From: Bacillota bacterium
GTDB taxonomy: Bacteria > Bacillota > Clostridia > Caldicoprobacterales > DTU083
Reading direction: 5' to 3'
Assembly: GCA_029549985.1 (NCBI GenBank)
Contig: JAKPIB010000049.1
Span: 1-41,407 of the forward strand
DNA: 41,407 nt
Positions 1 to 41,407 of the stretch are shown piece by piece (the first letter of the stretch is position 1; each line of letters opens with the position of its first letter). The notes below the pieces were generated by a model. It saw nothing but the letters and a program-made list of their open reading frames with translations, was not told the origin of the DNA and did no database searches. Made by a program: the position numbers and the translations under genes.

Positions 1-1
1 G

Positions 2-106
2 CAACAGGGCTTGGGCAATATCAATATGAAATCATCAGCCGCCAAGAACGGCAGCTTGTCCACGCATGGGCAGAGTGGACATTATGATATGTTTAATTTG
101 AAATGA
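2..106 (+). other. Window edge: possible 3' end of an unseen upstream gene
   Basis: Two plus-strand frames are open from the window edge. One stops at TGA ending at 87 and the other at TGA ending at 106. Either could be the C-terminal tail of a gene starting outside the window, but the stretch is too short to recognise a family or choose a frame. Reported only so that the 187 bases before the first clear gene are accounted for. Confidence 0.2.
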
Positions 107-115
107 AGCGCCAAG

Positions 116-142
116 AAATTTCCAGTTTCTAACTGGAAATTT
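116..142. repeat. Perfect 12-bp inverted repeat upstream of the GH38 gene
   Basis: AAATTTCCAGTT (116-127) and AACTGGAAATTT (131-142) are exact reverse complements separated by TCT. The site lies 45 bp upstream of the GTG start of the mannosidase gene. No T-run follows, so it is not a classic terminator. It could be an operator for a dimeric regulator or a 5' mRNA hairpin. Function is inferred from symmetry and position only. Confidence 0.5.
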
Positions 143-187
143 AATAGATATGCATTAACAAATACTATTATACGAGGGGGAGTTGAT

Positions 188-3100
188 GTGTTTAGGGTTA
201 CCGGGATCAGGACAAGGGTAGTCGTGGCTATACTTGTCCTGGCAATGTTGTCGGTCTTCTGCAACATCGGTGTTTTCGCTGCAGACTTAGGTCAGGAAAA
301 GATAATCTACACCGTAGCCAACGCCCATCTTGACACCCAGTGGAATTGGGATGTCAGAAGAACAATCAATGAATACCTTCCTAAGACATTTAGCAACAAC
401 TTTACTCTATTCGAGAAATATCCGGACTATGAGTTCAACTTCGAAGGTGCATTCAGGTATGCCCTGATAAAGGAGTACTATCCGGAGGCCTATGAAAGAC
501 TGAGAGATTATGTGATCGAAGGCCGCTGGAATGTAGCGGGCAGCTCCTGGGATGCAGGTGATGTCAACATTCCTTCGCCTGAAGCAATAATGCGCAATAT
601 CCTGCTTGGCAACAAGTTCTTCGAGCGGGAGTTTGGGAAGACCAGCGTAGATATCTTTCTTCCCGACTGCTTTGGTTTTGGGTATGCCCTCCCGTCAATC
701 GCTGTTCATATGGGACTGAAGGGCTTCTCAACTCAAAAGCTGACCTGGGGTTCTGCCTATGGGATACCCTTTGACATAGGCAGGTGGTATGGAGTAGACG
801 GTTCATATGTGATTGCTGCATTGAACCCCGGCTCTTATACCACGACCTATCAAAGCTCCTTGAGTGCACCCGGTTCTTCATGGGTGAACAGGGTGAATCA
901 AAACGGAGCATATGGCCTGTTTGCTGCTTACAGCTACCATGGCACTGGTGATACCGGGGGCTCTCCTGCTGACGGGTCTGCCAGGATAGTCCAGCAGGAT
1001 ATCGACAAGGGGGTCGACCCGACCACCGGAGTCAGGGTCATTAGCGCTTCGACAGACGAGCTGTTCAGAGATATCACTGCGGAGCAGGCGGGCAAGCTTC
1101 CCTACTTCGACAATGAGCTGGTCATGACGACTCATGCTGTAGGCGGCTATACCTCCAGAGCCATATCAAAGAGGTGGAACAGGCACAACGAGCTTCTGGC
1201 TGATGCCACAGAGAGGGCAAGCGTCATAGCCGACTGGATCGGAGGAGCGCCCTATCCCAAGGAGCAGTTGGATACTGCATGGAAGCGTTTTGTATGGCAT
1301 CAATTCCACGATGACCTTCCGGGGACAAGCCTGCCTTCTGCATACGAGATTTCCTGGAATGATTACATCATATCCCTGAATCAGTTTGCTGAGGAGCTGA
1401 CCAATGGAGTAGGCGCCATTGCCCGGGGAATGAATACGCTTGCCGAAGGCATCCCTGTGGTGGTATACAACCCGGTTTCCAAGGCCCGAAAGGACGTAGT
1501 GGAGGCAGAAATAGACTTTGGCATGGAAGCTCCTGCTGCGGTCAGGGTCTTCGATCCCGATGGCATAGAGGTGCCTTCCCAGATGCTTTCCATTGACGGT
1601 CATACAGCCAGGATCGCATTTATCGCTGAAATGCCCTCCGTTGGATACAAGGTGTATGATGTGGTGCCATCAGAGACCGGATGTACGATAGACACCGGGC
1701 TTAGGGTAACAGGGACGACTCTCGAGAACGATTACCTCAAGGTAACGATCAACCAGCTTGGTGATATCAGCAGCATATATGACAAGCTGAATGACAAGGA
1801 GCTGCTGGCAGCTCCCGCAAGGCTTGAGCTGTTCAATGACAATTCGACCACATGGCCTTCCTGGGAGATCCTGTACAGTGATCTGAGTTCCCCCAGGGAG
1901 TATGTAGGCGGGCCTGCTGAAATCACAATAGTTGAGCAAGGGCCTGTAAGAGTAGCTATCCAGGTCACACGAAAGGCTGCAGGCTCAACATTTACTCAGA
2001 CCATCAGGCTGTCAGCCAGTGAGGATGACCGCCGAGTCGATGTTGATAACAATGTTGACTGGCAAAGCAAAGCCACATTGCTGAAAGCAGCCTTCCCGCT
2101 GAACGTATCCAATCCAAAAGCGACCTATGATCTGGGGCTGGGCGTCATACAAAGAGGCAACAACACCAGCCAGTTGTATGAAGTGCCGGCGCAGCAATGG
2201 GCTGACATAACCGATACATCAGGGGATTACGGAGTCAGCATAATAAATGACTGCAAGTATGGCTGGGATAAGCCAAACAACAATACCCTAAGGCTCACAC
2301 TCATCCACACCCCCAGGGGTTCCTATGGCAGCAACAAACAGGATGTCCAGGACCTGGGCGAGAACAGGTTCCTCTACTCGATATACGGTCATGCGGGTGA
2401 CTGGGTAGAGGGAGAGACAGTAAAGCAGGGCGAAAAGGTCAATCAGCCCTTGAGGGCCTTCCAGACTGCGAAGCATGACGGAGACCTGGGGAAAGCCTTG
2501 TCGTTCCTGGCTATCGATAATCCGCATATTACCGTTAAGGCGCTGAAGCAAGCAGAAGACAGCGATGAGATCATAGTCAGGGTCCAGGAGACCAGCGGCA
2601 GGTCATACTCAGGTGTGACCCTGTCCATGGGCAATGGCATAGCGAGCGCAAGAGAGGTCAACGGCTTTGAGGACCACCTGGGCGATGCCCTGGTCGAAGA
2701 CGGAAAGCTTATATTCGATATAGGCAGATTTGAGCTAAAAACCTTTGCCATCACCCTGGATACAGCTCCAATAGAGCTTGTTGCGCCTGCGTCGAGGTTC
2801 ATAGACCTGCCTTACAACAAGGATGTCATCAGCTTCGACAGCAACAGAAGAGACGGAGCCATGGATTCCAGAGGCATCACGATACCGGCGGAGATCCTGC
2901 CCTCTATCATCACCAGCAAGGGCATAGACTTCCGCATGGGTCCCAAGGAAGATGGCCAATACAATGCTGTAGCTTCCAATGGGCAGACGATCACTATACC
3001 GGAAGGCTACAGGCATGTCTATCTGCTGGCTACCTCGATCGCCGGGGATCTGACAGCGACCTTCCTGGTCAACGATACACCCGTTAGCGTTGGGATCCAG

Positions 3101-4558
3101 GACTACAGAGAGTATGTAGGCGGCTGGGATCATGTAGGGAACGGAACATTCCGCGGGATCAAACGTGATCCGGTCGCATGGAACGCTTCCCATCTGCACA
3201 CTCCGACGGGCAACAGCGCATACGATTATGTATACCTGTTCAGGTACAGGATAGATTTGCCCGAAGGTCAGAATACGATCACACTGCCTGAGGATGAAAA
3301 CGTTCTTGTATTCGCAATGACGGCTTCCAACAACGATAACGATGATACTGCCGTTGCCGGCGAGCTGTATGATGAAAAGGAACCGGCCAAGACATACAAG
3401 CTGACCGTTAAGAACGGCACAGGCAGCGGAAGCTATCCGGCAGGCTTTGAGGTCGGCATCTCGGCAAATGTCCCGGTAGGCTACAGGTTCAAGGAGTGGA
3501 TCGGTCCTGTTGAGGATCCGAAGGCCCTCAATACGACGATAAGAATGACGGCTGGAGATATGGAAGTAGAAGCTGTCCTTGTCGAGCTGGGCACCAACCT
3601 GGCCTTGAACAAGCCTACTTCAGCCAGTGGTTATGTGAATAACAATGAAAGGCCTGCATTAGGTGTGGACGGCAACAGGAATACCAAGTGGTGCTCAACC
3701 AATTCAGGCAACAAGTGGCTGAGGGTGGACCTGGGTTCAGTTCAGACTATAAATGCATGGCAGGTAAGGCATGCAGGAGATGGCGGAGAGAACACTGGCT
3801 GGAATACCAGAGACTTCAGGCTGCAGGTAAGCAATGACGGAGTGACCTGGACAGATGTTGATTCTGTAAAGGACAACATGGCAAATATAACCGTCGGGCG
3901 TATAGAGCCGGTCAAGGCCAGATATGTAAGACTTTATATAACCGATCCGGAGTACGTCCCCTGGACCGGGGCTGCAAGGATTTATGAGTTTGAGATCTAT
4001 GGGCCGCAGATCCAGGAAATAGGCCTGGACGTAGCCGATGCTGTACTTGAGAGAAACCAGGTATTTGAGCCCGTATTCTCAAAGGCATTGCTGGTAACCG
4101 GTGAGACCGTAGACCTGGATCTCGAAGATGCCATAATTGAATACTACAGCAGCGACACCAATGTGGTTTCTGTTGAAGATAATCTGCTGATCGCTAAAAA
4201 TGTGGGGACTGCTGAGGTCTATGCAAGGATAACCTACAATGGCAGGACTGTGGAGACCAACAGAGTATCAGTGGCAGTCAGCGTCAGCTGCGGATCCATC
4301 GAAAGACTGGTAACAGGCTACATCGACACAGGCGAGCTCACCGGGCCATTGGTACCTCAGCTTAAAAACAGCCTGAAGCAAGCAGGGCATTTTGTAGAGA
4401 TGGGCTTCTACAAACAGGCTGTTCACCACATGAAGAACTTTGTGAAGCACTTGAACAATCCGCCCATGGGCAGCCTTATCTCAGATAGTGCCAAGGAAGT
4501 ACTGAATTTTGATGCAGAGGCGCTTATAGAGCTATTCAAAGGGCGGATCACAGAATAG
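188..4558 (+). CDS. Secreted multidomain GH38 alpha-mannosidase
   Basis: Predicted extracellular glycoside hydrolase releasing alpha-linked mannose. Residues 1-31 form a signal peptide (Arg-rich start, hydrophobic core, likely cleavage near VFA-AD). The GH38 N-terminal domain carries the family's zinc-site HLDTQW motif (H47, D49) and the PDCFGFG motif with the presumed nucleophile Asp near residue 160. The GH38 middle and C-terminal beta domains extend to about residue 830. After a further beta-rich region come an InlB-B-type repeat (about 1068-1134, ending in a GYRFKEW motif), an F5/8-type C (discoidin, CBM32-like) domain (about 1135-1273), a BIG2-like Ig domain (about 1276-1366) and a helical C-terminal module resembling FIMAH domains. 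The GTG start is preceded by GAGGGGGAG. No LPXTG or SLH anchor was seen, so it is probably released or held through its binding modules. At 1456 residues it is much longer than cytosolic bacterial GH38 enzymes. It is followed by a terminator and stands alone. Confidence 0.92.
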   Translation: MFRVTGIRTRVVVAILVLAMLSVFCNIGVFAADLGQEKIIYTVANAHLDTQWNWDVRRTINEYLPKTFSNNFTLFEKYPDYEFNFEGAFRYALIKEYYPEAYERLRDYVIEGRWNVAGSSWDAGDVNIPSPEAIMRNILLGNKFFEREFGKTSVDIFLPDCFGFGYALPSIAVHMGLKGFSTQKLTWGSAYGIPFDIGRWYGVDGSYVIAALNPGSYTTTYQSSLSAPGSSWVNRVNQNGAYGLFAAYSYHGTGDTGGSPADGSARIVQQDIDKGVDPTTGVRVISASTDELFRDITAEQAGKLPYFDNELVMTTHAVGGYTSRAISKRWNRHNELLADATERASVIADWIGGAPYPKEQLDTAWKRFVWHQFHDDLPGTSLPSAYEISWNDYIISLNQFAEELTNGVGAIARGMNTLAEGIPVVVYNPVSKARKDVVEAEIDFGMEAPAAVRVFDPDGIEVPSQMLSIDGHTARIAFIAEMPSVGYKVYDVVPSETGCTIDTGLRVTGTTLENDYLKVTINQLGDISSIYDKLNDKELLAAPARLELFNDNSTTWPSWEILYSDLSSPREYVGGPAEITIVEQGPVRVAIQVTRKAAGSTFTQTIRLSASEDDRRVDVDNNVDWQSKATLLKAAFPLNVSNPKATYDLGLGVIQRGNNTSQLYEVPAQQWADITDTSGDYGVSIINDCKYGWDKPNNNTLRLTLIHTPRGSYGSNKQDVQDLGENRFLYSIYGHAGDWVEGETVKQGEKVNQPLRAFQTAKHDGDLGKALSFLAIDNPHITVKALKQAEDSDEIIVRVQETSGRSYSGVTLSMGNGIASAREVNGFEDHLGDALVEDGKLIFDIGRFELKTFAITLDTAPIELVAPASRFIDLPYNKDVISFDSNRRDGAMDSRGITIPAEILPSIITSKGIDFRMGPKEDGQYNAVASNGQTITIPEGYRHVYLLATSIAGDLTATFLVNDTPVSVGIQDYREYVGGWDHVGNGTFRGIKRDPVAWNASHLHTPTGNSAYDYVYLFRYRIDLPEGQNTITLPEDENVLVFAMTASNNDNDDTAVAGELYDEKEPAKTYKLTVKNGTGSGSYPAGFEVGISANVPVGYRFKEWIGPVEDPKALNTTIRMTAGDMEVEAVLVELGTNLALNKPTSASGYVNNNERPALGVDGNRNTKWCSTNSGNKWLRVDLGSVQTINAWQVRHAGDGGENTGWNTRDFRLQVSNDGVTWTDVDSVKDNMANITVGRIEPVKARYVRLYITDPEYVPWTGAARIYEFEIYGPQIQEIGLDVADAVLERNQVFEPVFSKALLVTGETVDLDLEDAIIEYYSSDTNVVSVEDNLLIAKNVGTAEVYARITYNGRTVETNRVSVAVSVSCGSIERLVTGYIDTGELTGPLVPQLKNSLKQAGHFVEMGFYKQAVHHMKNFVKHLNNPPMGSLISDSAKEVLNFDAEALIELFKGRITE

Positions 4559-4594
4559 GATACTGAAAGAGTAATACTTGCCAATTGCTCTTAC

Positions 4595-4635
4595 AAAACA
4601 GAGGGGAAGGGCCATGCCTTTTCCTTTCTGTTTTT
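4595..4635 (+). terminator. Rho-independent terminator after the GH38 gene
   Basis: An imperfect hairpin pairs AAAACAGAGGGGAAGGGC with GCCTTTTCCTTTCTGTTTTT (loop CAT), with G-U pairs and a bulge, ending in TTTTT. It lies about 40 bp beyond the mannosidase stop codon and separates that gene from the ABC operon. Confidence 0.7.
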
Positions 4636-4763
4636 GAAGCCTAAAACCAAAATCTAATGATTGTCCCCCCAATTCAAAAGAACATCTTCCATTCTCATTT
4701 ATGGAATATGCTAGTATAAAAGTAATGGGCCTGATAAAGGTGGTTTGAAATAGGGGGCTTCGT

Positions 4764-6281
4764 ATGGAAAACTATATTGTTGAGATGGACGGTATCAGCA
4801 AAAGCTTTCCCGGAGTAAAAGCGCTCGATGATGTTTCCTTTCGGCTCAGGTCCGGGGAAGTTCTTGCACTGCTAGGCGAAAACGGAGCAGGGAAATCCAC
4901 TTTGATGAAGATCCTGGCAGGAGTGTACCCAAAGGATGAAGGCACCATTAGAATACTGGGCAAGACGGTGGAGCGGTTATCACCGGTCATAGCCCAGGCG
5001 ATGGGAGTCGCTATCATCAATCAGGAACTGAACCTGTGTGACCACCTGACAGTGGCCCAGAATATTTTTCTTGGAAGAGAGCTCACAAAAAACGGGATTC
5101 TATCCCAAAAGCATATGAATGAACAAGCATACAGGCTTTTGAGCAGATTTCAGATCGACATCCAGCCGGACACTATAGTAGGCGATCTTCCGGTATCTAA
5201 AAAGCAATTGGTTGAGATAGCGAAAGCCCTGTCGATCGATGCAAAAATACTGATCATGGATGAACCGACCTCAGCCCTGACATCCAAGGAGATCGACAAC
5301 TTGTTCTCCATCATCAGACAGCTGAAGGAGCAGGGACACGGCATAGTATATATCTCCCACAGGCTGGAGGAGCTCCAGTATATCGTTGACAGGGTCATGA
5401 TATTAAGAGACGGCAGGTATATCACGTCGATGGATTTCAGGGATACCACCTTAAGTGAGATCATCTCATATATGGTGGGGAGAGAAATCAAGGAAAAGTT
5501 CCCGCGGATAGAGCAAGAGCGGGGAGAGAAGATTTTTGAGGTCAGGAACCTGAATGCCGGGAAAATGGTGAGAAATATAAGCTTCTCACTGTACAAGGGC
5601 GAGATCGTAGGCATTGCAGGACTGATGGGAGCCGGACGAACGGAGACCACACGGGCACTGTTCGGAGCCGATCCCAAAGAATCCGGCGAAATAATCATAA
5701 ACGGCAGGGAAGTTCAAATCAATGGTCCAATGGATGCCATCAGGGCAGGGCTCGTGCTCGTACCTGAGGACAGGGCAAAAGACGGATTATGCATCAATCT
5801 CAGCGTAAGGGAGAATATAGCCCTTCCGAACCTCGATATGCTGACGACCCCACTCACTGTGGTCAACAGAGCAAAGGAAGACGAGCTTACAAGCAAATCC
5901 ATCAAAAATCTTGACATAAAGGTGGCACATCCCGATGTGGAGGCCAATAGCCTGTCCGGAGGGAACCAGCAAAAGGTGATCGTGAGCAAGTGGCTGGCCA
6001 GAAACTCCAAGGTCGTCATGTTTGATGAGCCTACAAGAGGGATAGATGTCGCCTCCAAGGTAGAGATATACAACATCATGAATGATCTGAAGCGCAAGGG
6101 CATTGGGGTGCTGTTTGTTTCTTCCGAACTCCCCGAGATCCTTGGGATAAGCGATCGGATCCTGGTCATGGCAGATGGCAGGATCACAAAGGAGCTGGAT
6201 GTAAAGGACGCAACTCAGGAAATCATATTGGAATATGCCACCAAATTCGAAAACAAGCTTGAAGCCGGAATCGGAGCCTGA
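4764..6281 (+). CDS. Sugar ABC importer ATPase, tandem-domain RbsA/MglA type
   Basis: Cytoplasmic ATPase that powers uptake of a simple sugar. The 505 residues contain two ABC domains, the family's normal architecture. Domain 1 has Walker A GENGAGKST near residue 39, a degenerate signature (LPVSKKQLVEIAKAL) and Walker B ILIMDEP. Domain 2 starts near residue 255 with a degenerate Walker A (GLMGAGRTE) and has signature LSGGNQQK and Walker B VVMFDEP. This asymmetry between the two sites is typical of the CUT2 family. It begins the operon ATPase-permease-binding protein; the permease start lies 21 bp downstream. A possible promoter with TATAAA at 4715-4720 has only a weak -35. Substrate cannot be read from the sequence; ribose, galactose, xylose or allose are all possible. 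Confidence 0.93.
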   Translation: MENYIVEMDGISKSFPGVKALDDVSFRLRSGEVLALLGENGAGKSTLMKILAGVYPKDEGTIRILGKTVERLSPVIAQAMGVAIINQELNLCDHLTVAQNIFLGRELTKNGILSQKHMNEQAYRLLSRFQIDIQPDTIVGDLPVSKKQLVEIAKALSIDAKILIMDEPTSALTSKEIDNLFSIIRQLKEQGHGIVYISHRLEELQYIVDRVMILRDGRYITSMDFRDTTLSEIISYMVGREIKEKFPRIEQERGEKIFEVRNLNAGKMVRNISFSLYKGEIVGIAGLMGAGRTETTRALFGADPKESGEIIINGREVQINGPMDAIRAGLVLVPEDRAKDGLCINLSVRENIALPNLDMLTTPLTVVNRAKEDELTSKSIKNLDIKVAHPDVEANSLSGGNQQKVIVSKWLARNSKVVMFDEPTRGIDVASKVEIYNIMNDLKRKGIGVLFVSSELPEILGISDRILVMADGRITKELDVKDATQEIILEYATKFENKLEAGIGA

Positions 6282-6302
6282 AGATAAAGGGGGGCGGGAG
6301 AT

Positions 6303-7340
6303 ATGAGCAATGACAAAAAACAAAGCAGATGGATGAAGATTTTTTCAAAAAGAGGAATGGGGCAGGTCATTACCGTAACCATTGGTCTTATGGTCCTGGT
6401 CATTGTGTTTGGACTGATAAACCCCAACTTTTTCTCCACAAGGAATATCCTGAATTTATTGAGACAGATAGCTCCGACCTTGATTACAGGTATCGGTCAA
6501 TCCTTTGTCTTGATAACCGGCAATATCGACCTATCCCTGGGTTCTGTAGTCGGAATGAGCTGCATGATTTCCGCTACATTGATGACAAAGGGGGTCAGCC
6601 CGCCGGTCGCTGTAATTATCACCTATGCAGCTTCCATGCTCATTGGCATCCTCAACGGAAAGCTTATATCAAAAGCAAAGCTTCCTGCCTTTATAGCTAC
6701 GCTGGGTACAATGACCATAGCAAGAGGTATCGCTCAGATAGTGAACAACAACTATAACACGGATTCCATAGGCGAAGCCGCCGAGGGCTTCAGGACATTG
6801 TTCTATTATGGCAAAACTCTTGGACTTTACAACACTATATGGATCACGTTCTTTATATGGCTGGTATTCAACTTCATCTTGAGCATGACACGTACAGGAA
6901 GGCATATATATGCAGTCGGCAGCAATCTGAATGCTGCCTACCTCTCAGGAGTCAATGTCTCAGCTACTGTGACCAAGGCTTACCTGGTCAGTGCATTCTG
7001 CTCCTCTACCGTAGGATTGATCATAACAGCTTCGAGCGGAATGGGCACCATGGATGCGGGCAATGCCTATGAGCTCTATGCTGTAGCTGCTTCTGTCATT
7101 GGCGGTGTCAGCACCCTGGGTGGCCAGGGTATCCTCCTTGGGACAGTCGTAGGTGCATCGATCTGGGGTGTCTTGCAAAACGGGCTCCAGTTTGCCGGAG
7201 CGCCGGTTGCCATAAGAAACATAGTCATAGGTATCATCGTTATCATAGCGGTGCTGCTTGACATCATAGTCAGAGGAAGCAAGAAGATCGGGAAATCCAA
7301 GGCAAGCGCAGAAGCATCCAGGGCTGGCATAACAAGGTAG
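6303..7340 (+). CDS. Sugar ABC importer permease, RbsC type
   Basis: Integral membrane subunit of the CUT2 importer encoded with the flanking ATPase and binding protein. The 345 residues show about eight to ten hydrophobic segments. The family hallmark GQSFVLITGNIDLSLGS lies near residues 62-80, and the conserved segment VIGGVSTLGGQG lies in the C-terminal half. A short basic N-terminus (KKQSRWMKIFSKR) precedes the first helix, and the C-terminus is a charged cytoplasmic tail. The start at 6303 follows GGGGCGGGAG. The permease is homodimeric in known relatives. Family is certain; substrate is not. Confidence 0.93.
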   Translation: MSNDKKQSRWMKIFSKRGMGQVITVTIGLMVLVIVFGLINPNFFSTRNILNLLRQIAPTLITGIGQSFVLITGNIDLSLGSVVGMSCMISATLMTKGVSPPVAVIITYAASMLIGILNGKLISKAKLPAFIATLGTMTIARGIAQIVNNNYNTDSIGEAAEGFRTLFYYGKTLGLYNTIWITFFIWLVFNFILSMTRTGRHIYAVGSNLNAAYLSGVNVSATVTKAYLVSAFCSSTVGLIITASSGMGTMDAGNAYELYAVAASVIGGVSTLGGQGILLGTVVGASIWGVLQNGLQFAGAPVAIRNIVIGIIVIIAVLLDIIVRGSKKIGKSKASAEASRAGITR

Positions 7341-7352
7341 GCTGACTTTGTA

Positions 7353-7370
7353 TTAAAGCGAAAGCTTTAA
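7353..7370 (+). other. Intercistronic hairpin with GAAA tetraloop before the binding-protein gene
   Basis: TTAAAGC (7353-7359) pairs perfectly with GCTTTAA (7364-7370) around a GAAA loop, between the permease stop and the binding-protein start. No T-run follows, so readthrough is expected. In other sugar operons hairpins here stabilise the downstream mRNA and raise binding-protein output. That role is inferred. Confidence 0.5.
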
Positions 7371-7392
7371 AATATAAAATGGGGGGATATTG

Positions 7393-8313
7393 ATGAAAAA
7401 ACGTTTATTCTCATTATTCCTATGCCTCGCTCTTGTTCTGTCTTTAGTAGGATGTGTCAGCACAGGAAAGCAAGGGGGGAAATACAAGATCTACCTGATC
7501 ACTATGGACCAGATGGATCAGCACTGGGTGAATGTTGATGCAGGAGCCAAAAAAGCAGTCAGCGAGCTTGGCAATGTGGATTATCAATGGCTTGCACCTG
7601 ACGTAAAGGATGATGCCAAGCAGATCGAATGCATCAACAATGCTGTGGCAGGCGGCGCAGATGCCATACTGCTGGCAGCAAACGGCCCTGATGCTGTTAC
7701 TTCTGCATTGAAGGAAGCAACTGAAGCAGGCGTAAAGATCATATATGTCGACTCGGCAGCAGATTACCCGGCAGAGCAAACCCTGGCAACCGACAATGAA
7801 GCGGCAGGCAAGATAGCTGGCGAGAAAATGAAGGAAGCATTGGCGAGCAAGGGGATCACCTCCGGCAAGATCGGTATCGTAAATGTAAATGCCTCAACAG
7901 CTTCGACTGTTGCCAGAGAAAAGGGCTTCAGAGCCGCCTTTGAAGGAACGGATTTTGAAATCCTCGAGACACAGTACGGCGACGGAGATGCTGCAAAATC
8001 CAAGGATATCGCAGCCAACTATATAACTGAAGGTGTTGTGGGTATCTTCGGAGGAAATGAAGGCTCTACGGTAGGAACAGGAAACGCCATCAAGGAAGCC
8101 GGCGGCGGAGTGATCGGGGTCGGATTTGACAAGTCAGATGCTATCCTGCAGCTTGTCAAGGAAGGATACCTCTACGCCACCATGGCACAAAACCCCGATA
8201 AGATGGGTTATGAAGGCATAAAGGCTGCTGTCAAGGTGCTTCAGGGCGAAGACCCGGGGCCGGATTATGTCGATACCGGTGTTTCAGTCCTCACCAAGGA
8301 CAATATCGACTGA
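7393..8313 (+). CDS. Sugar-binding lipoprotein of the CUT2 ABC importer
   Basis: Extracellular, lipid-anchored binding protein that delivers a sugar to the permease. The N-terminus is a lipoprotein signal peptide with lipobox LVGC (Cys about residue 21). The mature part is a periplasmic-binding-protein type 1 (Peripla_BP_4) fold. A first lobe carries the repeated alpha/beta pattern ending in ADAILLAANGPDAV and VKIIYVDSAA. A second lobe contains VVGIFGGNEGSTVG, GVIGVGFDKSD and the late segment YLYATMAQNPDKMGY, all family-typical. I chose the ATG at 7393, which follows GGGGGG, over the in-frame TTG one codon upstream. The gene is last in the operon and is followed directly by a strong terminator. 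The ligand is likely a pentose or hexose. Confidence 0.93.
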   Translation: MKKRLFSLFLCLALVLSLVGCVSTGKQGGKYKIYLITMDQMDQHWVNVDAGAKKAVSELGNVDYQWLAPDVKDDAKQIECINNAVAGGADAILLAANGPDAVTSALKEATEAGVKIIYVDSAADYPAEQTLATDNEAAGKIAGEKMKEALASKGITSGKIGIVNVNASTASTVAREKGFRAAFEGTDFEILETQYGDGDAAKSKDIAANYITEGVVGIFGGNEGSTVGTGNAIKEAGGGVIGVGFDKSDAILQLVKEGYLYATMAQNPDKMGYEGIKAAVKVLQGEDPGPDYVDTGVSVLTKDNID

Positions 8314-8330
8314 CGGTGACTGGATTATTG

Positions 8331-8364
8331 AAAGAGCTGCTTTTCACAAAGGCAGCTTTTTTTT
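8331..8364 (+). terminator. Rho-independent terminator of the CUT2 ABC operon
   Basis: AAAGAGCTGC (8331-8340) pairs with GCAGCTTTTT with one G-U pair, and the helix runs into a stretch of eight T residues. It lies 18 bp after the binding-protein stop codon. Confidence 0.88.
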
Positions 8365-8514
8365 ATATATATGATCGATAATTTCAAAAGCGTATTGCCT
8401 ATGCCGGGCCATGCGCTCCTGCCTGATGAAAGTCAAAATGTATGCAATTTGCTCCAGAAAATGATAATATATGAATAGCTTTAAAAACTCTTAAAAAATA
8501 CAGGAGAAAAAGCT

Positions 8515-9498
8515 ATGGAAAATGAACTCAGGATATTCAGCGGGAGCTCCTCCAGGGAGTTTGCGCAAAGGATCTGCAGCCACATCGGTGTCGAATTGGG
8601 CAGGTCCGATGTAATAAACTTTACCGAGGGCAATACCTTTGTCCGTATAGGTGAGACGGTGCGGGACAAGGATGTTTACCTGGTGCAGACCATGGGCCTG
8701 CGCCCAAATGACGAGTTCACGGAGATCCTGTTCTGGATGGATGCCTTCAAGCGGGCCAGTGCAAGCTCGGTCACGCTTATTATGCCGTATTTCAGCTATG
8801 CAAAGGGTGACAAGAAGGATGAGCCCAGGGTATCGATCAGGGCCAGGGTCTGTGCAGAATGCATAGAGCTGGCCGGGGCAGACCGGGTCGTGACAATGGA
8901 CCTTCACAGCCCGCAGATACAAGGCTTTTTCAAAAAGCCTGTCGACCACCTGTTTGCCTTGCCGGTGCTGTGCGAGTACATAAGGAGCATGCAAATGGAA
9001 GACTGCGTGATCGTGTCCCCTGATGCGGGTTACGTAAAGCAGGCCAGGAAGTTTTCCAGCCATCTTGGCATACCTACGGTGATAGGCGACAAGACACGGA
9101 GAGCTCATGACGAGCATGCAGAGATCCTGGAGCTCATTGGCGAGGTCAAGGGCAAGAACTGCATCATCGTAGACGACTTCAGCATCAGTGGCGGTACTCT
9201 GATAGAGCTGACAGAGCACCTCAAGGACAGGGGGGCGAACCGGATCATAGCCTGCCTGTCCCACATACTGCTCACTGACAAGGGAGTAAAAAGAGTTGAA
9301 GACAGCGTGATAGATAAGGTCATCAGTACCGACACCGTCAACAACCCATACATAAAGCAAAGCAAAAAGATCGAGATCGTATCCGTGGCCCCCCTGTTTG
9401 CTGAAGCGATCCTGAGGATCCACAGCAGGGTATCAGTCAGCCCGCTGTTTGAAGAGCTGCCGGACGAGGTCATCAGGGCATCATTGAGGAGGTTTTAA
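8515..9498 (+). CDS. prs: Ribose-phosphate pyrophosphokinase (PRPP synthetase), divergent paralog
   Basis: Cytoplasmic enzyme predicted to transfer pyrophosphate from ATP to ribose 5-phosphate, giving PRPP for nucleotide, His and Trp synthesis. The 327 residues cover the whole family length. The N-terminus opens with the typical FSGSSSREFAQRI. The Mg-ATP motif reads VTMDLHSPQIQGFF, VSPDAG is present, and the PRPP loop reads IIVDDFSISGGT where housekeeping enzymes usually have a DDMIDTGGT-like loop. The usual YARQDRK segment is replaced by YAKGDKK, and the KRR flexible-loop motif by DKTRR. It is therefore a divergent member and may be a second copy with altered specificity or regulation. The start is preceded by AGGAG. 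A ROK kinase gene follows after 8 nt, implying co-transcription. Confidence 0.85.
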   Translation: MENELRIFSGSSSREFAQRICSHIGVELGRSDVINFTEGNTFVRIGETVRDKDVYLVQTMGLRPNDEFTEILFWMDAFKRASASSVTLIMPYFSYAKGDKKDEPRVSIRARVCAECIELAGADRVVTMDLHSPQIQGFFKKPVDHLFALPVLCEYIRSMQMEDCVIVSPDAGYVKQARKFSSHLGIPTVIGDKTRRAHDEHAEILELIGEVKGKNCIIVDDFSISGGTLIELTEHLKDRGANRIIACLSHILLTDKGVKRVEDSVIDKVISTDTVNNPYIKQSKKIEIVSVAPLFAEAILRIHSRVSVSPLFEELPDEVIRASLRRF

Positions 9499-9506
9499 GG
9501 AGCAAA

Positions 9507-10490
9507 ATGTATATACTCGGGATCGACATTGGCGGTACGAAATGCGCTGTCCTGCTTGCAGCCTATGATAAAGGCAAGGTGGATTTCATAGATAAGATCA
9601 CATTTCCCACAAGGCACGAGACCGGTGTGGAGGCTGCTATACAGAGGCTGATCAGTGAGAGCAGGGAGATCATGCGGCGCAACGGCCAGGATGCTTCAAG
9701 CATAGCCGCTGCAGGAATAAACTGCGGCGGCCCCCTGGACAGCAAAAGGGGCGTCATACTATGCCCGCCCAACCTGATAGGCTGGGTGAACATACCAATC
9801 GTTGAGCGCATAGAGAAGGAGCTTGGCATAAGGGCATTCCTGCAGAATGACGCAAATGCCGGAGCCATCGCCGAGCACCTGTTCGGGGCAGGCAGGGGCT
9901 ATGACAATATCATTTTCCTGACCTTCGGCACCGGCATGGGAGCAGGGCTTATCCTGGACGGCAGGCTGTACAGCGGTACCAGCGACATGGCGGGCGAGGT
10001 GGGGCATATCAGGCTGGACAGCTACGGCCCTGTTGGCTTTGGAAAGGCAGGCTCCTTTGAAGGCTTCTGCAGCGGCGGGGGCATAGCGCAGCTGGCCAGG
10101 GACAAGGCCCTTGAAAAGCTGCAGGTGGGTGAGACGGTCAGCTATTGCAGCACCGTCGAAGAGCTGGGCGGCCTTACGGCCCAGCGGGTGGCAGAGGCAG
10201 CCAGGGCAGGGGACCCGACAGCCCGTGAAGTGTTCCGAATATGCGGCACATACCTTGGGAAAGCCCTGTCTTTGTTCATAGACATATTGAATCCGCAGCT
10301 CATAATCCTGGGCAGCATATATGGCAGGTGCAGGGACCTGCTGGAAGAGCCGATGACGGAAGTCATAAACAGAGAGACCATACCCTTTTCCAGGCAGGTA
10401 TGCAGGGTCGTTGCCAGCGGGCTGGGCGAGCAGATAAACGATTACGAGGCTGTAGCCATTGCTGTCTACCATCTGGAAGGCAATGCCTGA
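9507..10490 (+). CDS. ROK-family sugar kinase (glucokinase-like)
   Basis: Predicted cytoplasmic ATP-dependent sugar kinase. The 327-residue ROK protein has no N-terminal winged helix, so it is a kinase type rather than a repressor. The phosphate-binding motif ILGIDIGGTK lies at residues 3-12, followed by CGGPLD, the catalytic-region NDANAGAIAEHLFG and the second ATP motif LTFGTGMGAGLI. The region after GEVGH normally carries the zinc motif CxCGxxGCxE. Here it reads GPVGFGKAGSFEGFCSGGG, so the zinc-binding cysteines are missing apart from one. Some ROK kinases lack zinc, so activity is still plausible. The start follows AAGGAG and the gene is coupled to the PRPP synthetase gene. Glucose, fructose, N-acetylmannosamine or allose could be substrates. 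Confidence 0.88.
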   Translation: MYILGIDIGGTKCAVLLAAYDKGKVDFIDKITFPTRHETGVEAAIQRLISESREIMRRNGQDASSIAAAGINCGGPLDSKRGVILCPPNLIGWVNIPIVERIEKELGIRAFLQNDANAGAIAEHLFGAGRGYDNIIFLTFGTGMGAGLILDGRLYSGTSDMAGEVGHIRLDSYGPVGFGKAGSFEGFCSGGGIAQLARDKALEKLQVGETVSYCSTVEELGGLTAQRVAEAARAGDPTAREVFRICGTYLGKALSLFIDILNPQLIILGSIYGRCRDLLEEPMTEVINRETIPFSRQVCRVVASGLGEQINDYEAVAIAVYHLEGNA

Positions 10491-10550
10491 AACTATTGTC
10501 AATTGATGCGAGAATAAGCGGGCAAACATATAATTAGTGATAATAGGCTT

Positions 10551-10661
10551 GTGATCATATACATTTTGATAGGATGCATCATCATATTGCCGGGTGTAAT
10601 AGGTGCACAAGCCGCGATTCTGATCAGGAGAAGATATCAGGCAAAGATACATAATACATAA
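10551..10661 (+). CDS. Possible 36-residue membrane micro-protein (doubtful)
   Basis: From a GTG at 10551 a short frame encodes one hydrophobic helix (IYILIGCIIILPGVIGAQ) followed by a basic tail. A second hydrophobic stretch (LFLLLAVIAVLAVVML) lies just downstream in another frame and stops before the terminator at 10776. Together they may be a single-helix protein pair or a decayed small membrane gene. No convincing ribosome-binding site is present. Apart from this and the terminator I see nothing in the 400 bases between the ROK gene and trpB. Confidence 0.18.
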   Translation: MIIYILIGCIIILPGVIGAQAAILIRRRYQAKIHNT

Positions 10662-10775
10662 GTTTTATGGGCCACATATCCCGGGATGCTTGTTCCTGTT
10701 GTTGGCTGTAATAGCTGTACTGGCGGTAGTAATGCTTGAGAGCAAGAAATCGAACTCAATAAGACCTGCAATATG

Positions 10776-10810
10776 AAAGCGCATTGCTGATATCCAGCAA
10801 TGCGCTTTTT
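10776..10810 (+). terminator. Strong rho-independent terminator, 14-bp stem
   Basis: AAAGCGCATTGCTG (10776-10789) is an exact reverse complement of CAGCAATGCGCTTT (10795-10808), with a five-base loop and T residues to 10810. It would end plus-strand transcription from the PRPP synthetase/ROK operon. The opposite strand has only three T residues after the stem, but the hairpin may also slow transcription arriving from trpB. Confidence 0.85.
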
Positions 10811-10891
10811 CATAGGAAGCGTCCGGGATGGACGGTGCGTTATAGGTCCTTGACTTATAGGGGTCTTGCAAAGCCTGGGCTTTGAAGTAAA

Positions 10892-12277
10892 CTAATAAAT
10901 ACCGGTCCTTTCAGGGACCCTGGGCAGGGTGGCAAAGCCCTTTTCCAGATCCTCATCGGTAGGTATATAGTCGGTCATGGTACCGCTGTTGTAGCTTTCA
11001 TAGGCGGTCAGGTCGAAGTATCCGGTACCGGTCAGGCCAAAGAGGATCGTTTTTTCCTCACCGGTTTCTTTGCACTTTAGGGCTTCATCAATGGCAGCCA
11101 GAATGGCATGAGAGGATTCCGGGGCAGGCAGGGTGCCCTCGCACCTGGCAAATATCGTGGCGGCTTCGAATACCTTTGACTGCTCCAGGGCCCGGGCTTC
11201 GATATAGCCGTCATGATACAGCTTGGATATTATCGGGCTCATGCCGTGGTATCTCAGGCCGCCGGCATGATTCGGGGAGGGCATGAAGCCTGAGCCAAGG
11301 GTGTACATCTTAAGCAGGGGGGTAGTCCTGCCTGTGTCGCCGAAATCATAGGCATACCTTCCCCTGGTCATGGATGGGCATGAGGCGGGCTCAATAGCGA
11401 TTATGCGGATATTGCTGTTGCCATTAATCTTGTCCTCTATGAAGGGCGCTATCAGGCCGCCAAAATTTGATCCTCCGCCTGCACAGCCTATTATTATGTC
11501 AGGCTCAATGCCATACTTTTGCATGGCTGCTTTGGCTTCAAGCCCGATGATAGATTGGTGGAGGAGGACATGGTCCAGCACGCTGCCCAGCACGTACCTG
11601 CAGTTATCGGTCTTCATCGCAGTCTCCAGAGCTTCAGATATGGCGCAGCCGAGAGAACCATTGGTATCTGGGTTTTCAGCCAGGATCCTGCGCCCGGCCT
11701 CAGTCGTTTCGGAGGGTGAGGGTATGACCCTGGCTCCGTAGGTTTCCATGACGGCCTTGCGATAGGGCTTTTGTCTTGCAGATATCTTCACCATGTATAC
11801 CGTAAGGTCTATGCCAAAGTAGGCACAGGCCATGGACAAGGCTGTACCCCATTGACCTGCCCCTGTTTCGGTAGTCAGCTTTGATATTCCCTGCTTCTTG
11901 GCATAGTAGACCTGGGCGGCAGCGGAGTTCAGCTTGTGGGAGCCGGAGGTGTTGGTACCTTCAAACTTGTAGTATATCCTGGCCGGAGTATCCAGCAGCT
12001 TTTCCAGGCAGTAAGCTCTCACCAGGGGGGAGGGGCGGTACATCTTATAGAAGCTTTGGATCTCATCGGGGATCCTGATATACTTATCCGTGGTGTTGAG
12101 CTCCTGCTCTACCAGGTCGCTGCAGAACACCCTGCTCAAATCCTCGGCAGTGCATGGCTCAAAGGTGACCGGGTTCAGGCAGGGGTCTGGCAGGTCTTTC
12201 ATGACGGCCTTCAGGTTGAACCAGTATTTAGGTACTTCATCTTCCGATAAGAAAATTTTGTACGGTATCCTTGCCAT
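10892..12277 (-). CDS. trpB: Tryptophan synthase beta chain, TrpB2 type
   Basis: PLP-dependent enzyme that makes L-tryptophan from indole and serine. At 461 residues it matches the longer TrpB2 class rather than the roughly 400-residue TrpB1. The N-terminus (KYWFNLKAVMKDLP) is TrpB2-like. RPSPLVRA, the PLP lysine in GSHKLNSA (K115), TGAGQWG and the phosphate-binding CAGGGSNFGG are all present. No trpA or other trp gene is adjacent, which agrees with TrpB2 acting on free indole or as a salvage enzyme. The start follows GAAAGGATGAG. Expression is almost certainly controlled by the Trp-specific T-box leader immediately upstream. The gene is transcribed against the preceding operon. Confidence 0.93.
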   Translation of the reverse strand: MARIPYKIFLSEDEVPKYWFNLKAVMKDLPDPCLNPVTFEPCTAEDLSRVFCSDLVEQELNTTDKYIRIPDEIQSFYKMYRPSPLVRAYCLEKLLDTPARIYYKFEGTNTSGSHKLNSAAAQVYYAKKQGISKLTTETGAGQWGTALSMACAYFGIDLTVYMVKISARQKPYRKAVMETYGARVIPSPSETTEAGRRILAENPDTNGSLGCAISEALETAMKTDNCRYVLGSVLDHVLLHQSIIGLEAKAAMQKYGIEPDIIIGCAGGGSNFGGLIAPFIEDKINGNSNIRIIAIEPASCPSMTRGRYAYDFGDTGRTTPLLKMYTLGSGFMPSPNHAGGLRYHGMSPIISKLYHDGYIEARALEQSKVFEAATIFARCEGTLPAPESSHAILAAIDEALKCKETGEEKTILFGLTGTGYFDLTAYESYNSGTMTDYIPTDEDLEKGFATLPRVPERTGIY

Positions 12278-12323
12278 CTTCAGCTCATCCTTTCTTTATA
12301 TTAATGATAAATCAGTGATAAAT

Positions 12324-12612
12324 AAAAAAGTCTTTGTCCTTTTATTAAGGACAAAGACCAATGATCTCTGCGGTACCACCTTTATTGCGCATAAAGCGCC
12401 CCTCGCTCCATGTACTTCCATACATGCTTCGCTGATAACGGGTAAAGTCCCCGGCTGGCATACTCTCATGACGATTTCTGCTCCGCCCTCATGAGTCCAT
12501 TCGCAATAAGCTTTATCGCTGCAATCCCACCGCCTGCAGCTCTCTTTGGATAAAGTGGTTTATGCTACTACTCTCAATCCTCGGTTTATGGTTATGCGGT
12601 TTTGGTATTTTG
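12324..12612 (-). promoter_or_regulatory. T-box riboswitch leader of trpB, specifier UGG (tryptophan)
   Basis: Reading the minus strand, the leader has the Stem I-type segment AGAGAGCTGCAGGCGGTGGG (about 12546-12527). It is followed by GAATGGACTC, in which TGG (12499-12497) sits where the specifier codon is expected, giving tRNA-Trp. The conserved antiterminator sequence GGTGGTACCGC lies at 12380-12370. The competing terminator pairs GTCTTTGTCCTT (12358-12347) with AAGGACAAAGAC (12341-12330) and is followed by six T residues. Uncharged tRNA-Trp would favour antitermination and trpB expression. T-box architecture is established; the specifier assignment is by position and agrees with the downstream gene. 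Confidence 0.93.
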
Positions 12613-12618
12613 AAATGA

Positions 12619-12647
12619 ATGATACACCAACTTTGGTGCCTTGTCAA
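12619..12647 (-). promoter_or_regulatory. Sigma-A-type promoter of the T-box/trpB transcript
   Basis: On the minus strand TTGACA (12647-12642) and TATCAT (12624-12619) are separated by exactly 17 bp. The start point would be near 12612, just before the T-box leader. Confidence 0.85.
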
Positions 12648-12691
12648 CACCCGATTTTCAGAAAATTGAAAATGTTTTGCGCACATGTGTA

Positions 12692-12700
12692 TGGTATAAT
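12692..12700 (+). promoter_or_regulatory. Extended -10 promoter for the hydrolase gene
   Basis: TGGTATAAT (12692-12700) combines a TGn extension with a perfect TATAAT. No good -35 is visible. It lies about 45 bp upstream of the hydrolase start and is divergent from the trpB promoter. Confidence 0.55.
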
Positions 12701-12745
12701 CTATATAAAGTGTATATAATTATCATTGTTCAATGAGGTGATCCC

Positions 12746-13681
12746 ATGATACGGTCAGATTTCACCTTGAAAAACGATGACGGTATTGAGGTATATGTAT
12801 ACAAGTGGTCGCCGGATGCCGGCGTCTTGCCCAGGGGCGTGGTCCAGATAGCCCACGGGATGGCGGAGCATGCCGGGAGGTATGGCCGGTTTGCAGACTT
12901 TCTTGCCAATAACGGCTATATAGTATATGCCAATGACCACAGGGGCCATGGCAGGACAGCAGGTGACCCTGAAGCTGCAGGCTATCTTGGCAGAGACGGT
13001 TTTTTTGGCATGGCCCGGGATATGAAGCTCCTGACAGACCGCATCAAGGCTGAGGAACCCGACCTTCCTCTCTACCTCTTTGGCCACAGCATGGGGTCCT
13101 TTTTGGCCCAATATTATATCACCAAATGGGGCGGCGGCCTAAAGGGGGTCATTTTATCCGGCAGCAACCTGCAAAAAGGGCCGGTACTGAAGGCGGGCAT
13201 CATTATAGCCGGGCTTCAAAGGCTTTTATTGGGGGATAGAAAACGCAGCAAGCTTTTAAATTCCCTGTCCTTTGACAGCTTCAACAAAAGGTTCAGGCCG
13301 GTGCGGACTCCTTTCGACTGGCTCAGCCGGGACACGGCCGAGGTCGACAGATATGTGGCTGACCCGTACTGCGGGGCAGTCTTTACCACGAGCTTCTTCC
13401 ATGATTTCTTCAAAGGACTTGACGGCTTGTATGACAAGGCGGCTTTGGAGGCGATCCCGAAGGATCTGCCGGTCCTGATCCTGTCCGGTGATATGGACCC
13501 CGTGGGCGGATTCGGCAAAGGACCCCGGTTGCTTGAAAAGCTTTATCACAGCCTGGGGCTTTTGGATGTGACATTGAAGCTGTACACTGACGGCCGCCAT
13601 GAAATGCTCAATGAGATCAACCGTGACGAGGTCATGAAGGATATTCTGGGCTGGCTGGGAAAGTATGAGCGGTTATTATAG
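12746..13681 (+). CDS. Monoacylglycerol-lipase/lysophospholipase-like alpha/beta hydrolase
   Basis: Predicted serine esterase acting on monoacylglycerols or lysophospholipids (Hydrolase_4, the PldB-like group). The 311 residues show the family pattern: oxyanion-loop HGMAEHAGRY near residue 39, NDHRGHGRT near 68, nucleophile S115 in GHSMGS, acid D251 in GDMDPVG and H285 in DGRHEML. No signal peptide is present, so it should be cytoplasmic. The ATG follows GAGGTGATC. It is a single gene with its own promoter, followed by a promoter for the next operon. The substrate is assigned by family only. Confidence 0.9.
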   Translation: MIRSDFTLKNDDGIEVYVYKWSPDAGVLPRGVVQIAHGMAEHAGRYGRFADFLANNGYIVYANDHRGHGRTAGDPEAAGYLGRDGFFGMARDMKLLTDRIKAEEPDLPLYLFGHSMGSFLAQYYITKWGGGLKGVILSGSNLQKGPVLKAGIIIAGLQRLLLGDRKRSKLLNSLSFDSFNKRFRPVRTPFDWLSRDTAEVDRYVADPYCGAVFTTSFFHDFFKGLDGLYDKAALEAIPKDLPVLILSGDMDPVGGFGKGPRLLEKLYHSLGLLDVTLKLYTDGRHEMLNEINRDEVMKDILGWLGKYERLL

Positions 13682-13700
13682 TGGAATTTACATAAATATC

Positions 13701-13748
13701 TTGATAAATTTACCACATATGCTATAATACACTTGTAAATATGTACAA
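13701..13748 (+). promoter_or_regulatory. Promoter of the oligosaccharide ABC operon with overlapping inverted repeat
   Basis: TTGATA (13701-13706) and TATAAT (13723-13728) are 16 bp apart, and TGC precedes the -10, giving an extended -10. At the expected start point lies TTGTA-AATATG-TACAA (13733-13748), a 5-bp inverted repeat that could be an operator. The start would leave a leader of about 200 nt before the first permease gene. Confidence 0.65.
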
Positions 13749-13773
13749 AACCATAATAGTAGACTTGTTGTAA

Positions 13774-13884
13774 ATGGCAGGAATGATCGTATTAGGTTCC
13801 AGCACTTCGTCTCAGCAGTATATACAGCAGCTTTACACTATTATCACGGCAGGCATCTTGCAAGGTATGACGCACCGATCATAA
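13774..13884 (+). CDS. Possible 36-residue leader ORF
   Basis: An ATG-initiated frame in the leader of the ABC operon encodes a 36-residue Ser/Gln/Thr-containing peptide ending in GMTHRS. No ribosome-binding site precedes it and I do not recognise it. It could be chance, a small protein or a translated leader that affects the downstream gene. Confidence 0.2.
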   Translation: MAGMIVLGSSTSSQQYIQQLYTIITAGILQGMTHRS

Positions 13885-13940
13885 CACTACATTTTCGGAT
13901 CACTGTTGCAGTCAAATCCAACAGACAGGAAGTGGCATAA

Positions 13941-15392
13941 ATGAATAGCAATAAACAGGAGAAAACAGGCCTCCTCATGATTCTGCTCAGAGCAGCCGTA
14001 GTCATCCTGATCATCCTGATGGCAGTGCCCCAGGTCAATCCTGCACGGATGAGTGAGCTCATCAATAAAAACTCTGCCCTGCTGACCACTGCCTTATCCC
14101 GTACATCCCTGCTGGGCGACTTCTCCAGGCCGCTCAAAAGGGGGTGGGTTGCCGGGGGGACCCTGGATCTTCTGTATATTGCAGCCCTTCTGACCGCCCT
14201 TTCCATTGCTGCCACCGGAGCCGGCTGGTGCATGTCCCTTGGGGAAAAGCGCCTCAAAAAGCTCGGCGCAAAAATCGTAACGATCGCTTCGGCCTCCGGC
14301 ATACTGGCACTTCTCCTCATGATCCCGGTATATATAAGCTTCATAAGCTCCGGATATGTAAACAGGCTCGACCCTATGTTTCCACCGGGCTTCTTTGTGT
14401 TCATCGGGGCATTCCTCATATGCTTCGTACTAGGCCTCATCAACTATATCAAGCTCCCCAGGCCTGCTGAAAACGAAGGCTATGAGATGAAGCCCAAATA
14501 CAAGCTGTTTTTGATGATACTGCCCTTCGTCATCCTTTGCTTCGCCTTTGCTTACCTGCCCCTGTGGGGCTGGCGTTATGCCCTCTTTGACTACAAGCCG
14601 GGCCGGGAGCTGACCTGGGACCGGTTCGTCGGCCTGAAGTGGTTTACCTTCCTCTTTCAAAATCCTGCGACCAGGGCCGATATAGCAAGAGTTTTGAGAA
14701 ATACCCTCGTGATGAGCGGGCTCGGCCTTGCCTTTTCATGGCTGCCCATGGCCTTTGCCATCTTCCTGGCGGAAATAAGGTCATCAAAGGTTTCAAGGGT
14801 GGTCCAGACATGCACAACTATACCCAACTTCATAAGCTGGGTCCTTGTCTACTCCTTTGCCTTTGCCCTCTTCTCAACGGAAGGCTTTGTCAACTCCCTG
14901 CTCATAAATATGGGTATCATCAAGGAAGGTGTCAATTATCTGATGAGCGGCGAGCACATCTGGCTCAAGATGTGGGCCTGGGGGACCTGGAAGGGCCTGG
15001 GCTGGAGCGCCATCATCTACATAGCCGGCATATCCGGCATAGATATCCAGCTTTATGAAGCCGCTACGATCGATGGGGCAGGCCGCTTCAAGCGCATGTG
15101 GTACATAACAGTTCCGGGGCTTCTGCCCACCTTCTTTGTCCTCCTGCTCTTATCTGTAGCCGGGATACTTTCCAATGGCATGGAGCAGTATTTTGTATTC
15201 AAAAACTCTGCCAACAAGCAGACGATCGAGGTACTGGACCTGTATGTATATATCCTGGGCCTGGGCAGCGGGGGATCCGGCAACATACCCCTGGCGACGG
15301 CCGTAGGCATGATGAAGTCACTTATCAGCATAACCCTGCTCTTTGCCGCCAACTGGGCATCCAAGCTGATACGCGGCGAAAGCATAGTATAA
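13941..15392 (+). CDS. Oligosaccharide ABC importer permease, LplB type, with extra N-terminal membrane domain
   Basis: Membrane subunit of a CUT1-like importer for complex oligosaccharides. The C-terminal 300 residues are a normal LplB/YteP-type permease. They start near KPKYKLFLMILPFVIL (about residue 185), contain the SWLPMAFAIFLAEI region and end with the ATPase-docking EAA loop YEAATIDGAGRFKRMWYITVPGL. The first roughly 180 residues are not part of that family. They hold about four hydrophobic segments (near residues 10-28, 70-90, 110-135 and 147-170) joined by short loops. The total of 483 residues is much longer than the usual 300-320. The start is preceded by AGGAAGTGG. The next permease gene begins 12 bp downstream. 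No ATPase gene is present; a shared MsmK-type ATPase elsewhere is the rule for such systems. Confidence 0.9.
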   Translation: MNSNKQEKTGLLMILLRAAVVILIILMAVPQVNPARMSELINKNSALLTTALSRTSLLGDFSRPLKRGWVAGGTLDLLYIAALLTALSIAATGAGWCMSLGEKRLKKLGAKIVTIASASGILALLLMIPVYISFISSGYVNRLDPMFPPGFFVFIGAFLICFVLGLINYIKLPRPAENEGYEMKPKYKLFLMILPFVILCFAFAYLPLWGWRYALFDYKPGRELTWDRFVGLKWFTFLFQNPATRADIARVLRNTLVMSGLGLAFSWLPMAFAIFLAEIRSSKVSRVVQTCTTIPNFISWVLVYSFAFALFSTEGFVNSLLINMGIIKEGVNYLMSGEHIWLKMWAWGTWKGLGWSAIIYIAGISGIDIQLYEAATIDGAGRFKRMWYITVPGLLPTFFVLLLLSVAGILSNGMEQYFVFKNSANKQTIEVLDLYVYILGLGSGGSGNIPLATAVGMMKSLISITLLFAANWASKLIRGESIV

Positions 15393-15404
15393 GGAGGCCT
15401 GGCT

Positions 15405-16355
15405 ATGAGCATCGCATTGAAGGAAGAGAAAAAACCAAGGCTGTATCGCGTAAAGAAGCGCGGATTCAAAAGGACGCCTGGCGATATAGTGTTCAATATA
15501 CTCAACTATACATTCTTCATATCGTTCACCCTGATTTGCATCTTTCCGTTTTACTACCTCTTCATCAATACCATCAGCGACAACGAGCTCGTACGGACAG
15601 GCCAGATCAATTTCATACCCAGGGGCATACACTTCAACAACTACCTGATGCTCTCCAATGTAAACGACCTGGGGACCTCGGCCCTGGTATCGGTGGCGAG
15701 GACCGTGATAGGCACAGCCTTTATGGTGTTTGCGTCAGCCTTTGTCGGCTACCTGGTCACCAAAAAGGAAATGTGGGGACGGAAGTTTGTCTACAGGTTC
15801 ATGATCGTCACCATGTATTTCAATGCAGGTCTTATACCCTGGTATCTGAACATGTCCATGCTTGGCCTGACAAATACTTTCTGGGCATATGTCATACCCG
15901 GCATAGTGGCTCCCTTCAACATTATCCTCGTGAAGACCTATATCGAATCGATACCGGCGGAGCTGGAGGAAAGCGCCTTTATAGACGGGGCGGGGCACTT
16001 TACCATATTCCGCAAGATAATCTGGCCCCTAAGCAAGCCGATCCTGGCTACCATTGCGGTTTTTGGCGCGGTAGGCCACTGGAACAACTTCGTGGATTCG
16101 ATGATCCTTATGTCCAACAAGCCCCAGCTTTACACCCTGCAATACAGGCTGTACATCTACCTGCAGACCTCCAACAACCTGGCAGAGCTCATGAGGGGCG
16201 GAAAGATATCCGAAGCGGCGCTGAATGCCGCCCTGAATGCAAGGACCGTCAAGCTCACGGTAGCTATGATCACGATCCTGCCGATCATTTTGGTATACCC
16301 GTTTATGTCCCGTTACTTTGAAAAGGGCATCATGATCGGTGCAATCAAGGGGTAG
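15405..16355 (+). CDS. Oligosaccharide ABC importer permease, YtcP type
   Basis: Second permease of the LplB/YtcP/LipO-type importer. The 316 residues contain a basic cytoplasmic N-terminus (RVKKRGFKRTPGDIVFN) and about six membrane helices. The YtcP signature region is ISDNELVRTGQINFIPRGIHFNNY. The EAA loop ELEESAFIDGAGHFTIFRKIIWPLSKP contacts the ATPase. The start follows AAGGAGG, 12 bp after the first permease. The C-terminal RYFEKGIMIGAIKG is a conserved family ending. It works with the preceding permease and the following lipoprotein. Confidence 0.93.
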   Translation: MSIALKEEKKPRLYRVKKRGFKRTPGDIVFNILNYTFFISFTLICIFPFYYLFINTISDNELVRTGQINFIPRGIHFNNYLMLSNVNDLGTSALVSVARTVIGTAFMVFASAFVGYLVTKKEMWGRKFVYRFMIVTMYFNAGLIPWYLNMSMLGLTNTFWAYVIPGIVAPFNIILVKTYIESIPAELEESAFIDGAGHFTIFRKIIWPLSKPILATIAVFGAVGHWNNFVDSMILMSNKPQLYTLQYRLYIYLQTSNNLAELMRGGKISEAALNAALNARTVKLTVAMITILPIILVYPFMSRYFEKGIMIGAIKG

Positions 16356-16368
16356 GAGCTGTTATTGC

Positions 16369-16383
16369 CCGGCCCAAGGCCGG
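16369..16383 (+). other. Intercistronic GC hairpin before the binding-lipoprotein gene
   Basis: CCGGCC (16369-16374) and GGCCGG (16378-16383) form a six-pair stem with a three-base loop, between the permease stop and the binding-protein start. No T-run follows. Its position matches that of the hairpin at 7353-7370 in the other sugar operon. Confidence 0.4.
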
Positions 16384-16447
16384 TCAGATAAATGCCTTTT
16401 GAGCTGCTAAGCCCACAGGCGCTTATGTATGAAAGGAGGAAATCAAC

Positions 16448-18154
16448 TTGAAAAACTCATCAAAATGGCTTGCGCTGCTTCTGGTTCCGGTGATAGCTAT
16501 ATCACTGGCAGCATGCAAACCGGCATCAGGCCCCAGAGAAGGTGAACTGGATGACATCATTCCCAAGGAAACGGTCACACTTACCGTTTATTCGCAGCTG
16601 GCAAACTTCTCGGGCGAACAGGTTGGCTGGTTTGCAAAGATCATGCTTGACAAGTTCAACGTTAAGCTGATCATAGTCAAGGAAGACGAAGGTACCTTTG
16701 CGACCCGTATGGAGTCTGGAGATCTGGGCGACATAGTCATCTTCGGCAATGACTCCGATGAATATCTCCAGGCAGTCGAAGCCGGCCTGCTCTATGACTG
16801 GGAGGAGGACGGACTGCTAGAGGAGTACGGGCCGTACATACTGAAGCACATGGAAAAGGCCCTTGAGAAGAACAGGAACCTTTCCGGCGGCAAGCTGTAT
16901 GGCTTCGGCCACAACGTAGGAACGAGCACTGACGACCATGAGGCTTTCTTCTACAGGCCTGACATCCGCTGGGACCTCTATAAGAAGCTCGGGTATCCGG
17001 AGGTCAACACCCTGGAGGACTTCATCCCGATCCTGGAGGATATGGTAGCGCTTGAGCCCAAATCCGATACCGGCGGCAAGACCTATGGCGTATCCCTGTT
17101 CCCTGACTGGGATGGCAATATGGTGATGTTTGTCAAGTCCACCGGCGCCTTGTATGGTTATGATGAATTCGGCTTCGGCCTGTTCGACACCAAGACTCAG
17201 ACCTATGAGCATGCCCTTAAGGAGGACGGGATGTACTTGAGAGCCCTGAAGTTCTACAACACCCTCTACCAGCGTGGCCTGCTCGATCCCGATTCCATGA
17301 CCCAGACCTATGATGAAATGCTGGAGGCCTACCAGACCGGAGCTGCCTTCTTCAACATCTTCGACTGGATGGCAAGCGGGGCGTACAACACCGAAGAACA
17401 CCTCAAAGCGGGCAAGGCTATGCTGCCGCTGGCTGCCAAGGACCAGAAGAACATAGCCTATGGCCTTAATATCTACGGCGGCAACCGTATCTGGACGATC
17501 GGCGCCAAGACTGATTATCCGGAGCTTTGCATGGCCATCATCAACTGGCTGGCAACCCCCGAGGGCGCGATGACCAACTTCTACGGCCCCAAGGGCGTGA
17601 CCTGGGATTATGATGAAAAGGGCAGACCCTACCTGACTGAGTTCGGCGAAAAGGCTCTGGCTGACAGTACCGTGCAGATGCCCGAGGGCTGGTCCGGCAC
17701 CTTCGGTGATGGCAATAACCAGATGAACAATACGACCTGGTCCCAGGATGCAAAAAATCCTGATGCCAAGAACGGAGACACATACAACCGCAACTTCTGG
17801 GAGACAAGGCTCAACCGTCCTGTGAGCGAGATCGAGCAGGATTGGAGAGAATGGGCCAAGGCACTTGACGTAAACGAGTACCTGAAGAAGAACAATCACT
17901 TCTCTATCAAGATAGGCACTACCTATTCCGAGGCTCCCAAGAGTGATGAGCTGCTTACCATCTGGAACCAGGTGGCCGAGGCCATAAGGTCCTATTCATG
18001 GCGAGCGATCTACGCCAAGACCGATGCAGAATATAACCAGATCGTGAGTGAAATGATCCAGAAATGCAAAGACTATGGTTATGATCAGTGTGTGGAATTC
18101 CAGCAGAATGAGGCCAACAGGCTGAAACAGCTGATGGAAGAGGCCAGCAAGTGA
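16448..18154 (+). CDS. Oligosaccharide-binding lipoprotein, LipO type
   Basis: Extracellular solute-binding protein of the preceding importer. The N-terminus is a lipoprotein signal peptide with lipobox SLAAC (Cys near residue 23) and a Pro/Gly-rich tether. The 568-residue length and segments such as KPETVTL-like ETVTLTVYSQLANFSGEQ, ESGDLGDIVIFGN and AIINWLATPEGAMTNFYGPKGVTWDY are typical of the large family-1 binding proteins that accompany LplB and YtcP. Many aromatic residues in the mature part suit sugar stacking. The start is TTG at 16448, supported by GAAAGGAGGA seven bases upstream. The gene is terminated at 18183-18214. Ligand unknown; the nearby GH31 enzyme suggests an alpha-linked glucose- or xylose-containing oligosaccharide. 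Confidence 0.93.
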   Translation: MKNSSKWLALLLVPVIAISLAACKPASGPREGELDDIIPKETVTLTVYSQLANFSGEQVGWFAKIMLDKFNVKLIIVKEDEGTFATRMESGDLGDIVIFGNDSDEYLQAVEAGLLYDWEEDGLLEEYGPYILKHMEKALEKNRNLSGGKLYGFGHNVGTSTDDHEAFFYRPDIRWDLYKKLGYPEVNTLEDFIPILEDMVALEPKSDTGGKTYGVSLFPDWDGNMVMFVKSTGALYGYDEFGFGLFDTKTQTYEHALKEDGMYLRALKFYNTLYQRGLLDPDSMTQTYDEMLEAYQTGAAFFNIFDWMASGAYNTEEHLKAGKAMLPLAAKDQKNIAYGLNIYGGNRIWTIGAKTDYPELCMAIINWLATPEGAMTNFYGPKGVTWDYDEKGRPYLTEFGEKALADSTVQMPEGWSGTFGDGNNQMNNTTWSQDAKNPDAKNGDTYNRNFWETRLNRPVSEIEQDWREWAKALDVNEYLKKNNHFSIKIGTTYSEAPKSDELLTIWNQVAEAIRSYSWRAIYAKTDAEYNQIVSEMIQKCKDYGYDQCVEFQQNEANRLKQLMEEASK

Positions 18155-18182
18155 CATAAGCGGAGCATGACACAGGAGACAG

Positions 18183-18214
18183 GGGGCTTTGCCGAAATGG
18201 CAAAGCCCCGACTT
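18183..18214 (+). terminator. Rho-independent terminator after the oligosaccharide ABC operon
   Basis: GGGGCTTTGCC (18183-18193) and GGCAAAGCCCC (18199-18209) are exact reverse complements with a five-base loop. The T-tract is weak (GACTTTT), so some readthrough into the GH31 gene is likely. Confidence 0.75.
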
Positions 18215-18285
18215 TTACATTGGAAAAGGTTTTTTGGCCGGACAAGTAGAACTTATATTTAAACTTTTAGAAAGGGTGAGCAGCT

Positions 18286-20295
18286 TTGAACAGGATGTTC
18301 AGACAGGAAGGCAATCGGCTTGTAAGGGACATATACGGTGAAATGCTTTGCATAGAGCCCTGGGGCAACAACAGCCTCAGAGTCAGGGCTATACGTGGCG
18401 ACCGGCTTTTGGACGTAAGCTGGGCCCTTGATACAGAGCCTGTAAACACGACTGAGGTCAGGATCACGATCGATGAGCAGTACGGGACCATACAGAACGG
18501 CAATATCCGTGCCACTGTGCGATATGACGGGCTGACGACCTTTTACAACCAGCAGGGCAAGGTCCTGCTGCAGGAGTATGTAAGAAACCGCAATGAGCTC
18601 ATACGCTACTGCAGTCCCCTCAACATACCCGCCCGGGAGTGGGTGCCTCATCTGGGAGGGGATTATTCTCTCACTGTCAGGTTCGAATCTGACCCCAATG
18701 AGAAGATATTCGGCATGGGCCAGTACCAGCATGGGTTCCTGGACCAGAAGAACTGCCGCCTGACACTGGAGCAGCGCAACTCCCAGGCTTCCGTACCCTT
18801 TTACGTGTCCAGCCTGGGCTACGGATTTTTCTGGAACAATCCGGCGGTAGGCTGGGTATCCTTTGGCAAGAACGTGACCGAGTGGCATGCAGACCTTACC
18901 AGGCAAATGGACTACTGGATAACGGCCGGCGACACGCCCTCTGAAATAGTGGAGCAATATGCCGAGGTCACCGGAAAGCCGCCCATGATGCCCGATTATG
19001 CCATGGGCTTCTGGCAGAGCAAGCTGCGCTACCAGACCCAGGATGAGCTCCTGGGGATAGCCAGGGAGTACAAGCGCAGGGGCTTGCCCCTGTCGGTCAT
19101 CGTAGTTGACTTCTTCCACTGGACCAATCATGGGGAGTGGAAATTCGACCCCGATTACTGGCCGGACCCCGAGGGCATGATCAGGGAACTGAAAAGCATG
19201 GGCATAGAGCTCATGGTATCCATCTGGCCGACGGTCGCCAAGGACAGTGAAAACTATGACGAGATGGACAGGAAGAGCTACCTCGTCAAAAACGATATCG
19301 GCATCACGACCCATATGGAGTTTACGGGCAACCTGGTCTTTTTTGACGCCACGAATCCCGAAGCAAGGGAGTTTGTATGGCAAAAGGTCAAGCAAAACTA
19401 CTACGACAAGGGAGTCAAGCTCTTCTGGCTTGATGAAGCGGAGCCTGAATACGGCCTCTATCATTTCCCTTTGTACAGGTATAAGATCGGCCCGGCTCTC
19501 TTGTGCAGCAACATCTACCCCAGGTACTTTGCCCAGGGCTTCTATGATGGCATGACCAGGGCAGGGGAGGACAAGGTCATAAATCTGGTGCGGTGCGCCT
19601 GGGCAGGCAGCCAGAAGTACGGCGCCCTGGTATGGTCAGGGGATGTGGATTCCAGCTTCCGCGGGCTGCGCGAACAGTTTGCCGCAGGACTCAACATGGG
19701 GCTGGCAGGCATACCCTGGTGGACGACCGACATCGGCGGGTTCCTGAGGGGTTATCCGGATGACCCGGACTTCAGGGAGTGCATAGTGCGGTGGTTCCAG
19801 TACGGTGCCTTCTGCCCGGTCATGAGACTGCACGGTGAGCGCATGCCCCACAGAAAGCCGCTGGGGACCAAGGGTGGCGGCTTATTCTTCTCGGGAGCCG
19901 ACAATGAGGTATGGAGCTATGGCGAAGAGGCCTATGAGATCATGAAAAAATACCTGCTCCTGAGGGAGAGCCTGAGGCCGTATATAAAGAAGCTCATGCA
20001 GGAGGCCCATGAAAAGGGCACGCCTGTGATAAGGCCGCTGTTCTACGATTTTCCATATGACAGCGCAGCCTGGGATGTGACCGACCAGCAGATGTTCGGC
20101 CCCGATGTGCTGGTAGCGCCGATCATGTACGAAAAGCAGCGCAATAGGATCGTTTACCTGCCCAAGGGCGCAAACTGGAAGAACACCCATACCGGAGAGG
20201 TAATCCAGGGAGGCCGGTGGGTTGAGTGTGAGGCGCCGCTCGATGTGATCCCGGTATTCACCAGGGCAGGGAGCTCGGTGGATTTCTCCATTTAG
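18286..20295 (+). CDS. GH31 alpha-glucosidase/alpha-xylosidase
   Basis: Predicted cytoplasmic exo-glycosidase removing alpha-linked glucose or xylose from imported oligosaccharides. The 669 residues include the N-terminal beta-sandwich, with FGMGQYQHGFLDQKNCRL near 142-160. The (beta/alpha)8 barrel follows, with LSVIVVDFFHW near 270, nucleophile D383 in LFWLDEAEPE and the likely acid/base D453 in WSGDVDSSF. It continues with GIPWWTTDIGGF and MRLHGER. The C-terminal beta domain ends the protein. No signal peptide is present. The TTG start at 18286 is favoured by AAAGGGTGAG five bases upstream; an ATG three codons later is less well placed. It sits just downstream of the importer terminator, so it probably processes that importer's cargo. 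The LDEAEPE form is shared with several clostridial GH31 enzymes of uncertain specificity. Confidence 0.9.
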   Translation: MNRMFRQEGNRLVRDIYGEMLCIEPWGNNSLRVRAIRGDRLLDVSWALDTEPVNTTEVRITIDEQYGTIQNGNIRATVRYDGLTTFYNQQGKVLLQEYVRNRNELIRYCSPLNIPAREWVPHLGGDYSLTVRFESDPNEKIFGMGQYQHGFLDQKNCRLTLEQRNSQASVPFYVSSLGYGFFWNNPAVGWVSFGKNVTEWHADLTRQMDYWITAGDTPSEIVEQYAEVTGKPPMMPDYAMGFWQSKLRYQTQDELLGIAREYKRRGLPLSVIVVDFFHWTNHGEWKFDPDYWPDPEGMIRELKSMGIELMVSIWPTVAKDSENYDEMDRKSYLVKNDIGITTHMEFTGNLVFFDATNPEAREFVWQKVKQNYYDKGVKLFWLDEAEPEYGLYHFPLYRYKIGPALLCSNIYPRYFAQGFYDGMTRAGEDKVINLVRCAWAGSQKYGALVWSGDVDSSFRGLREQFAAGLNMGLAGIPWWTTDIGGFLRGYPDDPDFRECIVRWFQYGAFCPVMRLHGERMPHRKPLGTKGGGLFFSGADNEVWSYGEEAYEIMKKYLLLRESLRPYIKKLMQEAHEKGTPVIRPLFYDFPYDSAAWDVTDQQMFGPDVLVAPIMYEKQRNRIVYLPKGANWKNTHTGEVIQGGRWVECEAPLDVIPVFTRAGSSVDFSI

Positions 20296-20394
20296 CTGTT
20301 GCATCAGCTTATCCGGGAGTTCGCAGGGCTTGATGCCATAACCAGCATCCATCTAAGCAATAAACGAATGCAAACCGGACAGGGGGTTTGGGTA

Positions 20395-21141
20395 ATGCTT
20401 TCTGTAAGAGGAGTCACCAAGCGATACGACAGGGTGCTCGCCAATGATCATTTAAGCTTTGACGTAGGTCCCGGTGAGATAACGATTCTACTGGGGCCCA
20501 ACGGTGCCGGCAAGTCGACGCTCATCAAATGCATAGCAGGCCTGCTCAAGTTTGAGGGTGTGGTATTGATCGACGGCCATGACAATAAATCGATGGAAGC
20601 GAAAAGAGCACTGGGATATGTACCGGAGCTGCCGGTATTGTACGATATGCTTACAGTGTGGGAGCACCTGGAGTTCATCGCCAGGGCTTACAGGCTTAGA
20701 GACTGGAAAGCGAAGGCTGATGTGCTGTTGGAGCGGTTCGAGCTGGCTGATAAAAAGAACAAGCTTGGCAGTGACCTGTCCAAGGGCATGCAGCAAAAGC
20801 TGAGCCTCTCTTGCGGTCTGATAACGGATCCAAAGGTGATACTGCTTGATGAACCTATGGTAGGGCTTGACCCTCATGCGATCAAGGAGCTCAAAAGCAT
20901 AATAGTCGAGCGAAAGCATGAGGGCAGCTCGATCCTTATAAGTACCCATTTGCTTGACAGCGTGGCCGGGTTTTGGGACAGCGCCAACATAATGATGAAC
21001 GGGAAAATAGCAGCCAGCAGGTCCCGCAGCCTGGCCTCTGACAACAAGGAGCTTGAGGACCTGTACTTTGAAATAACCGAGGGCGGCCATCGCGATCCCG
21101 GCCCCGAGCCGGCTGCCTATGCAGGGGGAGCACCACAATGA
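20395..21141 (+). CDS. ABC exporter ATPase
   Basis: ATP-binding subunit of a two-component ABC-2-like exporter. The motifs are Walker A GPNGAGKST near residue 38, signature LSKGMQQKLSLS, Walker B VILLDEPMVGLDPH and a switch His in STHLLDS. I chose ATG at 20395 (AGGGGG nine bases upstream), which gives the normal start MLSVRGVTKRYDR and 248 residues. The frame is open further upstream, but that part has no good start. Its stop overlaps the start of the membrane-subunit gene by four bases (ATGA), a sign of translational coupling. Cargo is unknown; lantibiotic-type peptides, drugs or envelope components are possible. Confidence 0.9.
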   Translation: MLSVRGVTKRYDRVLANDHLSFDVGPGEITILLGPNGAGKSTLIKCIAGLLKFEGVVLIDGHDNKSMEAKRALGYVPELPVLYDMLTVWEHLEFIARAYRLRDWKAKADVLLERFELADKKNKLGSDLSKGMQQKLSLSCGLITDPKVILLDEPMVGLDPHAIKELKSIIVERKHEGSSILISTHLLDSVAGFWDSANIMMNGKIAASRSRSLASDNKELEDLYFEITEGGHRDPGPEPAAYAGGAPQ

Positions 21142-22724
21142 ACGCCCTGGCATATCTGGTTGTCATGCAGCTCAAAAACAGGATCCTCACTCTTAGGAGA
21201 AAGCCTGCCAGGCTGATTTCTTACATCATCCTGGCCCTGTTTGTCATAATGGCATTGGTATCCTCAGGTATAGGCACGAAACGGCAACAGCCCGCTGAGT
21301 TTGCAGACGAACGGATCCTCTTTCTGATCATAGTAGCAGTAGGCTTGCTGTTTTTTGGCCTGTATATCAACTCCGGCCTGTCTACTGGATCGACCCTTTT
21401 TTCCATGGCTGATGCAGGCCTTTTGTTTCCGGCTCCCATCTCACCGAAGAAAATACTGCTTTACGGCCTGGTCAGCACCTTTGGCAAGACCCTGGCTGCT
21501 TCCTTGTTCATCCTGTACCAGGTAGGGAATCTCAGATCCGGCTTTGGCTATGGGGCAAAGGAAATATCAGCCTTATTTCTCATTTACATAATGATGCTGA
21601 TGTTTGGCCAGCTTGTTTCCATCGCCGTGTATGTATTCTGTCATGGGGACAGCAGACGCAGGGCCGGTGTCAGAACTATAGCCATAGCAGCCTTGATTGG
21701 CCTGCTGCTGGTGGTGCTCAATATACACCGGCAGCATGGGCAGGGCATTGAAACGACTGTTGACCGGGTGCTTGACGGTTTGTGGTTTGAATGTCTGCCT
21801 ATGGGTGGATGGGCCCTGATGTTTTTCAAGGGAGTTGTCCGGGGCAGTGCCTGGAAAATGGCCATGTCCCTTGCCCTGTTTGCAGCCTCGGGCGCTGCCA
21901 TACTGGCATACCTGGCCCAGGGCAGGGCAGATTACTATGAAGAAGTACTCGTTTCCACTGAGCACAACTACAAGCTAAGACTCGCCGCACTGGAGAACAA
22001 GAATTATACCGGCAAGGCCCGGAAGAAGGTCCGGATAAAGGATGCAGAGAAGGGCCTTAAAAGCGCCGGAGCAGCCGCTATAGCCTATAGGCAGATACTG
22101 GAGGCCACTCGCAGCAACAGGCTCCCCTTTGTCAATGGCTTCACCATCGTAGCCGCTTTAACGGCTTTTGTAACCGCGAAGGCCTTCCAAGGCTTTGCAG
22201 CCGGTAAATACATAGCTTTTGCCCTCCTGACCTATCTTCAGTATTTCACGGCAAGGACCGGCCCTTTGAAGACCGAGCTGACCAAGCCTTATCTCTATTT
22301 GATACCGGAGAGATCCTACAAGAAGCTCCTGGCTGGATCTGTGGTTTCGTTTGTAAAGCCATGCACGGATGCCGTGGTCATATTCACGGTATTTGCTGCC
22401 TCCGGTGGCACGGATCCTGTTGATGCCCTATTCCTGGCCCTTGCATACGCAGCCACCGGAGCTGTATATACAGGGATGGCTGTCGTGTCCCACAGGGTGC
22501 TGGGGGGACAGCCGGCCCTGCTTCTAAGAGGGATACTCGGTTCGGCCTTGTTGCTCGTCATTATGCTTCCGGCTATTGGATCGGCTGTGATAACGGCTGT
22601 TTTGCTGCCGTCTGGGTTGGATCACCTGTGCATGCTGCCTTACTCTATCGTCTGCATGATATCCGCTTTCGTGATGTTTATCTTATGTGCCGACCTGCTG
22701 GATCATGCGGAGTTTTCCGGCTAG
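21138..22724 (+). CDS. ABC exporter membrane subunit (putative ABC exporter family)
   Basis: Integral membrane partner of the preceding ATPase. The 528 residues carry roughly ten to twelve hydrophobic segments in two halves: helices near 30-50, 65-85, 110-125, 140-165, 178-195 and 225-260, then a basic cytoplasmic loop (KNYTGKARKKVRIKDAEKGLK), then a second set from about 320. It resembles the 500-plus-residue putative ABC exporter permeases of Firmicutes that pair with a single ATPase gene. The start overlaps the ATPase stop. No accessory immunity or substrate gene is seen nearby. The two-component genes downstream run in the opposite direction. Confidence 0.82.
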   Translation: MNALAYLVVMQLKNRILTLRRKPARLISYIILALFVIMALVSSGIGTKRQQPAEFADERILFLIIVAVGLLFFGLYINSGLSTGSTLFSMADAGLLFPAPISPKKILLYGLVSTFGKTLAASLFILYQVGNLRSGFGYGAKEISALFLIYIMMLMFGQLVSIAVYVFCHGDSRRRAGVRTIAIAALIGLLLVVLNIHRQHGQGIETTVDRVLDGLWFECLPMGGWALMFFKGVVRGSAWKMAMSLALFAASGAAILAYLAQGRADYYEEVLVSTEHNYKLRLAALENKNYTGKARKKVRIKDAEKGLKSAGAAAIAYRQILEATRSNRLPFVNGFTIVAALTAFVTAKAFQGFAAGKYIAFALLTYLQYFTARTGPLKTELTKPYLYLIPERSYKKLLAGSVVSFVKPCTDAVVIFTVFAASGGTDPVDALFLALAYAATGAVYTGMAVVSHRVLGGQPALLLRGILGSALLLVIMLPAIGSAVITAVLLPSGLDHLCMLPYSIVCMISAFVMFILCADLLDHAEFSG

Positions 22725-22749
22725 CGCTGCATCATGCATATTTAACAGG

Positions 22750-23187
22750 CTAATGCTTTTCTCTTTCTGCGATAAGCTGCTGGAGCTTTTTCAGGTGGTC
22801 GTGGTCAGTGCGCAGTATCTTTTTGGCCAGCATATGACTGTCGGCATCGAGGTTGCCCCTGATGATCTCCTCGACTGCGGCGATACCCTGGTCTTCTCCG
22901 TCATAAAGCTTCTGCAGCATGCTTTTCTCGTCCCTGACCATGCTTTCAGCCTTGAGCTTCGTACGTGACATAAAGCCCGGTATCCCGGTTGCTTCATCGG
23001 GTATGCCGCCCAGGGCGGCTATGCGGTCAGCAAGCTCCATGGCGTGCTGCTTGTGGTCTTTGAGTATGCTGCTCAGCTCCTGTCTGGTTTGGGGCTCAAG
23101 GGATGGGATCACGCTTTCATAGGCGCCGATGGCCATGTGCTCGCCCCTGAGCAGCTTGTTCAGGGTCTCAATATTGGGATTGTCCAT
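22750..23187 (-). CDS. Ferritin-like helical protein (DUF2383-type)
   Basis: The 145-residue protein is predicted to be a four-helix bundle. Helix-borne acidic and His residues occur in ferritin-like spacing: LRGEHMAIGAYESVI, LKDHKQHAMELADRI, DGEDQGIAAVEEI and LRTDHDHLKKLQQL. This pattern is typical of DUF2383/DUF892-like proteins, often linked to stress or spores, which may bind a di-metal centre. No signal peptide is present. The ATG follows AAAGGAGGATC. It is a single gene converging on the ABC exporter. The biochemical role in this family is not established. Confidence 0.75.
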   Translation of the reverse strand: MDNPNIETLNKLLRGEHMAIGAYESVIPSLEPQTRQELSSILKDHKQHAMELADRIAALGGIPDEATGIPGFMSRTKLKAESMVRDEKSMLQKLYDGEDQGIAAVEEIIRGNLDADSHMLAKKILRTDHDHLKKLQQLIAEREKH

Positions 23188-23306
23188 GAAGGATCCTCCT
23201 TTTATCTGAAATGATCAAAACCTATATCGCTTAGAAATAGTATATCCTATACGCTAAAATTCAAGATACAAATCAATGTGCCCGGGCATATCCAAGCTTC
23301 GAGAAT

Positions 23307-23341
23307 AAAAAACGCAGAACCGGTAAATCAGCCGATTCTGC
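23307..23341 (-). terminator. Rho-independent terminator of the two-component operon
   Basis: On the minus strand GCAGAATCGG and CCGGTTCTGC pair around CTGATTTA with one mismatch or wobble and are followed by GTTTTTT. It lies 65 bp beyond the histidine kinase stop. Confidence 0.75.
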
Positions 23342-23405
23342 TATGTCAAAAGGTCTTAAGAGATTTTCGATAAACAAGAGAATCTATCTTTCGATAATAC
23401 TTAGG

Positions 23406-25487
23406 TTATTCCAAAGCCAGGGCTGTTGCTACCTGGTCCATAGCATAGCTTTCGTCGCTCTTGCGGGGGACTATTAACGCCGCTTTCGGTATGGCCAGGA
23501 TGGCCTTGAACAGGTCTCCGTCGACTTCTACCCTGAGGCTGCCTCCGCCTGCCTCGGCAAAGGATTTTGCTATGGCCAGCCCAAGGCCGGACCCTTCTGT
23601 GGAGCGGGATTTATCACCCTTTACGAATCGTTCGAGGATGTCATTTTCATTGAAGTCCATCTCATAGTTCGCTATATTTTTTATCTCTACTATACCCCAT
23701 TCATTGTCGTCTGTAACATCTACATAGACCCGGGTACCCGGCATTGTGAACTTCAAGGCGTTGTGCAAAAGGTTCATGAGTATCCTGTACAGCTTGTTGC
23801 TGTCGCCGGAGATATACACCGTCCTTTCAGGGGTGCTGACCCGGAAATCAAGGCTTGATGCCCGGATACTGTCGGAGGTGTCTGCCATGACCTGTTCTAC
23901 AAGCCTGCCAAGGTCGAGGGTCTTTATATCCAGCTTGATCTCACCGGAGGTCGCCTTGGACAAGTCGAACAGATCCTGTATCAGCCGGTTGAGCCGGTCG
24001 GATTTGGTTTTGAGCACATTGATATAATCCCTGACATGGTCCGGCAGGCCGGTCTCCTTGTCCAGGAGGTCGATATAGCTGATTATGGACGTCAGGGGAG
24101 TTTTCAGGTCATGGGATACATTGGTTATGAGTTCTACCTTGGTGCGCTCGCTCTTCAGCATCTCCTGCAGGGTCTTGTTCATGCCGTCCTGGATGCAGTT
24201 GAGGTTTTCAGCAACAGGATACAGGATCGTATCCCGGTCAAGCTTCAGCTTTGTCTCAAAGTCCCCGTTTTTGACAAGCTCAAGCTGCTTCGTGATCCTG
24301 GTCAATCCATTGATGAACCGGATACATCTGTCCAGGCCCTGCCAGGCAGCATAGAAAAATGCAGCTGTGATCGCGGCCAGCAGGACATACAACGTGACAG
24401 AGGAGCTGAGAGCCTGATCCCCGGCTCCTGTTATAAGGATATACAGGAACAGTCCGGCACCTGCCAGCAATGCTTCGGTCAATGCAAAAAGGCTTACCTT
24501 CATTGCCAGTGCCTTGGACAAGGGCTGCTTTACCCAGTAGTTCTGCAGCCTTGATGCCTGGATGTATGCATAGCTGTTTACGAAAAATCCGCCTTTATTG
24601 CGGGCAAGGTCCGCCAGCAGATAACAGGCCCACCAGACAGGGAGGATACAAACCGCAGCTTTTGCTCCACGGGGAGAGCCTGACCGGTTGACCAGGTCAA
24701 ACAGGGCAGTAAGGGCCAGGAGGGTCAGCAGCTTGGCCTCCAGGTTTATTTTTGACACGATGCTGACGATCCTTTTATTGAATGCAGCTACCCTTCTATG
24801 TGTCCCAATGGCTGTAGCCAGCAGCAAGATGCCCAGGATGGCTGAAGCAATACAGTTTTGAACGACCGTCTTGACCTCATGCTCTTTTCGTTTCAGTTCT
24901 GCGAGCCGGCTGTCCTCGATGCCGGAGTCGATGTCCTCTTTTACCAGCAGCATGATCCGGATGCTTTCCGCCCGATTGTGTTCATCCTCTTCATATAGCC
25001 GGCTGTCGTACTTAAGGAGCCTGTATTCGTACCCTTCTGTACTGTCGTACACATCGACAAGCTTGTCCCTGTTCTGGGCAAGAAAGCTTCTTCCATTGAA
25101 GTACAGGCAGTAATCATAGCCCCTGGGCATTTCCGTCCCGGTCTTGGGGAAGGTCGGTTCATAGCTCATATTGGTGTACAAGGCGCCTGTCTTTGGATAG
25201 TATGAGTAATAAAGCAGGTTGTCTCCTTCAGCCTTAAGCAGGATGATATTGGATGAATTGCTGTAATGGGCATCCAGCAGGAGCTCGAACAGGTCCGTTA
25301 GGGTCTCCTTGAATGCCTTTCTTTCTTTCAGGTCGACCGTGAATATTTCGTTGACATCATACAGGCTGTAGGCATTATCTCTAAAATAGCCTATGAGAGT
25401 AACTGAAGAAACGATGATCAGGAAGATGCCAAGTATAGAGCAGAGCCATGCCAGAACCTGCTTATAGCTTTTCAATCTTATATCCAA
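23406..25487 (-). CDS. Membrane sensor histidine kinase
   Basis: Sensor partner of the upstream response regulator. The 693 residues start with a membrane helix (AWLCSILGIFLIIVSSVTLIGYF). An extracellular domain follows to about residue 210. Next come a cluster of about six membrane helices (about 212-385), a HAMP-like segment (INGLTRITKQLELVKNGDFETKL), the H-box NVSHDLKTPLTSI and the N-box NLLHNALKFT. The C-terminus carries a GSGLGLAIAKS G2 box. The usual G1 aspartate motif is not visible; the region reads VEIKNIANYEMDFNENDILERF, a form shared by a clostridial kinase subgroup. The likely start is TTG at 25487, 26 bp inside the regulator gene, so translation is coupled. The signal is unknown. 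Confidence 0.9.
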   Translation of the reverse strand: MDIRLKSYKQVLAWLCSILGIFLIIVSSVTLIGYFRDNAYSLYDVNEIFTVDLKERKAFKETLTDLFELLLDAHYSNSSNIILLKAEGDNLLYYSYYPKTGALYTNMSYEPTFPKTGTEMPRGYDYCLYFNGRSFLAQNRDKLVDVYDSTEGYEYRLLKYDSRLYEEDEHNRAESIRIMLLVKEDIDSGIEDSRLAELKRKEHEVKTVVQNCIASAILGILLLATAIGTHRRVAAFNKRIVSIVSKINLEAKLLTLLALTALFDLVNRSGSPRGAKAAVCILPVWWACYLLADLARNKGGFFVNSYAYIQASRLQNYWVKQPLSKALAMKVSLFALTEALLAGAGLFLYILITGAGDQALSSSVTLYVLLAAITAAFFYAAWQGLDRCIRFINGLTRITKQLELVKNGDFETKLKLDRDTILYPVAENLNCIQDGMNKTLQEMLKSERTKVELITNVSHDLKTPLTSIISYIDLLDKETGLPDHVRDYINVLKTKSDRLNRLIQDLFDLSKATSGEIKLDIKTLDLGRLVEQVMADTSDSIRASSLDFRVSTPERTVYISGDSNKLYRILMNLLHNALKFTMPGTRVYVDVTDDNEWGIVEIKNIANYEMDFNENDILERFVKGDKSRSTEGSGLGLAIAKSFAEAGGGSLRVEVDGDLFKAILAIPKAALIVPRKSDESYAMDQVATALALE

Positions 25488-26163
25488 TGCCCCACACCAC
25501 CTTCAGATATTTGGGTTCCTTTGGATTTATCTCGATTTTCTCCCGTATCCGCCTTATATGTACCATCACAGTATTTTCAGCATTGAAGGCTGTTTCACCC
25601 CACACACGTTCATAGATCTCCTCTGCGGGAAATATGCGGCCCAGGTTTTTCATCAGAAGCTCCATGATCTTCATTTCAGTTGCAGTGAGGCTGACAGGCT
25701 CGCCATCGAGGGTGACGGAATATGTATCCGGGTCGAACTCCAGTGCTCCGGTCCTGATGATGTTGCCGTTCCTGCTTTTGTTTATATCACCCAGCATCAT
25801 ATACCTGCGCAGCTGGGACTTAACCCTGGCCATAAGCTCCATGGGATTGAAGGGCTTGGTTATGTAGTCATCGGCACCAATGGACAGGCCCAGGACCTTG
25901 TCGGTGTCTTCGGATTTAGCCGACAGCACTATGATGGGTATGTTCTTGTCCTGCCTTATCTTCATAACGGCTGACAGGCCGTCGAGCCTGGGCATCATGA
26001 TATCTATTATGATGAGCTGAAGATCTCTGGCGGTCACTATGTCAAGAGCCTGCAAACCGTCATAGGCCTTTAGTACCTCGTAGCCCTCCTTTTCCAGGTT
26101 TATGGCTATGGCCTGGACTATGTCCCTGTCATCATCAACTACCAGAACACATGGCTTTGTCAA
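25462..26163 (-). CDS. OmpR/PhoB-family response regulator
   Basis: DNA-binding regulator of the two-component system. The receiver domain (about 1-120) has the acidic pocket VVDDDRD, phospho-acceptor Asp in LIIIDIMMP, the switch Ser in IVLSAKS and the invariant Lys in DDYITKPF. The C-terminal winged helix (about 135-233) contains LTATEMKIMELLMKN and VWGETAFNAENTVMVHIRRIREKIE, which is OmpR type. Length (233) is normal. A perfect TATAAT (minus strand, 26194-26189) with poor -35 lies just upstream, next to TTAAG repeats that fit this family's binding geometry. Autoregulation is therefore likely. Confidence 0.94.
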   Translation of the reverse strand: MTKPCVLVVDDDRDIVQAIAINLEKEGYEVLKAYDGLQALDIVTARDLQLIIIDIMMPRLDGLSAVMKIRQDKNIPIIVLSAKSEDTDKVLGLSIGADDYITKPFNPMELMARVKSQLRRYMMLGDINKSRNGNIIRTGALEFDPDTYSVTLDGEPVSLTATEMKIMELLMKNLGRIFPAEEIYERVWGETAFNAENTVMVHIRRIREKIEINPKEPKYLKVVWGIGYKIEKL

Positions 26164-26188
26164 CGCATATCCCCACCTTCCTTTCCTG

Positions 26189-26194
26189 ATTATA
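26189..26194 (-). promoter_or_regulatory. -10 element for the response-regulator operon
   Basis: On the minus strand a perfect TATAAT lies about 26 bp before the regulator ATG. No recognisable -35 is present at the usual distance, which would suit a promoter helped by an activator. Confidence 0.5.
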
Positions 26195-26246
26195 ACATAT
26201 ATAAACGGTTTCTTTGGTCATCCGATGCATACTATACAACTATATT

Positions 26247-26388
26247 CTTAAGAAAAAGTGGATAAAATTCTTAAGAATTTCTTAAGATTATTGGCAAGGT
26301 ATATTATACGGGCTATTTATTTAATGAAGCTTATACTGACAGGATGCAAGAAATTTGTAAGAAATCATTAAGAAATTCTTAAGTTTGG
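26247..26388. promoter_or_regulatory. Clusters of 11-bp-spaced TTAAG repeats, candidate response-regulator boxes
   Basis: CTTAAG occurs at 26247, 26270, 26281 and 26378, with ATTAAG at 26367 and TGTAAG at 26356. The 26270/26281 pair and the 26356/26367/26378 triplet are each spaced by exactly 11 bp, one helical turn. This is the arrangement bound by PhoB/OmpR-family regulators. After the first pair a 10-bp gap leads to TATTAT (26302-26307), a plausible -10 for the rightward genes. Binding by the adjacent regulator is inferred. Confidence 0.6.
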
Positions 26389-27854
26389 CATCTCTAGAAG
26401 TAATGTATAATGGAACAAACAGTCGTAAAAGTTTATATTTAACTATTTACGAATTGACAGAGCTTTACTATTATGACATTCAAAATCGGGCTTTAATGCT
26501 CAAAAGGCTTACTGACGGCAAGTGCTTTCTGTTGAGCAAAGATCAACTGATATTAAGTGCGGATATGTTGATATACCATGACAAGAAAATATATAGCTTT
26601 ACTTATTGCACCAGCGGCCAGGATGAAGAAAATACTTATAAAATTGCTCGTTATACTATTGGAGATGAAGACAGCAGCTCGGGGAAAAATAATAACAACA
26701 ATTATAATAAGAACTATGATGGTGTTGTACTTAAAGTATTGGGAGCGTATGAATCCTTGCGCACTCTTGATGAAAGTGCAGTCAGATCGAAAACAGGCAT
26801 CGGCACGCTTAAGGTGCCTATAACTGAAAAGTATAGCAATTATGATCAGTTAATTACGGCTATTCTAGCTGATAAAGAGGACTCCGATATCTATTTGATG
26901 CACTCAGGGCTGGATTTGATGTGGAAAATCAGGGATAAGGCAGCATATGGGCCGATAAAACCATCCACGGGTATAACAGAATATATTAACAGTTGTTTTG
27001 ATTATATAAATCAGCTTTGCTATGCGAAAGATACTGAGATATGGGCTTTACCTATACATAATCAAGCCAACGTAATATTATACAACGAGAAAAATATGGA
27101 GAAGGCCGGCTACAGTCCGGATATGTTTAAATCACATGCAGTGTTTATGGATAACATCAAAAAAATAGCTAAAGACCCTGCAGTTTGCAACAATTATGAG
27201 GTATGGCCTTTTCCTTACAATAGCAACAGGCTAAAAAGGTGGCTGGATTTCTATATGTATTCTGAGGATGGGAGCATAAACTGTAACACCGAAATGTTCA
27301 GGGATTACCTTTATTTCGAAAAAAGGTATACAGGTGATGAACGATTTGATTTGTTCCCATTTAGAAATGCATCAGGACGTGAGCATTTAAATCCTGACAG
27401 CCTTGTGTACAATGATGAGCTTATGCTGTTTAGGCATGAGTTGGATTTCCAATTTAAAGATTTGTCCGATGAAGTGAGAATTGTTCCAGAGCCTTACTGG
27501 GATGAAAAAGATCAGGATGTAAATTATACCCTGCTTACCTTTATGATTATAAACAGGAATTGCAAGAACAAGGATGCGGCAATGACATATGTAGAAGCAG
27601 TAGCGAAGACTATACTGGAAAAACCGGTACCTCCGTTTTTATTTAAAAATAAAGAGGTCTACACAGGTCGTAATATAAATTTGACAGTATTTGAGGATCT
27701 GTACAATATCTATGCCCATGGAAAATGCCATATACCTTTATTTGATACTGATGCTTTATACAGCACTATATGGGATTACTTTGAGGGAAAGATCTCTATG
27801 GATGAGGCTATTGCGCGTATAGAGAGGGATTTGGAGATGGGGCTGAACGAATGA
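26385..27854 (+). pseudogene. Sugar ABC binding protein lacking its N-terminal signal (probable decayed gene)
   Basis: The 489-codon frame encodes an extracellular-type solute-binding protein but has no signal peptide. The frame is closed upstream by TAA at 26358 and offers only a TTG (26385) without a ribosome-binding site, or an ATG at 26403. The first 90 codons are beta-rich (LYLTIYELTELYYYDIQ, KKIYSFTYCTS) and look like the end of a propeller-like domain. An Asn-rich linker follows. The binding-protein fold runs from about residue 115, with SDIYLMHSGLDLMWKI, IWALPIHNQANVILYNEKNMEKAGY and YWDEKDQDVNYTLLTFMIINR. About 60 bp upstream, in another frame, MKLILTGCKK looks like a lipobox fragment. 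Codon and base use are AT-richer than the flanks. It could still be expressed if it has an unrecognised start. Confidence 0.65.
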
Positions 27855-27867
27855 TGGAGATGATCCT

Positions 27868-28690
27868 ATGAAATATCATAAAAAAATGCTGTTATTGATT
27901 ATTCCAAGCTTGCTGGGAGTCATATTATTCTATTTTCTGCCCCTTTGCAAAACATTTTATTATGCTGTAACAGATGGTACCTTAAGCAGAAGATTTGTCG
28001 GTATGGATAACTTCATTACTGTAATTGGTAATAAATATTACATAATGGCGCTAAGAAATACATTGCTTTTCACGGCGGTTTCTGTCAGTAGTATAGTAAT
28101 ATTTTCGGTTGTAATATCGTTTTTACTATCCGGAGTAAAACATGATATTTATGATTGGGCTTTCATTTTGCCAGTATTGCTGCCTACCTCATCAATAATT
28201 TTATTATGGCGCATCGTATTCGGGGAATATACTGATATAGCAAAAGCACTAGCTGCTACTGGGAGCAATATAATCATGAACCTCCCGCTATATTTGATAT
28301 ATATATGGAAATATGCCGGATTTAACATTGTTTTAACGACCGCTGCCATTACCGGGATCGATAATTCAATACAGGAAGCAGCAGCAATTGATGGCGCAAA
28401 TTCATATGTAAGATTTAAGTTCATTACTCTTCCATTGGCTATGCCAGTTATTTTTTACACGGTTGTTATAAGTATAGTAAACTCATTCAAGATTTTTAAG
28501 GAGAGTATTTTTATTATATGGAACGCCTTACCCGCCTGATTATGCCTATACACTTCAATACTTTATGAACAATCATTTTTTTAAGCTTAACTATCACTAT
28601 TTATCATCGGGGGCAATTATTTTTTCATTGATTGTATATGTAATCGTAGCTTTGGCACATAAGGCAGACAAGCATTTTTGGAATTATTGA
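27868..28690 (+). pseudogene. Sugar ABC permease with frameshift near 28519
   Basis: A UgpA/MalF-type permease. The first frame (223 codons from ATG 27868) contains the N-terminal helix, the GMDNFITVIGNKYY region and the EAA loop IQEAAAIDGANSYVRFKFITLPLAMP. It then ends prematurely at TGA 28537-28539. From 28520 the next frame continues the family's normal C-terminus (PYPPDYAYTLQYFMNNHFF, then a final hydrophobic helix) to TGA at 28688-28690. One extra base, or two missing, explains the break. It could be a true frameshift mutation or a sequencing error. The start follows GGAGATGATCC. It is co-oriented with the binding protein and the second permease. Confidence 0.85.
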
Positions 28691-28707
28691 GCAGGAGGCT
28701 GCAGTAT

Positions 28708-29532
28708 ATGCGAAGATTAACTAGTGCAGTAAGGTTGTGTTTTGTTATTTTTTCTGCTGCTATATTCCTCTATCCTATAATCTGGATCATATCAACTTCT
28801 TTTATGGGTGCTAAAGAGTTCAATCTAAGGTATATAACAGGGCAATATGGAATTACTCTCATACCATGGCGGGTCACTTTCAAACAGTATTATATGCTAA
28901 TGGTTGAAAATTACCGGTTCTTTATATTCTTCTGGAATAGTGTACTATATGCTTTTATTATAACAGCTATGACGGTGGTGGTCGCTGTTCCTGCTGCTTT
29001 TGTGCTTGCCAAGATTCAGTTCCGCGGAAGGGATATGCTGCTTTTCCTATACATAATAATTATGATGATGCCTTTCCAGGTGACATTAGTCCCTAATTAT
29101 ATTCAGTTGAGGGATTTAGGTTTACTGAATACAATCTGGAGCATTATACTACCTGCTGCATTCAGCTCTTTTTCGGTTTTTTTGTTAAGGCAGTATTTCT
29201 TGTCATTTCCCGATCAGATCATAGAGTCAGCACGTTTAGAAACCAATTCAGTGATCAATATCCTTCTGCGAATAGTTGTACCTGTGTCAAAGCCTGCCAT
29301 AGCCGCCCTTATGATAGTAACCTTTGCTGAGTGCTGGAACTTAATTGAACAACCTTATATTTTTTTAGCAAACAAAAACCTTTACCCCCTGTCTTTAGTT
29401 TTCGCTGATCTAATTAAAGAACTTCCTGAGTTGACCTCTAGTGCTGCTGTGATATATATTACACCGGTATGCATTATGTTCTTTCTATACAAGGAGTTTA
29501 TTGCTAGCAGTCTAGGGAAAATGAAATGGTGA
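28708..29532 (+). CDS. Sugar ABC permease, MalG/UgpE type
   Basis: Second permease of the AT-rich importer cluster and apparently intact. The ATG at 28708 follows AGGAGG nine bases upstream; it is preferred over an upstream in-frame TTG. The 274 residues include a first helix (LCFVIFSAAIFLYPIIWIISTSF) and FFWNSVLYAFIITAM. The conserved MMMPFQVTLVPNYIQLRDLGLLNTIWSIILP follows, in two parts. The EAA-loop region (IIESARLETNSVINILLRIVVPVSKP) has Glu-Thr-Asn where most relatives have the DGA motif, a departure that may weaken ATPase contact. No ATPase gene is present in the cluster. Confidence 0.88.
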   Translation: MRRLTSAVRLCFVIFSAAIFLYPIIWIISTSFMGAKEFNLRYITGQYGITLIPWRVTFKQYYMLMVENYRFFIFFWNSVLYAFIITAMTVVVAVPAAFVLAKIQFRGRDMLLFLYIIIMMMPFQVTLVPNYIQLRDLGLLNTIWSIILPAAFSSFSVFLLRQYFLSFPDQIIESARLETNSVINILLRIVVPVSKPAIAALMIVTFAECWNLIEQPYIFLANKNLYPLSLVFADLIKELPELTSSAAVIYITPVCIMFFLYKEFIASSLGKMKW

Positions 29533-29546
29533 GAGAGGTTTGCGTT

Positions 29547-30179
29547 ATGACTTTAAGAAATCTTAAAGGTAAATCACTGATTATATATTTCTCACTAATG
29601 CTATTTATTACTTTTTTCTCAAAGACTTTGTTTTATCATATAAATCCCAAAGTTGATGTATCTAAGCCATTAGAAAAAACTATATCTGTAACTATAGAAT
29701 TGAAGGATGAGGATTTATCATTGGATGCAGATGGAAATCTATATTTCGATGATACTGTCATAGCTGAAGATACAGATGACAATGATATTTTCTGTCGTGT
29801 AACATGCTCCAAAGCGGATAATATTGACGTTTCAGTTTGCACATTGGAACGAAAAAATGGTAGTTGCTATATAGTTAACAGTAAGCAAATATCCTATATC
29901 GAATACGACAATATACTTGTGGAGTTGATTATCGGTACAAAAAAAAGACTTTTTATTGAAGAAGCATCTGTAATAGACGGAAAATATGTTTATATTGTCT
30001 ACGATGAAGTCAATTACTTCGGGCTGAAACACAGAGTAAAAAAGATACCTGTGAAGCTGGGAATATCAGAAGACAGATTTGTAGAGGTGACAGATGGCAT
30101 TAACCCTGAAGATTTAGTGGTCACTAAATGCGATAGAAACATTCAGGATGGTGATATTGTTGTATTATCGCTTGATTGA
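29547..30179 (+). CDS. Small membrane-anchored protein with HlyD/RND-adaptor-like C-terminus
   Basis: A 210-residue protein with one N-terminal membrane helix (SLIIYFSLMLFITFFSKTLFY) and an outside-facing beta-rich region. The part after the helix (INPKVDVSKPLEKTISVTIEL) resembles the start of Gram-positive RND/HlyD-type adaptors. The last 65 residues (YVYIVYDEV, HRVKKIPVKLGISEDRFVEVTDGI, PEDLVVT, IQDGDIVVL) match the membrane-proximal domain pattern of such adaptors. The middle is too short to hold the usual hairpin and complete lipoyl domains, so it looks shrunken. ATG 29547 is chosen because GAGAGAGG lies eight bases upstream; an ATG at 29526 would overlap the permease. Its presence in a sugar-importer cluster is unusual. 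Function unknown. Confidence 0.6.
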   Translation: MTLRNLKGKSLIIYFSLMLFITFFSKTLFYHINPKVDVSKPLEKTISVTIELKDEDLSLDADGNLYFDDTVIAEDTDDNDIFCRVTCSKADNIDVSVCTLERKNGSCYIVNSKQISYIEYDNILVELIIGTKKRLFIEEASVIDGKYVYIVYDEVNYFGLKHRVKKIPVKLGISEDRFVEVTDGINPEDLVVTKCDRNIQDGDIVVLSLD

Positions 30180-30184
30180 TGTTC

Positions 30185-30231
30185 GAGGCTGCTGCTGAAA
30201 GAGCATTAATTATTCAATGCGCAGCAGCCTC
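30185..30231. repeat. Long inverted repeat between convergent genes
   Basis: GAGGCTGCTGC (30185-30195) is the exact reverse complement of GCAGCAGCCTC (30221-30231). An inner GCATT/AATGC stem (30203-30207, 30216-30220) extends the structure. It lies between the convergent stops at 30179 and 30244 and may end transcription from both sides, but neither side has a T-run. Confidence 0.5.
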
Positions 30232-30243
30232 TGGGCGTTTGCA

Positions 30244-31611
30244 CTATAGATTGATGTCTCCACGCTCTTTGAGATCTGCCACAATTTGTTTATACAAATT
30301 TTCATCGATTCTGAACTTATACTTGTATACAAGATATCCGGCCAGGATAAGGATGAGCGGGATTATCAGCATTGCTATCTTCATGATGAGGAGCCCCTGG
30401 GGGGTCACATCATCGGGAGTGACTGCTTCATTAATGCCTGAGATTATTGCGGTGGAGAGCACTATTCCGCCGGCCAGGGCTGCACCCAGCTTGTTGATGA
30501 AGGGCTGTATGGCAAAGGTGATGCTCTCATTGCGCTTGCCAAGCTTCCACTGGCCGTATTCAACACAGTCAGCCAGGAACACCAGCATCAATAGCTGGAT
30601 AAAGGCCTGGCCCAGGAAAAGCAGGATACCTGCAGTCCCTATAAAGGCCATATGCATGGGGGCGAAGAAAAAGATCACATAGCCTGCTATCACCAGGGCC
30701 GTTGCCGCGGCATAAAGGGTCCTCCGGGCATATTTTTTGCTGAAGAGCGGGAATACTGCCAGGGCTATGATCTGCGTCACACCAAGAATAAGGGCGAATA
30801 TCGAGTACATATCCTCATTACGGTAGGCGTACTTGAAGAAATATACCCCGAAGTTGGTTGTCGTGACGTAGCCGATCATGAACAAGGACATGGATATTGC
30901 TGTATACAGGAGTTGATCATTCTTGAAAATCACTGTGAACATTTCCCGCAGGCTGGTCTTATCTTCTTCTTTAAAGACCTCCTTATGCTCTTTCACGCCA
31001 AACAGGGTGATACATTGGCCGCCAAGCATCAGCACGGCAAGAATGGCTGCAAAGAGGGTGTATGCGGTTTTAAGGTCGCCTGTAACTGTTGCCAGTGCCT
31101 TGGTTATGGGGATTATGCCGACAACGACGGCAAAAAGGCCGATGTTGGCGCATATCTTCGCAAAGGCGCCGATTTTCTCACGCTGCTTTTGATCCATGCT
31201 CAAAGCGGGCAGCATGGACCAGTAGGCGATATCATTGGCTGAAAAAGCAACTTCCCAGAAAAGATAGATGATGGCAAAGGATATGACATACTTTGAGCCT
31301 GTAAGGCCGAAGTCTGTAAACATGAGGACTACAGCAAAGCAGGTCAGTACAGCCCCGACCGCTACCCAAGGCTTGAACTTGCCAAACCTGGTCCTGGTAT
31401 TGTCGACTATGAAGCCCATTGCCGGGTCGTTTACGGCATCATATACACGGCCCAGGGTAAATATCAGGTTGATCCACCACAATGTACGGTCAGGAATGCT
31501 CAATACCTCGGTCAGATACACCACTAGGAACATGCTCACCAAGGTATATATCATGTCCCTGCCAATGGTGCCGAGGCCGAAATTGATCATGTTGCGCCTG
31601 TCAGTACCCAT
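30244..31611 (-). CDS. GPH-family sugar:cation symporter (MelB-like)
   Basis: Membrane transporter expected to import a glycoside, probably an alpha-galactoside, with Na+ or H+. About twelve membrane helices are present. Family marks are INLIFTLGRVYDAVNDPAMGFIVDNTRTRFGKFKPW, given here as helix 2 and the first cytoplasmic loop, and the segment MLVFLADCVEYGQWKLGKRNES. I chose the start MGTDRRNMINFG at 31611. It follows AAGGGGG by 11 bases, while an ATG at 31632 has no ribosome-binding site and would place that motif inside the coding region. The gene lies downstream of the GH36 gene in the same direction, but with its own -10 and a candidate operator. Confidence 0.9.
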   Translation of the reverse strand: MGTDRRNMINFGLGTIGRDMIYTLVSMFLVVYLTEVLSIPDRTLWWINLIFTLGRVYDAVNDPAMGFIVDNTRTRFGKFKPWVAVGAVLTCFAVVLMFTDFGLTGSKYVISFAIIYLFWEVAFSANDIAYWSMLPALSMDQKQREKIGAFAKICANIGLFAVVVGIIPITKALATVTGDLKTAYTLFAAILAVLMLGGQCITLFGVKEHKEVFKEEDKTSLREMFTVIFKNDQLLYTAISMSLFMIGYVTTTNFGVYFFKYAYRNEDMYSIFALILGVTQIIALAVFPLFSKKYARRTLYAAATALVIAGYVIFFFAPMHMAFIGTAGILLFLGQAFIQLLMLVFLADCVEYGQWKLGKRNESITFAIQPFINKLGAALAGGIVLSTAIISGINEAVTPDDVTPQGLLIMKIAMLIIPLILILAGYLVYKYKFRIDENLYKQIVADLKERGDINL

Positions 31612-31638
31612 CAATATGATTGCCCCCTTCATTGCTTG

Positions 31639-31655
31639 TTTAACGCTTGGTTAAA
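31639..31655. promoter_or_regulatory. Candidate LacI-type operator before the symporter gene
   Basis: TTTAAC-GCTTG-GTTAAA is a perfect 6-bp inverted repeat with a 5-bp centre, located about 28 bp upstream of the chosen symporter start. Such AT-flanked palindromes are typical for LacI-family sugar repressors, but no regulator gene is present in the window. Confidence 0.45.
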
Positions 31656-31684
31656 TACGGTACGCCCGGCAGGTCAGCCAGGCA

Positions 31685-31690
31685 ATTATA
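31685..31690 (-). promoter_or_regulatory. -10 element for the symporter gene
   Basis: On the minus strand a perfect TATAAT lies about 75 bp before the symporter start and upstream of the palindrome. The -35 region is poor. It suggests that the symporter can be transcribed apart from the GH13-GH36 pair. Confidence 0.4.
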
Positions 31691-31741
31691 CTAATTCGCC
31701 ATCGCCGGCATATATTCCTTTATGCCTGATCTTTATCAATT

Positions 31742-31759
31742 AAAAAGGCTGCTTACAGC
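31742..31759 (-). terminator. Weak terminator-like hairpin after the GH36 gene
   Basis: On the minus strand GCTG-TAAG-CAGC is followed by CTTTTT, 14 bp after the alpha-galactosidase stop. The four-pair stem is short, so only partial termination is expected. Confidence 0.35.
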
Positions 31760-31772
31760 TATTTGATGACAT

Positions 31773-34103
31773 TTATAGTCTTTCGATAATATACAGATTG
31801 GAGCCGAAGTCTCCCAGCAGCCTTGTCTGCGGGTTGTAGTAGGAGCCGATGAACTGGTTGTTGAGCCTGATGCCCTGCATCAGCAGATCGCCCTTGCCTT
31901 CATAGGCTTCTACGCAGTCGGTCAGGCAGTAGTACCTGTTCGCCGTACGGAGGATCATGCCGTCGGGGTCCAGGGTCACGGGCATGATATGCTTGACCAG
32001 CCCGCCAAACCTCTTTATGAATAAGCTCTGAGGCCGGGTGGTCACCCTGTAGTTGGCTTCTCTGTCAAGGCCAGCAAGGGGCAGGTAGTCATAGCCCTCG
32101 CTTGCGCTTGAAAGGGTTTGGGCAAAGAGGGCGATACCTCTTGATCCGTCCCCGTCCATACACTGCCAGAGGACCTTGTTGCCTTTAGCGTAGGGCAGCC
32201 TGTAAAACCGGCCGTATTGAAAGGTCCTGCGGTACCTTTTGTAAAAGGCGATCTGGTTTTTGATCTCACGCCTTTCGACAAAGGACAGGTATTTCAGGTC
32301 GAGCTCATAGCCCAGGCAGCCAAAGGCTGCCACGTTGAACCGGGTGGACAGGGGCGTGTCCCTTAGGGTCTGCTGGTGGGGAGCGGCTGAGACATGGGCG
32401 CCCATGGCAGAGAGGGGATAAAACAGGCTGAGCCCGCCCTGGATCTTGAGCCTTTCGATGGGATCAGTGTCATCAGAGGCCCAGATCTGGGGCGAAAAGC
32501 AAAGCATGCCCAGGTCAAAGCGGTTGCCGCCGGAGGCACAGGTCTCCAGCAGGATATGGGGCCTGGGTCCGAATATCCTTTTTAGTATGTCATACAGCCC
32601 GAGTATGTATCGGTGAAAAAACTCGCCCTGGCTTTCGATGCAGGGGGAGAAGGCTTCGGCGATATGGCGGTTCATGTCCCACTTTACATAGGATATGCCT
32701 GCTTCATCGAGGATCTTGCCCACAGAAGCTACTATATGATCCCTTACATCCGGATTGCACAGGTCCAGCACCAGCTGGTTGCGACCGAGCACCGGCTCTT
32801 TCCCCGGCACCTTCACAGCCCATTCGGGATGGGCCCGGTAGAGGCCGCTGTCGGGATTGACCATCTCCGGCTCGAACCAGAGGCCGAAGTCCATGCCCAT
32901 ACGCTTGATGCGCCTTGCCAGTCCGGCTATGCCGCCGGGCAGCTTCTTTCTGTTCACATTGTAATCCCCAAGGCCGGCATTGTCGCTGTCGCGTTTGCCA
33001 AACCAGCCGTCGTCCAGAACAAAGAGCTCGATACCGAGGCGCCTTGCACGGCGGGCCAGCCTTAGCAGCCTGCCCTGGGTAAACTTAAAAAAATAGGCTT
33101 CCCAGCTGTTTATGAGCACAGGCCTCTCCTTGTTTTTCCACTCGCCCCTGACAATGTGATTGTTCACAAAGTCATGGAAGTTATGGCTCATGCCGTTTAA
33201 GCCGCCGCTAGAGTAGGTCATCACGGCTTCGGGGGTCTCAAAGGCCTCGCCCTCTTTCAGGATCCACTCAAAGCAGTGGGGGTTTATCCCGAGCATGACC
33301 CGGATTATGTCCTGGCTGCTCTTTTCCACAGCTCCATAGTGGTTGCCGCTGTAGATGAGGTTAAAGCCGTAAACAGGTCCGTGCAGCTCGTCCGTACACC
33401 TTGCCGCCAGCAGGAAACCGGGATTGTGGCGGTTGCTGCTGTTGCCGGTGGTGGATGAGTTCACATACATGCCGTACTGGACAGGCTTTTCATGGCGGTG
33501 GGCTTCCTTTATCCAGCCGCCATCCAGTGTTATCATATGAAAACCTTTGTCCGGCAGGTCCGTCATCATGCTCATGAGCCGCCTTATGACAAGGGGCCTG
33601 GTGTTTACATTCTTAAGGACTGCCCTGCGGGTTATTACATTGGCTGAGTAAAAGACAGTATAGTAGAGGAGCAGGACCACATCGTTGGATCCATCCATCA
33701 TAGTGAGCTCCAGGGTCCGGCACTCATCCTCATTGCCGTAGGCCGTTGGCAGGGTCTCAGCGGGCATGCAGCCGGGCAGTATCCTGTGGGACTTGTATAC
33801 AAAGTCATTGACAAAGCTGCCGTCGGGCATCTTCAGCTCGGCGGGGGAATGGCGGTAATCGCCCCGGCCAATGCCTGACCATTCAAGGGGGATATTGTCC
33901 AGGCAATAGTTGGGGTCCGACGGGTCATAGGCTATGCTGGTCCCTGTCATGGCGGTTCGCTTCAGCAGGAGCCCGTCTATGGGCTGGTCCTGGAGCCTTT
34001 CACCATAGTAGACATGCTCAAGGTGGCCATATCGGGTCACGCGGAACCAATAGCTCGTATTTGCGGTCGTCAGGCGGAATACGCCGTCGCGATGATCGAT
34101 CAT
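31773..34103 (-). CDS. GH36 alpha-galactosidase
   Basis: Predicted cytoplasmic enzyme removing terminal alpha-galactose from melibiose, raffinose or stachyose. The 776 residues contain the GH36 N-terminal beta-supersandwich. The barrel has ELFVLDDGWFGKRD, LWFEPEMVNPDS, nucleophile Asp near residue 473 in YVKWDMNR, the substrate-binding LLETCASGGNRFDLG and the acid/base Asp near 542 in WASDDTDPIERL. The GAHVSAAPHQQT motif and a C-terminal beta domain follow. Length is somewhat above the usual 720-740. No signal peptide is present. Its ATG overlaps the stop of the upstream GH13 gene (ATGA), so the two enzymes are made together. The overlap and the MelB-like symporter downstream indicate an alpha-galactoside pathway. 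Confidence 0.95.
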   Translation of the reverse strand: MIDHRDGVFRLTTANTSYWFRVTRYGHLEHVYYGERLQDQPIDGLLLKRTAMTGTSIAYDPSDPNYCLDNIPLEWSGIGRGDYRHSPAELKMPDGSFVNDFVYKSHRILPGCMPAETLPTAYGNEDECRTLELTMMDGSNDVVLLLYYTVFYSANVITRRAVLKNVNTRPLVIRRLMSMMTDLPDKGFHMITLDGGWIKEAHRHEKPVQYGMYVNSSTTGNSSNRHNPGFLLAARCTDELHGPVYGFNLIYSGNHYGAVEKSSQDIIRVMLGINPHCFEWILKEGEAFETPEAVMTYSSGGLNGMSHNFHDFVNNHIVRGEWKNKERPVLINSWEAYFFKFTQGRLLRLARRARRLGIELFVLDDGWFGKRDSDNAGLGDYNVNRKKLPGGIAGLARRIKRMGMDFGLWFEPEMVNPDSGLYRAHPEWAVKVPGKEPVLGRNQLVLDLCNPDVRDHIVASVGKILDEAGISYVKWDMNRHIAEAFSPCIESQGEFFHRYILGLYDILKRIFGPRPHILLETCASGGNRFDLGMLCFSPQIWASDDTDPIERLKIQGGLSLFYPLSAMGAHVSAAPHQQTLRDTPLSTRFNVAAFGCLGYELDLKYLSFVERREIKNQIAFYKRYRRTFQYGRFYRLPYAKGNKVLWQCMDGDGSRGIALFAQTLSSASEGYDYLPLAGLDREANYRVTTRPQSLFIKRFGGLVKHIMPVTLDPDGMILRTANRYYCLTDCVEAYEGKGDLLMQGIRLNNQFIGSYYNPQTRLLGDFGSNLYIIERL

Positions 34104-35776
34104 CGGGCATCACCTGCCTTCAGGATAACCGCTTCCCAGGGTCTGAGCCTTCCGGCAAAGGCTGTGCCAGGCCTGTCCAGGGCATCTGTGTCAAACTTGT
34201 CTGCATAGTTCGAGAGGAGCGCTTCGCCTGTGAAGCCTGTGTTAACGCAGGAGGATGAGAAATTCAGAAGGATAGTCAGGGCTTTGCCGTCCAATACCCG
34301 CTTGTAGGCGAAAAGCCGCCTAGTTATCTTCAAGGGCTCAAAGCTGCCATACTTCAGGATGTCGCTCATATTGCGGATACGTATCATTGCCTTGTACAGG
34401 GACCTGATTGAAGCAGGATCATCAAGCTGGGCTGCCATGTTTATGACCTCATGGTTTTTATTTATGCCCAGCCAGGGCTCTCCGGCGGTAAAGCCCGCCC
34501 CGGGCCCTGCGTCCCACTGCATGGGCGTACGGGCATTGTCCCTGGAGGTGGCCCTTATCATGTTCCACCGCACTCTCGCCGGAAAATGCAGCTTCTCAGC
34601 AAGACGGTATATGTTGTGGGATTCTACGTCCCTGATCTCATCCATGCTTGTGAAATCAAAGTTGGTCATGCCGATCTCCTGACCCTGGTATATAAAGGGC
34701 GTGCCCTTAAGGGTCAAAAGAAGGATACAGAGCAGCTTTGCCGATTTGTCCCAGAACTTTTCGTCGTCGCCGAACCGGGAAACGCATCTGGGCTGGTCGT
34801 GGTTCTCAAGGTAGTTGGCGTTCCAGTCAATGGCCTGCTGCCATTTTGTGATCGTCCTTGCAAAACGTCCGGCGTGGAATTTCCTTTTGAACCATTTCAC
34901 AAAATATTGGTCCGTTTCCATATGCTCGAAGGAGAAAATCATGTCAAGCTCCCCGCGGTCCTGCCCGCACAGGTCCTTTGCCGTTTCCGTAGTTACGAAT
35001 ACGGTCTCCCCCACGGTGAAGCAGTCGTAGCTGTCAAGGACCTCCCGGCGCAGCCTTCTCAGTATCTCGTGGGTGCCCTCCTGGGAAAGGTAATACTCGC
35101 TGCCGGTCAGGGCAAGCTTTTTCCTGCCGTCCTTCAGGCTGGTCTTATACAGGATGTTTATCACATCGCAGCGAAAGCCCGCTATGCCCTTGTCCAGCCA
35201 GAACCTCATTATGTCCTTGACTTCCTCGAAGACCTTGGGATTATGCCAGTTCAGGTCAGGCTGCTTTTTGGCGAACAGGTGGAGGTAGTATTCGCCGCTC
35301 TTTTCGTCGTACTCCCAGGCTCCTTCTCCGAAGAAGCTCGTCCAGTTGTTCGGCGGCTTGCCCTGCCTGCCAGGCCCTGGGCTTTCCCTGCCGGGACGCC
35401 AGATGTAATAGTCCCTGTAAGGGCTGGCCTTGTCGCGGCTTGCCTGGAACCAGGGATGCTCATCGGAGGTATGGTTTATGACAAGGTCCATTATTATTTT
35501 TATATCCCGCTTTTCCGCCTCAGCTATGAGCTTCTCCATGTCGGCCATCGTGCCAAAGTCCGGGTGGATCCCCTTGTAGTCACTTATGTCGTAGCCGTAG
35601 TCGGCATTGGGCGAAGGGTACACGGGGCTCAGCCATATGATTCCTATACCCAGGTCCTTCAGCAGGTCCAGCCGGGATATGATGCCGGGTATATCGCCGA
35701 TGCCGTCACCGTTCGTATCCTGGAAGCTGCGAGGGTAGATCTGATATACCACCCGCTCCTGCCACCATTTGCTCAT
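34100..35776 (-). CDS. GH13 alpha-glucosidase (oligo-1,6-glucosidase-like)
   Basis: Predicted cytoplasmic alpha-glucosidase of the GH13_31-like group. The start MSKWWQERVVYQIYPRSFQDTNGDG is typical; ATG 35776 has GGGGGGT seven bases upstream and is preferred over an ATG five codons earlier. Conserved regions are DLVINHTSDEHPWF, nucleophile Asp near residue 203 in GFRCDVIN, acid Glu near 256 in VGETVFV and stabiliser Asp near 327 in LENHDQPR. The family length of about 558 is normal. It is first in the operon and overlaps the GH36 gene by four bases. In such pairs it may split sucrose released from raffinose, or isomaltose-type sugars; the choice cannot be made from sequence alone. Confidence 0.94.
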   Translation of the reverse strand: MSKWWQERVVYQIYPRSFQDTNGDGIGDIPGIISRLDLLKDLGIGIIWLSPVYPSPNADYGYDISDYKGIHPDFGTMADMEKLIAEAEKRDIKIIMDLVINHTSDEHPWFQASRDKASPYRDYYIWRPGRESPGPGRQGKPPNNWTSFFGEGAWEYDEKSGEYYLHLFAKKQPDLNWHNPKVFEEVKDIMRFWLDKGIAGFRCDVINILYKTSLKDGRKKLALTGSEYYLSQEGTHEILRRLRREVLDSYDCFTVGETVFVTTETAKDLCGQDRGELDMIFSFEHMETDQYFVKWFKRKFHAGRFARTITKWQQAIDWNANYLENHDQPRCVSRFGDDEKFWDKSAKLLCILLLTLKGTPFIYQGQEIGMTNFDFTSMDEIRDVESHNIYRLAEKLHFPARVRWNMIRATSRDNARTPMQWDAGPGAGFTAGEPWLGINKNHEVINMAAQLDDPASIRSLYKAMIRIRNMSDILKYGSFEPLKITRRLFAYKRVLDGKALTILLNFSSSCVNTGFTGEALLSNYADKFDTDALDRPGTAFAGRLRPWEAVILKAGDAR

Positions 35777-35822
35777 GTCAGCACCCCCCATAAGGCATGA
35801 TCTCTCGCTTTATCCATTTGAA

Positions 35823-35895
35823 AGCAGATATTCTGCTTGTATTATAGCATTTTTGCATGATCAAGGTAAAATATATGCATAGCCTATGGTATAAT
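35823..35895. promoter_or_regulatory. Divergent promoter region between the GH13 and dehydrogenase genes
   Basis: Leftward, the minus strand has TGCTATAAT (extended -10, TATAAT at 35846-35841), followed at the expected start point by the palindrome AGCAGA-TAT-TCTGCT (35823-35837), a candidate operator. Rightward, TGGTATAAT (35887-35895) is another extended -10 about 90 bp before the dehydrogenase start. Neither has a clear -35. Confidence 0.55.
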
Positions 35896-35983
35896 TTAGT
35901 CGGACTTGTTTTGTTCAAAAAGATAGAGTTCAAAAAGCTGTAAGTTGGTTAAGCGCATTTAGGAGCTGAAAGGATGGATACTG

Positions 35984-36934
35984 ATGCGGATAGTCATGCT
36001 TGAGCCCCTGGGGATAAGCGATGAAAAGCTGGACCGGCTGGCAATGGGCATCAATGCAAAAGGCCATGAGCTCGTTGCCTATGATCGCAGGCCGGGAGAT
36101 GAAGAGGACCTGTGCCGCCGGGCTCTTGATGCCGATGCGGTGATCATAGCCAATATGCCCCTTGGCGCAGGGGTCATAAGGCGGTGCCCGAATTTGAAAA
36201 TGATCTCCGTAGCCTTTACCGGAGTGGACCATGTAGCCCTGGAAGCCTGCAGGGAGCGGGGCATAGTCGTATGCAACGCAGCAGGATATTCGACCCAGTC
36301 GGTGGCAGAGCTGACCTTCGGGCTCATTTTTGCCCTCCTTAGAAATATAGTGAAATGCGACTCGGCGGTAAGGCAGGGCGGGACCAAGGATGGTCTCATA
36401 GGCTTTGACTTGTGGGGCAAAACCCTGGGCATCGTAGGTACCGGAGCAATCGGCACGAGGGTCGCCGAGATAGGCCGTGTCTTCGGGCTCAGGATTTTAG
36501 CCTGCAGCCGCAGTGAAAGGGCCGAGGTCAAGGCGCTTGGCGCAGAGTATACCGACCTTGACACATTATTGATGGAAAGCGATATCGTCACCCTGCATGT
36601 ACCTCTGAATGACAGCACCAGAGGGCTCATAAAAGCTGACAAGCTTAAGCTTATGAAGAAGACAGCCCTGCTCATAAACACCGCCAGGGGCCCGGTAGTT
36701 GACAATGCAGCCCTTGCGGATGCTTTGAACAGGGGCAGCATTGCAGGCGCTGGCATCGATGTATTCGATATGGAGCCTCCCCTGCCGGAGGATTATTGCC
36801 TGCTTGGTGCGCCAAACACCATACTGACGCCCCATGTGGCCTTTGCAACAAAGGAAGCCCTGGAGCGGCGGGCAGACATCGCCTTTGACAACATCATCGC
36901 CTGGCTGGAAGGCAGGGTGCAGAACAATGTATAG
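35984..36934 (+). CDS. D-isomer-specific 2-hydroxyacid dehydrogenase
   Basis: Cytoplasmic NAD(P)H-dependent dehydrogenase that interconverts 2-keto acids and D-2-hydroxy acids. The 316 residues have the split catalytic domain and a central Rossmann domain with GIVGTGAIGTRVAEI near residue 147. Catalytic Arg is in LINTARGPVVD, Glu in GAGIDVFDMEPPLP and His in LTPHVAF, all expected. The chosen ATG follows GGAGCTGAAAGGAT. Two copies of GTTCAAAAAG 15 bp apart lie in the leader (35913-35922, 35928-35937). The stop overlaps the YcaQ-like gene by eight bases. Substrate may be glyoxylate, hydroxypyruvate or phosphoglycerate; no C-terminal ACT domain is present, which argues against SerA. Confidence 0.92.
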   Translation: MRIVMLEPLGISDEKLDRLAMGINAKGHELVAYDRRPGDEEDLCRRALDADAVIIANMPLGAGVIRRCPNLKMISVAFTGVDHVALEACRERGIVVCNAAGYSTQSVAELTFGLIFALLRNIVKCDSAVRQGGTKDGLIGFDLWGKTLGIVGTGAIGTRVAEIGRVFGLRILACSRSERAEVKALGAEYTDLDTLLMESDIVTLHVPLNDSTRGLIKADKLKLMKKTALLINTARGPVVDNAALADALNRGSIAGAGIDVFDMEPPLPEDYCLLGAPNTILTPHVAFATKEALERRADIAFDNIIAWLEGRVQNNV

Positions 36935-38120
36935 CCTTACGAACAAGCAGGCCAGGCATTTTATCCTGTTGAAGCACGGGCTGATCGGTGATTACCGGTT
37001 TGAAGGCAAGGAGGGTGTGCTTGCATTTGTCCGGCAGGCCGGCTGCATTCAATTCGATCCTATCGACATATGCGGCAAGAATCCCGAGCTGGTGCTTCAG
37101 TCAAGGGTGAAGGGCTTCACCAGGCAGATGCTTTATGAGCTTTTATATACGGACAGAAAGCTCCTTGATTATTTTGACAAAAACCTTGCCATCATAAGTG
37201 TTGATGACTGGAAGTACTTCAGCCGCATGCGAAGGTCATTTTCTGAAAATACACGCAGCCTGGATGAAGTCGAAGCTGTGGTCGATCATATCAGGTCCGT
37301 GATCAGGGAAAGGGGATATGTGTCTTCCAGGGACCTTGAGCTGGATCAAAAGGTGGACTGGTACTGGAGCAGCACGAAGCTTTCCAGGGCAGCCCTTGAG
37401 ACCATGTATTTCAGGGGCGACCTGATCATCCTCCACAAAAAGGGCAATACCAAGTATTATGCCCTTGCAGAGGACCATCTCCCGCCTGAACTCATAAAGG
37501 CCGAAGATCCCAACAGGACCGAGCTTGATCATCTCAAATGGAGAGTCCTGCGCAGGATATCGGCGGTCGGCCTTCTCTGGAACAGGGCCTCGGATGCCTT
37601 CCTATTTATCAGCGATTTCAAGGCCGGGAAGTGCAACGAGGTTTTCAAAGCCCTGCTCCAGGACGGCAGCATAAGGGAGGTCAGGGTCGAAGGCATAAAG
37701 GACATGCTGTACTGCTGCTCTGAGGATGAGGCTTTGATTTCAAAAGTCCTTGAAGAACCCGAGCTGAAAGGGCGCACGGAGCTTTTGGCTCCTCTTGACA
37801 ACATCCTGTGGGACAGAAAGCTGATCAATGCCCTGTTCGGATTCGACTATAGGTGGGAGGTGTACACGCCTGAGCCCCAGAGGAAGTATGGCTACTATGT
37901 GCTGCCCATCCTTTCAGGGGACAGGCTGATTGGCAGGGTTGAGCCGGTGAACCAAAGGAAGGAAGGGACCCTCCTCATCAAAAACATATGGCTTGAGGAT
38001 GGGGTGAGGGTCACCAATAAGCTCAAATCCGACCTGGACGACTGCTTTAGAAGGTTCGCCCTGTTCAATGGCTGCAGGCTGCCTTACAAGGTGCTGGGCG
38101 GCAGAGACCTGCTGCCATAG
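36927..38120 (+). CDS. YcaQ/AlkX-type winged-helix DNA glycosylase
   Basis: Predicted DNA repair glycosylase of the HTH_42 family, whose members unhook nitrogen-mustard-type interstrand crosslinks. The ATG at 36927 gives 397 residues and starts MYSLTNKQARHFILLKHG. The characteristic QxD motif appears in CIQFDPIDICGKNPELVLQSRVKGF near residue 35. Winged-helix segments follow (RERGYVSSRDLEL; LKWRVLRRISAVGLL). The C-terminal LAPLDNILWDRKLINALFGFDYRWEVYTPEPQRKYGYYVLPIL is the family's most conserved block, given here as a continuous domain call. It overlaps the dehydrogenase gene and precedes the Mini-RNase III gene by nine bases, so one transcript may cover all three. Confidence 0.87.
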   Translation: MYSLTNKQARHFILLKHGLIGDYRFEGKEGVLAFVRQAGCIQFDPIDICGKNPELVLQSRVKGFTRQMLYELLYTDRKLLDYFDKNLAIISVDDWKYFSRMRRSFSENTRSLDEVEAVVDHIRSVIRERGYVSSRDLELDQKVDWYWSSTKLSRAALETMYFRGDLIILHKKGNTKYYALAEDHLPPELIKAEDPNRTELDHLKWRVLRRISAVGLLWNRASDAFLFISDFKAGKCNEVFKALLQDGSIREVRVEGIKDMLYCCSEDEALISKVLEEPELKGRTELLAPLDNILWDRKLINALFGFDYRWEVYTPEPQRKYGYYVLPILSGDRLIGRVEPVNQRKEGTLLIKNIWLEDGVRVTNKLKSDLDDCFRRFALFNGCRLPYKVLGGRDLLP

Positions 38121-38129
38121 GACGGGACT

Positions 38130-38588
38130 ATGATATTGGAGTGGTTTTTATTGGATCTGATGCTTGAATGCATTCAAAAAAGGACAGGCAGGATATTGGA
38201 TGAAGCCAGCGTGCGCAGGATGCACCCCCTTGTACTGGCCTACATAGGGGATACCATATATGACCTGTTTGTTCGTACATACCTGATACATGCCTATGAC
38301 GTACCGGTCCACCGGCTTCACGTCAAAGCCATAGGGTTTGTAAAAGCAGCATCCCAGTCGGAGACCCTGCACGACATTGAAGATTTGCTCAGCGAGGATG
38401 AGAAGTACATAGTAAGGCGGGGCAGGAACGCAAAGTCAGGCACTATCCCCAAAAATGCAGATGTCACAGAGTATCGCTGGGCAACAGGCTTTGAATCCCT
38501 GCTCGGCTACCTGTACCTTACAGGCCGGGAGGAGAGGATCTGCCAGATAATCGGGTATGTGCTGGATGCAAAAGCAGATAATGAGTGA
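38130..38588 (+). CDS. mrnC: Mini-ribonuclease III
   Basis: Dimeric endoribonuclease with an RNase III catalytic domain but no double-stranded-RNA-binding domain; in Firmicutes it matures 23S rRNA. The signature LVLAYIGDTIYDLFVRTYL lies near residues 34-52, followed by VRRGRNAKSGTIPKNADVTEYRWATGFE and ESLLGYLYLTG, all diagnostic. The coordinate uses ATG 38130. A TTG at 38151, seven codons later, has a better-placed GGAGTGG and may be the true start. It lies in the standard cluster before rlmB, yacP and sigH. Confidence 0.93.
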   Translation: MILEWFLLDLMLECIQKRTGRILDEASVRRMHPLVLAYIGDTIYDLFVRTYLIHAYDVPVHRLHVKAIGFVKAASQSETLHDIEDLLSEDEKYIVRRGRNAKSGTIPKNADVTEYRWATGFESLLGYLYLTGREERICQIIGYVLDAKADNE

Positions 38589-38625
38589 GTAAGGGATTTT
38601 CAACACATGTATCGGAGGATGATCT

Positions 38626-39549
38626 ATGGCAAAGAGCAAAAGATACGCGGGACAACATATAGGTGATAAAGCTGCCGGGAGCAAGGCAGGAAAATCTCCG
38701 ACAGGCAAGCCCGGCAGGGCATCTGCTGCAAAGCAGGGCCCGGGTGAGAAGGCTTTCAGGGAGTATGAGGCAGAGCCCCAGGAATTCATAGAGAACCGTA
38801 TCGAGGGCAAAAACCCGGTGCTTGAAGCCCTTAAATCCGGCAGAACCATAGAGAAGCTCCTGATAGCCAGGGGCAGCAGCGAGGGCTCTGTACGGGAGAT
38901 CATAAAGCGGGCGAGGGAAAGGAAGATCGTTATACAGGAGGTGGACAGGCAGCGCCTGGATGAGCTGTGCCAGTCAGGTGCCCATCAGGGAGTAGTTGCC
39001 TTTGTGACACCCTACTCCTACGCTACCCTGGATGATCTGCTGGAAAGGGCTGCGGATAAGGGAGAGGACCCCTTTATCATCGTACTTGACGGGATAACCG
39101 ATCCTCACAACCTGGGAGCGATCATCCGGACTGCGGAATGCTGCGGGACTCATGGAGTGGTCATTCCGAAGCGGCGGTCGGTAGGCCTCACCCCTGCGGC
39201 GATAAAGGCGTCTGCCGGAGCGGTGGAGTACCTCCCGGTGGCCAAGGTTACGAATATAGCATCAGCCCTTGAGGAGCTCAAGCAAAAGGGCGTGTGGGTG
39301 GCCGGCGCGGATATGGAGGGAGCAGGCTACACCCGCCAGAGCCTGACAGGCCCCATTGCTTTGGTGATAGGCAGCGAGGGCGAGGGAATAGGCAGACTGG
39401 TAAAGGAGAAATGCGATTTTCTTGTGAGCATACCGCAGAGGGGAAGGGTGGAATCCCTCAACGCATCGGTTGCGGCGGGAGTCTTGATGTATGAGGTGGT
39501 CAGACAGAGAGGATGGGCTGAGGGGTTTGGAAGAGATTCTGCTAATTGA
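38626..39549 (+). CDS. rlmB: 23S rRNA 2'-O-methyltransferase RlmB (TrmH/SPOUT family)
   Basis: SAM-dependent methyltransferase for 2'-O-methylation of a 23S rRNA guanosine. The first roughly 50 residues are a basic Lys/Gly/Ala-rich extension not needed in the family. The RNA-binding domain begins with IEGKNPVLEALKSGR. The SPOUT knot shows DGITDPHNLGAIIRTAECCG (motif 1), LVIGSEGEGIGRLVKEKCD (motif 2) and IPQRGRVESLNASVAAGVLMYE (motif 3), with the catalytic Asn and Glu in place. The start follows GGAGGATG. The 3' end overlaps the yacP frame, so the two are translationally linked. Confidence 0.94.
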   Translation: MAKSKRYAGQHIGDKAAGSKAGKSPTGKPGRASAAKQGPGEKAFREYEAEPQEFIENRIEGKNPVLEALKSGRTIEKLLIARGSSEGSVREIIKRARERKIVIQEVDRQRLDELCQSGAHQGVVAFVTPYSYATLDDLLERAADKGEDPFIIVLDGITDPHNLGAIIRTAECCGTHGVVIPKRRSVGLTPAAIKASAGAVEYLPVAKVTNIASALEELKQKGVWVAGADMEGAGYTRQSLTGPIALVIGSEGEGIGRLVKEKCDFLVSIPQRGRVESLNASVAAGVLMYEVVRQRGWAEGFGRDSAN

Positions 39550-40042
39550 TGGTTACAATATCATAAACTCCTGGCCTGAGCTTAAAAAGGCAGCCGGATA
39601 CAGCCTGGAGGAAGCAAGAAGGCTCCTGCTGGATATCATGCAGGATTATCAGGGCTACAGGGGCATCAGGGTAATTGTGGTTTTCGATGCTCATATGATA
39701 AAAGGAGGCCGGGAAAAGACGGAATATGCCGGCGGAGTGGAAGTCGTATACACCGGTGAGAATGAGACGGCTGACCACTACATAGAGCGATGGACGGACA
39801 GCATACAGAAGAACATGCAGGTGACTGTAGCTACCTCGGATGCCTTGCAGCAAACCATCGTTTTGTCCAGGGGCGCGGTCAGGATGTCTGCCAGGGAGCT
39901 GCTGGAGCGGGTCAGGCAGGCCAAAAGGGAAATGGATGACCAGTATCTTGAAAAGCCCAGGCCCAAGTCAAACACTCTGGGAGATTGGGCTGACCCTGCA
40001 ACTATCAGGATACTGGAGCGCTGGAGACGGAATAACAGCTAA
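39491..40042 (+). CDS. yacP: NYN-domain RNase-like protein, YacP/Rae1 type
   Basis: PIN-like NYN-domain protein. Its Bacillus relative Rae1 is a ribosome-associated endoribonuclease. Conserved acidic positions are in ILLIDGYNIINSW, VVFDAHMIKGG, VYTGENETADHYIERW and VATSDALQQTIVLSRGA. Ending RILERWRR is also typical. The start is uncertain: ATG 39491 overlaps rlmB by 59 bases and has no good ribosome-binding site, while TTG 39527 lies just before the conserved LEEILLIDGYN but has AGGGG too close. Either way the overlap with rlmB implies coupling. A terminator follows. Confidence 0.9.
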   Translation: MRWSDREDGLRGLEEILLIDGYNIINSWPELKKAAGYSLEEARRLLLDIMQDYQGYRGIRVIVVFDAHMIKGGREKTEYAGGVEVVYTGENETADHYIERWTDSIQKNMQVTVATSDALQQTIVLSRGAVRMSARELLERVRQAKREMDDQYLEKPRPKSNTLGDWADPATIRILERWRRNNS

Positions 40043-40107
40043 GCATTGGCTGACATACTGTTACGGTCTTCTATATATGGATTTATATATTGTATGCATA
40101 ATATCTT

Positions 40108-40138
40108 CTGCGGCAGGATGTATCAGGCCGCAGTTTTT
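40108..40138 (+). terminator. Rho-independent terminator after yacP
   Basis: CTGCGGC (40108-40114) and GCCGCAG (40127-40133) pair perfectly around a 12-base loop and are followed by TTTTT. It separates the rlmB-yacP unit from sigH. Confidence 0.8.
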
Positions 40139-40223
40139 GTTCCATAAATTGTATATCGGGCAGCAAAGGCTCAGGAACCCGAAAAAATAAGGGCTTCGGA
40201 GCGCTTGAGAATAGATAGATGGC

Positions 40224-40253
40224 TTGACTTAAGCAGATTATGTAATGTATAAT
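40224..40253 (+). promoter_or_regulatory. Sigma-A-type promoter of sigH
   Basis: TTGACT (40224-40229) and TATAAT (40248-40253) are 18 bp apart, about 40 bp before the sigH start codon. Confidence 0.75.
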
Positions 40254-40292
40254 CATTGATGATTGGCAAATTCAGCATTGAGGTGATTTTGG

Positions 40293-40937
40293 GTGGAGCG
40301 AGCAGCGTCAAAAGGTGATTATAACAACGATTATGATGCTATGCTCGACGAACAGCTGGTGGAAGATGCCAGGAGTGGCAACATGGAAGCTTTGGAGTAC
40401 CTGATCCACAAGTACCGCAACTTTGTCAGGGCAAAAGCCCGGTCATATTTCCTTATCGGAGCTGACCGGGAGGACATTATCCAGGAAGGTATGATAGGGC
40501 TTTACAAGGCAGTCCGTGATTACAGATCCGATAAGCTCTCATCATTCAAAGCTTTTGCGGAGCTGTGCATTACCAGGCAGATCATCACAGCCATAAAGAC
40601 GGCCACCAGGCAGAAGCATATACCGCTCAACTCATACATTTCGCTGAATAAGCCGATTTTTGATGAGGAATCCGACCGCACCCTGCTCGATGTCCTGTCA
40701 TGTGCCAGGATATGTGACCCCGAAGAGCTTGTGATCAACCAGGAGGACTTCAACAGCATAGAGAACAAGATAGGAGAACTGCTGAGCGACCTGGAGTGGG
40801 AAGTGTTGACATCATATCTTAAGGGCAAATCATACCAGGAGATCGCCGCGGAGCTGGACAGGCATGTAAAATCCATCGACAATGCGCTGCAGCGCGTGAA
40901 GCGCAAGCTGGAGCGCTATCTGGAGGAAAAGAAATAA
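40293..40937 (+). CDS. sigH: RNA polymerase sigma-H factor (Spo0H)
   Basis: Alternative sigma factor for stationary-phase and early sporulation genes in endospore-forming Firmicutes. The 214 residues include region 2 with LVEDARSGNMEALEYLIHKYRNFVRAKA (called as a domain in two helices) and the core-binding REDIIQEGMIGLYKAVRDYR. Also present are FKAFAELCITRQIITAIKTATR and region 4 with LSDLEWEVLTSYLKGKSYQEIAAEL and DNALQRVKRKLERY. The GTG start at 40293 follows GAGGTGA by six bases. Its own promoter lies upstream; tRNA-Gly and tuf follow. This order and length are typical of Clostridia. Confidence 0.95.
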   Translation: MERAASKGDYNNDYDAMLDEQLVEDARSGNMEALEYLIHKYRNFVRAKARSYFLIGADREDIIQEGMIGLYKAVRDYRSDKLSSFKAFAELCITRQIITAIKTATRQKHIPLNSYISLNKPIFDEESDRTLLDVLSCARICDPEELVINQEDFNSIENKIGELLSDLEWEVLTSYLKGKSYQEIAAELDRHVKSIDNALQRVKRKLERYLEEKK

Positions 40938-40940
40938 TAA

Positions 40941-40969
40941 TTGACAAACCCTCTGCTTCGCATTAAAAT
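40941..40969 (+). promoter_or_regulatory. Promoter of the tRNA-Gly gene
   Basis: TTGACA (40941-40946) and TAAAAT (40964-40969) are 17 bp apart, beginning three bases after the sigH stop. An additional TATAAT lies at 40971-40976. Confidence 0.65.
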
Positions 40970-40998
40970 ATATAATGGCTTTCAACCAAGGATTGTGT

Positions 40999-41072
40999 GC
41001 GGGTGTAGCTCAATGGTAGAGTTCCAGCTTCCCAAGCTGGCTGCGTGGGTTCGATTCCCATCACCCGCTCCA
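40999..41072 (+). tRNA. tRNA-Gly, anticodon CCC
   Basis: A complete cloverleaf can be folded. The acceptor stem is GCGGGTG/CACCCGC, and the D arm contains AGCTCAATGGTAGAGT. The anticodon stem is CCAGC/GCTGG, with loop TTCCCAA placing CCC at 41031-41033. The T arm contains GGGTTCGATTCCC, followed by discriminator T and an encoded CCA. It reads GGG glycine codons. Confidence 0.95.
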
Positions 41073-41284
41073 TTTTTGCGGAGGTCAGAGGTCACCCAGG
41101 TGGCTTTAAGCCCGACAGCCAGAGCAAGCTTTGGCGGGGCGCGGGTCGCCGGCCGATCCCGGTCAAGGGATTCAAACGCACAATCCGTAATATGAAACGC
41201 CGGGATACGTTGTAATACCTTTTAGCTGTTTTACTTTTTGCATATTTTTTGTCTATCTTTATGACAAAGGAGGATCAATTAAAA

Positions 41285-41407
41285 ATGGCAAAAGCAAAAT
41301 TCGAAAGAACCAAGCCCCATGTCAACGTGGGCACCATCGGTCACGTTGACCACGGCAAAACCACATTGACAGCGGCCATAACCATGGTAATGGCCAAGTT
41401 CGGAAGA
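41285..41407 (+). CDS. tuf: Elongation factor Tu, N-terminal part (cut by window edge)
   Basis: The first 41 codons of EF-Tu, the GTPase that brings aminoacyl-tRNA to the ribosome. The start [28 protein letters not shown] contains the P-loop GHVDHGKT near residues 19-26; only these segments are visible. The ATG follows AAAGGAGG (41266-41273) by 11 bases. The 212 bases between the tRNA and tuf hold the tuf leader; I see no clear promoter, hairpin or gene there. The rest of the gene lies beyond the window. Confidence 0.97.

Follow-up and report, generated by a model that had tools for sequence, protein, structure and literature searches.

A miniature membrane-fusion-type adaptor encoded with CUT1-type permeases, and the Gram-positive adaptor family around it

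Adaptors of the RND/HlyD type (TIGR01730, PF13437, PF16576) serve RND, MFS or MacB-type exporters, whereas in the 41,407-nucleotide contig of a Clostridia bacterium analysed here (JAKPIB010000049.1; hereafter the window) a short adaptor-like gene, P0001, has genes for importer-type permeases as its partners. What such a protein does at such a place is the question that this locus raises. The initial annotation had offered two answers, an accessory subunit of the permeases or a signalling part for the adjacent kinase. Our analysis makes it probable that P0001 is a miniature of a HlyD/RND membrane-fusion-type adaptor family that regularly accompanies a single clade of CUT1-type importer permeases in Gram-positive bacteria, with the miniatures keeping the part that would contact the permeases. 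No description of an adaptor and sugar permease system was found in the literature searched, which covered few subscription papers; the building blocks, adaptor and CUT1 permeases, are both known; what appears to be undescribed so far is their combination and the reduced form.

The P0001 gene and its domains

P0001 was called as an open reading frame of 210 amino acids on the forward strand (29547-30179). It starts at the ATG at 29547, with a GAGAGG-like ribosome site just 5′, and its stop codon ends at 30179; an alternative start, the ATG at 29526, would give a protein of 217 amino acids. A family profile built from full-size members of at least 300 amino acids, with P0001 left out of its making, matched P0001 at both ends (E = 1.5e-18, Z set to 4,865). 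The match pairs residues 9-52 with profile positions 59-102 and residues 144-207 with positions 351-414, and skips positions 103-350, which hold the lipoyl domain, the hairpin and the barrel. The first segment (29571-29702) comprises the N-terminal membrane anchor and the motif ITFFSKTL...NPKV (compare LTFFSNTI...LPKV), which is also seen in full-size members; this motif, of the type LTFFS[NK]T...LPKV and here in the form ITFFSKTLFYHINPKV, is a mark of the CUT1-linked adaptor family. The last segment (29976-30167) is the adaptor membrane-proximal (MP) domain. It also carries the match to the NCBIfam RND adaptor model TIGR01730, which is confined to residues 144-206 and to the end of that model (positions 265-320 of 322; E = 6.5e-5) and scores below the cut-off (22 bits versus 94.9). 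A Pfam search of P0001 gave no family above the cut-off and no lipoyl or HlyD match. The profile search thus gave a weak match to the end of the general model and a strong one to the family profile, and it bears out the initial annotation in its description of an N-terminal anchor and an adaptor-type C-terminal domain without the hairpin and lipoyl core.

The middle part, residues 53-143 (29703-29975), stands in place of about 248 profile positions. The lipoyl (barrel-sandwich) domain is absent, as judged by the skipped positions and the Pfam result, and so is the α-helical hairpin, the 91 residues between the matched parts being predicted to form mostly strands or coil. A barrel was considered for this part; the barrel profile scored its residues no better than shuffled sequences (510/995), a hand alignment notwithstanding, and similarity to the nearest full-size relative was weak in a shuffle comparison (158/2000). 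Because of these two results a barrel is not claimed, and residues 53-143 are possibly a barrel remnant.

An AlphaFold2 model made with 25 relatives has high confidence over approximately residues 131-210 (pLDDT 86-98, about 95 in the MP domain) and mostly values below 50 up to residue 128; a second run on residues 78-210 still gave no confident fold for the middle part. In a Foldseek search of the model against the PDB, the first 29 of the 50 matches listed were adaptors (TMexC, AcrA, BesA, MacA, MexA and CusB), with all E-values exceeding 0.05, a consequence of the low confidence of much of the model. The C-terminal domain is thus predicted to fold as in adaptors. P0001 therefore shares with RND/HlyD adaptors the N-terminal anchor and the C-terminal MP domain and differs from them in having neither a lipoyl domain nor a hairpin. 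BesA of Borrelia burgdorferi, among the top PDB matches, is hairpin-less like P0001, but its lipoyl, barrel and MP domains are all retained and its transporter is an RND efflux pump (PMC3807786). According to a review, hairpin-less adaptors had been expected in Gram-positive bacteria but not found (PMC4446572). Searches of 99 related genomes, of the order and of viral contigs found no close relative of P0001, and the sister species (G001) had no match to it.

The operon in the window

As the initial annotation had it, P0001 closes a binding protein-permease-permease cluster. Pfam and NCBIfam searches identified a solute-binding protein (SBP) and two EAA-type permeases upstream of it, all on the forward strand, and no MacB_PCD gene is present in the operon. 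The SBP-like gene (26385-27854) starts at TTG and encodes no signal peptide and a short N-terminal extension only, unlike its intact relatives, which have lipoprotein signals and longer N-terminal regions. Three-frame translation revealed an out-of-frame stretch upstream of the start (26324-26371) that reads as a probable lipobox-like remnant (MKLILTGCKKFVRNH and a stop). PERM1 (27868-28539), from the ORF call and frame translation, is shortened by a +1 frameshift: it breaks near 28505, and its C-terminal part carries on in another frame (28505-28690; VFLLYGTPYPPDYAYTLQYFMNNHFF...), aligning there with the end of the PERM1 profile (E = 6e-14). A programmed frameshift was considered and set aside, since the conserved motif in which the break falls has neither a stop nor a slippery site at that place; the preferred explanations are a mutation and an assembly error. 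PERM2 (28678-29532), just upstream of P0001, was assigned by Pfam, NCBIfam, alignment and tree to the adaptor-linked clade of CUT1-type permeases and carries its motif as WNLIEQP. Its EAA loop is atypical and lacks the usual glycine (ESARLETNS), as do those of L116 (EAVLIESKS, 5383-6255) and L077 (ESGLLETSS, 2722-3534). None of the eight other CUT1 loci of the same genome has an adaptor gene.

On the reverse strand, divergent from the SBP gene, lie genes for an OmpR-type response regulator (RR; 25462-26163) and a histidine kinase (HK; 23406-25487), both of host-like composition. Between the RR and SBP genes are three exact copies of TTCTTAAGA (26245-26288), two of them 11 bp apart; the window holds no further exact copy, and the three are possible, putative sites for an OmpR-type regulator. 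The operon itself occupies an AT-rich island (26164-30240; about 36% GC versus about 50%), and the GC content of its four genes (0.327-0.377) compares with 0.47-0.57 in the other 26 genes of the window. Relatives without the operon keep the RR and HK genes (G007, G004) and the MFS gene (G004, G002), so that the flanks persist in relatives but not side by side, and the comparison establishes the absence of the operon alone. The AT-rich island points to horizontal transfer. Given this island, the absence in relatives, the break in PERM1 and the SBP without a signal peptide, the most plausible reading is that the operon was acquired and is decaying. With the operon damaged, it is doubtful that its P0001 copy works, and this copy is probably either a remnant or in the process of being lost.

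An adaptor family linked to one CUT1 permease clade

Weak P0001 matches in other Clostridia led to loci in which a full-size adaptor (433 or 674 amino acids) lies beside a CUT1 permease pair and is followed by a MacB_PCD gene. When 392 Clostridia genomes were searched with one such full-size adaptor, nearly all of the best loci had the order PERM1-PERM2-adaptor-MacB_PCD, with the SBP gene before or after, and a pattern derived from the PERM2 alignment had at least 597 matches in 84,980 GTDB species genomes. Eighty family loci were kept, about 75 with the adaptor inside the cluster. In Clostridia the adaptor mostly occurs with MacB_PCD, and in Paenibacillaceae it is mostly followed by the SBP gene. 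The full-size relatives, 343-684 amino acids long when miniatures are set aside, match the RND/HlyD adaptor families TIGR01730, PF13437 and PF16576. The family contains one more damaged copy, the full-size adaptor of L050 (6134-7487), which is divided between two frames in the finished genome G336.

In an independent draw, an adaptor gene was present in the cluster of all 30 family loci and of one of 20 ordinary CUT1 loci; the homologues of P0001 thus do co-occur with sugar-type permeases. The adaptor gene is downstream in 28 of the 30 and upstream in two (G040 and G131), and the lone positive control locus, L230, proved to be a further miniature. The motif WN.[VI]EQP, which the PERM2 beside P0001 also bears, was found in all but one of the family PERM2 proteins (29/30) and in no control permease. 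MacB_PCD is absent from the operon of the window, L192, L200, L230 and most Paenibacillus loci, and so it does not define the whole family. A UgpC/MalK-type importer ATPase gene is included in some family operons, in L068 after the full-size adaptor and MacB_PCD.

These clusters share the SBP and the two EAA-type permeases, and in some cases the UgpC/MalK-type ATPase, with CUT1 importers such as UgpAE and MalFG. CUT1 importers are not known to have an adaptor subunit. ABC-linked adaptors are represented by MacA, Spr0693 and YknX, two of which are Gram-positive, and a MacB_PCD protein is found in the clostridial clusters too; however, those adaptors act with ATP-driven MacB exporters, whereas the partners here are CUT1-type permeases and an SBP, some with a UgpC/MalK-type ATPase.

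Recurrent miniatures and the role of the adaptor

Six miniature adaptors of 122-252 amino acids were found: those of the window, L116, L134/L062, L192, L200 and L230. With Z at 4,865, the family profile gave E-values of 3.7e-20 for L116, 4.6e-17 for L192 and 3.7e-13 for L200, alongside that of the window. The same anchor and MP domain are kept in every miniature; they stand alone in L116, L192 and L230, and the window, L134 and L200 miniatures have 70-100 extra residues. The gene of the L192 miniature (122 amino acids) lies 9 bases downstream of PERM2 and 2 bases upstream of the UgpC/MalK-type ATPase gene. That of L230 (125 amino acids) is encoded in a single-contig finished genome that also holds a full-size system. 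The L134/L062 miniature, the second adaptor of L134, is a 228-codon form with one in-frame TAG. Two neighbouring features were recorded: genes for a C39-peptidase ABC exporter and a separate ATPase directly upstream of the SBP-PERM1-PERM2-miniature-ATPase operon of L192 (134-2307), and a gene for a 219-amino-acid membrane protein with a His/Glu-rich tail that overlaps the start of the L116 miniature frame by about 120 bases (2597-3256).

A profile of five miniatures, run against 391 Clostridia genomes, gave no convincing short frames beyond the same six, and on this result miniatures are rare. In a tree built from 55 PERM2 rows, which included five miniatures and left out L230, the miniature label needs five changes, at least four of which are forced by well-supported branches; the tree has long branches, and the grouping of the window and L077 in it may be artefactual. 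On the permease tree, the six miniatures thus appear to go back to about five separate reductions. Full-size adaptors are the norm in the family, and miniatures are reductions that recur.

The miniatures might instead be decayed full-size adaptors, left by neutral internal deletions in dying operons and without function. The damage to the operon of the window and the in-frame TAG in the second adaptor of L134 would fit such decay. It is nevertheless unlikely: SBP, permease and miniature genes are all open in L116, L192, L200 and L230, the L192 miniature fits closely between PERM2 and the gene for an importer ATPase, that of L230 stands in a finished genome, and random deletions would not be expected to leave the same anchor and MP domain each time.

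Less likely still, the clusters might be sensing devices rather than importers, in which a ligand outside the cell is sensed through the SBP, permeases and adaptor and signalled to an OmpR-type two-component system encoded nearby. The neighbourhood survey showed OmpR-type RR genes within 3.5 kb of 29/80 family loci and of 0/20 controls; in four Bacillus-group loci (L088, L091, L103 and L105) RR and HK genes directly follow PERM2 and no adaptor is present, and the TTCTTAAGA repeats of the window lie between RR and SBP genes. The x226 genes after PERM2 in Bacillus, considered as adaptor candidates, were response regulators instead. However, an RR gene is near only 1/27 of the family loci containing MacB_PCD, some clusters have their own importer ATPase, and the RR and HK genes of the window differ from the operon in composition and are present in relatives without it. 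Furthermore, the two-component system stays where the adaptor is missing, implying that this link can be made without the adaptor. The suggestion in the initial annotation of a signalling part for the adjacent kinase is therefore weak, whereas the family gives good support to its other proposal, an accessory subunit of import-type permeases, through the comparison with ordinary CUT1 loci and, most directly, through the gene order of L192.

It is improbable that the permease pair has turned to export, with the adaptor and the MacB_PCD protein forming an outward channel as in MacAB-like pumps: adaptors and MacB_PCD domains are exporter parts elsewhere, and the adaptor Spr0693 of Streptococcus pneumoniae, which is MacA-like, assembles into a tube on a MacB-like ABC exporter (PMC5768738), but the SBP genes, EAA-type permeases and UgpC/MalK-type ATPases belong to importers, and the miniatures lack the tube-forming lipoyl and hairpin domains.

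We therefore favour an adaptor that works on an importer, the import role being suggested by the permease, SBP and ATPase families. In known pumps, the anchor and MP domain of the adaptor contact and tune the transporter, and the lipoyl and hairpin domains build the conduit (PMC4446572). In the present family, the anchor helix and the extracellular MP domain would pack against the permease pair, and they may stabilize or tune the permeases or aid docking of the binding protein. The lipoyl-hairpin part of full-size members would project outward, either to the MacB_PCD partner or across the wall, and the miniatures would retain the permease-contacting part alone, which would make that part essential and the outward part optional. 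The anchor and MP domain seem indispensable, because miniatures recur, four of them in intact operons and one between PERM2 and an importer ATPase gene. We put at about even the chances of a broader proposal, namely a large class of Gram-positive ABC importers with a membrane-fusion-type adaptor as a core subunit, whose minimal working form would be 122 amino acids, one membrane helix plus the MP domain, a form at which several lineages would have arrived independently.

Current understanding places adaptors in export pumps, and here they are standing partners of importer-type permeases in hundreds of Bacillota. Several adaptors of the family have lost exactly the tube-forming part, providing a natural deletion series that separates the action of the adaptor on the transporter from its role as a conduit. 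The purpose of adaptors in Gram-positive bacteria may thus become directly testable.
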